A DNA stretch of 64,000 nucleotides from Rhizobium binae (GTDB taxonomy: Bacteria; Pseudomonadota; Alphaproteobacteria; Rhizobiales; Rhizobiaceae): NCBI RefSeq assembly GCF_017357225.1, contig NZ_CP071604.1, positions 2,173,001 to 2,237,000 on the forward strand, read 5' to 3'. Below the pieces are notes generated by a model that saw only the letters and a program-made list of their open reading frames with translations, was not told the origin of the DNA and did not search any database. The position numbers were made by a program, and so were the translations under genes. Position 1 is the stretch's first letter. Each line of letters starts with the position of its first letter. This document shows, piece after piece, positions 1-64,000 of this stretch.

Positions 1-132
1 AACCTGCGACAGGGGAGAAGTTCTGCAAGCAGCATGCACAAAACAGGGGAGGAACCGGTAGGAGCAGGTCGGCCTAGAGCGCTGACGGGTCTGGGGCAAT
101 CATCCTCTCGCTTGCCTCCTCGATCAGGTGCG

Positions 133-591
133 CTAGAGAATTTCGAACACCTCATACTCAACGCCACCTGGACACCGGCCGCCTTTGGCGACGGCAACGA
201 TCTGGTTGAGCCAGGCGTATTGCGGCGCCGCCGTCTCGAAATAGGGCGTTGTCCGCAGATAGTATTCTGAGGCGTCGACCGCTTCGCCGCGGCCGAGACG
301 CATGTCGACTTCAGGCGAGGAGCGTCTGACGCCGCGATAGGTCATCAAGATCGAGGCGCCGTCGTCGGCCAGGAGCAGAAGTCTCACATCCTGCTGGAAA
401 GTGCCGTCTGCTCGCCCGAGCAGGAGGTCGGAGCCGATCAGGGGCGATACTTGCCCTTTGAGGCGCTCACCCTGAAACGATCCGCCGGAGACGGCAAATA
501 TGCGGCGGCTTCCGGCAGGCGTCTGCCCGAGCTCCACCGCCGGATGAAGGGTCATGAAGAGTGTGAACAAGTGCTGAGATTGCAGGGACAT
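133..591 (-). CDS. DUF3237 family protein
   Basis: A 152-residue protein with the DUF3237 pattern: a Thr-Pro-x-Gly-x-Arg-Arg-Ile segment, then a Gly-Gly-x-Phe-x-Gly segment, then Arg-Ala-Asp-Gly and Asp-Asp-Gly-Ala near the middle. Family members are small single-domain beta-barrel proteins of unknown biochemical role. No signal peptide or membrane segment is visible. The start at 591 has only a weak ribosome site. An internal Met 12 codons in begins the conserved part and could be the true start. The gene is divergent from a LysR regulator, with a perfect palindrome between them, so it is the likely target of that regulator. The family call is fairly sure; the function is unknown. Confidence 0.75.
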   Translation of the reverse strand: MSLQSQHLFTLFMTLHPAVELGQTPAGSRRIFAVSGGSFQGERLKGQVSPLIGSDLLLGRADGTFQQDVRLLLLADDGASILMTYRGVRRSSPEVDMRLGRGEAVDASEYYLRTTPYFETAAPQYAWLNQIVAVAKGGRCPGGVEYEVFEIL

Positions 592-656
592 TTGACTTCA
601 CCTATGGTTGACGCCAAATCCTATCTGCGTGCGCGCTGCCTTCAAAACGCGCTTTG

Positions 657-673
657 CTTGTGAGCATCACAAG
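657..673. promoter_or_regulatory. palindrome, likely LysR operator
   Basis: CTTGTGA-GCA-TCACAAG is a perfect 7-bp inverted repeat with a 3-bp centre. It sits nine bases before the lysR-type start and 65 bases before the divergent DUF3237 start. LysR regulators commonly bind such T-rich/A-rich dyads in divergent promoters. The role as operator is inferred. Confidence 0.55.
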
Positions 674-681
674 AAGAACTG

Positions 682-1551
682 ATGAAGGAGACCATGCGGC
701 CGCCATTGGAGTCCTTGCGAATATTGGAAGCATGCGTGTCCGCCGGCAGCTTCGCCCGCGCGGCCGAACGCCTGTGCCTTACCCCTGCGGCCGTCAGTCT
801 CCGCATCCGCACAATGGAGGCAGAACTCGGAAAGCGGCTCTTTCATCGAGCCGGACGCCGCGTTGTCCCGACGACTGACGCCGTTGTGCTGGCGGGTCGC
901 GTTCGCCAGGCTCTGGATGGCATTGCCGCGGCACTCGATGAGTTTCAGGCTGCCAAGCCGCCGCTGCGCGTGACCGCACCTCCGACATTCGCGTCGCGCT
1001 GGCTCGCCCCTCGGCTGTCACGTTATCCCGCGGCAGCAATTTCGCCCATCGAGGTCGACGTCTCCGCCGATATTCGCGATCCGGCCGCTTTTGACGTCGC
1101 CATACGGACGGGTCGTGGCGGATGGGACGGGCTTGAGGAATATCGGCTCACGCCCGTTGAGGCAACGCCGATGCTGGCGCCCTCCCTGCTTGGAGCGCAG
1201 CGCCTGGAGACGCCGGACGCTCTGGCGGATTTCGAGCTTTTGCCGCATCCGGATTGGGATGCTTGGTTCAAGAGCGCCCAAGGCAGGGCGCCTCGGTCGC
1301 TGCGGTTTGCGTCGGTCGATTATCCCACGCATGAGCTGGACGCCAATGCCGCGGTGGCAGGTGCGGGCGTGGCGCTGTTGTCGCCGTCTCTGTTTCGGCC
1401 GCTTTTGGACAAGGGACTTCTCATCGCACCTTTTTCACAAGTGCTGACGGGACCGGCCTGGCATTTCGCCTTGATGCGTCTGGATGACACCCGCCTCGCA
1501 CCCAGGCGGCTCTGTGCGTGGCTTCGGCAGCGGGCGCAGGAACACGCTTGA
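682..1551 (+). CDS. LysR family transcriptional regulator
   Basis: A 289-residue regulator. Residues about 8-65 form the LysR winged helix-turn-helix (LRILEACVSAGSFARAAERL, then a PAAVSLRIRTMEAELG recognition helix). The remainder is a substrate-binding co-inducer domain. The closing Cys-Ala-Trp-Leu resembles the GcvA/AmpR-like subgroup. An alternative Met at 694 follows AAGGAG very closely; 682 is kept as the longer form. The gene is divergent from DUF3237, and the palindrome at 657-673 lies just upstream, so it probably regulates both itself and the DUF3237 gene. The inducer cannot be read from the sequence. Confidence 0.9.
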   Translation: MKETMRPPLESLRILEACVSAGSFARAAERLCLTPAAVSLRIRTMEAELGKRLFHRAGRRVVPTTDAVVLAGRVRQALDGIAAALDEFQAAKPPLRVTAPPTFASRWLAPRLSRYPAAAISPIEVDVSADIRDPAAFDVAIRTGRGGWDGLEEYRLTPVEATPMLAPSLLGAQRLETPDALADFELLPHPDWDAWFKSAQGRAPRSLRFASVDYPTHELDANAAVAGAGVALLSPSLFRPLLDKGLLIAPFSQVLTGPAWHFALMRLDDTRLAPRRLCAWLRQRAQEHA

Positions 1552-1750
1552 TCGGGGGAAACTCTGTCCTAACTGCGTCGGGATGTTTGATCCCGCAATT
1601 TGACCTTTCTGCCAAAAGAACGCACGCCGCCAACGGCGCAGGGCGAGCCGGGATCGCGCACGCAATCGAATTGGCGCCCGGATGCGGTCGGGCCGAATCG
1701 GTCCGGCCCTCTGAGATGCTGCGCCCACTTCGAAACCGAGGAGTTCGCCG

Positions 1751-3244
1751 ATGAGAGAACATGCGGTCGTGATATCAGGCGGAGGGCCGACGGGGCTGAT
1801 GCTGGCGGGTGAACTGGCGCTGGCGGGTGTCGATGTCGCCATCGTCGAACGGCGCGAGAATCAGGAGATCGTCGGTTCGCGGGCCGGCGGTCTGAGTTCG
1901 CGTACGCTCGAGGTTCTCGACCAGCGCGGCATCGTCGAGCGGTTCCTGGCTGAGGGGCAGGTCGCCCAGGTGACCGGGTTTGCGGTCACGCGGCTTGACA
2001 TAAGTGATTTTCCGACACGGCACAATTACGGGCTGGCGCTGCGGCAGAAGCATATCGAGCGCATCCTGTCCGGCTGGGTCGGCGAGTTGCCGGTCGCGAT
2101 CTATCGCGGCCGCGAACTGACTGGTTTCGTGCAGGACGAGACCGGCGTCACCCTCGAACTCTCCAATGGGTCGTCGCTGCGCGCGGGCTACCTCGTCGGC
2201 TGCGATGGCGGCCGCAGCCTGGTCCGCAAGATCGCCGGCATCGCCTTTCCGGGATGGGATGCGACGACCAGCAATATTCTCGCCGAGGCCGAGATGGAGG
2301 AGGAGCCGCCGCTCGGCGTCCATCGCACCGCGCTCGGCATGCATGCCTTCGGCCGCGAGGATTATGAGATCCGCGACGGCAAGGTGGTGTTTGCCGGCGA
2401 AGGTCCGATCAACATCATGGTGACGGAACAGACGGCCGGCGGCGCAGGCGAGCCGACGCTTGATGATCTCAGGCAAGCGCTCATCGCCGCCTGCGGAACC
2501 GATTATGGCATCCACGGCCTGAGGTGGATTTCCAGGTTCACCGACATGTCGCGCCAGGCGGAGGTCTACCGCAAGGGCAGGGTGCTGCTGGCGGGTGATG
2601 CCGCCCATGTGCATTCTCCGGTCGGCGGGCAGGGGCTCAATACCGGTGTGCAGGATGCCGTCAATCTCGGCTGGAAGCTGGCCCAGGTGGTGAAGGGCAT
2701 ATCGCCTGCGGCCATGCTCGACACCTATCACGCCGAGCGTTGTCCGGTCGCCGCCCGCGTGCTGCGCATGACGATGGCGCAGGTCGCATTGCAACGGACC
2801 GATGATCGCACCGAGGCTCTCAGAGAGGTCGTGCTGGAACTGCTTGGCCTGGAGGAGGCGCGCAAGAAGATCGCCGGCGAAATGTCCGGGCTCGGCATCC
2901 GCTACGACCTCGGCGAGGGGCATCCGCTGCTCGGCCGCCGCATGCCCGACCTCGACCTGGTCACGCCGGACGGCCCATTGCGTCTCTTTACCCTGTTGAA
3001 AAACGCGAGGCCGGTGTTGTTGAACCTCGGACCGCGCGGCAGCCTCGACAGCGGGCCATGGTCAGGCCGCGTGCCTTTGGTCGATGCGCGCTATGACGGG
3101 CCATGGGAGTTGCCGGCGGTGGGGGCGGTCGCAGCCCCGACCGCGGTGCTGATCCGGCCGGACGGTTATGTGGCCTGGGTGGGCGAGGGGTCTCAGGATG
3201 GCCTCGACGCCGCGATGAACACCTGGTTCGGGCCGCCCCGCTGA
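1751..3244 (+). CDS. FAD-dependent aromatic hydroxylase (PheA/TfdB, Rox-like)
   Basis: A 497-residue class A flavoprotein monooxygenase. Residues about 9-20 carry the GGGPTG dinucleotide fold, about 150-160 the VGCDGG segment that contacts FAD and NAD(P)H, and about 278-300 the GDAAHVHSPVGGQGLN flavin motif. The last 110 residues form the thioredoxin-like tail seen in phenol hydroxylase-type and rifampicin monooxygenase-type members. It is expected to hydroxylate an aromatic or polyketide substrate using NAD(P)H and oxygen. GAGG lies seven bases before the ATG and supports this start. It stands alone, about 200 bases after lysR and in the same direction. The substrate is unknown; rifampicin inactivation is only one possibility. 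Confidence 0.85.
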   Translation: MREHAVVISGGGPTGLMLAGELALAGVDVAIVERRENQEIVGSRAGGLSSRTLEVLDQRGIVERFLAEGQVAQVTGFAVTRLDISDFPTRHNYGLALRQKHIERILSGWVGELPVAIYRGRELTGFVQDETGVTLELSNGSSLRAGYLVGCDGGRSLVRKIAGIAFPGWDATTSNILAEAEMEEEPPLGVHRTALGMHAFGREDYEIRDGKVVFAGEGPINIMVTEQTAGGAGEPTLDDLRQALIAACGTDYGIHGLRWISRFTDMSRQAEVYRKGRVLLAGDAAHVHSPVGGQGLNTGVQDAVNLGWKLAQVVKGISPAAMLDTYHAERCPVAARVLRMTMAQVALQRTDDRTEALREVVLELLGLEEARKKIAGEMSGLGIRYDLGEGHPLLGRRMPDLDLVTPDGPLRLFTLLKNARPVLLNLGPRGSLDSGPWSGRVPLVDARYDGPWELPAVGAVAAPTAVLIRPDGYVAWVGEGSQDGLDAAMNTWFGPPR

Positions 3245-3264
3245 CAGACTAAAAAGCCGCTGAG

Positions 3265-3996
3265 CTAGGCGGCGAGCGAAATCGGCGCGGCGTCCGGCAT
3301 TGGTTCCGGCATCGGTTTGCCGCGTCGCTCCCAGGTGCGGCGGCTGATGCCGAAGGCTTCCCAAGGGCGGGCGGCGCTGAGGGAGTTTTGGAGATAATCG
3401 GCCCTGGAAACGGCGCCGGCGGCCCGCCGCTGCTCTTCCTTTCGGTTTCGGTCGCGCTGCCGCCGCTTTTCCTTCTGCAGTTTTGCTCTTTTCGCCTTCG
3501 GCACGTCGAAGGCGCCGATGGTGCGAATGTCGAGCGCGCTGCGTTCGGCATAGCTCAGATGCAGGGCGTGACCGAGCGCGTCGGCGGTGAGCGGAGAAAA
3601 GCGCAGCTTCGTCCGCTCATAGATGATTTCCTCGATCGCCGCCTTTTGAGCCCAGGGCAGCCATCGCGCCGCCCAGCCGAGAACCACCTCGACAAACCCT
3701 TCCCCGAACTCGACGAAAGCAAGGCTGGCGATCACCTCGACATAGATCAGGGCGTCATCCGCCTCCGGCACGATCTCTCCATGGCGGTGCCGGATCAACT
3801 TTTCGATCTCGCGCATGCGACCGCGGAAATGGTTCCAGCGGCCGCCCCGCATCCGGCGCTGCACGGCCTTGTAGCCGAGCAGACAGTCGCCGATTTTGAC
3901 TGCGGTAATATCTCGCGCAAGACCCTCCGCACGCCCGGCCTCGTCCACTCGCTCCGCCGATCGAGCCCCTTCATCCGCGCCGACGAGACGATCCAT
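3265..3996 (-). CDS. hypothetical basic protein
   Basis: A 243-residue protein I do not recognise by name. AAGGAG five bases before the ATG supports the start. Three parts are visible. Residues 1-140 are an acidic/mixed helical region. Residues about 168-190 are an extremely basic stretch (KAKRAKLQKEKRRQRDRNRK). The tail from about 197 contains PWEAFGISRRTWERRG, which resembles the recognition-helix ending seen in some rhizobial plasmid- or phage-type DNA-binding proteins. A nucleic-acid-binding role is likely from charge and this motif, but it is an inference. No partner gene is adjacent. Confidence 0.6.
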   Translation of the reverse strand: MDRLVGADEGARSAERVDEAGRAEGLARDITAVKIGDCLLGYKAVQRRMRGGRWNHFRGRMREIEKLIRHRHGEIVPEADDALIYVEVIASLAFVEFGEGFVEVVLGWAARWLPWAQKAAIEEIIYERTKLRFSPLTADALGHALHLSYAERSALDIRTIGAFDVPKAKRAKLQKEKRRQRDRNRKEEQRRAAGAVSRADYLQNSLSAARPWEAFGISRRTWERRGKPMPEPMPDAAPISLAA

Positions 3997-4111
3997 CGTT
4001 TCTCCTTTGCGACCAGGCCCGAGAGGCCGAAACGCGTTAATGTAGCGGAAGTGGGGGCGGTGAAGCTCGCTTTTTCTGCGCTGTTCCCTGGATTTCTGAA
4101 GCGCAGCTCCG

Positions 4112-5680
4112 CTATCCGGGCAGCCCCGCTATATCAAGCGCGGCGCCGAGAGAGGCCGCCAGAGCCGGGTCGCAGTCGACGCCGGAAAATTGCATGCTGT
4201 AGCGAAACGCAGGCTGCAGTTCCAGAACCCGAGCCGCAGCACTCCTCGCGTCGCCGAGACGTCCAAGTTTTGCGAGCGCTGCCGCCAGAAGCATGTGCGA
4301 AATGCTGTGGCGCGGATTGTGCTGAACCGCCCTGTAGGCCGCTTTGACGGCTTCGTCATCATGTCCCAGATGGAAATGACCGAGCATGAGGGCATGGAAA
4401 GCCGACCATGCCCAAGGGTCGAAGGGGCTGAGGCGCAAAGCCCGCTCGCCCCATTCGATGGCGCGCTCAGCCTTTCCACCCCATCCGAACATTACGCCGC
4501 CGACGATATAGGTGATCGCCGAAGACGGGCTGACGGCAAGCGCCGCCTCGGCCGCAGCGAAGGCGGCGTCACGATCATGATCGTCCATGCCGATGGAAAA
4601 ACCTGCAAACGTCAGGGCAAGCGCATCGTCCTGGCCGTAGAGAATGGCCGCCCGCGCATGCCGGACCGATGCCAGACGATGGTCTTCAAGCAAGCCGGCG
4701 CGCAGGAAGAGGCAGTGATGGCACATGGCCGCGAAGGCATGGGCCAGCGCATAGCCGGGTTCGAGTGCAAGCGCCCGCTCCAACAGCGCCAACGCCCTTG
4801 CTGCCTCGGTCGGCATGCCGCAATAGACGTCGGGCTGGGCCTGCAAAACGAGGTCGTAGGCGTCGAGGTTTTCGGGTCGTTTGCGCTTGACGCGCTCCAG
4901 TTCCGCCCGACGCAGGCGCGGCTCGATGGCGCTGACGACGTTGAGAGCGATTTCGTCCTGCAGATCGAAAATGTCTGCGAGCGGGCGGTCGAAGCGTTCC
5001 GTCCACAGCAGGCTTCCGGTTTCCGCCTCGATCATCTGCGCCGATATCCGCACACGATCGCCGGACCTGCGCACGCTGCCTTGCAGCAGATAGCGCGCGC
5101 CGAGCTCCTGGCCGATCTGTTTCAGGCCGAGAGCTTGGGCGTCGTAGGTGAAACTTGATTTCGGGGCGATCACGAACAGCCAGTTCACCCGGGAGAGCCC
5201 CGCCGCTACGTCCTCGACGACACCGTCCGCGAAATAATCGTCTTCCCCGTCGCCATTCGGATTCGAGAAGCGAAGCACGGCAACGGAAGGTCGGGATGGA
5301 AGAGCAGACACGGGCACTGTCGGCTGGGCCGCGCTGGCGGGCAAACCTTCGCTGGTGACCGCCGGCCCGATATAGCGGTAGCCCCGCCGCGGCAGGGTTT
5401 CGATCCAGTCCGTCCCTCCGCCCGCCGAAAGAGCCCGGCGTATGGCCGCCATCTGAACGGTAAGATTGCTGTCCTCGATGGCGAGACCGGGCCATGCGGC
5501 TTCAATCAGCGCCTCCTTGCCGACGGGCGTTCCCGCCCGTTCCAGAAGCACCCGCAATAGCGCCACGGCGCGTCGCCCCAGCCCCAGCGGCTCTGCTCGC
5601 CAAAACAGGATTTCGGCATCCGCGTCGAGGCAAAACGAGCCGAACTTATGCATCGCAGTCATGTGTCGAGGAAATATCAT
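4112..5680 (-). CDS. CadC-like wHTH / TolB-like / TPR regulator
   Basis: A 522-residue protein. Residues about 10-105 form an OmpR-type winged helix (FGSFCLDADAEILFW...; ending in ETLPRRGYRYIGPAV). Residues about 130-260 form the FlgO/TolB-like region (PSVAVLRF; DDYFADGVVEDVAAGLSR; GARYLLQGSVRR). From about 275 to the end there are helical repeats of tetratricopeptide type. This build is common in alphaproteobacterial proteins annotated as adenylate cyclase-like or CadC-like, but there is no cyclase domain and no membrane helix here. It is probably a DNA-binding regulator with a protein-interaction tail. The start is uncertain: Met codons at 5662 and 5653 fit the wHTH edge equally well. It is divergent from the cupin gene, a possible target. 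Confidence 0.8.
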   Translation of the reverse strand: MIFPRHMTAMHKFGSFCLDADAEILFWRAEPLGLGRRAVALLRVLLERAGTPVGKEALIEAAWPGLAIEDSNLTVQMAAIRRALSAGGGTDWIETLPRRGYRYIGPAVTSEGLPASAAQPTVPVSALPSRPSVAVLRFSNPNGDGEDDYFADGVVEDVAAGLSRVNWLFVIAPKSSFTYDAQALGLKQIGQELGARYLLQGSVRRSGDRVRISAQMIEAETGSLLWTERFDRPLADIFDLQDEIALNVVSAIEPRLRRAELERVKRKRPENLDAYDLVLQAQPDVYCGMPTEAARALALLERALALEPGYALAHAFAAMCHHCLFLRAGLLEDHRLASVRHARAAILYGQDDALALTFAGFSIGMDDHDRDAAFAAAEAALAVSPSSAITYIVGGVMFGWGGKAERAIEWGERALRLSPFDPWAWSAFHALMLGHFHLGHDDEAVKAAYRAVQHNPRHSISHMLLAAALAKLGRLGDARSAAARVLELQPAFRYSMQFSGVDCDPALAASLGAALDIAGLPG

Positions 5681-5792
5681 TCGCAGAAATTTTGCAACAA
5701 TTTCGCAAGACCTTTGCGACTTCTAGGCGGGAAGGCGGCATCGTTGAAGCGGCTGAAAAGGCCGCATGTTTCGAAAAATGGAGGAGAGTGAA

Positions 5793-6251
5793 ATGAGCGC
5801 GAAAGCCGTTGTTCGAATGCCGGGTGAGGGCAAGGAACTGAACCTGGCCGGCAAGTCCCTGAGGTTCCTCGTGGCGGGGGAAGACACCAAGCATACGTCG
5901 ATGTTCGACTGGACATTGCCGCCGGGTTTCTTCACCGGGCTTCATGTTCACCGCGTCCAGGAAGAGACCTTCTTTGTGCTTGAAGGTGAATGCGAGTGGG
6001 AGGTCGGCGGCCGGAAGATCACGGCGACGCCCGGCACCTATGTCTTCATCCCGCCGGGCGTGCCCCATAATATCGGCAATGCCAGCGGCAAGACGGCAAG
6101 GATGATCATGACGGTCTCGCCGCCCGGACACGAACACTATTTCGAGGAACTCGCAAAGCTCGTCGCACAAAGCAGCCCGCCGGATGCGGGCGCCATCGCG
6201 GAACTACGGGAACGGTATGACACGACGCAGATCTCGACACTGCGGAAATAG
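5793..6251 (+). CDS. cupin domain protein
   Basis: A 152-residue single-domain cupin. Motif 1 is recognisable around residues 48-65 (GFFTGLHVHRVQEETFFVLEGE), with the metal-ligand His, His, Glu pattern. Motif 2 is near residues 85-100 (PGTYVFIPPGVPHNIGN). This is a quercetinase/germin-like small cupin with a probable divalent metal. GGAGGAG just before the ATG at 5793 selects this start over an upstream in-frame ATG at 5766. It is divergent from the CadC-like regulator. The substrate is unknown. Confidence 0.85.
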   Translation: MSAKAVVRMPGEGKELNLAGKSLRFLVAGEDTKHTSMFDWTLPPGFFTGLHVHRVQEETFFVLEGECEWEVGGRKITATPGTYVFIPPGVPHNIGNASGKTARMIMTVSPPGHEHYFEELAKLVAQSSPPDAGAIAELRERYDTTQISTLRK

Positions 6252-6361
6252 GATGTGATCGGCGGTTCCTGGCTGCCGGCGGTTGGTCCTGCAGGGCCGG
6301 AGATGGCCGGCCAGCAGATCGGGAGCGAGCGGCATCTGGCCCTTTGATTTCTATTGGGAAC

Positions 6362-6384
6362 GTCCCGTGTTATCATCACGGGAC
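6362..6384. other. stem-loop upstream of cyclase gene
   Basis: GTCCCGTG and CACGGGAC form an 8-bp perfect stem with a 7-base loop, 40 bases before the cyclase start. It could be a terminator for the cupin gene or a regulatory site for the cyclase. No T-run follows. Confidence 0.4.
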
Positions 6385-6424
6385 TGGCCTTATCGGCCGT
6401 GTTGTCAGTACAGAGACTTGTCCG

Positions 6425-7831
6425 ATGAGCGAAGTGGACGTGCTTTTTGCCACCCTGCGACAGGCGGCTGACCCGCAGACGGTCGAGTGCATCGAAAATG
6501 TCGTCAGGCACGGCGCCGATCGCGATCTCAACCGCATCAATGCGCTCGCCTTCGCCGAAAAACATCATCTCGATGAAGAGAAAACCATCGCCGCTTTTCT
6601 CCACGCCGCCCGCATAGGCGCGTTCGAGATGACGTGGAATGTGCTTTGCCCGGGATGCGGTGGCGTTCTCGACAGCGGCGCGACGCTGAAAGGCGTCGTC
6701 CAGGACACCTATCATTGCGCCCTTTGCGCGGCCGGATACGAACCGACCCTCGACGAAATGGTCGAGGTCACCTTCACCGTCAGTCCGCGGGTGCGCGGGA
6801 TTGCCGCCCACGATCCCGACCGGCTGTCTCCGGTCGAATATTACCGCCAGATCTTCTTCAGCTCCGGCGTCGACCTGCCGGAGGATCTCGAAGCCAGGTT
6901 CGACCGCATCCTGCTGGAACTGATCGAGTTGGCCCCGGGCGAGAAGGCCTTCGTGTCGCTGCAGCTGCCGGCGCAATTCGTCATCATCTTTGATGCGGTC
7001 ACGCACTCCGCGCAGTTTATCGATGTGCAGGGTGAACCCACCAGCGAACGCCAGGCCCTGTCGATGGTCATCAGCCGGGGGCATGCGCTGAACGAAACCG
7101 TGGCGATGCGCCCGGGTCTGCTGCGGCTCACCCTCGAGAACCATACCGATCGCCGGGTGGTGCCGAATGTCTGCATCGCCGGAGATGAACTGCACGACCT
7201 GCTCGGCCGCCGGCGGCCGTTTCTGACGGCCAAGCGCCTGCTGACGAACCAGAGCTTCCGCGACATCTACCGGACCGATACGCTCGACGTCGACCAGCGC
7301 CTGAAGATCACCAGCCTGACGTTCCTCTTCACCGATCTGAGGGGCTCGACCGCGCTTTATGAGCGTGTCGGCGATCTGGCCGCTTTCGATCTGGTGCGGG
7401 CGCATTTCAGGGTTCTTCACGAGATTGTCGCCACCGAGGCCGGCGCCGTCGTCAAGACGATCGGCGATGCCGTGATGGCAACCTTTCCGAGCCCGGACCG
7501 GGCGGTGGCGGCGGCGCTGAGGATGCGCGAGGCGATGCGGCGACTAAATGCCGAACACGGCAGCGAAGATTTGCTCCTGAAGATCGGCATCCATGAGGGG
7601 CCGTGCCTCGCCGTCAACCTGAACGACAGGCAGGACTATTTCGGCCAGACGGTCAATATCGCCTCCCGCGTCCAGGGCCTTGCCGACCCGAATGTGATCA
7701 TGACGACGGAGGCGATCGTCGAAGATGCCAATGTCTCGGAAATCCTGCGCGACAGCGGCGTCAGATCGGCTTCGCGGATGGCGGAACTTCAGGGCATCGG
7801 CAGGGAGGTGAAGATTTTTGCCCTGTCGTGA
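6425..7831 (+). CDS. class III adenylate/guanylate cyclase, DUF5939 N-terminus
   Basis: A 468-residue protein. The first ~290 residues are a DUF5939-like region that contains a CxxC...CxxC zinc-ribbon pair (CPGCGG near residue 76 and CALCAAG near 98). The last ~170 residues are a class III cyclase domain: LTFLFTDLRGST (metal Asp), VVKTIGDAVMATF (substrate Lys and second metal Asp) and NIASR (Asn/Arg transition-state pair). All the catalytic residues I can check are present, so it should make cAMP or cGMP. No membrane segment is seen, so it is cytosolic. The chosen Met lacks a clear ribosome site; a 27-codon longer form starting at 6344 is possible. It is monocistronic. Confidence 0.85.
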   Translation: MSEVDVLFATLRQAADPQTVECIENVVRHGADRDLNRINALAFAEKHHLDEEKTIAAFLHAARIGAFEMTWNVLCPGCGGVLDSGATLKGVVQDTYHCALCAAGYEPTLDEMVEVTFTVSPRVRGIAAHDPDRLSPVEYYRQIFFSSGVDLPEDLEARFDRILLELIELAPGEKAFVSLQLPAQFVIIFDAVTHSAQFIDVQGEPTSERQALSMVISRGHALNETVAMRPGLLRLTLENHTDRRVVPNVCIAGDELHDLLGRRRPFLTAKRLLTNQSFRDIYRTDTLDVDQRLKITSLTFLFTDLRGSTALYERVGDLAAFDLVRAHFRVLHEIVATEAGAVVKTIGDAVMATFPSPDRAVAAALRMREAMRRLNAEHGSEDLLLKIGIHEGPCLAVNLNDRQDYFGQTVNIASRVQGLADPNVIMTTEAIVEDANVSEILRDSGVRSASRMAELQGIGREVKIFALS

Positions 7832-7883
7832 GCCCGTTCGCCAATGATATTTCCGCCCAGCTAGCTGCCGCGTCACTTCACAA

Positions 7884-7915
7884 GAAGACGCCAGAGCATC
7901 CGCCCTGGCGTCTTC
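7884..7915. terminator. bidirectional terminator hairpin
   Basis: GAAGACGCCAG and CTGGCGTCTTC form an 11-bp perfect stem with a 10-base loop between the convergent cyclase and ABC exporter genes. The T-runs are weak, but position and strength fit a shared terminator. Confidence 0.6.
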
Positions 7916-7918
7916 GCT

Positions 7919-9709
7919 TCAGGCCACCAGACCCTTGGTCAGTTCCAGCGCCTGTCGTTCGAATAGCCGGCGATAGATGCCGCCATTGAGCCGGATCAGC
8001 GCCTGGTGGTCCCCCTCTTCGACGATTTTGCCCTTGTCGAAGACGAGCAGCCGGTCGAGCGCCCGCACCGTCGACAGGCGGTGGGCGATCACCAGCGTCG
8101 TGCGGCCGACCATCAGCCGTTCCATGGCCTGCTGGATCTGCACCTCACTCTCGCTGTCGAGGCTCGACGTCGCCTCGTCCAGGATCAGCACCGGCGCATC
8201 GGCGAGGAAGGCGCGGGCAATGGCGACGCGCTGCCGCTCGCCGCCCGACAGCTTGACGCCGCGTTCGCCGACCATCGTCTCATAGCCGTTGGGCAGGCTT
8301 ATGATGAAGCCGTGCGCATTGGCCTGTTTCGCCGCTTGCTCGATTTCGCGCCGCGAGGCGTTCGGCCGGCCATAGGCGATGTTCTCCGCCAGCGTGCGAT
8401 GGAACAGGATCGGCTCCTGCTGCACGATGGCGATCTGGCTGCGCAGGTCTGATTGCCTGACGTCGGCGATATCCTGTCCGTCGATGCGGATGGCGCCCGC
8501 ATTCACGTCATAGAGGCGCTGGATGAGCTTGACGAAGGTCGTCTTGCCCGAGCCCGAATGCCCCACCAGGCCGACACGCTCGCCCGCCTCGATGGTGACA
8601 GAAAAATCCTCGTAAAGCGGATCGGGATGCGCGCCATATTGGAAGGTAACGCGATCGAAGACGATCTCGCCGGCATCGATCGCGATCGGCCCGGCGTCCG
8701 GCTTGTCCTCGACGCCAAGCGGCATCTTGTCGAGCAGCACCAGCTCTTCCATGTCGTTGACGGCACGCTGCAGGTTGCGGATGTCCTGGCCGACATTGCG
8801 CAGATAGCCTTGCAGGACGAAGAACATCGCCAGCACGAAGGTGATGTCGCCAGGCGTGGCCAGCCCCTTCCGCCACATGAGGAGGCCCGTTCCCAGAATG
8901 CCCGCCTGCATGGAAACCATCATGAAGCCCTGGATCGTGCCGCTCGATGTGCCGCGCTTCCAGGTGCGCCGCGTCCGCCTGTCCCATTTGGCCAGCACGT
9001 GACGCAGGCGCAGCTCTTCGCGGCTTTCGGCGCCGAAGGCCTTGACCACCGAATTGCAGCTGATGGCGTCGGCGAGCGCGCCGCCGAGCTTGGTATCCCA
9101 GGCGTTGGCAAGCCGTGCTGCCGGCGACACGAAGCCCATGGAAAGCGCCACAGTCGCGCCGATATAGATCAGCGACCCCACGGCCACGAACAGGCCCACG
9201 ACCGGCCAGTAGCTGCCGAGCACGACGCTGGCCCCGACGAGCATGACGATTGAGGGCAGCAGCGCGACCAGCAACAGGTCGTTGAGGGAGTCGAGCGCCC
9301 ACATGCCGCGGGTGATCTTGCGCACGGTCGAACCGGCAAAGCTGTTGGCGTGCCAGTCGGTGGAAAACCGCTGCACCTTGTGGAAGCCGTTATTGACCAC
9401 ATCGGCCATGATGCGCAGCGTCAGCCGGATAATGCCGTTGAAGATGAACCAGCGCAGCATCACGCTGGCAAGGCCGAGAACCACGACCATGGCAAAGGCG
9501 CTGAGTGCGCCATCGGCGGCATTGCCGCCGGCGATGGCATCGACGATCCGGCCGGAAAACACCGGCACCATGACTTCGGCCACCGTGCTGGATACCACCA
9601 GCACGATGATGGCGCCGACCAAAACCGGCCGATGCCTCCAATGATGAAAAACAAAGCCGAGCACCTGACGATAGGCATCGGCGCGAAAATCGAGCTTCCT
9701 GCGAGTCAT
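7919..9709 (-). CDS. ABC exporter, fused permease-ATPase
   Basis: A 596-residue half-transporter. Residues about 1-310 are a six-helix exporter transmembrane domain. Residues about 345-590 are the nucleotide-binding domain with Walker A GHSGSGKTT, signature LSGGERQRVAIARAF, Walker B VLILDEATSSLDSES and the switch region IAHRLSTV. All ATPase residues are intact. It should work as a homodimer exporting a lipid, peptide or drug from the cytoplasm. The start at 9709 begins the conserved MTRRKLDFRADAYRQ stretch. A 72-codon upstream extension is open but has unlike composition and was not used. It is monocistronic, and the substrate is unknown. Confidence 0.88.
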   Translation of the reverse strand: MTRRKLDFRADAYRQVLGFVFHHWRHRPVLVGAIIVLVVSSTVAEVMVPVFSGRIVDAIAGGNAADGALSAFAMVVVLGLASVMLRWFIFNGIIRLTLRIMADVVNNGFHKVQRFSTDWHANSFAGSTVRKITRGMWALDSLNDLLLVALLPSIVMLVGASVVLGSYWPVVGLFVAVGSLIYIGATVALSMGFVSPAARLANAWDTKLGGALADAISCNSVVKAFGAESREELRLRHVLAKWDRRTRRTWKRGTSSGTIQGFMMVSMQAGILGTGLLMWRKGLATPGDITFVLAMFFVLQGYLRNVGQDIRNLQRAVNDMEELVLLDKMPLGVEDKPDAGPIAIDAGEIVFDRVTFQYGAHPDPLYEDFSVTIEAGERVGLVGHSGSGKTTFVKLIQRLYDVNAGAIRIDGQDIADVRQSDLRSQIAIVQQEPILFHRTLAENIAYGRPNASRREIEQAAKQANAHGFIISLPNGYETMVGERGVKLSGGERQRVAIARAFLADAPVLILDEATSSLDSESEVQIQQAMERLMVGRTTLVIAHRLSTVRALDRLLVFDKGKIVEEGDHQALIRLNGGIYRRLFERQALELTKGLVA

Positions 9710-10104
9710 TTTAACCTGCCCGGCCCGTATTCCGGCAACCGGCCTCAAATCGAGAGTTGGGTGACACGGCCCGGGCGGGAGACAAAATGATCCCGTCAGA
9801 TCAATCGGGCTATGAAGAATGGTAAAACCGCATGTCGGGCGCGCTCGGGGCGGCCGCGAATGGAAGTGACCTAGCGTCGGCACATTCCATGCGGGAAGCT
9901 GTCGATGAATGCTGGGGTCATGCAACGCCTCCCTATGTTCGATCTGAAGCGGTGAGTGTTTCTGTAGCGGAGCAATTCGCCATTGCCAAGCGGATTTTTA
10001 CAACCCTGCAGGCAGTGATGCGGAAACGACACAGCTTATGAGCTTGCATCCTGCGGTATCGGCCGTCTGTCGTTGCGCGCAGGCGCTGCCAACCCCTGGG
10101 CACT
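9710..10104. other. intergenic, no gene seen
   Basis: About 395 bases between the divergent start of the ABC exporter and the end of the small lipoprotein gene. The open frames here are short, lack ribosome sites and have no recognisable motif. The exporter promoter must lie at the left end, but no clear -35/-10 pair was found. Confidence 0.5.
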
Positions 10105-10287
10105 TCAATAGCTGCAGGAGCGTGCGTTGCTGGGTCGGAATCCACCTGCGCAAGCCGGGTTCCTCGATGTATCCACTTGATACTGATAATCCTCCCCGTT
10201 GTGTCTCGCAGGCGTGGTGCAGGAGGACACGATGGCGGAAAGGCCGATCAGCACGCAAGCCGCGGCCGATCTCATAAGTCGTTTCAT
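10105..10287 (-). CDS. small lipoprotein
   Basis: A 60-residue precursor. Residues 1-23 are a typical lipoprotein signal: a basic start (MKRLMR), a hydrophobic core and the lipobox Val-Ser-Ser-Cys at 20-23. The mature part is 38 residues with two further Cys (near residues 46 and 58) that could form a disulfide. GAGGAG six bases before the ATG at 10287 supports this start over an ATG two codons upstream. The protein is probably anchored in the envelope. I do not recognise the family. It stands alone. Confidence 0.65.
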   Translation of the reverse strand: MKRLMRSAAACVLIGLSAIVSSCTTPARHNGEDYQYQVDTSRNPACAGGFRPSNARSCSY

Positions 10288-10490
10288 CTGCATCTCCTCG
10301 GGTTGATCCTTGTCCGTCATTCTATCACGGCAGCACTCGGATTTCGCGAGCAAGGGTGGCCGCAATTACGCGCATCGATCGTGGGCAGAGGGCGTGATTG
10401 CACATTTAATGTCCAGCCGATCCGGATCTCCTATTCTATCCTAATGGAAGTAGTTGCAGTGTCTCTTGCGATAAATCAAACCCGATTTGT

Positions 10491-10545
10491 CTTGAAATAT
10501 TCAAGCATTTTCAGTAATATAAATCCACAAAAAAGTAATATAAAT
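10491..10545 (+). promoter_or_regulatory. AT-rich control region with palindrome and direct repeats
   Basis: CTTGAA-ATA-TTCAAG (10491-10505) is a 6-bp inverted repeat. It is followed by two identical 12-mers, AGTAATATAAAT, at 10513-10524 and 10534-10545, exactly 21 bases (two helical turns) apart. The second copy ends just before the GGGAGG ribosome site of the DUF982 gene. Regulator binding is inferred from phasing and symmetry. Confidence 0.45.
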
Positions 10546-10556
10546 GGGAGGATACT

Positions 10557-10850
10557 ATGCCTGAAGCTCGGTTCGAGCCAGTTTTTCTTCGTCGTCAGCA
10601 TTTCGTCGCCCAGATCACAACTCTCGACGAAATCATCGATTTTCTCGACGAATGGCCGCAGGACAAGCGAGGGCTGGCATATGATACGCTGCTGAGGGCG
10701 TGCAGGGATACGGCGAGCGGCCGTTTCCCGCTGAATGCAGCGAGGGAGAATTTCCGGCGCTTCCTGAAGATGTCGGGCGTACTGGCAAAGGCCGAGGGCG
10801 TGCCGAATTTCGAGCATCTGATGAACGATCAAACGATCGGCAATGCCTGA
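10557..10850 (+). CDS. DUF982 domain protein
   Basis: A 97-residue protein of the DUF982 family, which is expanded in rhizobia. The typical layout is visible: a start with FEPVFLRRQHFVAQITTLDE, then ILDFLDEWP-like helix residues (IIDFLDEWP, residues 26-34), then a helical middle and an AARENFRRFLKMSGVL tail. GGGAGG seven bases before the ATG supports the start. The biochemical function of the family is unknown; it is a small cytosolic protein. A second, diverged DUF982 gene lies about 2.7 kb downstream. Confidence 0.8.
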   Translation: MPEARFEPVFLRRQHFVAQITTLDEIIDFLDEWPQDKRGLAYDTLLRACRDTASGRFPLNAARENFRRFLKMSGVLAKAEGVPNFEHLMNDQTIGNA

Positions 10851-10936
10851 TTCGATCGGAACCGCTGATGCACTACCGAGCAGCTGCGGCCGCCACGGGG
10901 CATGTTCCGCTGTGCGGGATTATTCGCGGTGGGCCC

Positions 10937-10978
10937 ATTATAACGGGTGGCGATGCGGCGGAACTGCTTCAGCCTGGT
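10937..10978 (-). pseudogene. IS5-family transposase remnant
   Basis: On the minus strand this stretch reads TRLKQFRRIATRYN. It matches the conserved C-terminal (K/R)xxRRIATRYD block of IS5/IS427-type transposases. The same reading frame around it (about 10830-11190) is open, but the flanking residues no longer look like a transposase, and no inverted repeat or catalytic DDE block was found. It is a decayed fragment, and it is the only recognisable content of the 350-base gap between the DUF982 and AraC genes. Confidence 0.55.
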
Positions 10979-11204
10979 GTGAACCGCTTGGCACCGGCGC
11001 CTTTTGCTGAAGCTGGCTCCAGCGCCAACTGCGGTCGATGTGAGAGCGACCGGCCCCGCAAATGTCTTTACCGTTCTCCCCGAATTGGGCTTCCCTGCAA
11101 AACTGTCCTTGGCGACGGTCTGAAACCCGTGGCAAAACCGCAAGATTGGTCGAGCGCGTCGGGTCTGTGTGCGCTTAGCTGCCGCTGCCACGGAGGACAG
11201 AACG

Positions 11205-12089
11205 ATGAAGGCGGCGCCGCTTCAAAACTACCATGCCCGGATGCAACGGGTGCTGGATCACATAGACCGGCATCTGGACCGCGATCTGGACCTGGACGCG
11301 CTGAGCAGCGTCGCAGCCTATTCGAAATATCATTTCCACCGGCAGTTCACTGCGACCTTCGGTCTATCGGTGCATCGTTATATCCAGCTTGCCCGGATGA
11401 AGCGCGCTTCATACCGGCTTGCTTACCGGGATGCCGAAAGCGTCACCGATATAGCGATGGATGCCGGTTACGACGGACCGGACGCCTTTGCCCGCGCCTT
11501 CCGACAACGGTTCGGGCAATCGCCTTCGTCTTTCCGGAAATCTCCCGACTGGGAACCGTGGCTTGCGGCCTTCGGGCCTCTCGACAACGCCAGGAGCAAG
11601 CTCATGCAGAAGACTTTTACCATCGACGACGTGACGATCCGCGAGGTGGCCCCGACGCCGGTGGCGATCATGGAGCATCGGGGCGATCCGGCAACGCTCG
11701 GCGCCACCATTCAGCGGTTCATCGCGTGGCGCCAGGCTGCCGGCCTGCACCCCAGGACAAATCCGACCTTTAACGTGTGGCGGTCCGAACGGCGGCCTGC
11801 ATCGCCTGCCGATTATAGTCTGGATCTCTGTGTCGGGACCAACCGGCCGATCGAGCCGAACGGCGATGAGATCAAAGCAGGCGAAATCCCCGGCGGGCGC
11901 TGCGCGGTGCTGCGCATCGTCGGCAACACCGACAATCTGGAGCCCGCCGCGCTCTTTCTTTATCGCAACTGGCTTCCGGCCAGCGGTGATGAGGCGCGCG
12001 ATTTCCCGATCTATTGCCAGCGGCTGAGCTTCTTCCCGGAGGTTTCCGAACATGAGGCGGTGGCGGAACTGTTCTTGCCGCTGAAATAG
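11205..12089 (+). CDS. AraC family regulator with GyrI-like domain
   Basis: A 294-residue protein. Residues about 8-105 hold two helix-turn-helix motifs of AraC type (LDALSSVAAYSKYHFHRQFTA and SVTDIAMDAGYDGPDAFARAF). Residues about 130-290 form a GyrI/SOUL-like small-molecule-binding domain (IREVAPTPVAIMEHRG at its start). This is the Rob/YdeE-like arrangement, often an activator of drug-response genes. GGAGGA seven bases before the ATG at 11205 selects this start. No adjacent target is obvious, and the effector is unknown. Confidence 0.88.
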   Translation: MKAAPLQNYHARMQRVLDHIDRHLDRDLDLDALSSVAAYSKYHFHRQFTATFGLSVHRYIQLARMKRASYRLAYRDAESVTDIAMDAGYDGPDAFARAFRQRFGQSPSSFRKSPDWEPWLAAFGPLDNARSKLMQKTFTIDDVTIREVAPTPVAIMEHRGDPATLGATIQRFIAWRQAAGLHPRTNPTFNVWRSERRPASPADYSLDLCVGTNRPIEPNGDEIKAGEIPGGRCAVLRIVGNTDNLEPAALFLYRNWLPASGDEARDFPIYCQRLSFFPEVSEHEAVAELFLPLK

Positions 12090-12099
12090 CGGCCTCCGC

Positions 12100-12140
12100 G
12101 CGGCCTGTCCCTTCCGATGGCTGGGTAACGGACAGGCCGC
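12100..12140 (+). terminator. strong hairpin after the AraC gene
   Basis: GCGGCCTGTCC and GGACAGGCCGC form an 11-bp perfect stem with a 19-base loop, 11 bases after the stop codon. There is no immediate T-run, but a TTTTTT stretch follows some 30 bases later. It is a likely 3-prime end signal. The rest of the gap up to 12397 shows no gene. Confidence 0.5.
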
Positions 12141-12397
12141 CGGCAACCTGCGGTTCGAACGGCCGCCTGTTTTTTGCCATGGTGAAGTCGGATCTCGTGC
12201 GTAAAAGCAAAGATCCGAGCGCGACACGCGACTGACGAAGGACGCGAATGCGCATCTCAACGTTGCGTGCTGACAGACTCACAGAGAATGACGTAACGCT
12301 TTCAACCTGCGCTCTATCTATTTGTTTTTTGCGGCGTTACCGACAAAGCGGTTTGCGCTCTACCGGGCAAAGCCGCTTCGCACTTCCGCTGAATTGC

Positions 12398-13228
12398 TCA
12401 AGGATGACTGGCATTGGCCCAGTCGCACCGGAAGACCAGCACAGGCTTCGAAAACCCCTTGAGCCGCCGCCGCGAGGCCTGCGCGAAGAGGTCGGTGGAG
12501 CCATATTCCCGGAAGATATTCTCCGACACCAGGATCTGGTCGCTGGCGGCCGCCGCGCAGAGGCGGGCCGCCAGCTGCACGGTCGAGCCGAAGAGGTCGT
12601 TGCTGTCCTCGACCGGCTCGCCGCAATCGAGCCCGATGCGGATATGGATCGGCTGCGCATTGTTGCCGCTGTTGTAATGTTGAAATTCCTGCTGGATCGC
12701 CATGGCGCATTCGACGGCCGTGGTCGTCGCTGCGAAGGCCGCCATGATGCCGTCGCCGGTATGTTTGACTTCGCGGCCTGAATTTTTGCCGAGGCATCGG
12801 CGCACGATCGCGTCATGGGCCCTGACAAGCTCCGTCCCCATGCGGTCGCCGAGGCGGGCCGTCATCTCGGTCGAGCCGACGATGTCGGTAAAGAGAATTG
12901 CCCGGTGGCCGGGATCCATTTGCGGGGCGGATTGGCCGGGGGCCGGGTCGGGGTCGTTGATGCGGCCGAGAAAGGCCTCGACGGCCGACAGGGCCACCTC
13001 GACGACCTCATTGGCGACAAAACCGTGGGCCTCGCGATGCACGCAGTGGACTCTTTCCACATCGGGCGCGTCCACCAGACAGAAGGCCGTTCCGCGCCGC
13101 TCGTCGAACCAGTAGGTGAGGAACTTGACGCCGTATCGATCCTGAATGTCGATATCCATGCGGTGTGCCTGGGCGACCTCGGCGGCCGAGGTACCTTCGA
13201 GAAAGTGACGGTCCATGAAGATCGGCAT
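12398..13228 (-). CDS. class III cyclase fused to DUF4242
   Basis: A 276-residue protein. Residues 1-80 are a DUF4242 domain (FMDRHFLEGTSA; AFCLVDAPD; VHREAHGFVANEV). Residues about 108-270 are a class III nucleotide cyclase domain: ILFTDIVGST (metal Asp), REVKHTGDGIMAAF (Lys and second metal Asp) and VQLAARLC. The usual Asn of the NxxxR transition-state pair is Gln here, so activity should be tested. GGAGG seven bases before the ATG at 13228 fixes the start. It is the second cyclase in 6 kb, with a different sensory module. It is cytosolic and monocistronic. Confidence 0.85.
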   Translation of the reverse strand: MPIFMDRHFLEGTSAAEVAQAHRMDIDIQDRYGVKFLTYWFDERRGTAFCLVDAPDVERVHCVHREAHGFVANEVVEVALSAVEAFLGRINDPDPAPGQSAPQMDPGHRAILFTDIVGSTEMTARLGDRMGTELVRAHDAIVRRCLGKNSGREVKHTGDGIMAAFAATTTAVECAMAIQQEFQHYNSGNNAQPIHIRIGLDCGEPVEDSNDLFGSTVQLAARLCAAAASDQILVSENIFREYGSTDLFAQASRRRLKGFSKPVLVFRCDWANASHP

Positions 13229-13328
13229 CGCGCGTCCTCCCAGATCCGCCGCGTGCAAGAGGCGGCATTGTATGATCTGGAAGCGTTCCCGTCCACCTTC
13301 GGGACAATTAACGAGATCATTGCGGTAT

Positions 13329-13348
13329 GTTGCTCGCGAAAGAGCAAC
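13329..13348. other. hairpin upstream of DUF4242-cyclase
   Basis: GTTGCTC and GAGCAAC form a 7-bp stem closed by a GCGAAA loop, 100 bases before the minus-strand cyclase start. It could be an operator or a leader hairpin. No other structure was seen between 13229 and 13519. Confidence 0.35.
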
Positions 13349-13519
13349 GCGTTGCTGCATCCCCGGTAGAATACGCAAGAAAATGAGCCGGTTTTAACGA
13401 GCGGGCCTGTCACATTGGCCTGATATTCGTGGTTGGCCAAGATCGAAAGGCTGCTACCAACGGCACGCAAATTGCATATTGTCGATGAGCTCGCCGAAAT
13501 TAGGAAAAGCTGTAGCAAC

Positions 13520-13777
13520 GTGAAACAGACGGCACATTTTCGACCGGTCGGCTTGGCCTCGATGGGACTCGGGCACTATGCCGTTATTAACTCTGTATGG
13601 GATGCCGCGCGCACGCTCCTCCATGACTGGCCGGTGGATGATGGCGAGGAATATTTCGAAGCCGTCAAAGCCTGCCTGGATGCGATCATCGGCGATCTGC
13701 CGCCGGATTATGTGCGGGCCGCCTTCGTCAGGGCTGCGCAGGAGGCGGGCATCGCCGTCATAGAAGTCGCCGACTGA
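13520..13777 (+). CDS. DUF982 domain protein (GTG start)
   Basis: An 85-residue DUF982 protein: HFRPVGLA at the start, VWDAARTLLHDWP in the middle, then ACLDAIIGDLPPDYVRAAFVRAAQEAGI. The conserved region begins before the first internal ATG (13562). The best start is therefore the GTG at 13520, with AGGAAAA about 11 bases upstream. A longer frame from 13433 adds 29 residues that do not belong to the domain. The function is unknown, and it is only distantly similar to the protein at 10557. Confidence 0.7.
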   Translation: MKQTAHFRPVGLASMGLGHYAVINSVWDAARTLLHDWPVDDGEEYFEAVKACLDAIIGDLPPDYVRAAFVRAAQEAGIAVIEVAD

Positions 13778-13888
13778 ACGGCGGCCGCATCTTGATCTCT
13801 GTTTTCTCCCGTTTCCACGAGACGGTTTCGCCCACGCTTGACTTCTGCCGGTTAGAGGCTAAATTAGAACAAAACAGGAACACTGGAG

Positions 13889-14065
13889 ATGGTCATGACA
13901 CATACGGAACAGGTGATCGCCAATGCCCTGGCCCTCGTCGAAGCCTCCCGCGCCGCCCGCGAACGGGATCAGCAGCGTCGTGCCGCCTGGCAGAAAAAGG
14001 TCGAACTCAGCCGGCCGCTGCCGCCCTTGCCGCGGCCGGTCCAATTGCCGCTGGCGCTGAACTGA
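13889..14065 (+). CDS. small basic helical protein, unknown
   Basis: A 58-residue frame (56 if the second ATG at 13895 is used). The first half is a predicted helix rich in Ala, Arg and Glu (NALALVEASRAARERDQQRR), and the tail is Pro-rich (RPLPPLPRPVQLPLALN). The GGAG just before the first ATG suits the second ATG best. Its stop codon shares a base with the start of the next gene (TGATG), a sign of translational coupling. I do not recognise the family. The coupling and the codon pattern make it a likely real gene. Confidence 0.6.
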   Translation: MVMTHTEQVIANALALVEASRAARERDQQRRAAWQKKVELSRPLPPLPRPVQLPLALN

Positions 14066-14316
14066 TGCAGCCGGCCGAGACAATGAAACCCGGTCAGACG
14101 CGGCCAGATCCGGCTTGCACCGACCCGGCCTGGCCAGATCCTGCGTGGGAAGTGGAAGCCGTGCTGGCCTGGCATGACGACGATGCCAAGGCGGCGATCC
14201 GCTCGCTGCTCGACGACTGCAGGCATCTGCGCCGGCAACTGGCACTGGCGGAAAGCGTGATGAGCCGCGGAATGGCCCGCGGCTGGACACCGCGATACGA
14301 ACGCGACGCGCTCTAA
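14065..14316 (+). CDS. small hypothetical protein, coupled to the preceding gene
   Basis: An 83-residue protein. The first 30 residues are low complexity with a near-repeat (TRPDPACTDPAW, then PDPAW). The rest is a plausible folded helical part (EVEAVLAWHDDDAKAAIRSL then LLDDCRHLRRQLALAESVMS), ending in RGWTPRYERDAL. The start overlaps the previous stop codon by one base. It ends four bases inside the 3-prime end of the convergent RidA gene. I do not recognise the family. Confidence 0.6.
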   Translation: MQPAETMKPGQTRPDPACTDPAWPDPAWEVEAVLAWHDDDAKAAIRSLLDDCRHLRRQLALAESVMSRGMARGWTPRYERDAL

Positions 14317-14702
14317 AATACTTTGGCGGCCGTTACTTCGACTTCCACAAGGAATTCGGGGCGGGTGAAGCCGGCGACGATGATCAGCGTCGAGGTCGGT
14401 TTCGGATCGAGCGTGTAACGATCCCGGACGGCCATATAGTCGGGGAAGTGCTCGCGCTTCGTCACAAAACCCGAGATCCGGATGACGTCGGCAAAACTCA
14501 TCTCCGCCTCGGCAAGTATAGCCCTGATTGCCTGGAAGCAAAGGTCTGCCTGCGCGCCGACGTCCTCCGGCACCTTCTCGTCGAGACCGATGCCGAGTTG
14601 TCCCGAGGTCACGAGCAACGAGGCGCCCGGCGGCACCAGCAGTCCGTGATTGTAATTCCCGAAGGGACGGCGCACGGACGAGGGATTGAAAATCATCTTC
14701 AT
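14313..14702 (-). CDS. RidA family (YjgF/UK114) protein
   Basis: A 129-residue RidA-type protein. LVTSGQLGIGLDEKVPEDVGAQADLCFQ and the closing PEFLVEVEVTA are typical of the family. RidA-type enzymes hydrolyse reactive enamines/imines or aminoacrylates; RutC of the pyrimidine pathway is a relative. It is the last gene of the minus-strand operon that begins at 20758, and its ATG abuts the preceding stop codon with no gap. In this setting it probably clears a reactive intermediate made by the deaminase or oxidase upstream. That role is inferred. Confidence 0.85.
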   Translation of the reverse strand: MKMIFNPSSVRRPFGNYNHGLLVPPGASLLVTSGQLGIGLDEKVPEDVGAQADLCFQAIRAILAEAEMSFADVIRISGFVTKREHFPDYMAVRDRYTLDPKPTSTLIIVAGFTRPEFLVEVEVTAAKVF

Positions 14703-15284
14703 TCAGAAGCGCTCCATCGCCGTCTTCACCTTCTCCAGAAACCTCGCCCGGGTGTCCGCTGTGCAGTTGTTCATGTCGTAATGCGCAAGAAAGGTGACCG
14801 GTCTTAGCGGATTGATCTGCGCTCTCAGGACACGTTTGACGATTTTCTTCGGCGGATTGCCGGCCGCGAAGGCGCGAAACGGCGTGGCACCGTATGTCAG
14901 AACGGCTGCGAGCTTTCTGATATGGCGCAGCCGCGATTCCACCTTGCCGTCGACGAGGTCGAAGGAAACGCCGGGAAGCCAGACGCGGTCGAAATAGCCC
15001 TTCAGGATCGCCGGGAAACCGAAATTCCAGATCGGCGTCACCAGCACCAGCCCTTCGGCTTGTTTCAGCCGCTCGACATAGGGTTTTACCAGATCGGTGT
15101 TGGCGGGATAGTCGTGATAGATGAGCCGGTCCTGGCGGGAGAGCACGGGATCGAATTGCTCGGCATAAAGATCGCAGGCATCCACTGCGTGACCGGCTTT
15201 CTGAAGGCTTTCCAGCGTCTGTTTGTAAAGTGCCTTGCCGTAGCTTTCCTCGACCGGATGCGAGTGAAGAACGAGAACGTTCAT
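14703..15284 (-). CDS. NAD(P)H-dependent flavodoxin-fold oxidoreductase
   Basis: A 193-residue protein of the KefF/NQO1 flavodoxin-like fold. The N-terminal VLVLHSHPVEESYGKAL is the FMN/FAD phosphate loop, and LVLVTPIWNFGFPAILKGYFDRV (around residues 80-100) is the family hallmark. It is expected to reduce quinones or small flavin substrates using NAD(P)H. The start overlaps the previous stop codon by one base, so the gene is translationally coupled within the operon. It may supply reduced flavin or reduce an intermediate of the pathway; the exact substrate is unknown. Confidence 0.85.
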   Translation of the reverse strand: MNVLVLHSHPVEESYGKALYKQTLESLQKAGHAVDACDLYAEQFDPVLSRQDRLIYHDYPANTDLVKPYVERLKQAEGLVLVTPIWNFGFPAILKGYFDRVWLPGVSFDLVDGKVESRLRHIRKLAAVLTYGATPFRAFAAGNPPKKIVKRVLRAQINPLRPVTFLAHYDMNNCTADTRARFLEKVKTAMERF

Positions 15285-16690
15285 CAGGCCTCCATGACGC
15301 TTGCAAGCCCTGGAAACAGATAGTTCTTGCCGGCATTGAAGTCGAAATCAGGATTCTCCCAGGCAATCATCTTGCCGGGGTTCAGCAGCCCGCGGGGATC
15401 GGTCTCGTGCTTGAAGGCGAGCTGCACCTTGTCGGTACGCTTCATGCCGCCTTCCTCCAGCGTGTAGCGGTGCGGATTGAAGATCGGGCAGCCATGATCC
15501 TGATGGATCTTGATGATTTCTTCGAGCCGTTCCGCCGTGGTGTAGCGCACCAGCGGCAGGCCGGAGCATTGGATCTGCCCGTCGAATTTGATGAATTCGA
15601 GATGACCCGGCACTTCGTCACCGAAGATTTCCACCATCTTGGCGACCTTGGCCACGTGATCCGGGCCCGGATACTGCACTTGCAGATAGGTGAAGCTGGG
15701 ATCGACCTTGAGGGCGCGCAGCGTCGTGTGGTTCCAGGCAAGTTCATAGGCATGCGGAATGCCCTTCAAGCTCTCGACCCTGTCGGAGCGGAAGATGACC
15801 TCGCCCTTGTGGGCGGCGGTAAAGGCGAGGAAGGCATCCATGGAATGCGGCGCGATCATCAGCACCACCACCGACTGGCCCTTGCGGATATAGGGTTTAT
15901 GCCGGGTGAAATAGTCGTACGGTATCGGTGCGGCGATCGGCGCGATCTCCTTGACCAGGATGCCGTTGCATTTGGCGAGCGCATCCGAGAAGCGCACGGC
16001 GGCCATGAAGTCGTCGTAGCCGACGAGCACGTCGACCCAGTCATAGGCGGGCGCCAGCGGCATTTCGATCTCGGTGATGATGCCGTTGGTGCCATAGGCA
16101 TGGCTGACCTTCTGCAGGTCCCAGCCGGTGAGATCGAGCACGCGCGGCTCGGCCTCCATGGTGACGACGCGCAGGCGCAGAATATTGCCGAGGTCGCGCA
16201 ACCCGCCCCAGGTGATCGAACCGACGCCGCCGGAACCGCCGGCGATGAAGCCGCCCACTGTTGCCGTCTGGGCCGTCGACGGATGGAAACGCAGTTCCTG
16301 GCCGGAATGGGCCTTGGTCTGCTTGTCGAGCTGGGCGAGCACGATACCCGGTTCGCAGATCACCCGGCCCGGATGGATCTCCTTGATCTTATTCATGGCT
16401 GCAAGGTTCAGCACGATACCGCCGGAAAGCGGCATGGCCTGGCCGTAATTGCCGGTGCCGGCGCCGCGCGGGGTCACCGGCACGCCATGGACAAAGGCGA
16501 CCTTCAAGGTCCGGATCACCTCTTCCTCGTTCTTCGGCGTGACGACGAGATCGGCCGTCACATTGTCGAGCTGCGCCTTCAGGATCGGTGAATACCAGTA
16601 GAAATCACGGCTCTTCTGGCGCACCAGCGCCGGATTGTCCTCGACGGCTATGCCCTCGAGTTCCGTTTTGATCCTTTGATAATCCGGCAT
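15284..16690 (-). CDS. FAD-linked oxidase (GlcD/VAO type)
   Basis: A 468-residue VAO-fold flavoprotein. The FAD_binding_4 domain spans about residues 40-215 (VVTPKNEEEVIRTLK; VTPRGAGTGNYGQ; GSGGVGSITWGGLRDLG). The C-terminal half is a FAD-oxidase C domain ending in the usual DPRGLLNPGKMI. The family oxidises hydroxy acids or related compounds. The start at 16690 lies one base after the stop of the amidohydrolase gene, so the longer open frame to 16744 is not used. It is a soluble enzyme of the operon. No Fe-S subunit lies next to it, so the electron acceptor is open. Confidence 0.85.
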   Translation of the reverse strand: MPDYQRIKTELEGIAVEDNPALVRQKSRDFYWYSPILKAQLDNVTADLVVTPKNEEEVIRTLKVAFVHGVPVTPRGAGTGNYGQAMPLSGGIVLNLAAMNKIKEIHPGRVICEPGIVLAQLDKQTKAHSGQELRFHPSTAQTATVGGFIAGGSGGVGSITWGGLRDLGNILRLRVVTMEAEPRVLDLTGWDLQKVSHAYGTNGIITEIEMPLAPAYDWVDVLVGYDDFMAAVRFSDALAKCNGILVKEIAPIAAPIPYDYFTRHKPYIRKGQSVVVLMIAPHSMDAFLAFTAAHKGEVIFRSDRVESLKGIPHAYELAWNHTTLRALKVDPSFTYLQVQYPGPDHVAKVAKMVEIFGDEVPGHLEFIKFDGQIQCSGLPLVRYTTAERLEEIIKIHQDHGCPIFNPHRYTLEEGGMKRTDKVQLAFKHETDPRGLLNPGKMIAWENPDFDFNAGKNYLFPGLASVMEA

Positions 16691-16691
16691 G

Positions 16692-18005
16692 TCAGGCTCC
16701 AACGAGGTTATCGAGTTCGCGATAGTCCGGCAGGCTGCGGTCAATCACCTTGCCGCGGCGAAGCACGACGCGGTCGGACTGCGGACGGGAAAGAAATTCG
16801 CTCCAGCGCCGGGCGCTGAAGAGCACGAGATCGGCCGGGGCACCGGCGGCGATGCGCCCCTTGTCGGACCTGCCGAGAATTTCGGCGGGCGAGGCGGTGA
16901 TGACCCGCGCCGCCGTGTCCAGCGGATGGTCGAGATGCAGGATGCGGACCGCCTCGCGAAACACCTCCACCGGGTCGAGATCGCCATAGGCGTAGAAGGG
17001 GTCGCGGGTATTGTCGGAGGCGACCGCCGTTGCCACGCCGGCCGCGGCCAATTCCTTGAAAAGGGTAATGCCGCGCCAGCGCGGTGTGCGGCCGGGATAG
17101 CGGTCCTGCAGATACATGTTGCACATCGGCAGCGAGACGACGCCGACACCGGCCTCCGCGACCAGTGCGACTGTGCGCTTTGCCGTCTCTTCGTCATGCC
17201 GGGCGAGCGAGCAGCAATGGCCGGCTGTCACCTTGCCGTCGAAACGGTTGCGCAACACGGCCTGGGCGATTGCTTTCAAGGTTTCGGCAGCCGGATCGTC
17301 GGTCTCGTCGACATGGAGGTCGACGTCGAGGCCGCTATCGGCCGCCGCTCTGAACAGCGTGTCGAGCTGACTGTCGAGATCGGGGCTCATCCGGGTGACG
17401 CCGCCGATCAGGCCGCCCTTGTCGCGAACGACGGCGACGAGGTCGGCGAAATAGGCGGCATCCGCCATGTTTTCCATCGGGAAGAGGGCCACCGCCTGCA
17501 ACGCGATCCTGTCCTTCCAGGCGTCGCGGATCTCGGCAAAGACCTCGAAGGAAATGCGATGCTGTGGCGCCAGGGAGTCGAGATGGGTGCGGATCAGGCT
17601 GGTGCCGTGCGCATAGGCCGACCGCAGGGAGAATTCCATGCGCTTCTTGACGTCGCCGGCCGACCAGTTGGCTTCGCGGTCGGCGCGCACTGCTTCCAAT
17701 GCTCCCGGAAATGTGCCGTCCGGATTGGCGCTGCGCGGCCAGATATGACCCTTGTCGAGATGGGTGTGCATATCGGTGAAGCAGGGCCAGACCATGCCTT
17801 CCCTGAGATCCGATTTCGCCAGTTCGGCCGGCGCTGCGCCGGGCGGCACCACGGCGGCGATGATGCCGTCGGTGATGACGAGGTCGGCCTTGACGAGGCC
17901 TTCGACGGCAGGGGCGTCGTAGCCGGTGACCGCAGCTGCAGGCAGCGTCGCGTTGCTCAGCGCGAAGCGGCCGGCATTGGGTGGGGAAATGAAGGAATGG
18001 GTCAT
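16692..18005 (-). CDS. amidohydrolase, cytosine-deaminase-like
   Basis: A 437-residue metal-dependent hydrolase of the CodA type. Metal ligands appear in order: DMHTHLDKGH (HxH, near residue 80), DLHVDETDD (His), TAGHCCSLA (His) and the Asp in VASDNTRDPF. CodA-type enzymes deaminate cytosine, isocytosine or creatinine; related members act on other cyclic amidines. The gene overlaps the permease stop codon by one base. The operon context, with an importer and a creatininase-family gene under the same operator, points to a cyclic nitrogen compound, but the substrate is not fixed by sequence. Confidence 0.85.
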   Translation of the reverse strand: MTHSFISPPNAGRFALSNATLPAAAVTGYDAPAVEGLVKADLVITDGIIAAVVPPGAAPAELAKSDLREGMVWPCFTDMHTHLDKGHIWPRSANPDGTFPGALEAVRADREANWSAGDVKKRMEFSLRSAYAHGTSLIRTHLDSLAPQHRISFEVFAEIRDAWKDRIALQAVALFPMENMADAAYFADLVAVVRDKGGLIGGVTRMSPDLDSQLDTLFRAAADSGLDVDLHVDETDDPAAETLKAIAQAVLRNRFDGKVTAGHCCSLARHDEETAKRTVALVAEAGVGVVSLPMCNMYLQDRYPGRTPRWRGITLFKELAAAGVATAVASDNTRDPFYAYGDLDPVEVFREAVRILHLDHPLDTAARVITASPAEILGRSDKGRIAAGAPADLVLFSARRWSEFLSRPQSDRVVLRRGKVIDRSLPDYRELDNLVGA

Positions 18006-18847
18006 CAGTTTTCCCGCTTCAGGCTGCTCTCATGCCAACGGTGCAGGGCAAGCCAGGAAATGAACGAGGTGACGGCAAAGATCGCCACACCGAGCAGGGA
18101 GAGCATCAGCAGCGCGGCGAAGAGGCGCGGAATGTTGAGCCGGTACTGCGCTTCGAGAAGCCGAAAGGCGAGGCCGGAGCCTGCCCCCGCCGAGCCCGCG
18201 GCAAATTCCGCGACGACGGCCGCGATCAGCGCAAGACCGCCGCCGATCCTGAGGCCGGTCATGAAATAGGGTTGGGCGGCCGGCAGCTTGAGATAAAGCA
18301 GCGTCTGCCAGCGCGAGGCGCCGTAAAGCTCGAAGAGGTTGATGAGATTGTGATCGACGCTTTTCAGCCCTTGAACCATGTTCGAAAGGATCGGGAAAAA
18401 GGCGACGAGGAACGCGCAGATTAGAAGCGCCACCTGCGTCGACGGCGCATAGATGAGAATCAATGGCGAGATTGCCACGATCGGCGTGACCTGTAGAATG
18501 ACCGCGAGCGGATAGAAGGCGAGTTCGATCCAGCGCGACTGCACGAGGAAGATCGCAAAGCCGACGCCACCGACCAGCGCCAGCATCAGCGATATCAGGG
18601 TGATCTTGGTCGTGACCCAGAGGGCAGGGGCAAGCGTGCCCCAGTCGGTTACGAAGGCGTTGGCGACCGCCGCCGGGCCCGGCAGGATATAGGGCGGCAC
18701 GCCGGACAGAGCCACATAGGCGTACCAGATCAGGATCAGCGAGGCGATGACCAGCAACGGGGTCAAGATGCGCAGCGCCAGATCGCGGCGCCTGGCGCTT
18801 GCAGCGCCTTTGACCGGCAGCGGCGCTACGACGGTTTCGTCATTCAT
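18005..18847 (-). CDS. ABC transporter permease (SsuC/TauC type)
   Basis: A 280-residue inner-membrane permease with about six helices. It carries the EAA-type loop (NLFELYGASRWQTLLYLKLPAAQPYFMTGLRIGG, near residues 175-210) typical of the nitrate/sulfonate/pyrimidine-precursor importer family. The ATG at 18847 overlaps the ATPase stop codon by four bases (ATGA), which fixes the start against a longer open frame. It forms the importer with the ATPase at 18844 and the binding protein at 19742. Confidence 0.9.
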   Translation of the reverse strand: MNDETVVAPLPVKGAASARRRDLALRILTPLLVIASLILIWYAYVALSGVPPYILPGPAAVANAFVTDWGTLAPALWVTTKITLISLMLALVGGVGFAIFLVQSRWIELAFYPLAVILQVTPIVAISPLILIYAPSTQVALLICAFLVAFFPILSNMVQGLKSVDHNLINLFELYGASRWQTLLYLKLPAAQPYFMTGLRIGGGLALIAAVVAEFAAGSAGAGSGLAFRLLEAQYRLNIPRLFAALLMLSLLGVAIFAVTSFISWLALHRWHESSLKREN

Positions 18848-19671
18848 CGATGATCCTCCGCCGCATTGATCGCCCCGATGAGTGAATGTGAGACCGTCTC
18901 GCAGGCTTTGCGGTATTCTTCGGAAGTGCGGTAATGGGCGTCGCGTTCCAAGCTGGTCGTCAGCGGCAGGTCGGCATGCACGCGTCCGGGCCTTGCCTTC
19001 ATCACGACGATGCGGTTCGAGAGATAGGCGGATTCGAAGACCGAATGGGTGACGAAGATAACCGTGATGCCGGTCGTCTTCCACAGCCTGAGCACGTCGT
19101 CGTTCAGCCTCTGGCGGGTGATCTCGTCAAGCGCTGCGAAGGGCTCGTCCATCAGCAGCAGCTTCGGCTTCGTCACCAGCGCGCGAGCGATCGAGACGCG
19201 CATCTTCATGCCGCCGGAAAGCTCGCGCGGATAGGCCCGCGCGAAATCCTGGAGGCCGACGGTGGTCAGCGCTTCCACGATCTGATCATGCGCCGCCGTC
19301 CTGGAGATATGTCGGAGCTTCAGCGGCAGATGGACATTGTCGAAAACGTTCTTCCAGGGCATCAGTGTCGGTTCCTGGAACACGAAGCCGATATCTCCTT
19401 CCGGAAGGCCCCTGGAATTGATGCGCGAACTCGGCCAGTCGATCGCGCCCGATGTGGCGTCGCCGAGGCCGGCGATGATGCGCAGTGCCGTCGACTTGCC
19501 GCAGCCGGAAGGGCCGAGCAGGCTGATGAACTCACCGCTCTCCACCGTCAGCGACATGTTGGAAAGGGCCGCCGTTCCGCTGGAGAAGACTTTCGAGACC
19601 GATTGCATGACGACCAGCGGCCGCTTGCGCGTCTCTTTCGGGGATAGGGCCTGAGCTTCTGCTGGGGGCAT
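18844..19671 (-). CDS. ABC transporter ATPase (SsuB/TauB type)
   Basis: A 275-residue ATPase with Walker [10 protein letters not shown] (near residue 55), signature LSGGMKMRVSIARAL, Walker B LLLMDEPFAALDE and the switch His in FVTHSVFES. It energises the SsuABC-like importer of the operon from the cytoplasmic side. It is separated from the upstream binding-protein gene by a 70-base gap holding a strong hairpin, and overlaps the downstream permease by four bases. Confidence 0.9.
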   Translation of the reverse strand: MPPAEAQALSPKETRKRPLVVMQSVSKVFSSGTAALSNMSLTVESGEFISLLGPSGCGKSTALRIIAGLGDATSGAIDWPSSRINSRGLPEGDIGFVFQEPTLMPWKNVFDNVHLPLKLRHISRTAAHDQIVEALTTVGLQDFARAYPRELSGGMKMRVSIARALVTKPKLLLMDEPFAALDEITRQRLNDDVLRLWKTTGITVIFVTHSVFESAYLSNRIVVMKARPGRVHADLPLTTSLERDAHYRTSEEYRKACETVSHSLIGAINAAEDHR

Positions 19672-19696
19672 TGCCTGTCTCGTTCATGCGGGGAGG

Positions 19697-19726
19697 TGTG
19701 ATCCGCCGTGTTTGCGGCGGATCACA
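19697..19726 (-). other. intercistronic hairpin after the binding-protein gene
   Basis: TGTGATCCGCCG and CGGCGGATCACA form a 12-bp perfect stem with a 6-base loop (symmetric on both strands) between the binding-protein and ATPase genes. Such hairpins usually protect the upstream message or cause partial termination, giving more binding protein than membrane subunits. No T-run follows, so it is not a full terminator. Confidence 0.6.
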
Positions 19727-19741
19727 GGCGGCGTCCGCCGC

Positions 19742-20758
19742 CTACTTCTTCATCGCCATTCCGGTGTTCTTGCAGACGAATTTGGTTGTAAAGGCCTTGG
19801 TATAGTCCGTCTCCGGTTTGAACACCTTGATATCAACCATCTCGTCGAAGAACGCTTTGTAGTGCGCGTCGGTCATGCAGCCGATGCCCTTGTCCAGGCT
19901 GTCGCCGGATTCGATGATGCCGTATTCCTTCATCTTGGCGATTGAGTAGGCGATCTGGCCATCGGTCATTTCAGGATTATCCTTCTTGATCAGCTCGTTG
20001 GCCTTGCTGTTGTCGCCGTAGAGATAGTTGTACCAGCCTTCGATCGAAGCATCGACGAAGCGTTGGACGACATCAGGCTTGCTGTCGATCATTGCCTGGG
20101 TGGTGGTTATCATCGTCGAATAGGGTGAATAGCCGTTATCGGCGAGCAGGAAGACCTTTGGCTCGAAACCGGCCTGCTTCTGAATCTCATAGGGTTCCGA
20201 GGTCAGGTAACCTTGCTGTGCCGAATCCTTGTCGGCAAGGAATGGAGCCGGGCTGAAATTGTAGGGCTTGTACTGCTCGTCCCGGAAGCCTTTGAAGTTC
20301 GCCTTCATCCATTCGAAATAGGTGAGATAGCCGTCCTTGCCGAGAAAAAGCGTCTTGAGCTTCGCGAGATCTTCGAACTTCTCGATGCCGGAATCGGGGT
20401 GCGCGATCAGCACCTGCGGATCCTTCTGGAAGATCGCCGCGACGTCGACGAGCGGAATGCCCTGTTCGACGGCCGAGATCTCGCCCTGCGGGCCACCCAT
20501 GTAAAAGTCGATCTTGCCCGAAATCAAAAGCGCGCTGTTGGCCGCATTCGGGCCGCCCTGGACGATGGTCACGTCGAGGCCATGTTTCGCATAGGTGCCA
20601 TCGGCGACCGCCTGATAAAACCCGCCATGTTCGGCCTGCGCCAGCCAGTTCGTGCCGTAGCTGACTTTGTCGGCCGCTTGCACGGATGCGATCGAGACAA
20701 GAATTCCGCCGAGGCCGGCAAGTGCGGAAAAGACGCTGTTCTTCAGTATATTCGACAT
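19742..20758 (-). CDS. ABC substrate-binding protein (NMT1/THI5-like)
   Basis: A 338-residue precursor with a signal peptide of about 28 residues ending VQAADK. The mature N-terminus reads YGTNWLAQAEHGGFYQAVADGTYAKHGLDV, the hallmark of the NMT1/THI5-like periplasmic proteins that bind pyrimidines, thiamine precursors, riboflavin or related heterocycles. It is the first gene of the minus-strand operon and lies 79 bases from a strong inverted-repeat operator that also precedes the creatininase gene. The ligand is unknown; a cyclic nitrogen compound is likely from the operon content. Confidence 0.88.
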   Translation of the reverse strand: MSNILKNSVFSALAGLGGILVSIASVQAADKVSYGTNWLAQAEHGGFYQAVADGTYAKHGLDVTIVQGGPNAANSALLISGKIDFYMGGPQGEISAVEQGIPLVDVAAIFQKDPQVLIAHPDSGIEKFEDLAKLKTLFLGKDGYLTYFEWMKANFKGFRDEQYKPYNFSPAPFLADKDSAQQGYLTSEPYEIQKQAGFEPKVFLLADNGYSPYSTMITTTQAMIDSKPDVVQRFVDASIEGWYNYLYGDNSKANELIKKDNPEMTDGQIAYSIAKMKEYGIIESGDSLDKGIGCMTDAHYKAFFDEMVDIKVFKPETDYTKAFTTKFVCKNTGMAMKK

Positions 20759-20837
20759 GATCGACGTTCCCCTCGTGAGCCCGCAACGTCTCTGGCGACG
20801 TCAGGTTTTCCTCATAGGAGCGATTGCTTTGCTCTTT

Positions 20838-20873
20838 GAAAAGCATCAAATTTCGTGCGCAATGATGCCTTTT
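20838..20873. promoter_or_regulatory. LysR operator, copy 1
   Basis: GAAAAGCATCA, 16 bases, then ATGCCTTTT. The outer parts form an imperfect inverted repeat with inner arms GCATCA and TGATGC. The site lies between the divergent binding-protein and lysR genes. The same two arms with identical spacing recur at 22764-22799. Two matching copies in the two promoters flanking one regulator are good evidence for a shared operator. Confidence 0.75.
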
Positions 20874-20937
20874 CGGCATCCCACCGAAAGCCTGTGCCTA
20901 ATTTGCGCTATGCGCTTCTTTTTTGTGCAACGAGGTC

Positions 20938-21891
20938 ATGATGCTGCATTCCAGAAAGCTTCTCTATATCAACGAGATCGCGCGCTCGGGGTCGATCCGG
21001 AAAGCGGCCGCGCGTTTGAACGTGGCGTCATCGGCGATCAATCGACAGATTCTGGCGCTGGAAGAGGAAATGGGTGCGCCGCTCTTCGAGCGCTTGCCGC
21101 GCGGCCTGCGCCTGACGGCGGCCGGCGAGCTCTGCATCGAGCATATTCGCGAGGTCCTGAAGAATTATGAGCGGTTGGAGGGCCGCATCCGTAGCCTGAA
21201 GATGCAGCAGGCCGGCAAAGTGCGACTGGTGACCACGGTCGGCCTTGCGGCTGGACCGCTGCCTGACATCATTGCACGTTTCCAGTCGGAGCATCCACGT
21301 GTTTTCATGCAATTGCGCAACGACGCCGGCACGATGACGGTCAATCCAGTGCTGTCGGGTGAAGTCGATATTGGCCTCGGCTTCAATATTCCGGCAACGC
21401 CCGGCATCCGCACCCTTGGCAATTTCGACATTCCGATCGGCGTCGTCTTGCCGCTGGGCCATCATCTGATCAATCCAGGTCCGATCAATCTGGCCGATAT
21501 CGTCCAGGAACGTCTGGTGCTGGCCCAGCAGGGTACCAGCCTGCGCGATGTGATCAATCTGGCCCTGGCGCGGCTTGATGTACCTGTCGAGCCGGTTCTC
21601 GAAACCAATGCGTCGGAGATGCTGAAGAAGCTGGTCAAATCGGGAGCAGGGCTGACGATCCTGAACCCGCTCGACGTCATCACCGAATGCCGCCAGGGCG
21701 AACTGGTCTTCCGGCCGATCGCCGAGCCGCATGCGCGCCACCAGCCGATGAAGCTTTTTGCCCGCGCCCGCGCCCCACTCGATTCCGCGACCAGCCTCTT
21801 CGTCGAGTATCTGCTGGCCGAACTCGCGGGCCTGGTGGAGGAACTGCAGGCCAAAGGCCACATCGCGGTGGAGAAAACCGCCGCGATCTGA
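20938..21891 (+). CDS. LysR family regulator of the deaminase/importer operon
   Basis: A 317-residue LysR-type regulator. The HTH is at about residues 5-62 (YINEIARSGSIRKAAARLNVASSAINRQI; LEEEMGAPLFERLPRGLRLT). The rest is the effector-binding domain. The CbbR/CysB-like N-terminus and a GAGG near the tandem ATG at 20938 support the start. It is divergent from the importer operon and has the creatininase gene immediately after it on the other strand. The operator copies at 20838 and 22764 make it the likely control point for both units. The inducer is unknown. Confidence 0.9.
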   Translation: MMLHSRKLLYINEIARSGSIRKAAARLNVASSAINRQILALEEEMGAPLFERLPRGLRLTAAGELCIEHIREVLKNYERLEGRIRSLKMQQAGKVRLVTTVGLAAGPLPDIIARFQSEHPRVFMQLRNDAGTMTVNPVLSGEVDIGLGFNIPATPGIRTLGNFDIPIGVVLPLGHHLINPGPINLADIVQERLVLAQQGTSLRDVINLALARLDVPVEPVLETNASEMLKKLVKSGAGLTILNPLDVITECRQGELVFRPIAEPHARHQPMKLFARARAPLDSATSLFVEYLLAELAGLVEELQAKGHIAVEKTAAI

Positions 21892-21918
21892 GCCCCATCT
21901 CAGGGATGGAACCCTATT

Positions 21919-22710
21919 TCAATAGAGATTCGACAGCGGGTAGCGCTTCAGGTCACGGAGCAGTTCGACAAATCCCTCGACCTGGTGGCGGCAGATCGCT
22001 TCGCCCTTTTCGGCTGTTCCGCGCGAGGCGTCGCCCACAACGCCGTTCGGATTGAGGTCGTGGGCGATCCAGGCAAGGGAATGCGGCGGCAGGGGCTGGA
22101 TATACTTCGATTGCTGGCGCATCCATTCGGCCTTCGAGGTGAAATTCTGCGCCTTGTCCATCCGCACCAGATCGGGACGGAAATAGAGCATCAGCGAGGT
22201 TTCCACCTCGCCGCCGTGGATGCCGTATTTCAGCTCGTGTTCGCCGATCATCCCCTCGGGATGGCCGAATCGGCCCCATTGCGTCGAGAGGACGGCCATC
22301 TGACACCGGACCCGCAACTCGCGCGCGACGATGCTCATGATGTCGACATTGCCGCCATGCGAATTGACGATCACCATCTTACGGATGCCGGCTTCGGCGA
22401 CCTTGACGCCGATCGCTGTCCAGACAGGAATGAGCAATTCCGCACTCAGCGACAGTGTTCCCGGTCCGTGGATATGCTCGTTCGCCTTGCCGATCTCCTG
22501 CGTCGGCAGGACGAGAAAATCGAGATCCTCGGGCTTCTGCTTTCGCAGTTCGTCCAGCATGCCGTTGGCGATCACGACGTCCGTTGCGATCGGCAGGTGC
22601 GGGCCGTGCTGTTCGGTCGAGGCAATGGGAAGGATGGCGATCGTCGTGTCCGGCGACAGTCCGGCGAAATCATAGGTATTCAATTCGTTCCAGTAGAATG
22701 GCAGTGCCAT
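21919..22710 (-). CDS. creatininase family protein
   Basis: A 263-residue metal-dependent amidohydrolase of the creatininase fold. The metal ligands are visible: STEQHGPHLPIATDV (Glu, His, Asp) and NSHGGN (His), with a later Glu in GIHGGEVETSLM. Family members hydrolyse creatinine or open other cyclic amides (formylaminopyrimidine, MftE peptides). GAGAGG seven bases before the ATG at 22710 fixes the start. It is convergent with lysR, and its promoter carries operator copy 2. It likely acts in the same pathway as the deaminase operon; the substrate is inferred only. Confidence 0.88.
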   Translation of the reverse strand: MALPFYWNELNTYDFAGLSPDTTIAILPIASTEQHGPHLPIATDVVIANGMLDELRKQKPEDLDFLVLPTQEIGKANEHIHGPGTLSLSAELLIPVWTAIGVKVAEAGIRKMVIVNSHGGNVDIMSIVARELRVRCQMAVLSTQWGRFGHPEGMIGEHELKYGIHGGEVETSLMLYFRPDLVRMDKAQNFTSKAEWMRQQSKYIQPLPPHSLAWIAHDLNPNGVVGDASRGTAEKGEAICRHQVEGFVELLRDLKRYPLSNLY

Positions 22711-22763
22711 AACCGCGCCTCTCATTGCCGTTCTGATCGTGAGTAAGAAAAATCGTTACACGC

Positions 22764-22799
22764 GAAAAGCATCAATTTGCGCCTGCACCGATGCCTTTT
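22764..22799. promoter_or_regulatory. LysR operator, copy 2
   Basis: GAAAAGCATCA, 16 bases, then ATGCCTTTT: the same arms and spacing as the site at 20838-20873, here 54 bases before the creatininase start. The middle bases differ, so the conserved arms look selected and not simply duplicated. Confidence 0.75.
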
Positions 22800-22941
22800 T
22801 GCGGATGATGGCGAGGCGCACTCGCGCGGGCTGTCGTCTTCAAGCGGAATTGCGGAAAGGGAATTGACCAAAGCCATTGCGCCGGCGGTTCGGCAATGGT
22901 TCTCTTGGCTTCGACTATCCCAAGCTTTCCGGTGATTCCCG

Positions 22942-23421
22942 ATGTTCGATATTCTGTGGCGCGGCCTGGCGATCGGCGCCGGCGCAACCATCCTCATGGA
23001 CTTCTGGGCGATCGTGCTCGCCAAGGTCTTCGGCCAGCCGCCGGCCAATTGGGCGCCGGTCGGCCGCTGGTTCTGGCATCTTCGCCGCGGCAAGGTCTTT
23101 CACGACAACATTGCCGATGCCGAGCCCTATGAGCATGAACTGGCACTCGGCTGGATCAGCCACTACGCCGTCGGCATTCTCTACGGCGTGATCTTCGCGA
23201 TCATCATGGGACAGGCGTGGTTGGCCGCACCGACATTCCTGCCCGCCTGGATCTTCGGCATCGTTACCGTGGGGGCAGGGTGGTTCCTGCTGCAGCCCGG
23301 CCTCGGTCTCGGCTGGGCCGCTGCCAAACATCCGAAGCCGATGAAGGTCCGTTGCTTCAATCTGCTGGCGCATACGGTGTTTGCGTTAGGACTTTATGGT
23401 ATGGCGTTGATTTTGCGCTGA
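22942..23421 (+). CDS. DUF2938 membrane protein
   Basis: A 159-residue inner-membrane protein with about four hydrophobic segments (near 5-25, 72-92, 98-116 and 138-157). The N-terminal GLAIGAGATILMDFWA and the conserved NWAPVGRWFWHL segment (residues 36-47) identify DUF2938. The function is unknown. It is divergent from the creatininase gene, although no operator lies closer than 140 bases to its start. A ribosome site is weak. Confidence 0.8.
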   Translation: MFDILWRGLAIGAGATILMDFWAIVLAKVFGQPPANWAPVGRWFWHLRRGKVFHDNIADAEPYEHELALGWISHYAVGILYGVIFAIIMGQAWLAAPTFLPAWIFGIVTVGAGWFLLQPGLGLGWAAAKHPKPMKVRCFNLLAHTVFALGLYGMALILR

Positions 23422-23565
23422 GATTGACGCTGCCCCCCATCCGCCTGCCGGCACCGACCGGGGGCGAGCCACTGGTCTCGACCCGTCCTTCGCACCCCCG
23501 CCCGCGGGGAGAAGGGAGCAAGGCGCGACCCTTCCGTCGCTCTCCAGCCTCTCGCAGGGCACGTC

Positions 23566-23593
23566 CCCTCTCCCCGTCAGAACGGGGAGAGGG
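23566..23593. repeat. GC-rich intergenic palindrome / terminator
   Basis: CCCTCTCCCCGT and ACGGGGAGAGGG form a 12-bp perfect stem with a 4-base loop between the convergent DUF2938 and ThuA genes. The surrounding 23430-23610 stretch is made of such C-rich/G-rich blocks. It belongs to the CCCTCTCCCC-type intergenic palindromes widespread in rhizobial genomes; a related one lies at 31147-31174. It may act as a shared terminator. Confidence 0.6.
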
Positions 23594-23652
23594 CTAGGGT
23601 GAGGGGCAATTGGCTCGGTGCAAGCCAAACCCACCAACCGAAAATCCCGACC

Positions 23653-24294
23653 TCACCGCGCCGCCCAATTGGCGCCGCGGCGGAAGATCGTCTTCATCTC
23701 GGGAACATCGAACTCCTTGGCCTGGTGGCCGAGCGAGGAGTAGAAGACGCGGCCCTTGCCGTATTTGCGCTTCCAGACGACGGGCATGACGACGCCGTCG
23801 ATCCAGTAGGCGTGCTCGCCGGTGAATTTCGTCGTCGCCAGAACCTCGTTCGAGGGGTCGACATGCATGTAATATTGCTCCGACGTATAGGGGAAATCGG
23901 AAATTCCCTCCATCAGCGGATCGTCCGGCCGGGTGATGTTGACGGTATAGTCGATGATATTGCCGGGATGGGCGACCCACTGGCCGCCGATGATGAACTG
24001 GTAGTCGACCGAGTCACGGAAGGCGTCGCCCGCGCCCCCGTGATAGCCGGCGATGCCGACGCCGCTTTCGATTGCGGCGGCGAGGTTCTTGACCTCTTCC
24101 TTTTCGATCTTCGACATCGTCATGATCGGCACGACGAGGCTGAGATCATGGACCGAAGGGTCGGCAAGCGCCTCGGTGCCGTGTTCGAGGTAGACCTTGA
24201 AACCATCCTCCTCGAGCATGGTCTTGATGATTTCGGCGCATTCCTGCGGCTCGTGTCCGCTCCAGCCACCCCAAACAATCAGTGCTTCACGCAT
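23653..24294 (-). CDS. ThuA domain protein
   Basis: A 213-residue ThuA-like protein of the class I glutamine-amidotransferase-like fold: ALIVWGGWSGHEP at the start, GIAGYHGGAGDAF (near 78-90) and VFYSSLGHQ near 190. ThuA of Sinorhizobium takes part in trehalose/maltitol use together with ThuB. AGGAGG seven bases before the ATG at 24294 selects that start over one two codons upstream. It is 17 bases downstream of a Gfo/Idh/MocA dehydrogenase (ThuB-like partner). The locus has a ROK, not LacI, regulator, so it is not the classical thu locus; the substrate is uncertain. Confidence 0.85.
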   Translation of the reverse strand: MREALIVWGGWSGHEPQECAEIIKTMLEEDGFKVYLEHGTEALADPSVHDLSLVVPIMTMSKIEKEEVKNLAAAIESGVGIAGYHGGAGDAFRDSVDYQFIIGGQWVAHPGNIIDYTVNITRPDDPLMEGISDFPYTSEQYYMHVDPSNEVLATTKFTGEHAYWIDGVVMPVVWKRKYGKGRVFYSSLGHQAKEFDVPEMKTIFRRGANWAAR

Positions 24295-24311
24295 TCTCAT
24301 TCCTCCTCAAA

Positions 24312-25412
24312 TTATTTCGCCAGCCGTCCGTCGACGATGGAATCGGACAAGGGGGCAGGGCGCTCCGCCGCCGTCGTGATCGTCACCGTCCGGCCGGTCT
24401 CCGACGCTGTATGGAAGGCTTCCATGACTTCGAGCACATGCAGCGCCAGGTCGCCATTGGCGCGGTGGGGTCGGTTCGAGCGGATCGCATGCGCCATGTC
24501 GGCGACGCCGAGCGAGCGGAAATTGCCCTCGGCATAGGGCGCCGTGACCGGCTGGTCCTCGAACGCGCCGCCCTTCTTCAGATATTCGACAGGGCCGGCA
24601 AACTTGTTGGGATCCGGGACGACGAGCGTGCCTTCGGTGCCATAGACTTCGAGCGGCACATGCTTATGGCCGGCGACGTCGAAGCTCATGGCGATCTGGA
24701 CGACCGCGCCGTTGGCAAAAGCCATCATGCCGGCGACATGGGTCGGCACATGCACGGGGATGCGCTCGCCGTTGCGCGGTTCACTGGTGATCAGCCGCTC
24801 GGCCCGTGGCGTCGTTGCAAAGCCAGCGACTTGAGCCACCGGCCCGAGAAGATTGACGAGATCGGTGATGTAATAGGGGCCCATGTCGAGCATCGGCCCG
24901 CCGCCGACCTCGTAGTAGAAGGCCGGGTTGGGATGCCAGCGCTCATGGCCCGGGCACATGAAGCTCGCCGAACCGCCGACCGGCTGGCCGATGACGCCCT
25001 GGTCGATCAGGGATCGCGCCGTCTGATGCCCGCCGCCGAGGAAGGTGTCAGGGGCGGCGCCGATGCGCAGATTGCGGGCACGCGCCGCCTCGGCCAATTT
25101 TTTCCCTTCCGCGAAATTAATCCCGAGCGGCTTTTCCGAATAGGTGTGCTTGCCGGCCTCGAGCGCCTGCAATGCAACGGCGACATGGGCTTTCGGGATC
25201 GTCAGGTTGACGATGATCTCAACCTTGGGATCGGCGAAAAGCTCTTCGACCGTCCTGGCGGGAACATTGAATTCGCGCGCCTTGGCCTCTGCCAGTTCCC
25301 GATTGAGGTCGGCGACGCCGCGGATGTCGAGAATGGGAAAGGATGCCATCGCCTTGAGATAGGCGCCCGAAATATTACCGCATCCGATGATGCCGATACC
25401 GACTCTCTCCAT
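24312..25412 (-). CDS. Gfo/Idh/MocA family oxidoreductase
   Basis: A 366-residue NAD(P)-dependent sugar dehydrogenase. The Rossmann motif VGIGIIGCGNISGAYL is at residues 3-18, and EKPLGIN near residue 95 holds the catalytic Lys-Pro of the family. The C-terminal half is the GFO_IDH_MocA alpha/beta domain. GGAGG five bases before the ATG fixes the start. It lies between the ROK repressor and ThuA, all in one direction, and probably oxidises the sugar imported by the divergent CUT1 system (3-keto-sugar chemistry is typical of ThuAB). The exact substrate is unknown. Confidence 0.87.
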   Translation of the reverse strand: MERVGIGIIGCGNISGAYLKAMASFPILDIRGVADLNRELAEAKAREFNVPARTVEELFADPKVEIIVNLTIPKAHVAVALQALEAGKHTYSEKPLGINFAEGKKLAEAARARNLRIGAAPDTFLGGGHQTARSLIDQGVIGQPVGGSASFMCPGHERWHPNPAFYYEVGGGPMLDMGPYYITDLVNLLGPVAQVAGFATTPRAERLITSEPRNGERIPVHVPTHVAGMMAFANGAVVQIAMSFDVAGHKHVPLEVYGTEGTLVVPDPNKFAGPVEYLKKGGAFEDQPVTAPYAEGNFRSLGVADMAHAIRSNRPHRANGDLALHVLEVMEAFHTASETGRTVTITTAAERPAPLSDSIVDGRLAK

Positions 25413-25446
25413 GAATTCCTCCATTGATCTTGATTTGTGACGCCCG

Positions 25447-26646
25447 TCAGAGCGCCGGCCCCGTGGTGCTCCAGGGCGATTCGTAGAGCTCGTAGAGCGC
25501 CACCGCGGCCGCACCTTGCGCCCAGAAATCATCGCTCGAATCGTCAAAGACGAGTTCGCTGACCCCCTTCAGCGAGGGCGGAATGGCGAGCGCATAGGCA
25601 TCGCGCAGGCTGTTCAAGAAGGGTTCGCCGAGCGCGAGACTCGATCCGACCAGGATGACGCGCGGCGGCGCAAACAGCGTGACGATATTGGCGATGGTCA
25701 ATCCGACAGCCTCGCCGGCGCGGACGGCAGCGCCGATCAACCGGTCGTCATCCGCCTTGATCAGGGCCTGCGCATGAGCCATGCCGCGCCCGAGCCGAAT
25801 CGCTTCGGCAAAACGCCCATCGGCCTGCTGTTCGCCGAGGATGGCGCTTTCACCGGCCTGGCTGAAGAGCCGCACCACGCCGTTCGGCCCCATGCCGAGC
25901 ACGAGGTCGCCGAGATTGTGGCTGAGGCCGCCGGCGCCGCGAAACAGGCTGTTGCCGTGCAGCACGCCGAGGCCTAGCGTCTGCTCCAATGAAATCAACA
26001 CCATATCTTCGAGATCGCGCGCTTTGCCGAACCAGTGATGGCCAAGCGTGATGGCATGCGCGTCACTTTCAACGATGGTCGGCGTCGACAGCCGCGTTGA
26101 CATCTCGGCGGCGAAATCGACATTGGTGTCGCGGAAGATCGGGCTGCTTCTTATGTAGCCGGTGCGGTGCTCGATGACGCCGGGAAAGCCGAGGCAGACG
26201 CTGTCGACATCTTCGAGCGACAGTCCGGCATCGACGACGCAGCGTCGCACACCGTCCTCGACGAGATCGGCAATCACGCCGATCGGCTGCCGGTCGATGC
26301 GAATCGGCAGGGTGAGCTTCGACAGCACATCGCCGCGGAAATTGGTGACGACGAAGACCATGCGGTTGGCGGCGATCTTGGCACCGACCACGCGAGCCGC
26401 ATCGGGATTGAGTTCCAGCGCCACGCGTGGCCTGCCGCGCACCGCCTCATTGCGGATATCGCCTTCGTGACGCGGCAGGATCAGCCCGTCGTCGAGCAGC
26501 GAGGCGGTAATGGCCGAAACGGTGGTGGTGGAAAGCTCGGTCCGCTCGCTGATCTCGATGCGCGAGATCGGGCCATGCCGCCGGACGGTATCGAGCACGT
26601 TCAAGCGGTTGATCGCGCGCATCAATTCTGGGTCTGCAGTCTTCAT
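25447..26646 (-). CDS. ROK family transcriptional regulator
   Basis: A 399-residue repressor of NagC/XylR type. Residues about 20-70 form a MarR-like winged helix (RRHGPISRIEISERTELSTTTVSAI). The rest is a ROK sugar-kinase-like domain, with SLEQTLGLGVLHGNSLFRGAGGLSHNLGDLVLG in its centre. The usual zinc-binding Cys cluster of glucokinase-like ROK proteins is absent. It starts 200 bases from the divergent importer binding-protein gene and likely represses both units until the sugar is present. The start at 26646 lacks a strong ribosome site. Confidence 0.87.
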   Translation of the reverse strand: MKTADPELMRAINRLNVLDTVRRHGPISRIEISERTELSTTTVSAITASLLDDGLILPRHEGDIRNEAVRGRPRVALELNPDAARVVGAKIAANRMVFVVTNFRGDVLSKLTLPIRIDRQPIGVIADLVEDGVRRCVVDAGLSLEDVDSVCLGFPGVIEHRTGYIRSSPIFRDTNVDFAAEMSTRLSTPTIVESDAHAITLGHHWFGKARDLEDMVLISLEQTLGLGVLHGNSLFRGAGGLSHNLGDLVLGMGPNGVVRLFSQAGESAILGEQQADGRFAEAIRLGRGMAHAQALIKADDDRLIGAAVRAGEAVGLTIANIVTLFAPPRVILVGSSLALGEPFLNSLRDAYALAIPPSLKGVSELVFDDSSDDFWAQGAAAVALYELYESPWSTTGPAL

Positions 26647-26767
26647 GAAAATCAGCCGGCAGTCGTTTCGTTGGGCGGAAGCCAATATTTTTAACGGGTT
26701 ACGAAATAAATAGCAGGCAATTCCGGGGGCGTGTCAAGCGCATTTGATAAAAATATGGGCAATCGGG

Positions 26768-26796
26768 TTGACATCGGGCAAAAGCTCCGCTGAATT
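26768..26796 (+). promoter_or_regulatory. candidate sigma-70 promoter for the CUT1 operon
   Basis: TTGACA (26768-26773), 17 bases, then TGAATT (26791-26796), 50 bases before the binding-protein start. The -35 matches the consensus and the -10 is weak. An imperfect TAAC-GG-GTTA dyad near 26690-26700 may be the ROK operator. Confidence 0.4.
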
Positions 26797-26845
26797 ATTC
26801 CGCATCGGGGAAAAAGTATGAGGATGGTCCCCTGGGAGGAAAATC

Positions 26846-28150
26846 ATGAATTTTATGCTGAAGAACGCCACTTTCGGCGGTAGCCGTTTCGTATCTCTGG
26901 CGGCGGCAGCCGGCATGTTGTTGGCAGGAGCCGGCGCTGCTTCTGCGACGACGGTGGTCAAATGGCTGCATCTCGAGCTCGACCCGAAAAACGTCGCGGT
27001 CTGGGAGGACATCGCCAAGAAATACGAAGCCCAGCATCCCGACGTCGATATCCAGATGCAGTTTCTCGAAAACGAGGCCTTCAAGGCCAAGCTTCCCACC
27101 TTGCTGCAGTCCGACGACGTGCCGGATTTCTTTTACAGCTGGGGTGGCGGCGTCTTGAAGCAGCAGTCCGAGACAGGCGCGCTTCAGGATGTGACCGCAG
27201 CCCTCGATGCCGATGGCGGCAAGCTGCGTAAAGCCTATACCCCGGCCTCGGTCGACGGCCTGACCTTCGACGGCAAGACCTGGGCTATTCCTTATAAGGT
27301 CGGCCTGGTCAGCTTTTTCTACAACAAGGCGCTGTTTGCAAAGGCGGGCGTCAAGGCCGAGGACATCAAGACCTGGGCTGATTTTCTCGCCGCGGTGAAG
27401 AAGATCAAGGCGGCCGGCATCGTACCGATCGCCGGCGGCGGCGGCGAGAAATGGCCGATCCATTTCTACTGGAGCTATCTCGTCATGCGCGAAGGCGGCC
27501 AAAAGGTCTTCGAAGCAGCCAAGAACGGCGAGGGCGAAGGGTTCCTCGACCCGGCGGTCATCAAGGCCGGCGACGATCTCGCCGAGCTCGGCAAGCTCGA
27601 GCCTTTCCAGCCCGGCTATCTCGGCGCTACCTGGCCGCAGACGCTCGGCGTCTTCGGCGACGGCAAGGCGGCGATGATCCTCGGCTTTGAAAGCACCGAA
27701 GCCAACCAGCGCAAGAATGCCGGCGACGGCAAAGGGCTTTCGTCCGACAATATCGGCCGTTTCGTTTTCCCGACGGTCGAAGGCGGCGCCGGCAAGCCGA
27801 CGGATACGCTCGGCGGTCTGAACGGCTGGGCCGTTACCAAGAAGGCCTCCAAGGAGGCGATCGATTTCCTCGCCTTCCTGACGAATGCCGAGAATGAGCG
27901 GGCGATGGCCAAGGCCGGCATGTTGCTTCCCGTTGCCGTCGGCGCGGATGACGGCGTCGTCAATCCGCTGCTAGCCGAATCGGGCAAGCAGCTTGCCGGT
28001 TCGACCTGGCATCAGAACTTCTTCGACCAGGATCTTGGTGCTGCCGTCGGCCGTGTCGTCAACGACGTCTCGGTGGAAATCGTCTCCGGCCAGATGAATT
28101 CCAAGGACGGCGCCCAGATGATCCAGGACGCTTTCGAGCTGGAACAATAA
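26846..28150 (+). CDS. CUT1 sugar ABC transporter, substrate-binding protein
   Basis: A 434-residue precursor. The signal peptide is about 34 residues, ending AGAASATTV. The mature part is a family 1 extracellular solute-binding protein (VVKWLHLELDPKNVAVWEDIAKKYEAQHPDV; later GLNGWAVTKKASKEAIDFLAFL). It binds an oligosaccharide or sugar in the periplasm for the permeases that follow. GGGAGG before the ATG fixes the start. It is first in a four-gene plus-strand operon, divergent from the ROK/Gfo/ThuA genes. The ligand cannot be read from sequence. Confidence 0.9.
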   Translation: MNFMLKNATFGGSRFVSLAAAAGMLLAGAGAASATTVVKWLHLELDPKNVAVWEDIAKKYEAQHPDVDIQMQFLENEAFKAKLPTLLQSDDVPDFFYSWGGGVLKQQSETGALQDVTAALDADGGKLRKAYTPASVDGLTFDGKTWAIPYKVGLVSFFYNKALFAKAGVKAEDIKTWADFLAAVKKIKAAGIVPIAGGGGEKWPIHFYWSYLVMREGGQKVFEAAKNGEGEGFLDPAVIKAGDDLAELGKLEPFQPGYLGATWPQTLGVFGDGKAAMILGFESTEANQRKNAGDGKGLSSDNIGRFVFPTVEGGAGKPTDTLGGLNGWAVTKKASKEAIDFLAFLTNAENERAMAKAGMLLPVAVGADDGVVNPLLAESGKQLAGSTWHQNFFDQDLGAAVGRVVNDVSVEIVSGQMNSKDGAQMIQDAFELEQ

Positions 28151-28169
28151 CAGCGTCCGCACAGCCTAA

Positions 28170-28198
28170 CCGGCGCCCCCGATCAAGCGGAGCGCCGG
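28170..28198. other. intercistronic hairpin after the binding-protein gene
   Basis: CCGGCGC and GCGCCGG form a 7-bp stem with a 15-base loop in the 78-base gap between the binding-protein and first permease genes. It likely stabilises the upstream message. Confidence 0.45.
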
Positions 28199-28228
28199 CA
28201 TTGCTGCCGACGAACGAAAGCAGGATCC

Positions 28229-29167
28229 ATGGCCAATATTTCAGTCCCCTCGATGACAGCGGCCGCAAGGCCGGCAAGACGAGCCGCAAACCGGAAAAGC
28301 TCGGTCGCCCACGACCGGCTGGCGGTGCTGTTGCTGTTTTTGCCGCCGGCGCTGCTGCTGTTCACGCTCTTCGTCATCATGCCGATGGGCGAGGCGGCCT
28401 GGTACAGCCTCTACAAATGGAACGGCTACGGCACGCCGGCCGAGTTCATCGCCCTGCGCAATTTCCAGGTACTGTTCCGCAACGCGGCCTTCACCCAGGC
28501 GCTGGTCAATAATGGCCTGATCATCGTCATCTCGATCTGCATCCAGGTGCCGCTCGCCATCTGGCTTGCGACCATGCTCGCCCACCGCATTCCCGGTGTC
28601 GTCACCTACCGCCTGATCTTCTTCCTGCCCTATGTGCTGGCGGACGTCGCAGCCGGCCTGATCTGGCGCTTCGTCTATGACGGCGATTACGGTCTGTTTG
28701 CCGCCATTTCCAATTTCTTCGGCTTCGCCAATCCTTATGTGCTCGCCGACAAGGATCTAGCGATCTACGCCGTGCTCGGCGTCATCGTTTGGAAATATTT
28801 CGGCTTTCACATGATGCTGTTCATCGCCGGCCTGCAATCGGTCGACAAGAGCGTGCTGGAAGCGGCCGAAATCGACGGCGCCACCGGCTGGCAGAAATTC
28901 CGTTACGTCACGCTGCCGCTGCTCGGCTCGACCTTGCGCCTGTCGATCTTCTTTGCGGTCGTCGGCTCGCTGCAGCTCTTCGACATGATCATGCCGCTGA
29001 CCGGCGGCGGACCATCCAATTCGACGCAGACGATGGTCACCTTCCTCTACACCTATGGCGTCATGCGCATGCAGGTCGGCTTGGGCAGCGCCGTCGGCGT
29101 CGTGCTCTTCATCATCTGCGTGACGCTCGCCTTCGGTTACAAAAGGATCTTCATGCGCCATGACTGA
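28229..29167 (+). CDS. CUT1 sugar ABC permease 1 (MalF type)
   Basis: A 312-residue inner-membrane permease with six predicted helices after a basic N-terminus of about 30 residues. The EAA loop is visible near residues 205-230 (SVLEAAEIDGATGWQKFRYVTLPLL). It pairs with the next gene, which overlaps its end by eight bases. AGGA before the ATG supports the start. Confidence 0.9.
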   Translation: MANISVPSMTAAARPARRAANRKSSVAHDRLAVLLLFLPPALLLFTLFVIMPMGEAAWYSLYKWNGYGTPAEFIALRNFQVLFRNAAFTQALVNNGLIIVISICIQVPLAIWLATMLAHRIPGVVTYRLIFFLPYVLADVAAGLIWRFVYDGDYGLFAAISNFFGFANPYVLADKDLAIYAVLGVIVWKYFGFHMMLFIAGLQSVDKSVLEAAEIDGATGWQKFRYVTLPLLGSTLRLSIFFAVVGSLQLFDMIMPLTGGGPSNSTQTMVTFLYTYGVMRMQVGLGSAVGVVLFIICVTLAFGYKRIFMRHD

Positions 29168-30008
29168 TATGAGCTCCTCCATCCGCATGCGCGCGTCGAC
29201 CCGCATCTATCTCTACGTGTCATTGAGCCTGATCGCCGCCATCGTGCTGATCCCGCTGCTGACGACGGCGCTCGGCGGCTTCAAGACGCTGGGCGACCTG
29301 CGCACCAATCCCTTCGGGCTGCCAACAGAGTGGCAATGGACGAATTATACCGACATCCTCTTCGGCGAGCGCTACTGGCTGCAGATCGGCAATTCGCTTG
29401 TCATCGCAGCGCTGACCGTGCTGCTGACGCTGATCGTCTCGTCCATGGCGGCCTTCGCCTTTGCGCATGTGCGCTTCTTCGGCTCATCCTTCCTGCTCAA
29501 CTATTTCCTGCTCGGCCTGATGTTTCCGGCAGCGACTGCGATCCTGCCGCTCTTCATCCGCATCCGCGATCTCGGCCTCCTGAATACCTACTGGGGCGTG
29601 GTGCTGCCGCAGGTGGCCTTCGGCCTCGGCATGAGCATTCTTTTGTTCCGGAATTATTTCCGCAACCTCCCGGAAGAATTGTTTCAGGCGGCCTTTGTCG
29701 ATGGCTGCGGTTACCTCAGGTTCTTCTGGCACGTGTCGCTGCCACTGTCCCGGCCGATCGTCGCGACCGTCAGCATCATCTCCTTCGTCGGCAGCTGGAA
29801 CAGCTACATCCTGCCGCTGATCATGCTGAACTCTGAATCGAAATATCCCTGGCCGCTCGGCATCATGGTCTATCGCGGCGAATACGGCACGGAATGGCAA
29901 TTGGTGCTGGCCTTCATCACGCTGACCATCCTGCCGACGATCATCGTATTCTTCGTCGCCCAGCGGCACATCATCGCCGGCCTGACCGCCGGCGCCGTCA
30001 AGTCCTGA
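29160..30008 (+). CDS. CUT1 sugar ABC permease 2 (MalG type)
   Basis: A 282-residue inner-membrane permease with six predicted helices and the EAA loop ([29 protein letters not shown], near residues 175-205). The start overlaps the previous gene by eight bases; an alternative Met three codons later is possible. It forms the channel with the preceding permease. Confidence 0.9.
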
Positions 30009-30031
30009 GCCGACCCATTGGAGCTGCAATC

Positions 30032-31105
<1,074 letters not shown>

Positions 31106-31132
31106 GCGAGGATTAGTCTGCAGGGGAACGGA

Positions 31133-31174
31133 GAGGGTGCGGCGCACCCTCTTCTCCCCGAGGGGAGAAGAGGG
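31133..31174. repeat. GC-rich intergenic palindrome with two exclusive hairpins
   Basis: GAGGGTGC-GGC-GCACCCTC (31133-31151) overlaps CCCTCTTCTCCCC-GA-GGGGAGAAGAGGG (31147-31174). The two stems share CCCTC and cannot form at once. The second is similar to the palindrome at 23566. It lies between the convergent ATPase and KdgD genes and may terminate both. Confidence 0.6.
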
Positions 31175-31215
31175 AACCGAGAGGGCGCAGCCGGCATTCG
31201 TGCGGTCCCCCGCGA

Positions 31216-32178
<963 letters not shown>

Positions 32179-33153
32179 TCAGGCGCTCTCGAGTACTTGC
32201 AGGAGTGCCGCGATATAGCCGTAGCAGAAGGCGAATGCGGTGGCGGAAGGGTCCCGGCCGCTGACGGTCGGCACATGGTCGGGCATCAGCATGTATTTGA
32301 AGCCGACTTCCTTGTAGATCCTGGCCGAGCGGACCATGTCCATGTCGCCTTCGTCGGGGAAGGTTTCCACGAAGGAAAGCTTGCCGCCGCGAATATTGCG
32401 GAAGTGGACGTTGAAGATCTTGTCGCGCTGACCAAACCAGCGAATGACGTCGTCGATCTCCTCGCCGGGGTTTTCGAGCATCTCGCCGATCGATCCCTGG
32501 CAGAAATTGAGGCCGTGATAGGGATTTTCACGCATCAGCACGAACTTCTTCAGGCCTTCTACCGTGCCGAGCACCCGCGTGACGCCACGATAGCCGGGCG
32601 GCGTATAGGGATCGTGCGGATGGCAGGCGAGTCGGACGCGATTGCTTTCGGCGACCGGCACGACACGTTCGAGGAAATAATCGATGCGTTCCCAGTTCTC
32701 ATCTTCGGACAAGACGCCGGCAAGACCGGGTGCGGCCTGCTGATCCGTCTTGTCCCAGCGGAAGCTGGCGTTCATCGAGCCGCCGCGTCCCGGTTCATCC
32801 GGCGTGCGGGGAATACCGATCAGATTGAGATTATACTTGACCGCCGGAATGCCGGCCTTCGCGACATTCTCGATCATCTGGCAGACGGCGTCGATCTGCC
32901 GGTCGCGATCGGGGCCGGCGAGCAGAATATCGGGATAGGACGCCTTCTCGATCGGCTGCGAGGGCAGAGGCAGCTGGATCATGTCGAGGATCAGGCCGAA
33001 GCTTTCGACCTTGTCGCGATGGCGCTCGATGTCGGCAAGCGTCCAGCTGCTCGGCTTGCCCGGCGGGTCAGCGCTGATATGCTTGACGCCCAATTGCGCG
33101 AAGATCCGATAATCGTCATCGTCGCGCGCCGCCACCTGTGTTCCCAGATACAT
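32179..33153 (-). CDS. uxuA: mannonate dehydratase
   Basis: A 324-residue TIM-barrel dehydratase of the UxuA family: VKYNLNLIGIPRTP (near residues 105-120), ACHPHDPYTP (metal His), FCQGSIGEM (Cys), NVHFRNIRGG (His and Arg) and MLMPDHVPTVSGRD (Asp/His). It removes water from D-mannonate to give 2-keto-3-deoxygluconate. GGAGAG seven bases before the ATG at 33153 fixes the start. It lies between gntR and kdgD in one direction. A site sharing 11 bases with one upstream of the ABC scar lies 20 bases before its start. Confidence 0.88.
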   Translation of the reverse strand: MYLGTQVAARDDDDYRIFAQLGVKHISADPPGKPSSWTLADIERHRDKVESFGLILDMIQLPLPSQPIEKASYPDILLAGPDRDRQIDAVCQMIENVAKAGIPAVKYNLNLIGIPRTPDEPGRGGSMNASFRWDKTDQQAAPGLAGVLSEDENWERIDYFLERVVPVAESNRVRLACHPHDPYTPPGYRGVTRVLGTVEGLKKFVLMRENPYHGLNFCQGSIGEMLENPGEEIDDVIRWFGQRDKIFNVHFRNIRGGKLSFVETFPDEGDMDMVRSARIYKEVGFKYMLMPDHVPTVSGRDPSATAFAFCYGYIAALLQVLESA

Positions 33154-33174
33154 CAGAGAGCTCTCCAATCAACA

Positions 33175-33194
33175 ATGTCATATGACATAATATG
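33175..33194. promoter_or_regulatory. GntR operator candidate A
   Basis: ATGTCATATGACAT is a perfect 14-bp palindrome (33175-33188). Reading on, GACATAATATG (33184-33194) is identical to eleven bases at 34016-34026 upstream of the divergent gene. It lies 22 bases before the uxuA start, a good place for a repressor. Confidence 0.6.
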
Positions 33195-33215
33195 AATTTC
33201 GGAGGGTGTCGAGCC

Positions 33216-33926
33216 CTATTGCTGCTCGGCAAGCATCCGATAGCGCCTTTGGCTCGCCATCAGATGGGCGCGCATCGCCTGCCGGGCGCGATCAGGATCC
33301 TGATCGGCGATCGCCGAGAGGATCTCCACATGTTCGGCATGGACCTTTTGCAGGTAGTCGCGGTCATTGGCTTCGGGCAGCGTCGGAAACTGGCCGCGCG
33401 GGATGGCGCGGGGGCCGAAATGGCGCAGCACATCGACATAGAACCGGTTGTTGGTGGCGGCGGCGATCGCCATGTGAAAGGCATAGTCCGCCTCGACGGT
33501 TTGCTGGCCGCTCTCGATGAGCTGCGCCATTCTGCGGTTGGCCTCGCGGATCGCCGCCTCCTGCTCGGCGGTGCGGCGATAGGCGGCAATCGCCGCCGCT
33601 TCGCCCTCGGTCGCCATGCGAAACTCCAGCAATTCAAGGGTTTCCGGGATGCTTTTGATCTCCACCGGCGTCAATGACATCGACGAATGAACCTTCGGAT
33701 CCGCGACGAAAACGCCTTTGCCCTGGATCGGTCGGACGAAGCCCGCCGCCCTTAGATCCGCGATGGCCTCGCGCACCACGGTGCGGCTGACGCCGAAGGT
33801 CGATTCGAGCTGCGGTTCGGTCGGCAGCTGGTCGCCGACGAGCAATTTGCCCGCCTCGATTTGCGCTCGCAGCTCATCGATGACCTGCTGCGCCAGTCTT
33901 TGCCGCCCACGGCCGAGTGTCGTCAT
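33216..33926 (-). CDS. GntR/FadR family regulator (FCD domain)
   Basis: A 236-residue regulator. Residues about 8-75 form the winged helix (LRAQIEAGKLLVGDQLPTEPQLESTFGVSRTVVREAIADLRAAGFV). Residues about 95-225 form the all-helical FCD domain with metal/ligand His residues (DYAFHMAIAAATNN; HAEHVEIL). UxuR/ExuR/LldR relatives sense hexuronates or small acids. It precedes uxuA-kdgD in the same direction and is divergent from the broken importer gene. Matching GACATA sites occur in both promoter regions, so it likely controls itself, uxuA-kdgD and, once, the importer. Confidence 0.88.
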   Translation of the reverse strand: MTTLGRGRQRLAQQVIDELRAQIEAGKLLVGDQLPTEPQLESTFGVSRTVVREAIADLRAAGFVRPIQGKGVFVADPKVHSSMSLTPVEIKSIPETLELLEFRMATEGEAAAIAAYRRTAEQEAAIREANRRMAQLIESGQQTVEADYAFHMAIAAATNNRFYVDVLRHFGPRAIPRGQFPTLPEANDRDYLQKVHAEHVEILSAIADQDPDRARQAMRAHLMASQRRYRMLAEQQ

Positions 33927-34004
33927 TCTTTGTTCCCCAGTTCCTTTGCCTCAAGTCTTCCGCACGGCTTGCAAATCGTTTTCGACTTCTAAAAATCATA
34001 ATAC

Positions 34005-34028
34005 GACATACGGACGACATAATATGTC
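34005..34028. promoter_or_regulatory. GntR operator candidate B
   Basis: GACATA occurs at 34005-34010 and 34016-34021, 11 bases (one helical turn) apart. The second is part of GACATA-A-TATGTC, a 13-base dyad (34016-34028). GACATAATATG is shared exactly with site A at 33184. It lies between gntR and the ABC fusion remnant. Confidence 0.55.
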
Positions 34029-34056
34029 TATTATAGTAATCCAGGCAGGAGTGACA

Positions 34057-34389
34057 ATGAAGCATTTTTCTAAAGGCCTGTTCGTCGGCGCCGTCATCGG
34101 CGCGCTGACGATCGCTGCGCCGCTCTCACACGCCGCCACACCCAGGGATCAGCTGGTGATCGGCACATCGCTGGCCCAGGTCCTGTCGCTCGATCCGCAT
34201 CAGGCGACCGAAGGCAAGGCAGTCGAGATCATGTCGAACCTCGCGGTCATCGCCCATATGTGCGACCGGGTGCTGATCATGAAGAACGGCGTCTTCGTCG
34301 ACGAACTCACCAAGGCGGATCTCCAGGCCGGCATCACGCATGATGCCTATGCGCGTGAGCTGTTCGAGGCGAGCTTCATGGAAGCATGA
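34057..34389 (+). pseudogene. fusion remnant: start of peptide-type binding protein joined to end of peptide-type ATPase
   Basis: A 110-residue open frame with two unrelated parts. Residues 1-62 are the start of a DppA/OppA-like periplasmic binding protein: a signal peptide (MKHFSKGLFVGAVIGALTIA, ending SHAA), then DQLVIGTSLAQVLSLDPHQATEGKAVEIMSNL. From residue 63 the frame reads AVIAHMCDRVLIMKNGVFVDE and ends ELFEASFMEA. That is the post-Walker-B tail of a DppD/F-like ATPase (normally after SHDL). A normal operon of this kind has the rest of the binding protein, two permeases and one or two ATPases in between. The simplest reading is a single in-frame deletion. A good ribosome site (CAGGAG) remains, so a short exported protein may still be made. 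Confidence 0.8.
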
Positions 34390-34417
34390 AAGGCGGCGCC
34401 GAGAAGGGAACCGGACG

Positions 34418-34945
34418 TCAGGCCGATCCGCAATAGCGTGCAAATTCGTCGAGGAAGCCGCGCATGTCCTCCTGATGCCGAGGCGCGGAAAGACGCTCGG
34501 CAATCTCTTCCGGGGAAAGCTTCATCAAAGCAATCCGCAGGAAAAGCTCCTCGTTGAATCGCTCGCTGAGCGTAGCGAGAACGATGCGAAGCTGGCACAG
34601 CATGTCATCGCCGCGGTGCGACGCGTGCGCGAGCACGACCGGTTTGCCGATCACTTCGTCTCGGGAGACGAGCCAGTCGATGGCGTTCTTCAATCCGCCC
34701 GGTATTGATCGGATATATTCAGGGCTTGCCAGGATCAGTCCATCCGCATCCGCGATCGCCTTGGCAAGAGCCGACACGGCAAGCGGCGGGTCCAGCTCCA
34801 GATCGGGCGAGAACACCGGAAGTTCCCCCACACCGTCATAGATCGAAACCGTATGCGCCGCGCCTGCAGCCGCTTGCAGAGCACGGAGCAGGGCGGTGTT
34901 CGTCGAGGCCCGGCGGGCGCTTCCTGATATGGCCAGGAATTTCAT
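34418..34945 (-). CDS. NADPH-dependent FMN reductase family protein
   Basis: A 175-residue flavodoxin-like protein. FLAISGSARRASTNTALLRAL (residues 3-23) is the FMN phosphate loop and LILASPEYIRSIPGGLKNAIDW (near 70-92) the family signature. It is expected to reduce FMN, quinones, azo compounds or metals using NADPH. It lies 17 bases downstream of the LacI regulator gene in the same direction, and convergent with the fusion remnant. The physiological substrate is unknown. Confidence 0.87.
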   Translation of the reverse strand: MKFLAISGSARRASTNTALLRALQAAAGAAHTVSIYDGVGELPVFSPDLELDPPLAVSALAKAIADADGLILASPEYIRSIPGGLKNAIDWLVSRDEVIGKPVVLAHASHRGDDMLCQLRIVLATLSERFNEELFLRIALMKLSPEEIAERLSAPRHQEDMRGFLDEFARYCGSA

Positions 34946-34962
34946 GATGGCGGCATTGGCTC

Positions 34963-36015
34963 CTAAACGGGCGCGGCGGCTTTCGAAGGATTGACGGTTG
35001 CGACGCTGCCCCTTTCGACGAGATGGCAGGCGAGCTCGACGCGCCGGCGCGGCACGGCAAGGCCGAGCATCATGTCGCGCAGCAGATCGAGCGCGGTGGC
35101 GCCAAGTTCGCGCATCGGAATATGCACGGTCGAGAGCGGCGGATTGAGAAAGGCCGATTGCGGCAGATCATCGATGCCCATAACCGAGATATCCTGCGGC
35201 ACGGCATATCCCATGGCCTGCAATCCGCGCACCGCGCCGTTGGCAAGACTGTCGCCCGCCGTCAGGACAGCGGTGAAGGTGAGGCCCTGATCACGGACGA
35301 GACGGGTGATCGCCTCGGCGCCCAATTCCGGCAGCCAGTCGTCGACCTCGAGCACAAGTTCGGCATCAGCTTTCAGCCCGTGATAGAGCAGAGCGTCGCG
35401 CCAGCCCTCCAGGCGTCTCTCGATCGTCCGCCGGCCCGGCCGCAGCATGAAAAGGATCTGTCGATGCCCGGCCTTGATCAACCTCTCGGCGGCAATGAAG
35501 GCGGCCGAGCGGTTGCAGGGCGTCACACTCGAAAGCCGCATATAGGGGTCGTCGGTATTGACCAGCACGACCGGTTTTCCCAGGCCCGCGGCCGCCGCCA
35601 GCATCTCCTCCTCGTCGACGGTCAGGATCAGCATGCCGCCGAAGCTCGGATCATCGCGCATCTCGGCGATGACGCGGGCTTCGTCCGCCTTGTCGGCGAC
35701 GGGACGCATGGCCATCTCGATGCCGAGCGCCGCCGCCCGCGCATTCAGGCCTTCGAGAACGTAGAGGGTGAACTGGTTGCGGACATAGTCGATCATCGCC
35801 GCGCCGGAGGCGACAAGCATGACCTTCTTGCCGGCGACACTTGCCGGCAGCGCGTAGCTGACCGCGCTCGCCGTTTCCAGCACCAGCTTGCGGATCTCGG
35901 GCCTGACGCCCTTTTCGCCGGCAAGCGCCCGGGAGACGGTGCTGATCGACACGCCGCATCTGGCGGCGATGTCGTCGAGGCGCGTGCGCCTGCCTTTCTT
36001 TTGATCCGGGGCCAT
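34963..36015 (-). CDS. LacI family transcriptional regulator
   Basis: A 350-residue repressor. The LacI HTH is at residues about 10-32 (RLDDIAARCGVSISTVSRAL), then a hinge and a periplasmic-binding-protein-like ligand domain (SVMGIDDLPQSAFLNPPLSTVHIPMRELG near 285-312). GAGG eight bases before the ATG at 36015 fixes the start; a longer open frame to 36066 is rejected. It is divergent from the 839-residue protein and its CUT1 importer and likely represses them. A TTGCGCAA palindrome lies between. Confidence 0.9.
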   Translation of the reverse strand: MAPDQKKGRRTRLDDIAARCGVSISTVSRALAGEKGVRPEIRKLVLETASAVSYALPASVAGKKVMLVASGAAMIDYVRNQFTLYVLEGLNARAAALGIEMAMRPVADKADEARVIAEMRDDPSFGGMLILTVDEEEMLAAAAGLGKPVVLVNTDDPYMRLSSVTPCNRSAAFIAAERLIKAGHRQILFMLRPGRRTIERRLEGWRDALLYHGLKADAELVLEVDDWLPELGAEAITRLVRDQGLTFTAVLTAGDSLANGAVRGLQAMGYAVPQDISVMGIDDLPQSAFLNPPLSTVHIPMRELGATALDLLRDMMLGLAVPRRRVELACHLVERGSVATVNPSKAAAPV

Positions 36016-36058
36016 GTCGTTTTCCTCGCTCCCAACCTTTATGCAAAAATCTTTCAGA

Positions 36059-36066
36059 TTGCGCAA
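36059..36066. promoter_or_regulatory. candidate LacI operator core
   Basis: TTGCGCAA is a perfect palindrome with a central CpG (as in most LacI-family operators), inside AGATTGCGCAAACG. It lies 44 bases before the lacI start and 138 bases before the divergent gene. It is short, so it is only a candidate. Confidence 0.35.
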
Positions 36067-36203
36067 ACGGAATGTCTATGCACAATTGCCGATGAGGAGT
36101 CCGCGGTAAGCGGCAGAGCAGGGAGGCTTTGAAGATGCGGCTTGACCGCCCGTCCATCCGTCGGCGTTTTGTCAGAAATACCAAGGCCGGAGCGGCCTGA
36201 AAC

Positions 36204-38723
36204 ATGGCCGTCGAGCAATCCTATCTCGGCCGCGCCGTCGGCAAAAACAGCCCGATCGTCTACTGGCAGCTCGGTCATCTCTCGCAGGCGCGCTACGATG
36301 TCGCCGACCGTCCGATGGAAGGCCGGATGGATCCCTTCTTCTTCGTCACCAAGACGAAGAACTTCATTCCGCATGAGTACCCCTGCCGCACCGAATTCAA
36401 GAAAGACTTCTCCGGCCGGCGGCCGCAGCCGGCAGCCGAATTCGCTCCCGTCCGCTGGTGGCTGCCCTTTGCCTCGCCGCGTGTCGATCTCTCCGGCTTC
36501 TGGTTTCGCCCGACGCGCATCGGCTGCTGGGCGCGCACCTTTCTCGATGCCCCCACGGGCGGGCGGGCCACGCTTCGCCTGTCGACCTGCGGCGGCGCCA
36601 TCCTCTTCGTCAACGGCGGCGAACAGGGTTTCATGGCGCCTTACGAGCGCAATCTGGAAGCGCAGCGGACCTTCGAGGTAGAGCTTTTCGCCGGCCTCAA
36701 CGAGATCCGTGTCTATTTCGACGATCTCGCCGAGCGCGACGCCCGCTTCTATTTCCAGCTGGATTATCTCGACGGGCCGGACGTCAAAACATCACTTCCC
36801 GTTCCGATCGCCGCCGATGAGGCGGACGGGCTGGAGGCGATCCTCGAAGGCATGCGCTTCGACCGCACCGCCTATCTCGGCGAGGACGTGACGATCCTGT
36901 TTCCCGCGCCGCTGCCACTGGCGCTGAACTGCCATGTCGAGATCGAAGGCGACTTCATGTCGGTCGAGCGCTTCGACTATGATTTCGCGCTGGAGAAAGG
37001 CGCAACCACGCTGGGGCTCGGAAGCTCGGCGCGCATGCCCGCCGATTTCCGCCATTTCCGCATCACCTTCAAAACCGGCGCGCTGTCGGTCGCCCGCACC
37101 CTCGGCGTCGAGATCTGTCATCCCGAACGCCAGGGGTCGGCGCCCGCCGCGCTGGCGGACCGGGTCGCTGAGGCGCTGGCAGAAGTCGCCGCCCATTCGG
37201 AGCCCGATACGGTCTGCGCTTTCGCCCGTCTGGCGCTGGGGCAGGGCGGCGCGGAGACCGAGGCGATGATCTCGGCCATGCTGCCCGTTATCGAGGATTG
37301 CCACGACTGCGCCGATTTCGTGCTGGTGCCGCTGCTCTTTGCCTATACACGCTGGAGCGATCTTCTTTCACCGGAACTGCGCGGCAGGATGGAGCAGGCC
37401 GTTCTCAACTACCGCTACTGGATGGACGAGCCGGGCAATGACGTTCAGTGGTATTTTTCTGAAAACCACGCGCTGCTCTTCCACGCCGCCGCCTATCTCG
37501 GCGGCAGGCTTTTCCCCGATGCCATTTTCGTCCGTTCCGGCCGCACCGGCGCCGAGCAGATGAAGGTCGGCGAAGAGCGGGTTCGCGCCTGGCTCGATCA
37601 TTTCGAGCGCTGGGAGATGGCGGAGTGGAATTCCGTTCCCTATTTCCCGATCGACCTCAAGGGGCTGACGGCGCTTGCCGCCTGCGCGCCGGATGAGACG
37701 ATCCGTGCCCGCGCCAGTGCCAGCATCGTCCGGCTGATGGAGATCGTCGCCCGCTCGGCCCATCATGGCATGCTGACCGGCAGCCAGGGCCGCTCCTACG
37801 AACATACGCTGCGGCCCGGCCGCTCGGTCGAACTCTCTGGTATCGCCCGTCTGCTCTGGGGGCGCGGCTGGTACGGCCGGCGCGTCCACGCGCTGCCGCA
37901 GCTTGCCGTCTGCATCCGCGACCATGGCCTCCGTTTCCCGGAAGCGCTTGCTGAAATCGCCGCGCACCGCTCCGACGAGGCGCAGGAATGGACCTTCTCC
38001 CAGGGAGAGAACCGTTTCGCCGCCCTCTACCACTACAAGACGCGCGACACCGCGCTCGGCACCATCGCCCATTATCGCCCCGGCGCCTGGGGCTATCAGG
38101 AGACGGTGCTGCATCTGCGCCTCGGCGAACGGCCGGAAGCGCAGATCTGGATCAATCATCCCGGCGAGACCATCCAGTTCGGTTACGGCCGGCCGAGCTT
38201 TTGGGGCGGCTGCGGAACGCTGCCGCGCGTACATCAGTATCGCGATCTGGCCATCCTCGATTTCGCCATTCACGAGGGCCAGCCGGATTTCACCCATGCC
38301 TGGTTCCCGCTCGAAGCCTTCGATGAGGCGGCGGTCGATGGCGATCTGGCGCTTGCCCGCTCCGGCAACGGCCTTGCCATGCTGATCGGCAGCGGACCGC
38401 TGGAGCCGGTCAAGCACGGCCCGACCACGGATATGGAACTGCGCCTGATTGGCCGCAACGGCCGCTGGATTGTCCGCCTGTCCGATCTCAGTCGCGAGGG
38501 GGGGCTCGACGGCATGCGGGGCCGTTTCGCCGCGCTCTCGGCTCGGCGGGACGGCGAGGGCGCGTTGATCGTCATCGATCCTGATTACGGTGAAGTCGTC
38601 TTCGAGAAGGATGGCACCGTGCGCGCCGAAGGCCGCATTCTTCGTCCCTCGGACTGGTCGGTCAGGGGAGACGCGATACATCTTAAGATACCGGGCAGGC
38701 AGCCTCGGCGAGCGGCCTCGTAG
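36204..38723 (+). CDS. unrecognised 839-residue protein, possible glycan-active enzyme
   Basis: A large protein whose family I cannot name. No signal peptide is visible. Residues about 85-200 look like a jelly-roll sandwich (RATLRLSTCGGAILFVNGG; GLNEIRVYFDDLAERDARFYF). Residues about 310-580 are helical with conserved-looking polar blocks: WYFSENHALLFH (416-427), EWNSVPYFPIDLKGL (474-488) and GSQGRSYEHT (527-536). The tail from about 600 is beta-rich. This jelly-roll plus helical-toroid plus beta-sheet order resembles polysaccharide lyases and some glycosidases, with Asn/His/Tyr/Glu candidates for catalysis. It is directly upstream of a CUT1 importer and divergent from a LacI regulator, supporting a role on an imported oligosaccharide. 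The function is inferred. Confidence 0.7.
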   Translation: MAVEQSYLGRAVGKNSPIVYWQLGHLSQARYDVADRPMEGRMDPFFFVTKTKNFIPHEYPCRTEFKKDFSGRRPQPAAEFAPVRWWLPFASPRVDLSGFWFRPTRIGCWARTFLDAPTGGRATLRLSTCGGAILFVNGGEQGFMAPYERNLEAQRTFEVELFAGLNEIRVYFDDLAERDARFYFQLDYLDGPDVKTSLPVPIAADEADGLEAILEGMRFDRTAYLGEDVTILFPAPLPLALNCHVEIEGDFMSVERFDYDFALEKGATTLGLGSSARMPADFRHFRITFKTGALSVARTLGVEICHPERQGSAPAALADRVAEALAEVAAHSEPDTVCAFARLALGQGGAETEAMISAMLPVIEDCHDCADFVLVPLLFAYTRWSDLLSPELRGRMEQAVLNYRYWMDEPGNDVQWYFSENHALLFHAAAYLGGRLFPDAIFVRSGRTGAEQMKVGEERVRAWLDHFERWEMAEWNSVPYFPIDLKGLTALAACAPDETIRARASASIVRLMEIVARSAHHGMLTGSQGRSYEHTLRPGRSVELSGIARLLWGRGWYGRRVHALPQLAVCIRDHGLRFPEALAEIAAHRSDEAQEWTFSQGENRFAALYHYKTRDTALGTIAHYRPGAWGYQETVLHLRLGERPEAQIWINHPGETIQFGYGRPSFWGGCGTLPRVHQYRDLAILDFAIHEGQPDFTHAWFPLEAFDEAAVDGDLALARSGNGLAMLIGSGPLEPVKHGPTTDMELRLIGRNGRWIVRLSDLSREGGLDGMRGRFAALSARRDGEGALIVIDPDYGEVVFEKDGTVRAEGRILRPSDWSVRGDAIHLKIPGRQPRRAAS

Positions 38724-38788
38724 ACGACATGTCCGGCAGGTGGAGGACCGACTGGACACGGGAATGCATCGGTCAACAGGAGGAGAAA

Positions 38789-40048
38789 ATGACCAGAATA
38801 AAATCGATCGGCGCGGCCGTTGCTGCGGTTCTCTTGAGTTCCATCGCCGCCCATGCCGGCGACGTGCGCATCATGTGGTATTCCGACGGCGGCGAAGGCG
38901 AGGTGATCAAGGACCTGCTGTCGCGCTTCTCCAAGGCCAATCCCGATGTCAACGTCATTCTCGACGAGGTTTCCTATGATGTCGTCAAGGAACAGCTGCC
39001 GGTGCAGTTGGAAGCCGGGAAGGGACCGGATATCGCCCGCGTCACCAATCTGAAGGCGCAGTCGCAGCACTGGCTCGATCTCCGCCCGCTCCTCGCCGAT
39101 GCGAAATATTGGGACGAGAATTTCGGCGCCCAGGCTGACTGGATGCGCCCCGACGGTTCGAACGCCATCACCGGCTTCATGACGCAGCTGACGCTCACCG
39201 GCGGCTTCGTCAACAAGACGCTGTTCGAGCAGGCCGGCGTCGAAATTCCCGGCCCGAAGGCAACCTGGGACGACTGGGCGGCGGCGGCCAGGAAGGTTGC
39301 CGACAGCCAGAAGGTCTTCGCCATGGCGATCGACCGCTCCGGTCACCGCGTCTCCGGCCCCAATATCTCCTATGGCGCCAACTATATCGCCGCTGACGGC
39401 AAGCCGGCGCCCATCGATCAGGGCGCGAAGGAATTCCTCAGCCGCTTCGTCAAATGGAATGAGGACGGCACCGTCAACAAGGACGTCTGGGTCAGTGCTG
39501 CCGGCAGCACCTATCGCGCGGCGGCCGACGACTTCATCAATGGCGGTCTCGCCTATTATTATTCCGGCAGCTGGCAGGTTTCGGGCTTCGCCCAAAAGAT
39601 CGGCGACAGTTTCGACTGGGTCATGGCTGGAAGCCCCTGCGGCACCGTGGCCTGCAGCGGCATGCAGGGCGGCGCCGGTCTCGTCGCGGTCAAATACACC
39701 AAGAACCCGAAGGACGTCGCCAAGGTGATGGACTATCTCGCAAGCGCCGACGTGCAGAAGGAATTTGCCGAGCGTAGCCTGTTCATCCCGGCACATAAGG
39801 GCGTGGCTGCCGGCCAGGTGGATTTCAAGACCGATAATCCGCATGTGAAGGCGGCACTGAAGGCCTTCGTTGAATCGGCCGCCCAGACCGCCCCTGCTGC
39901 GATGAAGTTGCCGGGCTGGAAGTGGTCCGACGCCTATTATAGCGCCATCGTCGCCCGCATCAGCCAGGTGATCGCCGGCGAGATGAAGCTCGATGACGCC
40001 TATGCCCGCATCGACGAGGACATCAAGGCCAAGGTTGGCGGCAACTGA
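38789..40048 (+). CDS. CUT1 sugar ABC transporter, substrate-binding protein
   Basis: A 419-residue precursor with a signal peptide of about 23 residues (ending IAAHAGD). The mature part is a family 1 solute-binding protein (VRIMWYSDGGEGEVIKDLLSRFSKANPDVNV; LPVQLEAGKGPDIARV). AGGAGGAG just before the ATG at 38789 fixes the start. It binds a sugar or oligosaccharide in the periplasm. It follows the 839-residue protein by 65 bases and is the first transporter gene of the unit. Confidence 0.9.
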   Translation: MTRIKSIGAAVAAVLLSSIAAHAGDVRIMWYSDGGEGEVIKDLLSRFSKANPDVNVILDEVSYDVVKEQLPVQLEAGKGPDIARVTNLKAQSQHWLDLRPLLADAKYWDENFGAQADWMRPDGSNAITGFMTQLTLTGGFVNKTLFEQAGVEIPGPKATWDDWAAAARKVADSQKVFAMAIDRSGHRVSGPNISYGANYIAADGKPAPIDQGAKEFLSRFVKWNEDGTVNKDVWVSAAGSTYRAAADDFINGGLAYYYSGSWQVSGFAQKIGDSFDWVMAGSPCGTVACSGMQGGAGLVAVKYTKNPKDVAKVMDYLASADVQKEFAERSLFIPAHKGVAAGQVDFKTDNPHVKAALKAFVESAAQTAPAAMKLPGWKWSDAYYSAIVARISQVIAGEMKLDDAYARIDEDIKAKVGGN

Positions 40049-40059
40049 CGGACGAACGG

Positions 40060-41097
40060 ATGGCGGAGAAGACGGTTTCTTCCGAACCGCCGGCGAAAGC
40101 CGGTCTGCAGCAGGCGCTCCTTGCGCCTGTCAGGCTCGCCATGGGGATCGTCGATATCCCCATGCGCGCCTGGCAGAAGCTGACGGGGGTGAACGGCATG
40201 GCCGGTGTCTTCCTGGCGCCTAACATGCTGATCTTTTCCGTCTTCGTCCTCCTGCCGCTGGTCATCAACTTCATCTATTCGACCACGAGCGGCGGCGCCA
40301 TCTTCCTTCAGAACAGAACTTATGTCGGCGCCGAGCAATATCGAATCCTGTTTGATTGCGGCTCCTATCTCGACCCCTCAACCTGTGCTGCCGACACCTT
40401 CTGGGCCTCCGTGCGCAACACCGCAGTTTTCGTCGTCTTCCAGGTCTCGGCGATGCTGGTGGTGGCACTCGCAACGGCTTTGATCCTCAACCGCGAACTT
40501 TCCAATCGCGGCTTCTGGCGCGCCGTCTTCTTCTTTCCAGTGCTGCTGTCGCCGGTGGTCGTCGGCCTGATCTGGAAATGGATCCTTCAGCGAGAGGGGC
40601 TGTTGAATTATGCGCTAAGCCCCTTCGGCTTCGAACCCTTCTCCTGGCTCAGCGATCGCTTCTGGGCCTTCTTCTTCGCCGTCTTCGTCTCGGTCTGGGC
40701 GCATATGGGCTTTTACGCGCTGATCTTGCTCGCCGGTCTGCAGGCGATCCCGAGGGATCTCTATGAGGCGGCGGCGATGGACAAGGCAAGCCCGACACGT
40801 ATCTTCCGGCGCATCACCCTGCCGCTCTTGATGCCGAACCTCATCGTCGTCCTGGTCTTGGCGCTGATCCGAGCCGTGCAGATCTTCGACGAGGTCTTCG
40901 TGCTCACCGGCGGCGGGCCTGGCACCAGCACCATGTACATCACCCAGTTTATTTACGAGACCGGCTTTGCCAGTTCGCTGCGCAATCCGGGGCTGGCCTC
41001 GGCCGCCTCGATCCTGATGGGCATCGTGCTCGTCATCCTGACCCTGGTCCAGCTCGGAGCAAGCAGCCGCAACGAAAAGAAGGGAACACGCCGATGA
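40060..41097 (+). CDS. CUT1 sugar ABC permease 1
   Basis: A 345-residue inner-membrane permease with a cytoplasmic leader of about 45 residues before the first helix (MAGVFLAPNMLIFSVFVLLPL). Six helices follow, with an EAA loop near residues 235-265 (DLYEAAAMDKASPTRIFRRITLPLLMPNL). It lies 11 bases after the binding-protein gene and overlaps the next gene by four bases. Confidence 0.9.
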   Translation: MAEKTVSSEPPAKAGLQQALLAPVRLAMGIVDIPMRAWQKLTGVNGMAGVFLAPNMLIFSVFVLLPLVINFIYSTTSGGAIFLQNRTYVGAEQYRILFDCGSYLDPSTCAADTFWASVRNTAVFVVFQVSAMLVVALATALILNRELSNRGFWRAVFFFPVLLSPVVVGLIWKWILQREGLLNYALSPFGFEPFSWLSDRFWAFFFAVFVSVWAHMGFYALILLAGLQAIPRDLYEAAAMDKASPTRIFRRITLPLLMPNLIVVLVLALIRAVQIFDEVFVLTGGGPGTSTMYITQFIYETGFASSLRNPGLASAASILMGIVLVILTLVQLGASSRNEKKGTRR

Positions 41098-42143
41098 GCG
41101 CTGTCGGCGCATTCCTGCTTCGGCGCCGCGGCCGCGGCTGGCACTGGACCGATGTGGTCACCTGGATCTGGCTGATCTCGGGCGTCATCCTGATGTTCGG
41201 CCCGGCCGTCTGGCTGGTCTTTTCCTCCTTCAAAACGCCGGCAGCTCTTGCCGAATTCCCGCCATCCTTTCTGCCGTATGTCACCGAGCAGGCCGATGTG
41301 GCTGGCTACGACAAGCCGCTGCCGCTCTATAACGTCACGATGCCGGATGGCAGCACCCGTCAGCTCGCCGAGGTCCGGCGCATCGGCATCATGGGCCAGA
41401 TGGTCGATCCGAAGCAGCCGGGCGAAATCGTCAAGGTGAACATCAAGGATCGCACGCCGGTGCGTCAGGTCGAATTTGCCGCCAACAACTACACCGAACC
41501 GTTCCAGCGCTTCGATTTCTTCCTGTTCCTGCGCAACTCCGTCTTCGTGACGGTCGTGGCGACGGCCATCACCCTGTTGGTCAATTCCATGGCCGCCTTC
41601 GCGCTGTCGAAATACCAGTTCCCCGGCCGCACCGCCGTCATGCTGATGATCCTGGCGACGCTGATGGTGCCGCTCTCGGTGATCGTCGTGCCGCTCTATT
41701 CGGTCATCGGTACGCTGAACCTCTTCGACAGCCTCTGGGGAGTCATCCTGCCGACCGTCGCCACGCCGACGGGCGTCTTCCTGCTCCGCCAATACATGCT
41801 GACGATCCCCGACGAACTGATCGACGCCGCGCGCATGGACAAGGCCAGCGAATGGCAGATCTACTGGCGCATCATCCTGCCGCTGTCGGCACCGGCGCTG
41901 GCGGTGCTGGCGATCTTCTCGGTGGTCTGGCGCTGGAACGACTTCCTCTGGCCGCTGATCGTGCTGTCGCGCAAGGAGCTATACACGCTGCAGGTCGGCC
42001 TCAACGTCTATGCCGGCGAGCTCAATGTGCAGTGGCACTATATCCTCGCCATGACCGTCGTCTCGATGATCCCCGTCGTGCTGATCTTCGTCTTCCTGCA
42101 GCGCTTCATCACGACTGGTATCGCCGGCTCGGGCCTGAAATAG
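41094..42143 (+). CDS. CUT1 sugar ABC permease 2
   Basis: A 349-residue inner-membrane permease. It is longer than usual because of a loop of about 85 residues between helices 1 and 2 (residues ~55-140), expected in the periplasm. The EAA loop is near 240-270 (ELIDAARMDKASEWQIYWRIILPLSAP). ATGA overlap with the preceding gene fixes the start. Confidence 0.9.
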   Translation: MSAVGAFLLRRRGRGWHWTDVVTWIWLISGVILMFGPAVWLVFSSFKTPAALAEFPPSFLPYVTEQADVAGYDKPLPLYNVTMPDGSTRQLAEVRRIGIMGQMVDPKQPGEIVKVNIKDRTPVRQVEFAANNYTEPFQRFDFFLFLRNSVFVTVVATAITLLVNSMAAFALSKYQFPGRTAVMLMILATLMVPLSVIVVPLYSVIGTLNLFDSLWGVILPTVATPTGVFLLRQYMLTIPDELIDAARMDKASEWQIYWRIILPLSAPALAVLAIFSVVWRWNDFLWPLIVLSRKELYTLQVGLNVYAGELNVQWHYILAMTVVSMIPVVLIFVFLQRFITTGIAGSGLK

Positions 42144-42173
42144 ACTCGCTTTCAAAATGATAGAGGAGAATGC

Positions 42174-43253
42174 ATGAGCGGGCTCGAGCTCAGAAATATC
42201 GTCAAGAATTTCGGCGCCGTCGAGGTGATCCGCGATGTCTCGCTTGAGGTCAACGACGGCGAGTTCGTCGCTTTCGTCGGCCCGTCCGGGTGTGGAAAAT
42301 CGACGTTGCTGCGCCTGATCGCCGGTCTCGACAAGCCGACGGGCGGTAGTATCGCCATCGACGGCAAGGACGTCACCGCGATCGGTGCGGCCGACCGCGG
42401 CCTTGCCATGGTCTTCCAGTCCTATGCCCTTTATCCGCATATGAGCGTGCGCGAAAACCTCGCCTTCGGGTTGGAGAACACCAAGGTGGCCAAGGCCGAG
42501 ATCGAGGCCCGCATCGCTGACGCCGCGCGCATGCTCGAGATCGAGCCGTTCCTGCAGCGCCGCCCAGGCCAGCTCTCCGGCGGCCAGCGCCAGCGCGTCG
42601 CGATCGGCCGCGCCATCGTCCGCCGGCCGGATGCCTTCCTGCTCGACGAGCCGCTCTCCAATCTCGACGCCGAACTTCGGGTGAGCATGCGCGCCGAACT
42701 CGCCGCCCTGCACGCCCGCCTGAAGGCGACGATGATCTACGTCACCCATGATCAGGTCGAGGCGATGACGCTCGCAAACCGCATCGTCGTGTTGCGGGGC
42801 GGCAGGATCGAACAGGTCGGTACGCCGCTGGAACTCTACAACACGCCCGCCAATCGCTTCGTCGCCGGCTTCATCGGCGCGCCGCACATGAATTTCCTGG
42901 AAGGCTCGATCGTCGGTCAGGGGAACGGTTTCGCCGAGGTCGAAACCGTGGGCGGCCATCGTCTTTCCGTCCTTGCCAGGGAGGCGCGTCCGGCGGGCGA
43001 GAGGGTCAGCATCGGAATCCGGCCGCAACATATCAGCATTGCCGATGCGGCCGCGGCGGGCAGGCTGGATACGCAGGTCACGCTTGTTGAGGAGCTCGGT
43101 TCCGAGACAGTCGTCCATACCGAAGCCGCCGGCAAGAAGCTGATCGCGGTCTTTGCCGGCCAGCAGAGGATGAAATCCGGCGACAGCCTCCCGCTTCATC
43201 TCGATCCCGCCGTGCTGCACCTCTTCGGCGAGGACGGCCGGCGGCTGTGTTGA
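42174..43253 (+). CDS. CUT1 sugar ABC ATPase (UgpC/MsmK type)
   Basis: A 359-residue ATPase with Walker [17 protein letters not shown], signature [16 protein letters not shown], Walker [17 protein letters not shown], switch VTHDQ and a C-terminal TOBE region. GAGGAG eight bases before the ATG supports the start. It closes the LacI-controlled unit and is followed by a terminator that is also used by the convergent gene. Confidence 0.92.
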   Translation: MSGLELRNIVKNFGAVEVIRDVSLEVNDGEFVAFVGPSGCGKSTLLRLIAGLDKPTGGSIAIDGKDVTAIGAADRGLAMVFQSYALYPHMSVRENLAFGLENTKVAKAEIEARIADAARMLEIEPFLQRRPGQLSGGQRQRVAIGRAIVRRPDAFLLDEPLSNLDAELRVSMRAELAALHARLKATMIYVTHDQVEAMTLANRIVVLRGGRIEQVGTPLELYNTPANRFVAGFIGAPHMNFLEGSIVGQGNGFAEVETVGGHRLSVLAREARPAGERVSIGIRPQHISIADAAAAGRLDTQVTLVEELGSETVVHTEAAGKKLIAVFAGQQRMKSGDSLPLHLDPAVLHLFGEDGRRLC

Positions 43254-43255
43254 AA

Positions 43256-43288
43256 ACAAAAAGCCCGCGCCGGAATGGAGGCGCGGGC
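43256..43288 (-). terminator. Rho-independent terminator of the repeat-protein gene
   Basis: GCCCGCGCC and GGCGCGGGC form a 9-bp perfect stem with an 8-base loop. Read on the minus strand it is followed by TTTTTGTTTT. It ends the small gene at 43311 and may also stop transcription from the ATPase gene. Confidence 0.75.
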
Positions 43289-43310
43289 CGAGTTTCATGT
43301 CATGACAGCC

Positions 43311-43493
43311 TTAGTGGCTGTTCTTGTGGCTTTGTTGACCAGCTTTTACATGCTGCTCATGGCTGCCGCCGCGGGATCCGCTGGACTGCGCATCGCGGCC
43401 GCCTGAAGAGGCGCTGCGGGTATTGGAGTCGTTCTTGTGACTCTGCTGACCAGCCTTGACGTGCTGTTCGTGGGTTCCACCTTGGTTTGCCAT
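43311..43493 (-). CDS. small protein with duplicated GGxHEQHVKAGQQSHKN motif (KGG/con-10-like)
   Basis: A 60-residue, very hydrophilic protein made of two nearly identical 17-residue units (GGTHEQHVKAGQQSHKN and GGSHEQHVKAGQQSHKN, residues about 5-21 and 42-58) joined by a Ser/Gly/Asn-rich linker. This resembles the KGG or con-10-type stress-induced motif proteins, which are intrinsically disordered. AAGGAG seven bases before the ATG at 43493 fixes the start. An EcfG-type promoter lies 50 bases upstream and a Rho-independent terminator directly follows, so it should be a general-stress gene. Family membership is inferred from the pattern. Confidence 0.75.
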   Translation of the reverse strand: MANQGGTHEQHVKAGQQSHKNDSNTRSASSGGRDAQSSGSRGGSHEQHVKAGQQSHKNSH

Positions 43494-43542
43494 TTGGTTT
43501 CTCCTTGGTTTTGAACTGAGGCCACGTCGACCTCGTGTTGAC

Positions 43543-43567
43543 AACCTCGCCCCGGCGCATGCGTTCC
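43543..43567 (-). promoter_or_regulatory. EcfG-type general stress promoter
   Basis: On the minus strand this reads GGAAC, 17 bases, GTT. It matches the consensus of the alphaproteobacterial general-stress sigma factor EcfG/RpoE2 (GGAAC-N16/17-CGTT, minus the C). It is 50 bases before the start of the repeat-protein gene. The rest of 43494-43870 shows no gene. Confidence 0.6.
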
Positions 43568-43870
43568 GCATTTTAACATTTCGTGATCTCGCCGGAGAAT
43601 GAGGATGAGGAAGCGGACCGGGCGGGTAGGGAGCTCGCCTGCCATTTCGTCGGCCATCGGGAGAAAGCGGAAAAATCCCGATGTTCTCCAGCACCGCCGC
43701 GTCCGCTTGGCGCGGTCCGCAGCCTCGCTTCGAAAACCGTCTCTCGGCAGAAAGGTTCCAGGAAAATCAGCCGCATCCATCCCGACGGACGGTCCCGGAT
43801 CAGCCCGTCGACTCTTTTCAAATGGACGAGCCGCTCTAGCTTAAACGGTACCAAATGAAAGGAGAAAACC

Positions 43871-44080
43871 ATGAACGACGCACCGAAAACGGCCACCCCG
43901 GCGCGAAGAGTGTTGCGTGGCCGCCCCTACAGCATGAGCGAATTTGCCAGAAAATACCGGTTGGACGACAAGGAGGCCAAGCGCCTCTATGACAAGTTTG
44001 GCCCCTCCGCCACGGAGCTCGACCTGTTGATGGCGGCAAAGCGTCGTCCGCCTGGGCTTCCCACCAAGCTCGATTCCTGA
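43871..44080 (+). CDS. small hypothetical protein
   Basis: A 69-residue basic protein. AAAGGAG lies six bases before the ATG. The central part (SMSEFARKYRLDDKEAKRLYDKFGPSATELDLLMAAKR) is predicted helical and could be a small DNA-binding or toxin-antitoxin-like fold, but I do not recognise a family. It is followed nine bases later by the GFA-family gene, so the two may be co-transcribed. Confidence 0.65.
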   Translation: MNDAPKTATPARRVLRGRPYSMSEFARKYRLDDKEAKRLYDKFGPSATELDLLMAAKRRPPGLPTKLDS

Positions 44081-44089
44081 CGACCGTCA

Positions 44090-44464
44090 ATGAGGATCAG
44101 GACGGGAAGCTGCCTTTGCGGAGCGGTCGCCTACCGGGTGGAAGGCGAGCCGCTTCGCGTCGGCCTCTGCCACTGCGCCGATTGTCGCAAATCGAGCGGC
44201 TCCGCCTTCGTCTTCTTTGCGCTCTGGCCTCGCTCGGCTTTCTCCCATAGGGGCGAGATATTCACCTTCGCCGGCCGCAGCTTCTGCCCCGCCTGTGGCA
44301 GCAGGCTTTTCTGCCTGCAGGAGGCGGCGGTGGAAATCCGCCTCGGCTCACTCGACAGCCCCCCGACGGATCTCGCGCCGAGTCATGAAGTCTGGATCAA
44401 GCGGCGCGAAGCGTGGCTGCATCCGCTGTCGGATGCCCAGCAATATGCCGAGGATGCCGATTGA
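44090..44464 (+). CDS. GFA family (CENP-V/glutathione-dependent formaldehyde-activating) protein
   Basis: A 124-residue zinc protein. The GFA cysteine pattern is complete: GSCLCGAV (CxC), CHCADCRKSSGSAF (CxCxxC) and FCPACGS (CxxC), giving two zinc sites. Family proteins bind glutathione adducts or act as small lyases; the exact role is usually unknown. The start at 44090 has no strong ribosome site, but it is close to the preceding small gene, which suggests coupling. Confidence 0.85.
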   Translation: MRIRTGSCLCGAVAYRVEGEPLRVGLCHCADCRKSSGSAFVFFALWPRSAFSHRGEIFTFAGRSFCPACGSRLFCLQEAAVEIRLGSLDSPPTDLAPSHEVWIKRREAWLHPLSDAQQYAEDAD

Positions 44465-44676
44465 CCGTCGGCAATTGCTGCCTGTCGGGAGCGCGAAAAC
44501 GCTGCAGATTTTGCGCGAGAGGCTCCGCCGTGCGGAAACTTGAGTTTTCTTACCAATATTTCATTTCACCTGTCCGCAATTCCGTGCCAGTTCGGCGGCA
44601 ACGCTAATTCCCGGTTCACCTGCGGTGTGATTATTTCATTGCAGGCCGATGCGGCCACTGACTGATCGAGGGTGAG

Positions 44677-45969
44677 ATGAACAAAATCGTAAGCGGCGAC
44701 GAAACCGGAGAAAATGCCGGCGCGACGCCCGACCTCGCAGCGGTGCTTGCCGCGTCGGGAAGGCAGAACAGGCGGAGCCGCTGGCGCGGACGCCTGCTCA
44801 TCCTGCTGATCCTCCTCGCTGCCGCCGCGGCTGCCGCTTACTTCTACCTCGGCCGCGGGCAAAGCGAAGTGAGCTACACCACGCAGCCGGCAAAACGCGG
44901 CGACCTGACCGTGCTTGTCACCGCCACCGGTTCGGTGCAGCCGACCGAGCAGGTGGACATATCGAGCGAGCTTTCGGGCACCGTACGCGACGTCAACGTG
45001 GATTATAACAGCATGATCAAGGCGGGCGACGTGCTGGCGCTGCTCGACACCAACAAGCTCGAGGCGGATGTGAAGAGCTCGCGCGCGAAGGTCAATTCGG
45101 CCAAGGCAAACGTCGCCAAGGCCAATGCCGATCTCGAATCGGCAAGCACCTCGCTCGAGCGGCTGAAGAGCCTGGTCAGGAGTAATGTCTCCACCCAGCA
45201 GAGCCTCGACGACGCCACCTATAAATATGATTCCGCCGTCGCCGCCAAACAGATCAACGAAGCCGAGGTGCTGGCTGCGGAGGCCGACCTGCAGCTTGCC
45301 GAGGTCAATCTCGCCAAGGCAAAGATCGTCTCGCCGATCGACGGCGTGATCCTCACCCGTTCCGTCAATCCGGGCGCCACCGTCGCCGCCTCGCTTTCGG
45401 CGCCCATACTCTTTACCATCGCCGGCGATCTGAAGAAGATGGAGCTGCAGGTCGATGTCGACGAGGCCGATGTCGGCAAGATCGCCGTCGGGCAGAAGGC
45501 GAAGTTCACCGTCGATGCCTATCCCGACCGGTCCTTCCCCGCCGAGATCGAGCAAATCCGCTTCGCCTCCGAAGTGGTCAACAATGTCGTGACCTATAAG
45601 GCAGTGCTCTCGGTCGATAATGCCGATCTGCTGCTGCGCCCCGGTATGACTGCGACCGCCGACATCACCGTCGAGGCCGTCAAGGATACGCTGATGGTGC
45701 CGAACGCGGCGCTGCGTTATGCCCCGCCGCAGGCGGAACGGCTCGGCCGTGGCATTCTCGGGATCTTTGGGCCGCCACGCCGGCGCGGCGGCAACTCCGG
45801 TGAGGTGCTGACGGGAGCGCAGCGCCGCGTCTGGGTGCTGCGCAACGGCCGCGCCACCCCCCTAGTCATCCGGGTCGGCTCTTCCGACGGCCAGTTCACT
45901 CAGGTGGTGTCAGGCCAACTCGAGGAAAATGACGCCTTGGTGACCGACGCCACCGTCCGGACGAACTAG
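44677..45969 (+). CDS. macA: periplasmic adaptor of MacAB-type export system
   Basis: A 430-residue membrane-fusion protein. One N-terminal helix is at about residues 42-60, followed by an HlyD/MacA-type barrel: PAKRGDLTVLVTATGSVQPTEQVDISSELSG, a coiled-coil hairpin with Ala/Lys/Glu repeats (about 125-210), then a lipoyl return and a beta-barrel. It bridges the inner-membrane ABC pump and an outer-membrane channel. A Gly/Arg-rich insert (GPPRRRGGNSG) near 365 is unusual. It is first of three coupled genes. The symbol is by family only. Confidence 0.85.
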   Translation: MNKIVSGDETGENAGATPDLAAVLAASGRQNRRSRWRGRLLILLILLAAAAAAAYFYLGRGQSEVSYTTQPAKRGDLTVLVTATGSVQPTEQVDISSELSGTVRDVNVDYNSMIKAGDVLALLDTNKLEADVKSSRAKVNSAKANVAKANADLESASTSLERLKSLVRSNVSTQQSLDDATYKYDSAVAAKQINEAEVLAAEADLQLAEVNLAKAKIVSPIDGVILTRSVNPGATVAASLSAPILFTIAGDLKKMELQVDVDEADVGKIAVGQKAKFTVDAYPDRSFPAEIEQIRFASEVVNNVVTYKAVLSVDNADLLLRPGMTATADITVEAVKDTLMVPNAALRYAPPQAERLGRGILGIFGPPRRRGGNSGEVLTGAQRRVWVLRNGRATPLVIRVGSSDGQFTQVVSGQLEENDALVTDATVRTN

Positions 45970-45981
45970 GCGGAGAGACGG

Positions 45982-46698
45982 ATGGCAAGCCCGCCGCTGA
46001 TCGAATTCAGGAAGGTCTCGAAAATCTACGGCGAGCGCGAGGCGGCGATCCGCGCGCTCGACCATGTGGATCTTATGATCGATGCCCGTGAATTCGTTGC
46101 GATCATGGGGCCGTCCGGTTCAGGCAAATCGACGGCGATGAACATTCTTGGCTGCCTCGACGTGCCGACATCGGGTGAATACATCTTCCAGGGCATTCCG
46201 ACCAGCGGTTTCGACCGCAGCCAGCTGACGCTGTTGCGCCGCCACATGCTGGGCTTCGTCTTCCAGGGCTTCAACCTCTTGTCGCGAACCTCGGCCGCAG
46301 AGAATGTTGAGCTGCCGCTGATCTATCGCGGCATGGCAGTGCGTGAACGGCGCGAAAAGGCGCGCGAGGCGCTGGCGCTGGTCGGCCTGTCGGGCCGCGA
46401 GCATCACAAGACGCAGGAGCTGTCAGGCGGTCAGCAGCAGCGCGTCGCCATCGCCCGCGCCATTGTTACCGAGCCGGCGCTGCTGCTCGCCGACGAGCCC
46501 ACCGGCAATCTCGACACGAAGACCAGCTTCGAGATCATGGAACTGATGACGCGGCTGAACCGGGAGCACGGCATCACCATCGTCATGGTCACGCACGAGT
46601 CCGATATCGCCTCCTATGCGGGGCGGCTGCTGCGCTTCGTCGATGGCAAGCTGGAGAGCGAGGTCGAGCAGGCCAGGAGGACGGATCATGTTCTTTGA
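45982..46698 (+). CDS. MacB-type ABC exporter ATPase
   Basis: A 238-residue ATPase of the LolD/MacB family: Walker A GPSGSGKSTAMNILG (residues 41-55), signature LSGGQQQRVAIARAIV, Walker B LLLADEPTGNLDTK, switch VTHE. In E. coli MacB the ATPase and membrane parts are fused; here they are separate genes. It overlaps the permease gene by 11 bases, and 12 bases separate it from macA. Confidence 0.9.
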   Translation: MASPPLIEFRKVSKIYGEREAAIRALDHVDLMIDAREFVAIMGPSGSGKSTAMNILGCLDVPTSGEYIFQGIPTSGFDRSQLTLLRRHMLGFVFQGFNLLSRTSAAENVELPLIYRGMAVRERREKAREALALVGLSGREHHKTQELSGGQQQRVAIARAIVTEPALLLADEPTGNLDTKTSFEIMELMTRLNREHGITIVMVTHESDIASYAGRLLRFVDGKLESEVEQARRTDHVL

Positions 46699-47890
46699 GA
46701 CGTTGAAGCTGGCATTGCGTGCCATTAACCGCAACATGCTGCGCTCCTTCCTCACCGTGCTCGGCGTCGTCATCGGCGTTGCCGCGGTCATCGCGCTGGT
46801 GACGATCGGCAACGGTACGACCGCGCAGGTCTCGACCGAACTCTCGCGCCTCGGCACCAACATGCTGTTCGTCCGCCCCGGCCAGTTCGGACCAGGTCGG
46901 GCAAGCTCCGAGGCCAAACGCTTCAGCCTCAAGGATGTCGCCGCCATCCGCGATCAGATCGGAGGCTTGAGGGCGGTGGCGCCGCTCAACCAGTCGACGG
47001 CGACGGTGATTCTTGGCGGCCAGAACCATTCGACCAGCGTCTCCGGCACCACCAACGACTATTTCGTCGCGCAAGACTGGAGCCTGGCGCTCGGCCGCAC
47101 TTTCACGCCTGCCGAGGAACGCGGCCAGTCCCGCTGCATCATCGGCGAGACGGTGCGTTCGCAGCTCTTCGGCGCCGCCGATCCGCTCGGTCAGCAGATC
47201 CGCGTCGGCAAGGTCTCATGTCCTGTGATCGGCGTGCTTGCCAAACGCGGCCAGTCCGGCATGGGCACTGACCAGGACGATGTCGTCATCATGCCGGTCA
47301 AGGTGTTCCAGCGGCGCATCAGCGGCAACAGCAACGTGCCGCAGATCATCATCTCGGCGCGCGACGGCGTGTCCACAACCAAGGTGCAGGCCGATGTCGA
47401 AAATCTGCTGCGCGAGCGCCGCAAGATCGTTCCCGGCCGGCAGGACGATTTCAACGTCAACGACATGACGCAGATCGCCGAGGCGATGACCGGCACGACG
47501 ACGCTCCTGACTGGTCTGCTCGGCGCCGTCGCCGCCATCAGCCTGCTCGTCGGCGGCATCGGAATCATGAACATCATGCTGGTCTCCGTCACCGAACGGA
47601 CCCGCGAGATCGGCATCCGCCTGGCGATCGGCGCGCTGGAAAGCCAGGTGCTCACCCAGTTCCTGGTCGAAGCGGTGGCCCTCTCGCTCTTCGGCGGCAT
47701 CACCGGAATTCTGCTGGGCCTCGGCCTTGGCTCCGGCGCCGTCGCGCTTTTGAAAGTCCCCTTCGTCTTCAGCCCGATGATGGTTGCCGTCGCCTTCCTC
47801 TTCTCGGCGGCGATCGGCATGATCTTCGGCTATTTCCCGGCGAGGCGGGCAGCGCGGATGAACCCGATCGAGGCGCTTCGGCACGAGTGA
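46688..47890 (+). CDS. MacB/FtsX-type ABC exporter permease
   Basis: A 400-residue membrane protein with the MacB layout: one helix near 20-45, a large periplasmic MacB_PCD domain (about 50-260), and three C-terminal helices with the FtsX motif (LVGGIGIMNIMLVSVTERTREIGIRLAIGA near 285-315). It couples ATP hydrolysis to periplasmic substrate expulsion through MacA. ATG at 46688 lies within the end of the ATPase gene. The substrate (antibiotic, peptide or lipid) is unknown. Confidence 0.9.
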   Translation: MFFETLKLALRAINRNMLRSFLTVLGVVIGVAAVIALVTIGNGTTAQVSTELSRLGTNMLFVRPGQFGPGRASSEAKRFSLKDVAAIRDQIGGLRAVAPLNQSTATVILGGQNHSTSVSGTTNDYFVAQDWSLALGRTFTPAEERGQSRCIIGETVRSQLFGAADPLGQQIRVGKVSCPVIGVLAKRGQSGMGTDQDDVVIMPVKVFQRRISGNSNVPQIIISARDGVSTTKVQADVENLLRERRKIVPGRQDDFNVNDMTQIAEAMTGTTTLLTGLLGAVAAISLLVGGIGIMNIMLVSVTERTREIGIRLAIGALESQVLTQFLVEAVALSLFGGITGILLGLGLGSGAVALLKVPFVFSPMMVAVAFLFSAAIGMIFGYFPARRAARMNPIEALRHE

Positions 47891-47959
47891 CGCGCCGTGT
47901 CAAAACGCGTGATGTCTCTGCCGGTGAGTTCGGGAGAAACGCCAACCCCACCCTCCGTC

Positions 47960-47992
47960 ATCCTCGGCCTTGAGCTGCCTTGAGCCGAGGAT
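47960..47992. repeat. intergenic palindrome ATCCTCGGC/GCCGAGGAT
   Basis: ATCCTCGGC and GCCGAGGAT form a 9-bp perfect stem with a 15-base loop 70 bases after the MacB permease. The TCATCCTCGG...CCGAGGATCC pattern is a common rhizobial intergenic element. It may serve as a terminator. Confidence 0.45.
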
Positions 47993-48144
47993 CCACGCCA
48001 CTCCCGCTATGGATGCGGTGCATGAGCGATGAACTTTCACAGCGTAGACTCCTGAGCCCCGAAACTCACACCGCTTTTATCTATTTGTCTCTATTCTGAT
48101 ATTTCAATGCCGACTTGTCTTCGGTTTTTGACCGTGTCACTATG

Positions 48145-48154
48145 TGATATATCA
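48145..48154. promoter_or_regulatory. palindrome TGATATATCA, likely GntR operator
   Basis: A perfect 10-bp palindrome, 23 bases before the gntR start at 48177. GntR-type regulators often bind such AT-centred dyads at their own promoters. Autoregulation is inferred. Confidence 0.45.
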
Positions 48155-48176
48155 GATTGGGCAGCGGACTTTCAGC

Positions 48177-48791
48177 ATGCAGACGTCACAAAGCCATCGT
48201 GCCTATCTCGCGCTCGAGCACCTGATCGTTACGCTGGCGCTGAAGCCTGGCGCACTCGTCACCGAAAAGCAGTTGATCGATCTGGCCGGGCATGGGCGGA
48301 CGCCAGTACGCGAGGCGATTCAGAAACTCGCCTGGCAAGGACTGATTTTGGTGAAGCCGCGCGTCGGATTGCAGATTGCCGAGATCGCCCCTGATGATCA
48401 TGGCAGCGTCATGCAGGTGCGCCGCGAGCTGGAGCCGATCGCGGCAAGCCTGGTTGCGGAACATGCGACGGACGAGCAGCGCCTACGCTTAGGCAATTGC
48501 GCCGACGCCATGGAGAAATGCGCCGCAACCGGCGACCTCGCCGGCTTCTTCGCCGCCGACAAGACCTTCGACGAAATCCTCGAGGATGCCTGCCCGAACG
48601 GCTTCATCGTGGCAGCACTCGGCCCGGTACAGACGCATTCGCGTCGCCTCTGGTACTCCACCGCAACCCCCGAGCGTATGGGCCGCGCCATCGCGCTGCA
48701 TGTCGCCGTTATCAGAGCCATTCAGCGGGGCAGGCCGGATGAAGCGGGTGCGGCCATGGCGGCATTGATCGATTATCTCGCCCGCAAATAA
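48177..48791 (+). CDS. GntR family regulator (FCD domain)
   Basis: A 204-residue regulator. Residues about 8-70 form the winged helix (AYLALEHLIVTLALKPGALVTEKQLIDLAGHGRTPVREAIQKLAWQGLILV). Residues about 80-200 form the helical FCD domain. It is shorter than most FCD regulators. The Met at 48177 is used; an open extension to 48144 would run across the palindrome TGATATATCA. There is no adjacent catabolic operon in the same direction, so the target is unknown. Confidence 0.85.
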   Translation: MQTSQSHRAYLALEHLIVTLALKPGALVTEKQLIDLAGHGRTPVREAIQKLAWQGLILVKPRVGLQIAEIAPDDHGSVMQVRRELEPIAASLVAEHATDEQRLRLGNCADAMEKCAATGDLAGFFAADKTFDEILEDACPNGFIVAALGPVQTHSRRLWYSTATPERMGRAIALHVAVIRAIQRGRPDEAGAAMAALIDYLARK

Positions 48792-48806
48792 AAACGGCCC
48801 CGTTTC
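48791..48806 (-). terminator. possible terminator of the ferredoxin reductase gene
   Basis: On the minus strand AAACG-GGGC-CGTTT is followed by TTATTT. The stem is short (5 bp) and the call is weak. It lies between the convergent gntR and fpr genes. Confidence 0.35.
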
Positions 48807-48843
48807 CAGAGCCGCTTCAAATCTAATTGTCGCAAAAAAACTG

Positions 48844-49656
48844 TCAGCCGACGAAAGCGCGTTCGATGACGAACTCGGCGGGCTTGCTGTTGGCGCCTTC
48901 ATTGAGGCCGGCCTGTTCGAGCAGTTCCTTGGTGTCCTTCAGCATGGCCGAGGAGCCGCAGATCATGCCTCGGTCGATTGCCGGATCGAGGGGCGGTACG
49001 CCGAGATCGGTAAACAGCTTGCCTGACGAGATCAGGTCGGTGATGCGGCCGCGATAGGCGAAGTCCTCGCGCGTGACGGTCGCATAATGGCGCAGCTTGT
49101 CGCCGACGACTTCCTTCAGCAGCTCGTCGTTCTGAATCTCCTCGATGAGGTCGAAGCCGTATTTCAGCTCGGCGACATCGCGGGTCGTATGGGTGAGGAT
49201 GACTTCCTCGAACTTTTCGTAGGTCTCGGGATCGCGGATCAGGCTGGCGAAGGGCGCGATGCCCGTTCCCGTCGAGAACATGTACAGGCGGCGCCCAGGC
49301 GTCAGCGCATCGAGCACCAGCGTGCCGGTCGGCTTCTTGCGCATCAGCACCTGGTCGCCCGGCTTGATCGCCTGCAGATGCGAGGTGAGCGGGCCGTCCG
49401 GCACCTTGATCGAGAAGAATTCGAGCTCTTCGGCCCAGGCGGGGCTGGCGATCGAATAGGCGCGGAAGACGGGCTTGCCCTCGACCATCAGGCCGATCAT
49501 CGCAAATTCGCCGGAACGGAAACGGAAGCCCTGCGGCCGGGTCATCGTGAAGCGGAAGAGCCGGTCGGTGTAATGCGTCACGGCAAGCACCGTCTCGGCG
49601 TAGACGCCGGCGGGGATGGACGAGGCGAAGTCTTCGGTCTTTGCAGGCGCGTTCAT
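48844..49656 (-). CDS. fpr: ferredoxin--NADP reductase
   Basis: A 270-residue bacterial-type (subclass I) Fpr. The FAD-binding RAYSIASP is near residue 65, FSIKVPDGPLTSHL near 85, and the NADP site GTGIAPFASLIRDP near 130-143; it ends in a short Phe-Val-Gly tail typical of the subclass. It transfers electrons between NADPH and ferredoxin/flavodoxin, often in the oxidative stress response. The start at 49656 begins the conserved protein; a 45-residue upstream extension is open but Cys/Ser-rich and unlikely. The 49657-49993 gap to pcs shows no gene. Confidence 0.9.
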   Translation of the reverse strand: MNAPAKTEDFASSIPAGVYAETVLAVTHYTDRLFRFTMTRPQGFRFRSGEFAMIGLMVEGKPVFRAYSIASPAWAEELEFFSIKVPDGPLTSHLQAIKPGDQVLMRKKPTGTLVLDALTPGRRLYMFSTGTGIAPFASLIRDPETYEKFEEVILTHTTRDVAELKYGFDLIEEIQNDELLKEVVGDKLRHYATVTREDFAYRGRITDLISSGKLFTDLGVPPLDPAIDRGMICGSSAMLKDTKELLEQAGLNEGANSKPAEFVIERAFVG

Positions 49657-49993
49657 TGGGGTTGAGGATCCCGTTTCGTCGGATGAACTATCGGATGCGA
49701 GGCAGATATTACATATCGGGCTCGAATTAAAGGCATTCCATTCCACGCAGTGCTCCTGAAGGGAAATATGCATGTCATTGTCAGGATTCAATGGCCTGTG
49801 GGGAATGTCTCATTTCCCGCTGGCGAAGGCCGGCAAAGGATGCATATTAGTGCGGCGTGCCCGACATGGTCGCCGGTTTTCGGCGAAATCGGTGCGACAA
49901 CAAGGATCTACGGGAACCGATTCAGCGACGGGATCGGTGCCGGTGGCAAAAAAAGACGCTTGCCGGGGTGAGCGCGATAGGGCGATCGGGGAT

Positions 49994-50722
49994 ATGAAGA
50001 TTTTCAACTACAAGCGTGTCCCTTACGCGGAGATGCGCGCCTTTTCCGTCCATATCCTGACGGCCTCCGGCTCGTTCCTCGCTTTTCTCGGCGTCGTCGC
50101 GGCCGCCGAGCACCGCTTCATCGACATGTTCTGGTGGCTGGGTCTTGCCCTTCTTGTCGACGGCATAGACGGGCCGATTGCGCGCAAGGTGCGGGTCAAG
50201 GAAGTGCTGCCGAACTGGTCGGGTGATACACTCGACAATATCATCGATTACGTCACCTATGTACTGCTGCCGGCCTTCGCGCTCTATCAGAGCGGCATGA
50301 TCGGCGAGCCCTGGTCCTTTGTCGCCGCCGGCATGATCGTCGTCTCCAGCGCCATCTATTATGCCGATATGGGCATGAAGACGGAGGAGTATTTCTTCTC
50401 CGGCTTCCCCGTCGTCTGGAACATGATCGTCTTCACCCTGTTCGTCATCGACGCGAGCGCGACGACGGCACTTGCCATCGTCATCGTCTCCGTGGTGCTG
50501 ACCTTTCTGCCGATCAATTTCCTCCACCCGGTCCGCGTCAAACGGCTGCGCCCGCTGAATCTCGGCGTCTTTTTCCTGTGGTCGGCGCTCGGAATTCTTT
50601 CACTGCTGATGCATTTCGATACGCCCGAATGGGCGCTCATTCTCTTTATCGTGACCGGGATCTATCTTTACGTCATCGGCGCGGTGCTGCAATTCTTTCC
50701 CGCCCTGGGACGCGAAGCTTGA
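49994..50722 (+). CDS. pcs: phosphatidylcholine synthase
   Basis: A 242-residue inner-membrane enzyme, the expected length for rhizobial Pcs (about 241). The CDP-alcohol phosphotransferase signature appears as DGPIAR, 12 residues, GDTLDNIID, i.e. DGxxAR-x12-GxxxDxxxD near residues 57-83, the Pcs form of the motif. There are eight likely membrane segments. It condenses CDP-diacylglycerol with choline to form phosphatidylcholine, a route typical of plant-associated bacteria. The start at 49994 has GGGG nearby; a longer open frame from 49772 is not Pcs-like. Confidence 0.93.
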   Translation: MKIFNYKRVPYAEMRAFSVHILTASGSFLAFLGVVAAAEHRFIDMFWWLGLALLVDGIDGPIARKVRVKEVLPNWSGDTLDNIIDYVTYVLLPAFALYQSGMIGEPWSFVAAGMIVVSSAIYYADMGMKTEEYFFSGFPVVWNMIVFTLFVIDASATTALAIVIVSVVLTFLPINFLHPVRVKRLRPLNLGVFFLWSALGILSLLMHFDTPEWALILFIVTGIYLYVIGAVLQFFPALGREA

Positions 50723-50732
50723 GGACAGGCAA

Positions 50733-51713
50733 ATGACGAAGACGCAGGCGGTTTCATTCTCGAGGACCGGTGGACCGGAGGTTTTCGACTATGTCGAGAT
50801 CGATCTTCCGCCGCCCGTGGCCGGCGAAGTGCAGATCCGTCAGGCAGCGATCGGTCTTAATTTCATCGATGTCTACTTCCGCAACGGCTCCTATAAGGTG
50901 CCGCACCTTCCCTTTGTCACCGGCAAGGAGGGCGCTGGCATGGTTACCGCAGTCGGCCCCGGCGTTATCGATTTCAAGCTGGGCGACCGGGTCGCCTATG
51001 CCAGCGCCGACGGCGCCTATAGCGTCGAGCGCAATATCGAGGCGCGCCATCTGGTGCATGTGCCTGAGGGCATCGAGCTCGAAACGGCGGCGGCGATGAT
51101 GCTGAAGGGCATGACTGCCGAATATCTCCTGAACCGCACCTTCAAGGTCGGTCCCGAGACGGTTCTGCTGTTCCATGCCGCTGCCGGCGGGGTCGGACTG
51201 ATCGCCGGTCAATGGGCGAAGGCGCTCGGCGCCACCGTCATCGGCACGGCGGGCTCCGAGGACAAGGTCGCGCTGGCGCTCGACCATGGCTACAACCACG
51301 TGATCAACTACAAGACCGAGGACTTCGTCCAGCGTGTCCGCGAGATCACCGGCGGCAAGGGCGTCGATGTCGTCTATGATTCGATCGGCCGCGATACTTT
51401 TCCACAGTCGCTCGATTGCCTGAAGCCGCGCGGCCTTTTTGCCTCTTTCGGCCAATCCTCCGGGCCGATCGAGAATTTCAGCCTTTCGCAGCTGGCGCAG
51501 AAAGGCTCGCTCTTTGCAACGCGGCCGACGCTCTTCACCTATATCGCCGCGCGCCAGGAATTGGTCGACAGTGCGAAAGCGCTATTTGATGTTGTGCAAA
51601 GCAACAAAGTGCGTATCAATGTCAACCAAACCTATCCGCTGCGTGAGGTTGGGCGGGCTCACGCGGATCTGGAAGCAAGAAAAACGACAGGAACGACGCT
51701 GCTGATTCCATGA
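50733..51713 (+). CDS. NADPH:quinone oxidoreductase (zeta-crystallin type)
   Basis: A 326-residue MDR-superfamily enzyme: GKEGAGMVTAVGPGV near residues 62-77, the Rossmann AAAGGVGLIAGQWAKALGATVIGTAGSEDK near 145-175, and no catalytic zinc Cys set. It reduces quinones using NADPH in the cytosol. GAGGACAGG before the ATG supports the start. It follows pcs by ten bases in the same direction, so the two may be co-transcribed. Confidence 0.9.
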   Translation: MTKTQAVSFSRTGGPEVFDYVEIDLPPPVAGEVQIRQAAIGLNFIDVYFRNGSYKVPHLPFVTGKEGAGMVTAVGPGVIDFKLGDRVAYASADGAYSVERNIEARHLVHVPEGIELETAAAMMLKGMTAEYLLNRTFKVGPETVLLFHAAAGGVGLIAGQWAKALGATVIGTAGSEDKVALALDHGYNHVINYKTEDFVQRVREITGGKGVDVVYDSIGRDTFPQSLDCLKPRGLFASFGQSSGPIENFSLSQLAQKGSLFATRPTLFTYIAARQELVDSAKALFDVVQSNKVRINVNQTYPLREVGRAHADLEARKTTGTTLLIP

Positions 51714-51752
51714 GATCCGAACGGACCGGTTGGCAGAAGAAATGAGGGGAAC

Positions 51753-53321
51753 GTGTCGCCATTGAATGTGCCGGATCCCGGTGCGTTATTATCCGTGCAG
51801 AAGCTGACGAAGTTTTTCGGTGGCTTTGCCGCCTGCAATGACATCGATCTCGATATCGCGCCGGGCGAAATTCACGCGCTTCTCGGCGAAAATGGCGCAG
51901 GCAAATCCACGCTGGTGAAGATGCTGTTCGGTGTTCTCGAGCCGACGGGCGGACATATCCTCTGGCAAGGCAGGCCGGTCGCCATCGCCTCGCCGGGCGA
52001 CGCCCGCAGGCTCGGCATCGGCATGGTCTTTCAGCATTTCTCCCTGTTCGAGGCGCTGACCGTCGCCGAAAACATCGCGCTGTCGCTCGATGACACCATT
52101 CCGATCGGCAAGATCGCAGAGGAGGCGAGGGCGCTCTCTATCGCCTACGGCCTGCCGCTCGATCCGCATGCCCATGTCGCCGATCTCTCGGTCGGCGAGC
52201 GCCAGCGGATCGAGATCGTCCGCGCGCTGCTGCAGAACCCCAAGCTGATCATTCTCGACGAGCCGACCTCGGTGCTGACGCCGCAGGAGGCCGACAGGCT
52301 GTTCGAAACGCTGTTCAAGCTGCGCGCCGAGGGCCGCTCGGTTCTCTATATCAGCCACCGCCTGGAAGAAGTGCAGCGCATCTGCGATCGCGCCACCGTG
52401 CTGCGCCATGGTCGGGTGACCGGCGCCTGCGATCCGAAGCAGGAGACGCCCGCCTCGCTTGCCCGCATGATGGTCGGCAGCGAGGTGGCGACCGTTACCC
52501 ATCCCGAGCGCTCGGACAAGGGCGAGGTGCAACTGGCCGTTTCGAACCTGTCGGTTGCTGCCCGCACGCCCTTCGCCATGCCACTGCGCGATGTCTCCAT
52601 GGCTGTGCGCTCGGGCGAAATCCTCGCCATCGCCGGTGTCGCCGGCAACGGCCAGAGCGAGCTCTTCGACGCACTCTCCGGCGAATATCCGGTCGCATCG
52701 GCCGAGGCGATCGTCATCCGCAAGAAGCCAGTGGGCACCGAGGGCATCACGGCCCGCCGCCTGCTCGGCGCCGGTTTCGTGCCGGAGGAGCGGCATGGCC
52801 ACGCCGCCGTTTCCGCCATGAAGCTGTCGGACAATCTGGTTCTCGCCCGCAGCCAGTCGGATCGCAAGGCCTTTCTCGGCGCGCTCGGCATCATCCGCTA
52901 CGGCGCGGTGAAATCCGCCGCGCGGCGCATTTCCCAGGCGATGGATGTGCGCAAGAGCGGCGATGATCCGGCCGCGGGCTCGCTTTCCGGCGGCAATCTG
53001 CAGAAATTCATCGTCGGCCGCGAGCTCGACCGCCAGCCCTCCGTCCTGGTCGTCAACCAGCCGACCTGGGGCGTCGATGCCGGAGCTGCGAGCCGCATCC
53101 GCCAGGCCCTGGTCGATCTTGCAAAGTCGGGCTCCGCCGTCGTCGTCATCAGCCAGGATCTCGACGAGATCTTCGAGGTGGCGACCGATATCGCGGTCAT
53201 CTCCGAAGGGCGCCTTTCCAGGCCTTATCCGGCCGGCGCACTGACGCGCGAAAGGATCGGCCTGCTGATGGGCGGCCTGCATGAGGGCAGACACGCCTCG
53301 GAGGCAGCGCATGCGCATTGA
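51753..53321 (+). CDS. BMP-type (nucleoside-like) ABC importer, double ATPase
   Basis: A 522-residue ATPase with two nucleotide-binding halves. Half 1 is canonical: GENGAGKSTLVKMLFG, LSVGERQRIEIVRALL, LIILDEPTSVLTPQEAD. Half 2 is degenerate: GVAGNGQSELFDALSG lacks the Walker A Lys, and VLVVNQPTWGVD lacks the usual Asp-Glu, though its signature LSGGNLQK is intact. This is the usual pattern for RbsA/NupA-type ATPases of BMP-linked importers. The GTG at 51753, with GAGGGG just before, is the start. It is the first of four coupled genes. Confidence 0.9.
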   Translation: MSPLNVPDPGALLSVQKLTKFFGGFAACNDIDLDIAPGEIHALLGENGAGKSTLVKMLFGVLEPTGGHILWQGRPVAIASPGDARRLGIGMVFQHFSLFEALTVAENIALSLDDTIPIGKIAEEARALSIAYGLPLDPHAHVADLSVGERQRIEIVRALLQNPKLIILDEPTSVLTPQEADRLFETLFKLRAEGRSVLYISHRLEEVQRICDRATVLRHGRVTGACDPKQETPASLARMMVGSEVATVTHPERSDKGEVQLAVSNLSVAARTPFAMPLRDVSMAVRSGEILAIAGVAGNGQSELFDALSGEYPVASAEAIVIRKKPVGTEGITARRLLGAGFVPEERHGHAAVSAMKLSDNLVLARSQSDRKAFLGALGIIRYGAVKSAARRISQAMDVRKSGDDPAAGSLSGGNLQKFIVGRELDRQPSVLVVNQPTWGVDAGAASRIRQALVDLAKSGSAVVVISQDLDEIFEVATDIAVISEGRLSRPYPAGALTRERIGLLMGGLHEGRHASEAAHAH

Positions 53322-54396
53322 ACTCGAAAAGCGCCCCGACGTCTCGAAGCTCTATACCTTCGTCTCGCCGCTGCTGGCGCTTGTGCTGACGCTTGCCGTC
53401 GGCGCCATCATGTTCGCCATGCTCGGCAAGGATCCTGTCGAGGCGCTGGACGCCTTTTTCGTCGAGCCGCTGCTCGAAGTCTGGTCGCTGCACGAGCTGG
53501 CGATCAAGGCAGCACCGCTGATCCTGATCGCCGTCGGCCTTGCCGTCTGCTATCGCTCGAACAACTGGAATATTGGCGCCGAAGGTCAGTTCACGATCGG
53601 CGCCATCACCGGCTCCTATCTGCCGATCGTCTTCTACGACTGGCATTCGCCGCTTGTCCTGCCGCTGATGCTGCTGCTCGGAGCGCTCGGCGGCGCGCTT
53701 TTTGCCGCCATTCCGGCGCTGTTGAAAGCCCATTTCAACACCAACGAAATCCTGACGTCGCTGATGCTGGTCTATATCGCCCAGCTCTTCCTCGATTGGC
53801 TGATTCGCGGCGCCTGGCGCGATCCGCAGGGCTTCAACTTTCCGGTCTCGCGTGATTTCGCCCCGGAAGCGGTGCTGCCGGCGATCTGGGAGGAATCCGG
53901 CCGGGCCCATTGGGCCTTCCTCTTCGCCATCATTGCCGCGATCGGCGTCTGGTTCATGCTGCGCTATACGCTGAAAGGCTTCGAGATTGTCGTGCTCGGG
54001 CAGTCGGAGCGGGCAGGGCGCTTTGCCGGCTTCTCCTCGAGGAAGATGATCTGGTTCAGCTTTCTTTTCTCCGGCGCGCTTGCCGGCCTTGCCGGGATCG
54101 CCGAGGTCTCCGGCTCGATCGGCCATCTGCAGCCGGCGATTTCGCCGGGCTACGGCTTCACCGCCATCATTGTCGCCTTCCTGGGGCGGCTCAATCCGCT
54201 CGGCGTCATCGCATCGGGCCTGGTGCTGGCGCTGACCTATCTCGGCGGGGAGGCGGCACAGCTGTCGCTCGGCGTTTCCGACAAGGTCACCCGCGTCTTC
54301 CAGGGCCTGTTGCTCTTCTTTGTGCTCTCCTGCGATACGCTGATCTATTACAAGATCCGCATCGTCTGGTCGCGGGTCAGGGGTGGCGTGGCATGA
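53311..54396 (+). CDS. BMP-type ABC importer permease 1
   Basis: A 361-residue inner-membrane permease of the NupB/YufP type, with about ten helices. Typical segments are CYRSNNWNIGAEGQFTIGAI (near 85-105) and the conserved FNTNEILTSLMLVYIAQL. GGAGG precedes the ATG at 53311. It overlaps the ATPase by 11 bases and the next permease by four. Confidence 0.9.
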   Translation: MRIELEKRPDVSKLYTFVSPLLALVLTLAVGAIMFAMLGKDPVEALDAFFVEPLLEVWSLHELAIKAAPLILIAVGLAVCYRSNNWNIGAEGQFTIGAITGSYLPIVFYDWHSPLVLPLMLLLGALGGALFAAIPALLKAHFNTNEILTSLMLVYIAQLFLDWLIRGAWRDPQGFNFPVSRDFAPEAVLPAIWEESGRAHWAFLFAIIAAIGVWFMLRYTLKGFEIVVLGQSERAGRFAGFSSRKMIWFSFLFSGALAGLAGIAEVSGSIGHLQPAISPGYGFTAIIVAFLGRLNPLGVIASGLVLALTYLGGEAAQLSLGVSDKVTRVFQGLLLFFVLSCDTLIYYKIRIVWSRVRGGVA

Positions 54397-55313
54397 GCAT
54401 CTTCGAAGCGATTCTGTTGACGGTGATTACCGCCTCTACTCCGCTGGTCATCGCCGCCCTCGGCGAACTCGTGACGGAACGCTCCGGCGTTCTGAACCTC
54501 GGTGTCGAAGGCATGATGATCATGGGCGCGGTCGCCGCTTTTGCGGGTGCCCAGGCATCGGGCTCGCCCTATGTCGGGATTGTCTGCGGCATTGCGGCCG
54601 GCGCACTCTTTTCGCTGCTCTTCGCCTTGCTGACGCTGACGCTGGTGGCCAACCAGGTGGCGACGGGACTGGCGCTCACCCTTCTCGGCCTCGGCGCATC
54701 CGGCATGCTCGGCGAGGCCTATGTCAGCGTGCCGGGCATCCGGCTGCAAGAGATCGTGATTCCCATTCTGTCGGATATCCCGCTCGTCGGCCCGGTACTC
54801 TTCAGGCAGGATCTGATCTTCTACCTGTCGATCGCGCTCGTCGTCGGTGTCAGCTGGTTCCTGTTCCGCAGCCGGGCCGGGCTGAAACTCAGGGCAATCG
54901 GCGACAGCCACGCTTCCGCTCATGCACTCGGCATCCATGTCATCCGCACCCGTTACCTGGCGGTGATGTTCGGCGGCGCCTGCGCCGGTCTGGCCGGCGC
55001 CCAGTTGTCGCTCGTCTACACGCCGCAATGGGCGGAGAACATGTCGGCCGGCCGCGGCTGGATTACGCTGGCGCTGGTCGTCTTCGCTTCCTGGCGGCCG
55101 TGGCGGGTCTTTGCCGGCGGTTATCTCTTCGGCGCGGTGACCATATTGCAGCTGCACGCACAGGCCTTCGGTCTCGGCATACCCGCGCAGTTCCTTTCGA
55201 TGCTGCCCTATGCCGCGACTATTGTGGTTCTCATCATCATTTCCCATAATCGGCGCACGACGTTGATCAACACGCCCGCATCGCTTGGAAAAGCCTTCGT
55301 GCCGGAGCGATAG
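54393..55313 (+). CDS. BMP-type ABC importer permease 2
   Basis: A 306-residue inner-membrane permease of the NupC/YufQ type. ITASTPLVIAALGELVTERSGVLNLGVEGMM at its start is the family hallmark, and LSLVYTPQWAENMSAGRGWITLALVVFASW is near 205-235. The ATG overlaps the previous stop codon (ATGA); a longer open frame reaching back to 53910 is a shadow of the upstream gene. Confidence 0.9.
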   Translation: MSIFEAILLTVITASTPLVIAALGELVTERSGVLNLGVEGMMIMGAVAAFAGAQASGSPYVGIVCGIAAGALFSLLFALLTLTLVANQVATGLALTLLGLGASGMLGEAYVSVPGIRLQEIVIPILSDIPLVGPVLFRQDLIFYLSIALVVGVSWFLFRSRAGLKLRAIGDSHASAHALGIHVIRTRYLAVMFGGACAGLAGAQLSLVYTPQWAENMSAGRGWITLALVVFASWRPWRVFAGGYLFGAVTILQLHAQAFGLGIPAQFLSMLPYAATIVVLIIISHNRRTTLINTPASLGKAFVPER

Positions 55314-55365
55314 ACAACGACAAAAGACGGGTTTCCGCAATAACTTCAAACCAACAGGGGTTCCC

Positions 55366-56442
55366 ATGAAGAAGTTCGCATTCGCACTCGCCGCCTCGGC
55401 TGCTGCCGTGATCGGCATTTCCTCCGCCGCTCAGGCCGCGGACAAGACGAAGGTCTGCTTCGTCTATGTCGGTTCGCACACCGATGGCGGTTATTCGCAG
55501 GCCCACGATCTCGGCCGCCAGCAGGTCCAGGCCGAATTCGGCGACAAGATCGAAACGCCTTATCTCGAAAACGTGCCGGAAGGCCCGGACGCCGAGCGCG
55601 CCATCGAGCGTCTGGCCCGATCCGGCTGCAAGCTGATCTTCACCACGTCCTTCGGCTTCATGGATGCGACGGTGAAGGTCGCTGCCAAGTTCCCGAAGGT
55701 CGAGTTCGAGCACGGCACCGGCTACAAGACCGGCCCGAATCTCGCGACATACAACTCGCGCTTCTATGAAGGCCGCTATATCCTCGGCCAGATCGCCGCC
55801 AAGACCTCGAAGAATCACGGCGCCGCCTACATCGCCTCCTTCCCGATTCCCGAAGTGGTCATGGGCATCAACTCCTTCGAGCAGGGCGCCAAGTCGGTCG
55901 ACCCGAGCTTCAAGCTCAAGGTCATCTGGGTCAATACCTGGTTCGACCCCGGCAAGGAGGCCGACGCGGCCAAGGCGATGGTCGACCAGGGCGTCGACGT
56001 GTTGACGCAGCATACCGATACGACAGCGCCGATGCAGGTTGCCGAAGAACGTGGCATCCATGCCTTCGGTCAGGCATCCGACATGATCGCAGCCGGCCCG
56101 AAGGCGCAGCTGACGGCGATCGTCGACACCTGGGGCGCCTACTACTCCAAACGCGTTCACGCGCTCCTCGACGGCACCTGGAAGTCCGAACAGAGCTGGG
56201 ACGGCCTGAAGGACGGCATCCTGAAGATGGCGCCCTACACCAACATGCCTGACGACGTGAAGAAGATGGCCGAGGAAACCGAAGCCAAGATCAAATCCGG
56301 CGAGTTGCATCCCTTCACCGGCCCGATCAACAAGCAGGACGGAACGCCCTGGCTGAAGGCGGGCGAGAAGGCCGATGACGGTACGCTGCTTGGTATGAAC
56401 TTCTACGTCGAAGGCGTCGACGACAAGCTGCCGGCGCAATGA
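55366..56442 (+). CDS. BMP family substrate-binding protein (PnrA-like)
   Basis: A 358-residue periplasmic protein with a signal peptide of about 23 residues (ending AAQAADK). The mature part begins KVCFVYVGSHTDGGYSQAH, a BMP/PnrA-type start; members bind purine nucleosides or related ligands. The ATG at 55366 follows CAGGGG. It closes the operon and is followed by a Rho-independent terminator. The operon is a probable purine or nucleoside importer, but the ligand is not shown by the sequence. The binding protein lies last, not first as is usual. Confidence 0.88.
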   Translation: MKKFAFALAASAAAVIGISSAAQAADKTKVCFVYVGSHTDGGYSQAHDLGRQQVQAEFGDKIETPYLENVPEGPDAERAIERLARSGCKLIFTTSFGFMDATVKVAAKFPKVEFEHGTGYKTGPNLATYNSRFYEGRYILGQIAAKTSKNHGAAYIASFPIPEVVMGINSFEQGAKSVDPSFKLKVIWVNTWFDPGKEADAAKAMVDQGVDVLTQHTDTTAPMQVAEERGIHAFGQASDMIAAGPKAQLTAIVDTWGAYYSKRVHALLDGTWKSEQSWDGLKDGILKMAPYTNMPDDVKKMAEETEAKIKSGELHPFTGPINKQDGTPWLKAGEKADDGTLLGMNFYVEGVDDKLPAQ

Positions 56443-56467
56443 TCGGTTATCGGTTTTGCAGATGCGA

Positions 56468-56494
56468 AGGGCGCTCCTTGGGGCGCCCTTTTTT
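56468..56494 (+). terminator. Rho-independent terminator
   Basis: AGGGCGC and GCGCCCT form a 7-bp stem with an 8-base loop, followed by TTTTTT. It lies 26 bases after the BMP binding-protein gene. Confidence 0.8.
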
Positions 56495-56526
56495 CTTCCC
56501 AAACGTTAAAAAAAGCGATTTACAAA

Positions 56527-56535
56527 AGTAATACT
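56527..56535. promoter_or_regulatory. candidate GntR operator AGTAATACT
   Basis: AGTA-A-TACT is a 9-base dyad in the AT-rich stretch 56510-56545, 51 bases before the ytfQ-like start. It resembles half-sites of FadR-subfamily GntR proteins and may be bound by the regulator at 61181. It may also overlap the promoter. Confidence 0.35.
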
Positions 56536-56585
56536 ATATGATTTTTTGACCCTGCGCCGCGAAGGAGCGGCATTGGGAGGATATC

Positions 56586-57548
56586 ATGAAATTGAAGACT
56601 GCACTTTTGAGTGCCACGATTCTGGCTGCCTGCATGTTCGGTTCGGCTTCGGCTGGCGGCTTGACCGTCGGCTTCTCGCAGATCGGTTCGGAATCGGGCT
56701 GGCGTGCGGCTGAAACCACTGTCACCAAGGAACAGGCCAAGAAGCGCGGCATCGATCTGAAGTTTGCCGATGCGCAGCAGAAGCAGGAAAACCAGATCAA
56801 GGCTTTGCGCTCCTTCATTGCTCAGGGCGTCGATGCCATTCTGATCGCTCCGGTTGTGGAAACCGGCTGGGACGACGTTCTGAAGGAAGCCAAGGAAGCC
56901 AAGATCCCGGTTATCCTTCTCGACCGCACCATCAAGGCTCCCGATGATCTGTACCTGACGGCCGTTACGTCGGACCTCGTTCATGAAGGCAAGGTCGCAG
57001 GCGACTTCCTGGTGAAGACCGTCGGCGATAAGAAGTGCAACGTCGTCGAACTGCAGGGCACGACCGGTTCGTCACCGGCGATCGCCCGCAAGAAGGGCTT
57101 CGAAGAAGCTCTTGCCGGCCACGACAACCTCAAGATCGTTCGCAGCCAGACCGGTGATTTCACCCGCACCAAGGGCAAGGAAGTCATGGAAAGCTTCCTG
57201 AAGGCCGAGAACGGCGGCAAGGATATCTGCGCTCTCTATGCCCATAACGACGACATGGCCGTCGGCGCCATCCAGGCGATCAAGGAAGCCGGCCTGAAGC
57301 CGGGCAAGGATATCCTCGTCGTCTCCATCGACGCCGTGCCTGATATCTTCAAGGCGATGTCCGAGGGCGAGTCCAACGCCACCGTCGAGCTGACGCCGAA
57401 TATGGCCGGCCCCGCCTTCGATGCCCTCGAAGCCTATCTGAAGGACAAGAAGGCTCCGCCGAAGTGGATCCAGACCGAGTCCAAGCTCTACACGCCTGCC
57501 GACGAGCCGATGAAGGTCTACGAAGAGAAGAAGGGTCAGGGCTACTGA
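56586..57548 (+). CDS. ytfQ: sugar ABC binding protein (galactofuranose YtfQ-like)
   Basis: A 320-residue precursor with a signal peptide of about 23 residues (ending ASAGG). The mature part begins LTVGFSQIGSESGWRAAETTVTKEQAKKRG, the hallmark of YtfQ, and contains VVETGWDDVLKEAK and LYAHNDDMAVGAIQAIKEAG. YtfQ binds galactofuranose or related furanoses. GGGAGG before the ATG supports the start. It is the first gene of a ytfQRT-yjfF-like operon ending with a GntR gene. The symbol is by family only. Confidence 0.85.
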   Translation: MKLKTALLSATILAACMFGSASAGGLTVGFSQIGSESGWRAAETTVTKEQAKKRGIDLKFADAQQKQENQIKALRSFIAQGVDAILIAPVVETGWDDVLKEAKEAKIPVILLDRTIKAPDDLYLTAVTSDLVHEGKVAGDFLVKTVGDKKCNVVELQGTTGSSPAIARKKGFEEALAGHDNLKIVRSQTGDFTRTKGKEVMESFLKAENGGKDICALYAHNDDMAVGAIQAIKEAGLKPGKDILVVSIDAVPDIFKAMSEGESNATVELTPNMAGPAFDALEAYLKDKKAPPKWIQTESKLYTPADEPMKVYEEKKGQGY

Positions 57549-57667
57549 TTTGAACCTGGAACCGCACTGGCCCATAATGGGCCGGTGCGGAACTGCCGGT
57601 GCCGGATCGGGCGTCAGCCCGGTCTTGGCGCGGGCGCACGGCGCAATATCAGGACACAGCAGCCCTC

Positions 57668-59191
57668 ATGCTTCACAATAACGAGAATATTCTCGCAGCC
57701 TCGGCCATATCCAAGTTTTTTCCCGGCGCCGTCGCCCTTGATAAGGTTGATTTCACGCTGCGCCGCGGTGAGGTTCATGCGCTTCTCGGCGAGAACGGGG
57801 CCGGAAAATCGACGCTGATCAAGTGCATCACCGGCGCCTATCATCGCGACGGCGGCAGCCTGACGCTCGACGGCCAGGAAGTCAATCCGGCGAATACCCT
57901 CGCTGCCCAGAAGCTGGGTATCGGCACCGTCTATCAGGAGGTCAACCTCCTTACCAATCTGAGTGTCGCCGAAAACCTGTTTCTCGGACGACAGCCGAGG
58001 CGTTTCGGCGTGACCGACGTGCGCGCGATGAACCGCAAGGCGCGCGAACTGCTCGCCGGTTACGGCATCGATATTGACGTCACCGCCGAACTCGGACGTT
58101 TCTCCGTCGCCGTCCAGCAGGTCGTCGCCATCGCCCGTGCCGTTGATCTCTCCGGCAAGGTGCTGATATTGGACGAGCCGACGGCAAGCCTCGACAACCA
58201 GGAAGTCGCACTGCTCTTCCGCATCATCGAGGACCTGAAAAAGCGCGGCCTCGGCATCGTCTTCATTACTCATTTCCTCGAGCAGGTCTATGCGATCAGC
58301 GATCGCATCACCGTCCTGCGCAACGGCAAGCTCGTCGGCACCCGCGACGCCGCCGAACTGCCGCGCCAGGGCCTGATCGCCATGATGCTCGGCCGCGAGC
58401 TCGCCCAGGCCGAAGAGACGGCGGGAGAACGCAGTATTGCGGCCGGCGAGGTCCGGTACCGCTTTTCCGGCTACGGCAAACGCGGCAAGGTCAAGCCCTT
58501 CGATCTCGATGTGCGCGTCGGCGAGGTGGTCGGCGTGGCCGGTCTTCTCGGTTCCGGGCGCACCGAAACCGCCGAATTGCTGTTCGGCGTCGAACATGCC
58601 GACAGCGGCAGCGCGACGATCGATGGCCAACCCGTCACCCTTTCCAGCCCACGCGCGGCAATCGAAAAGGGTTTCGGCTTCTGCCCTGAGGACCGCAAGA
58701 CCGACGGCATCATCGGCGACCTGTCGATCAGGGAAAATATCGCGCTCGCGCTGCAGGCTCGCCGCGGCTGGACGCGGCCGCTGTCGCGCGCCGAGCAGAA
58801 TGCGCTCGCCGACCGCTATATCAAGGCGCTCGACATCCGCACCACCGACCGTGAAAAGCCGATCCGGCTGCTCTCCGGCGGCAACCAGCAGAAGGCCATC
58901 CTCGCTCGCTGGCTGGCAACCAATCCGAAGTTTCTCATCCTCGACGAGCCAACCCGCGGCATCGATGTCGGCGCCCATGCCGAGATCATCCGGCTCATCG
59001 AACAGCTCTGCGCCGAAGGCATGTCATTGATCGTAATTTCCTCGGAACTGGAAGAGCTTGTCGCCTATAGTTCACGTGTCATCGTGCTTCGCGACAGGCA
59101 GCATATCGCCGAACTCACAGGCGAGCGCATCACCGCGGCCGGCATCGTCGATGCCATTGCCGCCGCCGAGCATAAGAAGGAGGATGCATGA
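57668..59191 (+). CDS. ytfR: sugar ABC importer, double ATPase (YtfR-like)
   Basis: A 507-residue CUT2-family ATPase (E. coli YtfR is about 500). Half 1: GENGAGKSTLIKCITG, VLILDEPTASLDNQE, but the signature is degenerate (FSVAVQQ). Half 2: GLLGSGRTETAELLFG and a canonical LSGGNQQKAILARWL with FLILDEPTRGID. One complete set thus remains across the two halves, as is typical for the family. The Met at 57668 is used; an upstream in-frame extension is not conserved in type. It overlaps the permease gene by four bases. Confidence 0.88.
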   Translation: MLHNNENILAASAISKFFPGAVALDKVDFTLRRGEVHALLGENGAGKSTLIKCITGAYHRDGGSLTLDGQEVNPANTLAAQKLGIGTVYQEVNLLTNLSVAENLFLGRQPRRFGVTDVRAMNRKARELLAGYGIDIDVTAELGRFSVAVQQVVAIARAVDLSGKVLILDEPTASLDNQEVALLFRIIEDLKKRGLGIVFITHFLEQVYAISDRITVLRNGKLVGTRDAAELPRQGLIAMMLGRELAQAEETAGERSIAAGEVRYRFSGYGKRGKVKPFDLDVRVGEVVGVAGLLGSGRTETAELLFGVEHADSGSATIDGQPVTLSSPRAAIEKGFGFCPEDRKTDGIIGDLSIRENIALALQARRGWTRPLSRAEQNALADRYIKALDIRTTDREKPIRLLSGGNQQKAILARWLATNPKFLILDEPTRGIDVGAHAEIIRLIEQLCAEGMSLIVISSELEELVAYSSRVIVLRDRQHIAELTGERITAAGIVDAIAAAEHKKEDA

Positions 59192-60192
59192 AGTCCTCTC
59201 GCAATGCGCTGGCCTATCGCCTGGCGCCGCAATTGATCGCGCTCGTTGTCATTCTTCTGTTGAATTTCATAACGTCGCCGCAATTTTTTAATGTCGTTGT
59301 TCAAAATGGTCGTCTCTATGGCAGTCTGATCGACGTGCTCAATCGCGGCGCGCCGGTGGCTTTGTTGGCGATCGGCATGACGCTGGTGATTGCCACCAAG
59401 GGCATCGACCTTTCGGTCGGCGCGGTCATCGCCATTTGCGGCGCCGTCGCAGCGTCGTCAATTGTCTCTGGAAATTCAGTCGCTTATACCATTTTCCTGA
59501 CGTTGGCGATTGGGCTTGCCTGCGGCGTCTGGAACGGTTTCCTGGTGGCTATCCTCAACATCCAGCCGATCATCGCCACGCTGGTGCTGATGGTCGCCGG
59601 CCGCGGCATCGCCCAGCTCATCACCGAGGGCGCCATCCTGACGTTCAACGATGACGGCCTGATCTTCTTCGGCAGCGGCTCCTTGGCGCTCCTGCCGATG
59701 CCGGTCGTCATCTGGATGCTCGTCGGCCTGCTCGTCATCCTGCTCGTTCGCCGCACGGCGCTCGGCATGCTGCTCGAGGCGGTCGGGATCAACCGCCGCG
59801 CCAGCACCCTCTCCGGCATTCAAACACCGGTGTTGCTGATGGCGGTCTATATGCTGAGCGGGCTTTGCGCCTCGATCGCGGGGATTATCGTCGCGGCCGA
59901 CATCAAGGGCGCTGACGCCAACAATGCCGGTCTTTGGCTGGAGCTCGATGCCATCCTCGCCGTCGTCGTCGGCGGCAACTCGCTTCTTGGCGGAAGATTC
60001 AGCATCGTCGGGTCGCTGATCGGCGCAATGATCATCCAGGCGGTCAACACCGGCATCCTGTCCTCCGGATTTCCGCCTGAGTTCAACCTGATCATCAAGG
60101 CGGTCATCATCATCGTGATCCTTGTCATCCAGTCGCCGGCGGTGCAATCGCTCGCCATCTTCGCCAGCCGTCGGCAGGGCGGAAGGGAGTAG
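59188..60192 (+). CDS. ytfT: sugar ABC permease 1 (YtfT-like)
   Basis: A 334-residue inner-membrane permease of the RbsC/YtfT type, about ten helices. GAPVALLAIGMTLVIATKGIDLSVGAVIAI (near 52-82) and AVVVGGNSLLGGRFSIVGSLIGAMIIQ (near 253-279) are typical. ATGA overlap with the ATPase fixes the start. The symbol is by family. Confidence 0.85.
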   Translation: MKSSRNALAYRLAPQLIALVVILLLNFITSPQFFNVVVQNGRLYGSLIDVLNRGAPVALLAIGMTLVIATKGIDLSVGAVIAICGAVAASSIVSGNSVAYTIFLTLAIGLACGVWNGFLVAILNIQPIIATLVLMVAGRGIAQLITEGAILTFNDDGLIFFGSGSLALLPMPVVIWMLVGLLVILLVRRTALGMLLEAVGINRRASTLSGIQTPVLLMAVYMLSGLCASIAGIIVAADIKGADANNAGLWLELDAILAVVVGGNSLLGGRFSIVGSLIGAMIIQAVNTGILSSGFPPEFNLIIKAVIIIVILVIQSPAVQSLAIFASRRQGGRE

Positions 60193-60197
60193 CCGAA

Positions 60198-61166
60198 ATG
60201 AACTCCAAATATCTGCCGCTGCTTGCGACCATCGTCATCTTCGTGCTGGCTTATGCCGGCTGCACGCTGCAATATCCCAACATGCTGTCGACGCGCGTCA
60301 TCGGCAATCTTCTGACGGACAATGCGTTCCTCGGCATTGCCGCAGTCGGCATGACTTTCGTCATCATCTCCGGCGGCATCGATCTGTCGATCGGTTCGAT
60401 CATCGCCTTCACCGGTGTCTTCCTCGCCGTCATTCTGCAGAACACCTCGATCCATCCGCTGCTTGCCTTTGCGCTGGTCCTCGTCATCACCACCGCCTTC
60501 GGCGCCGTCATGGGCGCCATCATCCACTATCTCGAAATGCCGGCCTTCATTGTCACGCTTGCCGGCATGTTCCTGGCGCGCGGTATCGCCTTCGTGCTCT
60601 CGATCGACAGTATTCCGATCAACCACGACTATTATTCGACGCTGACGAGCCTCTATTGGCGCCTGCCCGGAGGCGGACGGCTGACGCTGATCGGCGCCGT
60701 CATGCTTCTGGTCTTTGCCGCCGGCATTTTCATCGCCCACCGCACCCGCTTTGGCACCAACGTCTATGCACTCGGCGGCGGGCCGCAGACCGCGCGGCTG
60801 ATGGGCGTGCCGGTCGGCCGCACGACGATACAGATCTACGCATTGTCGGGTTTTCTCGCCGGTCTATCCGGAATCGTTTTTTCGCTGTACACATCTGCCG
60901 GATATTCTCTGGCTGCGGTGGGCGTCGAACTTGACGCCATCGCTGCAGTGGTCATTGGGGGGACGCTGCTGACCGGAGGAGCGGGCTTCGTGGCGGGAAC
61001 CTTGATCGGGATTCTGATCCAGGGACTCATTCAGACCTACATCACCTTCGACGGTACGCTGTCGAGCTGGTGGACGAAGATTCTGATTGGCCTGCTGCTA
61101 TTTGCATTTATTCTGATGCAGAAGGCGATCCTGTTCCTTTCCAGCCTGAACAAGAGGTATGCCTGA
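60198..61166 (+). CDS. yjfF: sugar ABC permease 2 (YjfF-like)
   Basis: A 322-residue inner-membrane permease paralogous to the preceding one. It has LGIAAVGMTFVIISGGIDLSIGSIIAFTG near 46-75 and AAVVIGGTLLTGGAGFVAGTLIGILIQGLIQTYI near 250-285. It starts five bases after ytfT. Two different permeases are usual for this importer. The symbol is by family. Confidence 0.85.
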   Translation: MNSKYLPLLATIVIFVLAYAGCTLQYPNMLSTRVIGNLLTDNAFLGIAAVGMTFVIISGGIDLSIGSIIAFTGVFLAVILQNTSIHPLLAFALVLVITTAFGAVMGAIIHYLEMPAFIVTLAGMFLARGIAFVLSIDSIPINHDYYSTLTSLYWRLPGGGRLTLIGAVMLLVFAAGIFIAHRTRFGTNVYALGGGPQTARLMGVPVGRTTIQIYALSGFLAGLSGIVFSLYTSAGYSLAAVGVELDAIAAVVIGGTLLTGGAGFVAGTLIGILIQGLIQTYITFDGTLSSWWTKILIGLLLFAFILMQKAILFLSSLNKRYA

Positions 61167-61180
61167 GGGGGGCGGCTCGC

Positions 61181-61957
61181 TTGCGCAACAAATTCATCGA
61201 GGCACGCAAGACAGGGCGCCGAACCCGGACGAGCCATGCACAGGTGGTCGACGAGCTCGGCAAGGCAATTGTCGCCGGCACCTATCCGGTCGGCTCGATC
61301 CTGCCGGGCGATACGGAACTGGCGCAACGCTTCAAGGTGTCGCGCACCGTCCTGCGTGAAACGATGAAGACGCTCGCAGCCAAGGGCATGGTTGTCGCGA
61401 AGGCGCGGGTCGGCACGCGCGTGACCGAGAAAACCCTCTGGAACATGTTCGACAGCGAAATCATCGCCTGGCACTTCGACAACGGCGTGACGGAAGAATT
61501 CCTGCTGCAGCTTTACGATATCCGCCTGGCCGTCGAACCCTTCGCCGCCGGTCTGGTCGCCGAGCGCGCCAGCACCGAGGAAATCGAGACGCTTCGCGAA
61601 CTGGCGCAGGAAATGGCGGCGAGCGGGCATACGGCCGACAGCCTGGCGCTCGCTGACCTGCGCTTTCACCTGGCGATCGCCGAAGCCTCGCACAATCCCT
61701 TCATGCGCACCCTCGGCAGCCTTATCGAAGCTGCCCTGGTCGGCATGTTCCGAATCAGCACGCCGCCCTCCGAAAACGGGTTCGCCAATATCGCCGATAC
61801 CCACATGCGCATCGTCGATGCCATCGTTTCCGGCGACAGCGCCGCGGCGCGGCGTGCGATGGAAGTCGTCATCGTGGACGGCCGCGATCACGTGCACGAG
61901 GCCTTCGCGGCGCACGGCTCGCCTGTTGTCTTGGGGCCGATTTCGCCCGCAATCTAG
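61181..61957 (+). CDS. GntR/FadR family regulator of the ytf-like operon
   Basis: A 258-residue regulator starting with TTG at 61181, preceded by GGGGGG nine bases upstream. The in-frame alternatives upstream lie inside the yjfF gene. Residues about 15-85 form the winged helix (VVDELGKAIVAGTYPVGSILPGDTELAQRFKVSRTVLRETMKTLAAKGMV), and about 105-245 the FCD domain (DLRFHLAIAEASHN; DTHMRIVDAI with metal His). DgoR-type relatives respond to galactonate-like ligands. It is 14 bases after the last transporter gene, so it likely represses its own operon. Confidence 0.85.
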   Translation: MRNKFIEARKTGRRTRTSHAQVVDELGKAIVAGTYPVGSILPGDTELAQRFKVSRTVLRETMKTLAAKGMVVAKARVGTRVTEKTLWNMFDSEIIAWHFDNGVTEEFLLQLYDIRLAVEPFAAGLVAERASTEEIETLRELAQEMAASGHTADSLALADLRFHLAIAEASHNPFMRTLGSLIEAALVGMFRISTPPSENGFANIADTHMRIVDAIVSGDSAAARRAMEVVIVDGRDHVHEAFAAHGSPVVLGPISPAI

Positions 61958-61958
61958 C

Positions 61959-61983
61959 CCTGAAATCGATTTCCGATTTCAGG
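61959..61983 (+). terminator. hairpin between gntR and glmU
   Basis: CCTGAAATCG and CGATTTCAGG form a 10-bp perfect stem with a 5-base loop, starting two bases after the gntR stop codon. There is no T-run, so it may slow but not fully stop transcription into glmU. Confidence 0.5.
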
Positions 61984-62040
61984 AATTATGCAGTATGAGG
62001 CAGAAAAGCCGCCTCATCGCGCGGATTCGCGGAGCAGATC

Positions 62041-63402
62041 ATGGAACGAACTTGTCTTGCCGTCATCCTTGCCGCCGGTGACAGCACGCGGATGAAATCC
62101 TCGAAATCGAAAGTGCTGCATCCGGTCGCCGGACGGCCGATGATCGCCCATGTGGTCGAGGCGGTCGCCTCTGCCGGCATCTCCTCCGTTGCCCTCGTCG
62201 TCGGCCGCAACGCCGAGGAGGTGGCAAAGGCGGCAAGCATCGACGGTGTCGGCATCGAAGCCTATCTGCAGCAGGAGCGCCTTGGCACTGGTCATGCGGT
62301 GCTGGCGGCGCGCGAGGCGATCGCCAGGGGCTATGACGATGTCCTCGTCACCTATGGTGACGTGCCGCTGCAGACCGACGGACCGCTCAAGGCCGCTCGC
62401 CAGGGACTGGCCGAAGGCAGTGATGTCGTCGTCATCGGTTTCCACACCGACCGCCCGACCGGCTATGGCCGCCTGCTCGTCACGGACGGCGAACTCATCG
62501 CCATCCGCGAGGAGAAGGACGCCACCGACGCCGAACGTACTGTGACTTGGTGCAACAGCGGACTGATGGCGATCAACGGTCGCAAGGCGCTCGATCTTCT
62601 CTCACGCATCGGCAATGCCAATGCCAAGGGTGAATTCTATCTGACCGATCTCGTCGAGATCGCCCGTTCGCTCGGCGGCCGCGTCACCGCCGTCGACGCT
62701 CCTGAAATCGAGATGACCGGCTGCAACAATCGCGCCGAACTTGCCGTCATCGAACGCTTTTGGCAGGAGCGTCGCCGCCGTGAGATGATGCTGGCCGGCG
62801 TTACGATGATCGCGCCGGAAACGGTGTTTCTCTCCTACGACACGGTCATCGGCCAGGACGCGCTGATTGAGCCGAACGTCGTCTTCGGCCCCGGTGCGGT
62901 GATCGACAGCGGCGCCGTCATTCATGCCTTCTCCCATATCGAAGGCGCCCATGTCAGCGAAGGCGCAACCGTCGGGCCCTTCGCGCGGCTGCGGCCGGGT
63001 GCCGATCTCGCCAACGGTTCGAAGGTCGGCAATTTCTGCGAGATCAAGAACGGCCGGATCGGCGAGGGCGCCAAGGTCAACCATCTGACTTATATCGGCG
63101 ATGCTGTTGTCGGTGCCGGCAGCAACATCGGCGCCGGCACGATCACCTGCAATTATGACGGCGTCAACAAGAGCGAAACGGTCATCGGGGAAAACGCCTT
63201 CATCGGCTCCAACTCCTCGCTGGTGGCGCCGGTGACGATCGGCGACGGCGCCTATATCGCCTCGGGCAGCGTCATAACAGCCAACGTGCCGGCCGATGCG
63301 CTGGCGCTCGGCCGCGCCCGTCAGGAGATCAAGCCCGGCCGCGCAACGCTGCTGCGTGAACGCGCGCTCGCGATCAAGGCTGCAAAGAAGGCGAAGGGCT
63401 GA
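62041..63402 (+). CDS. glmU: bifunctional UDP-GlcNAc pyrophosphorylase / glucosamine-1-P acetyltransferase
   Basis: A 453-residue enzyme of normal length. Residues 1-230 are the uridylyltransferase domain, with the nucleotide loop [24 protein letters not shown] (positions 9-32; the usual Pro before Lys is Ser here). Residues about 250-450 are a left-handed beta-helix acetyltransferase ([41 protein letters not shown]). It makes UDP-N-acetylglucosamine for cell wall, LPS and Nod-factor-type products. GGAG before the ATG fixes the start. It is followed by glmS in the same direction. Confidence 0.95.
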
Positions 63403-63513
63403 GGCTGCTTTCCGTAACCGGCGGAAATTGAAAGTGACCGCCGAGGCCATTGAGAAATAAGCAGGAATCATTAGGACTGGCCTCGTTATCGAAGCCTTTT
63501 ATGGGGATATTGC

Positions 63514-64000
63514 ATGTGCGGCATTGTCGGGATCGTCGGAACTCAGCCTGTTGCCGGGCGCCTGGTGGATGCACTGAAGCGTCTCGAATATCGCGGTTAC
63601 GATTCCGCCGGTGTCGCCACCATCCATGAGGGGATGATGGATCGCCGTCGCGCCGAGGGAAAGCTTTTTAACCTTGAAAAGCGCCTCGATGCGGAGCCGT
63701 TGCCCGGCACCGTCGGCATTGCCCATACACGCTGGGCAACGCACGGAGTTCCCAATGAGACCAATGCTCATCCGCACTTTGTTGAAGGGGTTGCCGTCGT
63801 CCATAACGGCATTATCGAGAATTTCTCCGAGCTTCGCGATGAATTGACTGGAGAAGGGGCGGTCTTCGATACCCAGACCGATACGGAAGTCGTCGCCCAG
63901 TTGATGGCGAAATATCTGCGCGAGGGCCTGGAGCCGCGTGCGGCCATGCTGAAGATGCTGAACCGGGTGACCGGCGCCTATGCGCTGGCCGTCATGCTCA
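63514..64000 (+). CDS. glmS: glucosamine-6-phosphate synthase (5-prime part)
   Basis: The first 162 residues of a protein that runs off the window. MCGIVGIVG at the start exposes the catalytic Cys after Met removal. LEYRGYDSAGVA, THTRWATHG-like (IAHTRWATHG), HNGIIENF and TDTEVVAQL are the glutamine-amidotransferase type II blocks. GlmS makes glucosamine-6-phosphate from fructose-6-phosphate and glutamine, the step before GlmU. 111 bases separate it from glmU, and no riboswitch-like structure was noticed there. The C-terminal isomerase domain lies outside the window. Confidence 0.95.
   Translation, partial: MCGIVGIVGTQPVAGRLVDALKRLEYRGYDSAGVATIHEGMMDRRRAEGKLFNLEKRLDAEPLPGTVGIAHTRWATHGVPNETNAHPHFVEGVAVVHNGIIENFSELRDELTGEGAVFDTQTDTEVVAQLMAKYLREGLEPRAAMLKMLNRVTGAYALAVML

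Follow-up and report, generated by a model that had tools for sequence, protein, structure and literature searches.

This locus raises the question of whether a LysR-type regulator gene, the operon divergent from it and a creatininase-family gene on its other side form one regulon and, if so, what that regulon degrades. We analysed a 64,000-nucleotide stretch of Rhizobium binae DNA (the window), in which these genes are accompanied by two copies of a 36-bp operator-like site (Table 1). We propose, with a probability of about 0.78, that the locus is a regulon for the breakdown of pteridines (free and/or folate-derived pterins) under LysR control.

Table 1. Sites and genes of the predicted regulon (window positions)
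Feature	Position	Strand	Remarks
Operator-like site 1, 36 bp	20838..20873	-	Intergenic region between divergent lysR and importer operon
Operator-like site 2, 36 bp	22764..22799	-	Before creatininase-family gene
LysR-type regulator	20938..21891	+	Divergent from operon; Pfam HTH_1 67 bits, LysR_substrate 132.3 bits
ABC importer solute-binding protein, NMT1/THI5-type, candidate pterin binder	19742..20758	-	Pfam NMT1 98.2 bits
ABC importer ATPase	18844..19671	-	
ABC importer permease	18005..18850	-	
CodA-like amidohydrolase, predicted pterin deaminase (EC 3.5.4.11)	16692..18005	-	
VAO-fold flavin oxygenase/oxidase, close relative of PDB 6v42	15284..16690	-	
Flavodoxin-fold NAD(P)H oxidoreductase	14703..15284	-	Flavodoxin_2 104.8 bits
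RidA-family protein	14313..14702	-	
Creatininase-family hydrolase	21919..22725	-	Pfam Creatininase (PF02633) 240.5 bits

The initial annotation had reported the same pair of arms twice, and we found both copies exactly at the positions it gave. In the whole 7.06 Mb genome, the 36-bp element has two copies without mismatch and one 3-mismatch match elsewhere; 100 shuffles of the window gave 0 matches at ≤3 mismatches, and the reversed version of the refined site pattern, a control, gave 0 matches in 40 genus genomes. Read on the operon strand, the two arms (AAAAGGCATC / GATGCTTTTC) make up an imperfect inverted repeat, both sites have identical orientation relative to the minus-strand genes downstream, and site 1 lies between the divergent start codons of lysR and the operon. 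The stretch 20600-22950 shows no sigma-70 consensus promoter. The differing middle bases had been taken as a sign that the arms are selected; the dyad arms hold, but a free middle does not, since the middle is conserved in relatives. For site 1 (67 copies), the middle averages 1.54 bits vs 0.69 and 1.12 in the flanks, with CGAAtTT, the seven bases preceding the right arm, at 1.2-2.0 bits per base, and the site 2 middle is weaker at 1.06 bits vs 0.29 and 0.55 in the flanks (66 copies). Conservation of the predicted LysR site was measured on the dyad rather than on a T-N11-A box.

Exactly two site copies occur in 32 of 40 genus genomes; six genomes have none, one fragmented genome (G003, with a split deaminase gene) has one, and one has three, the third site of G022 adjoining no recognisable regulon gene. 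Among the 37 genomes in both searches, the site is present in 31/31 with the deaminase gene and 0/6 without it, an association of 1/C(37,6) = 4.3e-7 if genomes were independent. Across 80 named loci, all 67 that carry lysR have site 1 at 0-4 mismatches, and all 66 lysR loci retaining the creatininase-like gene have site 2 at 0-6 mismatches (0-4 in 60); these counts exclude reverse readings of one palindromic site. None of the 13 loci without lysR has a site at ≤4 mismatches, although these include one locus cut at its permease gene (L126), hence unable to show a site, and one whose LysR match (42%) is below the 55% threshold (L150). At L127, lysR is absent from its 21 kb and only a 5-mismatch remnant site precedes the solute-binding protein gene. 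This co-occurrence is partly phylogeny, because most loci without lysR belong to more distant relatives. Both sites are genuine and almost unique in the genome; their sequence and placement are conserved, and they accompany the gene set and its LysR. The idea that they are conserved and flank this gene set survived the check, with one genus genome of 40 holding an additional site.

LysR binding at these sites is a prediction, and 36 bp is long for a single LysR box, so the dyad might be bound by another regulator or be a repeat or RNA element present by chance. We consider this improbable. Two copies per genome in most of the genus argue against a repeat family, and the genome-wide counts rule out such an origin; the orientation is fixed, site 1 sits between divergent start codons, and the site accompanies this lysR in 67/67 loci and is found at ≤4 mismatches in 0/13 without it. 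One regulator probably switches the gene set through two matching DNA sites, with LysR predicted to drive both promoters.

Both the HTH_1 and the LysR substrate domain are present in the regulator, consistent with LysR membership. With the thresholds used, 65 of 80 named loci have all eight structural genes clustered; by annotation, the same eight gene kinds recur on two plasmids, one from Comamonadaceae and one from Salipiger, where a TetR-family gene replaces LysR. Hence, the grouping of importer, deaminase, oxidase, reductase, RidA and creatininase-like enzyme into one set is borne out. The RidA gene is co-directional here and in 4/29 same-genus loci, convergent in 20/29 and not found in 5/29; its product scores 23.3 bits against the RutC equivalog (cut-off 169.1). 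Searching across lineages for further constant genes returned mainly shadow ORFs.

The creatininase-like protein, whose conserved start is likely 22710 and not 22725, far exceeds the PF02633 cut-off of 31.3 bits, and its EQHGPHLP, D, NSHGGN and GGxxETS motifs are invariant or nearly so in the alignment of creatininase-like proteins (A3). With a CodA-like deaminase in the same set, it would fit degradation of creatinine, hydantoin or another small cyclic amide, and the initial annotation had leaned towards creatinine. We give this very little credence: the protein scores 97.1 bits against the creatininase equivalog TIGR04448 (cut-off 235), the deaminase matches pterin deaminases, and the solved structure nearest to the oxidase bears the title of a flavin oxygenase of folate catabolism, so that both enzymes point to pterin/folate.

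Deaminase residues H80, H82, H231, E234, H263 and D331, which we take to be the amidohydrolase catalytic residues, align with solved cytosine deaminases and F1-type enzymes, and the HxH, HVDE, GHxCSL and DN motifs are common to the window deaminase and the F1-type protein. The window deaminase is 36.7% identical to P0222, a 399-aa protein with both ends those of the published F1 pterin deaminase; P0222 is 38.6% identical to P0243 (named Rhizobium rhizogenes), and the Variovorax homologue P0132 bears the UniRef name 'Pterin deaminase'. According to the available part of its description, the Variovorax sp. F1 pterin deaminase has 399 aa, with primers implying an MKLEAVR start and SQENIA end, and is 37.0% identical to the Arad3529 pterin deaminase of strain K84; the tested relatives act on folate and pteroate (PMC9513972). 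By comparison, the sequence and catalytic residues of the window deaminase agree with those of tested pterin deaminases (Arad3529 via the published identity), and in most of the retrieved Variovorax loci the gene neighbourhood agrees as well, although, at 37% identity to the F1-type protein, an enzyme of this superfamily could still have a different substrate. Deaminase paralogues at 48% identity occur in 2 of 61 relatives. The amidohydrolase of L153, considered as a competitor for Arad3529, was set aside at only 30.1% identity to P0222; at L157, a paralogue encoded next to a 2-oxoglutarate oxygenase shares 36.3% identity with P0222, and identity alone also fits an Arad3529 orthologue. The F1 primer search gave three matches in 399 genomes of one betaproteobacterial family, with L180 an unrelated protein.

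The same deaminase scores 694.2 bits against NCBIfam NF005759 'cytosine deaminase' (cut-off 403; a name, not a tested activity), and the solute-binding protein, well above the NMT1 cut-off of 20.5 bits, has a formyl-aminopyrimidine-binding protein (3ix1) and THI5 among its PDB relatives. The set might on this basis salvage or degrade pyrimidines, either cytosine analogues or the thiamin pyrimidine (HMP), through its NMT1/THI5-type binding protein. This is very improbable, as the deaminase reaches 127.8 bits against the PRK09230 cytosine deaminase model (cut-off 483), its tested relatives act on folate and pteroate, and the 6v42-type flavoenzyme is left unexplained. Creatinine, Rut and classical (PRK09230) cytosine deaminase memberships are ruled out by the family cut-offs.

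The closest solved relative of the oxidase is 6v42 (721.7 bits over 458 residues; Foldseek identity 66%), a near full-length match in sequence and fold. The folate link comes solely from the title of this entry, 'flavin oxygenase ... involved in folate catabolism'. By this comparison, the window oxidase is closely related to a flavin oxygenase deposited under the heading of folate catabolism. In six deeper alphaproteobacterial loci, an 8-oxoguanine-deaminase-like gene sits between those for the creatininase-like protein and RidA (the L220 copy alone was compared with solved structures), and the set might act on oxidised purines, 8-oxoguanine among them, while pterins would be side substrates. 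We regard this as highly unlikely: the window cluster shows no gene of this kind, and the oxidase title and the tested deaminases indicate folate/pterin. Uptake and breakdown of pterins, which form the ring portion of folate, is the most likely function of the gene set. Of the undescribed pathway for an unknown cyclic nitrogen compound first proposed, one conserved set beside one LysR stands; the unknown compound class does not, with the deaminase grouping with tested pterin deaminases and the oxidase with 6v42.

In the pteridine regulon that we propose, LysR would bind both sites and, on a pteridine signal, activate the creatininase-like gene together with the operon for importer and enzymes. 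Pterin would enter through the NMT1-type ABC importer, the deaminase would strip the 2-amino group to give a lumazine, and the flavoenzyme, with the flavodoxin-fold reductase, would oxidise the pyrazine ring. The creatininase-family hydrolase may then open a resulting cyclic amide or ureide and RidA may hydrolyse reactive enamine/imine products; the step order beyond deamination is a guess.

The informative extra genes in Variovorax loci are tetronate genes and a flavohemoprotein-type reductase. We found an F1-type deaminase gene in all 24 Variovorax loci (24 of 32 matches with 36-44% identity at E ≤ 3.7e-52), 72.7-78.9% identical to P0222 in 23 and 63.5% in L215. RidA adjoins this gene in 22/24 loci, and creatininase-like, ABC, VAO oxidase and TetR genes accompany it in 18/24. 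The retrieved stretch of six loci has no creatininase-like, VAO or ABC genes, and in three of these VAO lies 13-14 kb away on the same contig; P0222's nearest retrieved relatives (L230, L236 and L229) have RidA adjacent and VAO only at 13-14 kb. The only VAO relative in G843 and in G853 is a 39-40% match on another contig, and G848 has no VAO relative at 1e-60. The deaminase gene is directly 3' of a 2-oxo-tetronate isomerase gene in 23 of the 24 loci (4-base overlap in 19), with an L-threonate dehydrogenase gene in 23 and a D-erythronate dehydrogenase gene in 14. This adjacency suggests that neopterin and monapterin side chains leave as erythronate and threonate. It is possible, though doubtful, that the regulon belongs to a complete pathway for unconjugated pterins, such as monapterin and neopterin, served by a dedicated pterin importer, in which the flavoenzyme would cleave the deaminated ring and C6 would leave with the trihydroxypropyl side chain, D-erythro-neopterin giving D-erythronate and L-threo-monapterin giving L-threonate. 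Such release would explain the position of the F1-type gene directly after the isomerase gene.

The 2013 Arad3529 paper reportedly saw pterin deaminase as opening a pathway of pterin degradation that had not been described. In its available part, the 2022 Variovorax paper leaves the steps after deamination open (PMC9513972). In the open-licence literature, surveyed mostly through listings, on pterin deaminase, pterin and pteridine catabolism, 6v42/6v43, LysR with pterins, and neopterin or tetronate, we found no pterin regulon described. Only fragments of pterin breakdown, a vitamin-related route, are known to date, and a regulator accompanied by two defined sites opens the pathway to testing in an ordinary rhizobium. 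Pterins are described, in the available part of the source, as signals limiting biofilm formation in Agrobacterium; hence, control of their breakdown could matter for signalling, and the rhizobial regulon could also clear pterins acting as signals.

Compared with the pterin deaminases Arad3529 (K84) and Variovorax sp. F1, the window protein has ~37% identity to the F1-type and common motifs (PMC9513972). RidA belongs to the window set just as a RidA-type gene adjoins the deaminase in Variovorax; however, the available part of the F1 paper describes the enzyme singly, without the importer, oxygenase, creatininase-like gene, LysR and operator that the window has (PMC9513972). The window oxidase is a near full-length close homologue of the PDB 6v42/6v43 flavin oxygenase, not identical in sequence. 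In the Rut pyrimidine pathway, one operon encodes both a flavin enzyme and a protein of the RidA family. The window set has both kinds of protein, but its RidA falls below the RutC model and it adds a CodA-like deaminase, an ABC importer and a creatininase-like gene. LysR-regulated catabolic operons have a divergent lysR with a site in the common intergenic region; the window is alike in its divergent lysR with site 1 in between and differs by a second 36-bp copy before a detached gene beyond lysR.

The initial annotation had described two sites with the same arms and 16-base spacing, and we confirmed both where it placed them. In outline, the element on the operon strand is AAAAGGCATC-N16-GATGCTTTTC, an imperfect inverted repeat, and the two sites share a common orientation relative to their downstream genes. 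A whole-genome scan of 7,055,288 bases found two exact occurrences of the pattern and one further match, with 3 mismatches, 194 kb distant; 100 shuffles gave zero matches at ≤3 mismatches. The regulatory observation is sound.

Features with coordinates (window positions unless stated)
Feature	Position	Placement
Site 1 (36 bp)	20838-20873	between divergent lysR and the operon led by the solute-binding protein (SBP) gene; target on - strand
Site 2 (36 bp)	22764-22799	before the creatininase-family gene; target on - strand
RidA gene	14313-14702	final operon gene
Third element of genome G022	4691 of locus L248	site-2-like; no recognisable regulon gene adjoining

We compared the site pattern with the gene set in relatives, as had been suggested, and found the sites conserved together with lysR and the gene set. 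In 29 same-genus loci (L031-L059) the genes follow one conserved order: creatininase-like, lysR, SBP, ATPase, permease, deaminase, oxidase, reductase. Site 1 is exact in the window and in 28 of these 29 (L058 has 2 mismatches), and every one of the 29 has site 2 with 0-2 mismatches. A wider sample of 80 named loci extends from Rhizobium to Roseibium, Martelella, Bosea and Labrys, and 67 of them have lysR of the window type. Site 1 carries 0, 1, 2, 3 or 4 mismatches in 40, 18, 6, 2 and 1 of these 67 loci, respectively. Site 2 carries 0-4 mismatches in 60 of 66 loci and 5-6 in the remaining 6 (the 67th lysR locus, L139, lacks a creatininase-like gene in its stretch). Shuffled regions gave a mean of about 9-10 mismatches, and their best matches had 5-8; taken alone, the weakest site-2 copies are therefore insecure. 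Whole-locus scans of the 13 loci without window-type lysR, including the incomplete L126, found no site at ≤4 mismatches. Locus L127 keeps the enzymes, lacks lysR in its 21 kb and has before SBP just a 5-mismatch match resembling a site-1 remnant; this single case is what operator decay following regulator loss would be expected to leave.

Searching 40 genus genomes with a refined pattern (control zero in all 40), we found two sites in 32, three in G022, one in the incomplete G003 and none in six (G004, G007, G013, G016, G025 and G032), the same six without a deaminase match. For the 37 genomes common to both searches, sites are present in 31/31 with the deaminase vs 0/6 without (4.3e-7 under independence, which does not hold for these related genomes). 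Hence, within the genus, the sites that recur are the two at this locus. The third element of G022 is perhaps a remnant.

The six genes after SBP look like a single operon: no gap exceeds 70 bases, and most neighbours overlap or abut. Locus alignment places a -10-like hexamer 18 bases past site 1 (TCCTAT in the window, TCAAAT in most) and another, CCTANT-like, about 16 bases past site 2. Because a sigma-70 consensus scan around both sites found no promoter, these hexamers are a reading of the alignment only; they would put the sites over the -35 region, an activator-like position. RidA is also the final operon gene in 4 of the 29 same-genus loci (L031-L059), is convergent in 20 and was not found in 5; no third site recurs beside it in the 40 genus genomes.

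The same set recurs elsewhere with another regulator. On one Comamonadaceae plasmid and one Salipiger plasmid, a TetR-family gene accompanies genes for a reductase, an amidohydrolase, a creatininase-family protein, a substrate-binding protein, an ATPase, a permease, an FAD oxidoreductase and RidA. We fetched 24 Variovorax loci, in 18 of which the creatininase-like, ATPase, permease, oxidase, SBP and TetR genes lie within the stretch; RidA adjoins the deaminase in 22. The six loci without the set nearby have the oxidase 13-14 kb off (three), a 39-40% relative on another contig (two) or none at 1e-60 (one). Hence, the enzymes remain together while the regulators differ (LysR, TetR). In some Variovorax loci (L228, L234 and others), the TetR and flavodoxin-fold reductase genes flank a gene for a flavohemoprotein/NADH-oxidoreductase-type reductase, which could supply the oxygenase with electrons. 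Many Variovorax genomes have two deaminase relatives (73-77% and ~36-44% to the L155 protein), and the gene set around them exists in two versions.

The initial annotation proposed an unknown cyclic nitrogen compound; this was not borne out, as the deaminase relates to tested pterin deaminases. It retains the amidohydrolase residues and stands far from classical cytosine deaminase, although NCBIfam NF005759 labels it cytosine deaminase. You et al. (2022; PMC9513972) showed folate and pteroate deamination by a Variovorax F1 protein of 399 residues that shares 37.0% identity with Arad3529; downstream lies an endoribonuclease gene, which we treat as RidA-type. Their primers imply N-terminal MKLEAVR and C-terminal SQENIA. 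Our match to F1, P0222, has 399 residues and both primer-implied ends; its identity is 36.7% to the window deaminase and 38.6% to P0243, which bears the name Rhizobium rhizogenes. An F1-type gene is present in all 24 Variovorax loci, with identity to P0222 of 63.5% for L215 and 72.7-78.9% for the other 23; the closest three (L230, L236, L229) are those with the distant oxidase. Rhizobium rhizogenes K84 is a strain in NCBI (species now Martinezella rhizogenes), and we take it to be strain K84, the source of Arad3529, which reportedly, in 2013 work by Fan and colleagues, has broad pterin activity. Because of these identities and the species and K84 names, the window deaminase is a probable orthologue of Arad3529.

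Related deaminases also occur in other neighbourhoods. At L157, on a Rhizobium leguminosarum plasmid, a 46%-identical paralogue is accompanied by a LysR (40%), a 2-oxoglutarate/iron oxygenase and an ABC importer. This may be a sister cluster that acts on a related compound. L158 and L159 (Shinella and Aminobacter plasmids) have ~50%-identical deaminases in a separate GntR-linked neighbourhood with isochorismatase-family, tautomerase and dipicolinate-synthase-like genes. Within the gene set itself, deeper alphaproteobacterial loci (L141, L143, L145, L148, L151, L220) have an 8-oxoguanine-deaminase-like gene placed between the creatininase-like gene and RidA; of these copies, the one compared with solved structures was that of L220.

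In 23 of 24 Variovorax loci the deaminase gene immediately follows 2-oxo-tetronate isomerase; with extrapolated starts the junction is a 4-base overlap in 19, a 1-base overlap in two and an 8-base gap in two, and one overlap was checked directly in sequence. L-threonate dehydrogenase is found in 23/24 and D-erythronate dehydrogenase in 14/24. The representative isomerase, kinase and both dehydrogenases score above NCBIfam cut-offs, with the decarboxylase just under (225 vs 250). Elsewhere, tetronate genes number ≤1 per locus in 6 other betaproteobacterial and 20 alphaproteobacterial loci, and 65 rhizobial loci have none at 1e-20; the window genome has a tetronate kinase on a different contig, away from both sites. 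Should ring cleavage leave C6 attached to the side chain, D-erythronate would come from neopterin and L-threonate from monapterin, a route supported by gene order in a single genus, Variovorax.

Taken together, the compound of the regulon is most likely a pterin, not an unknown cyclic amide. The enzymes are already known singly; a pterin regulon comprising this LysR, both sites and the complete gene set did not turn up in the searched literature.
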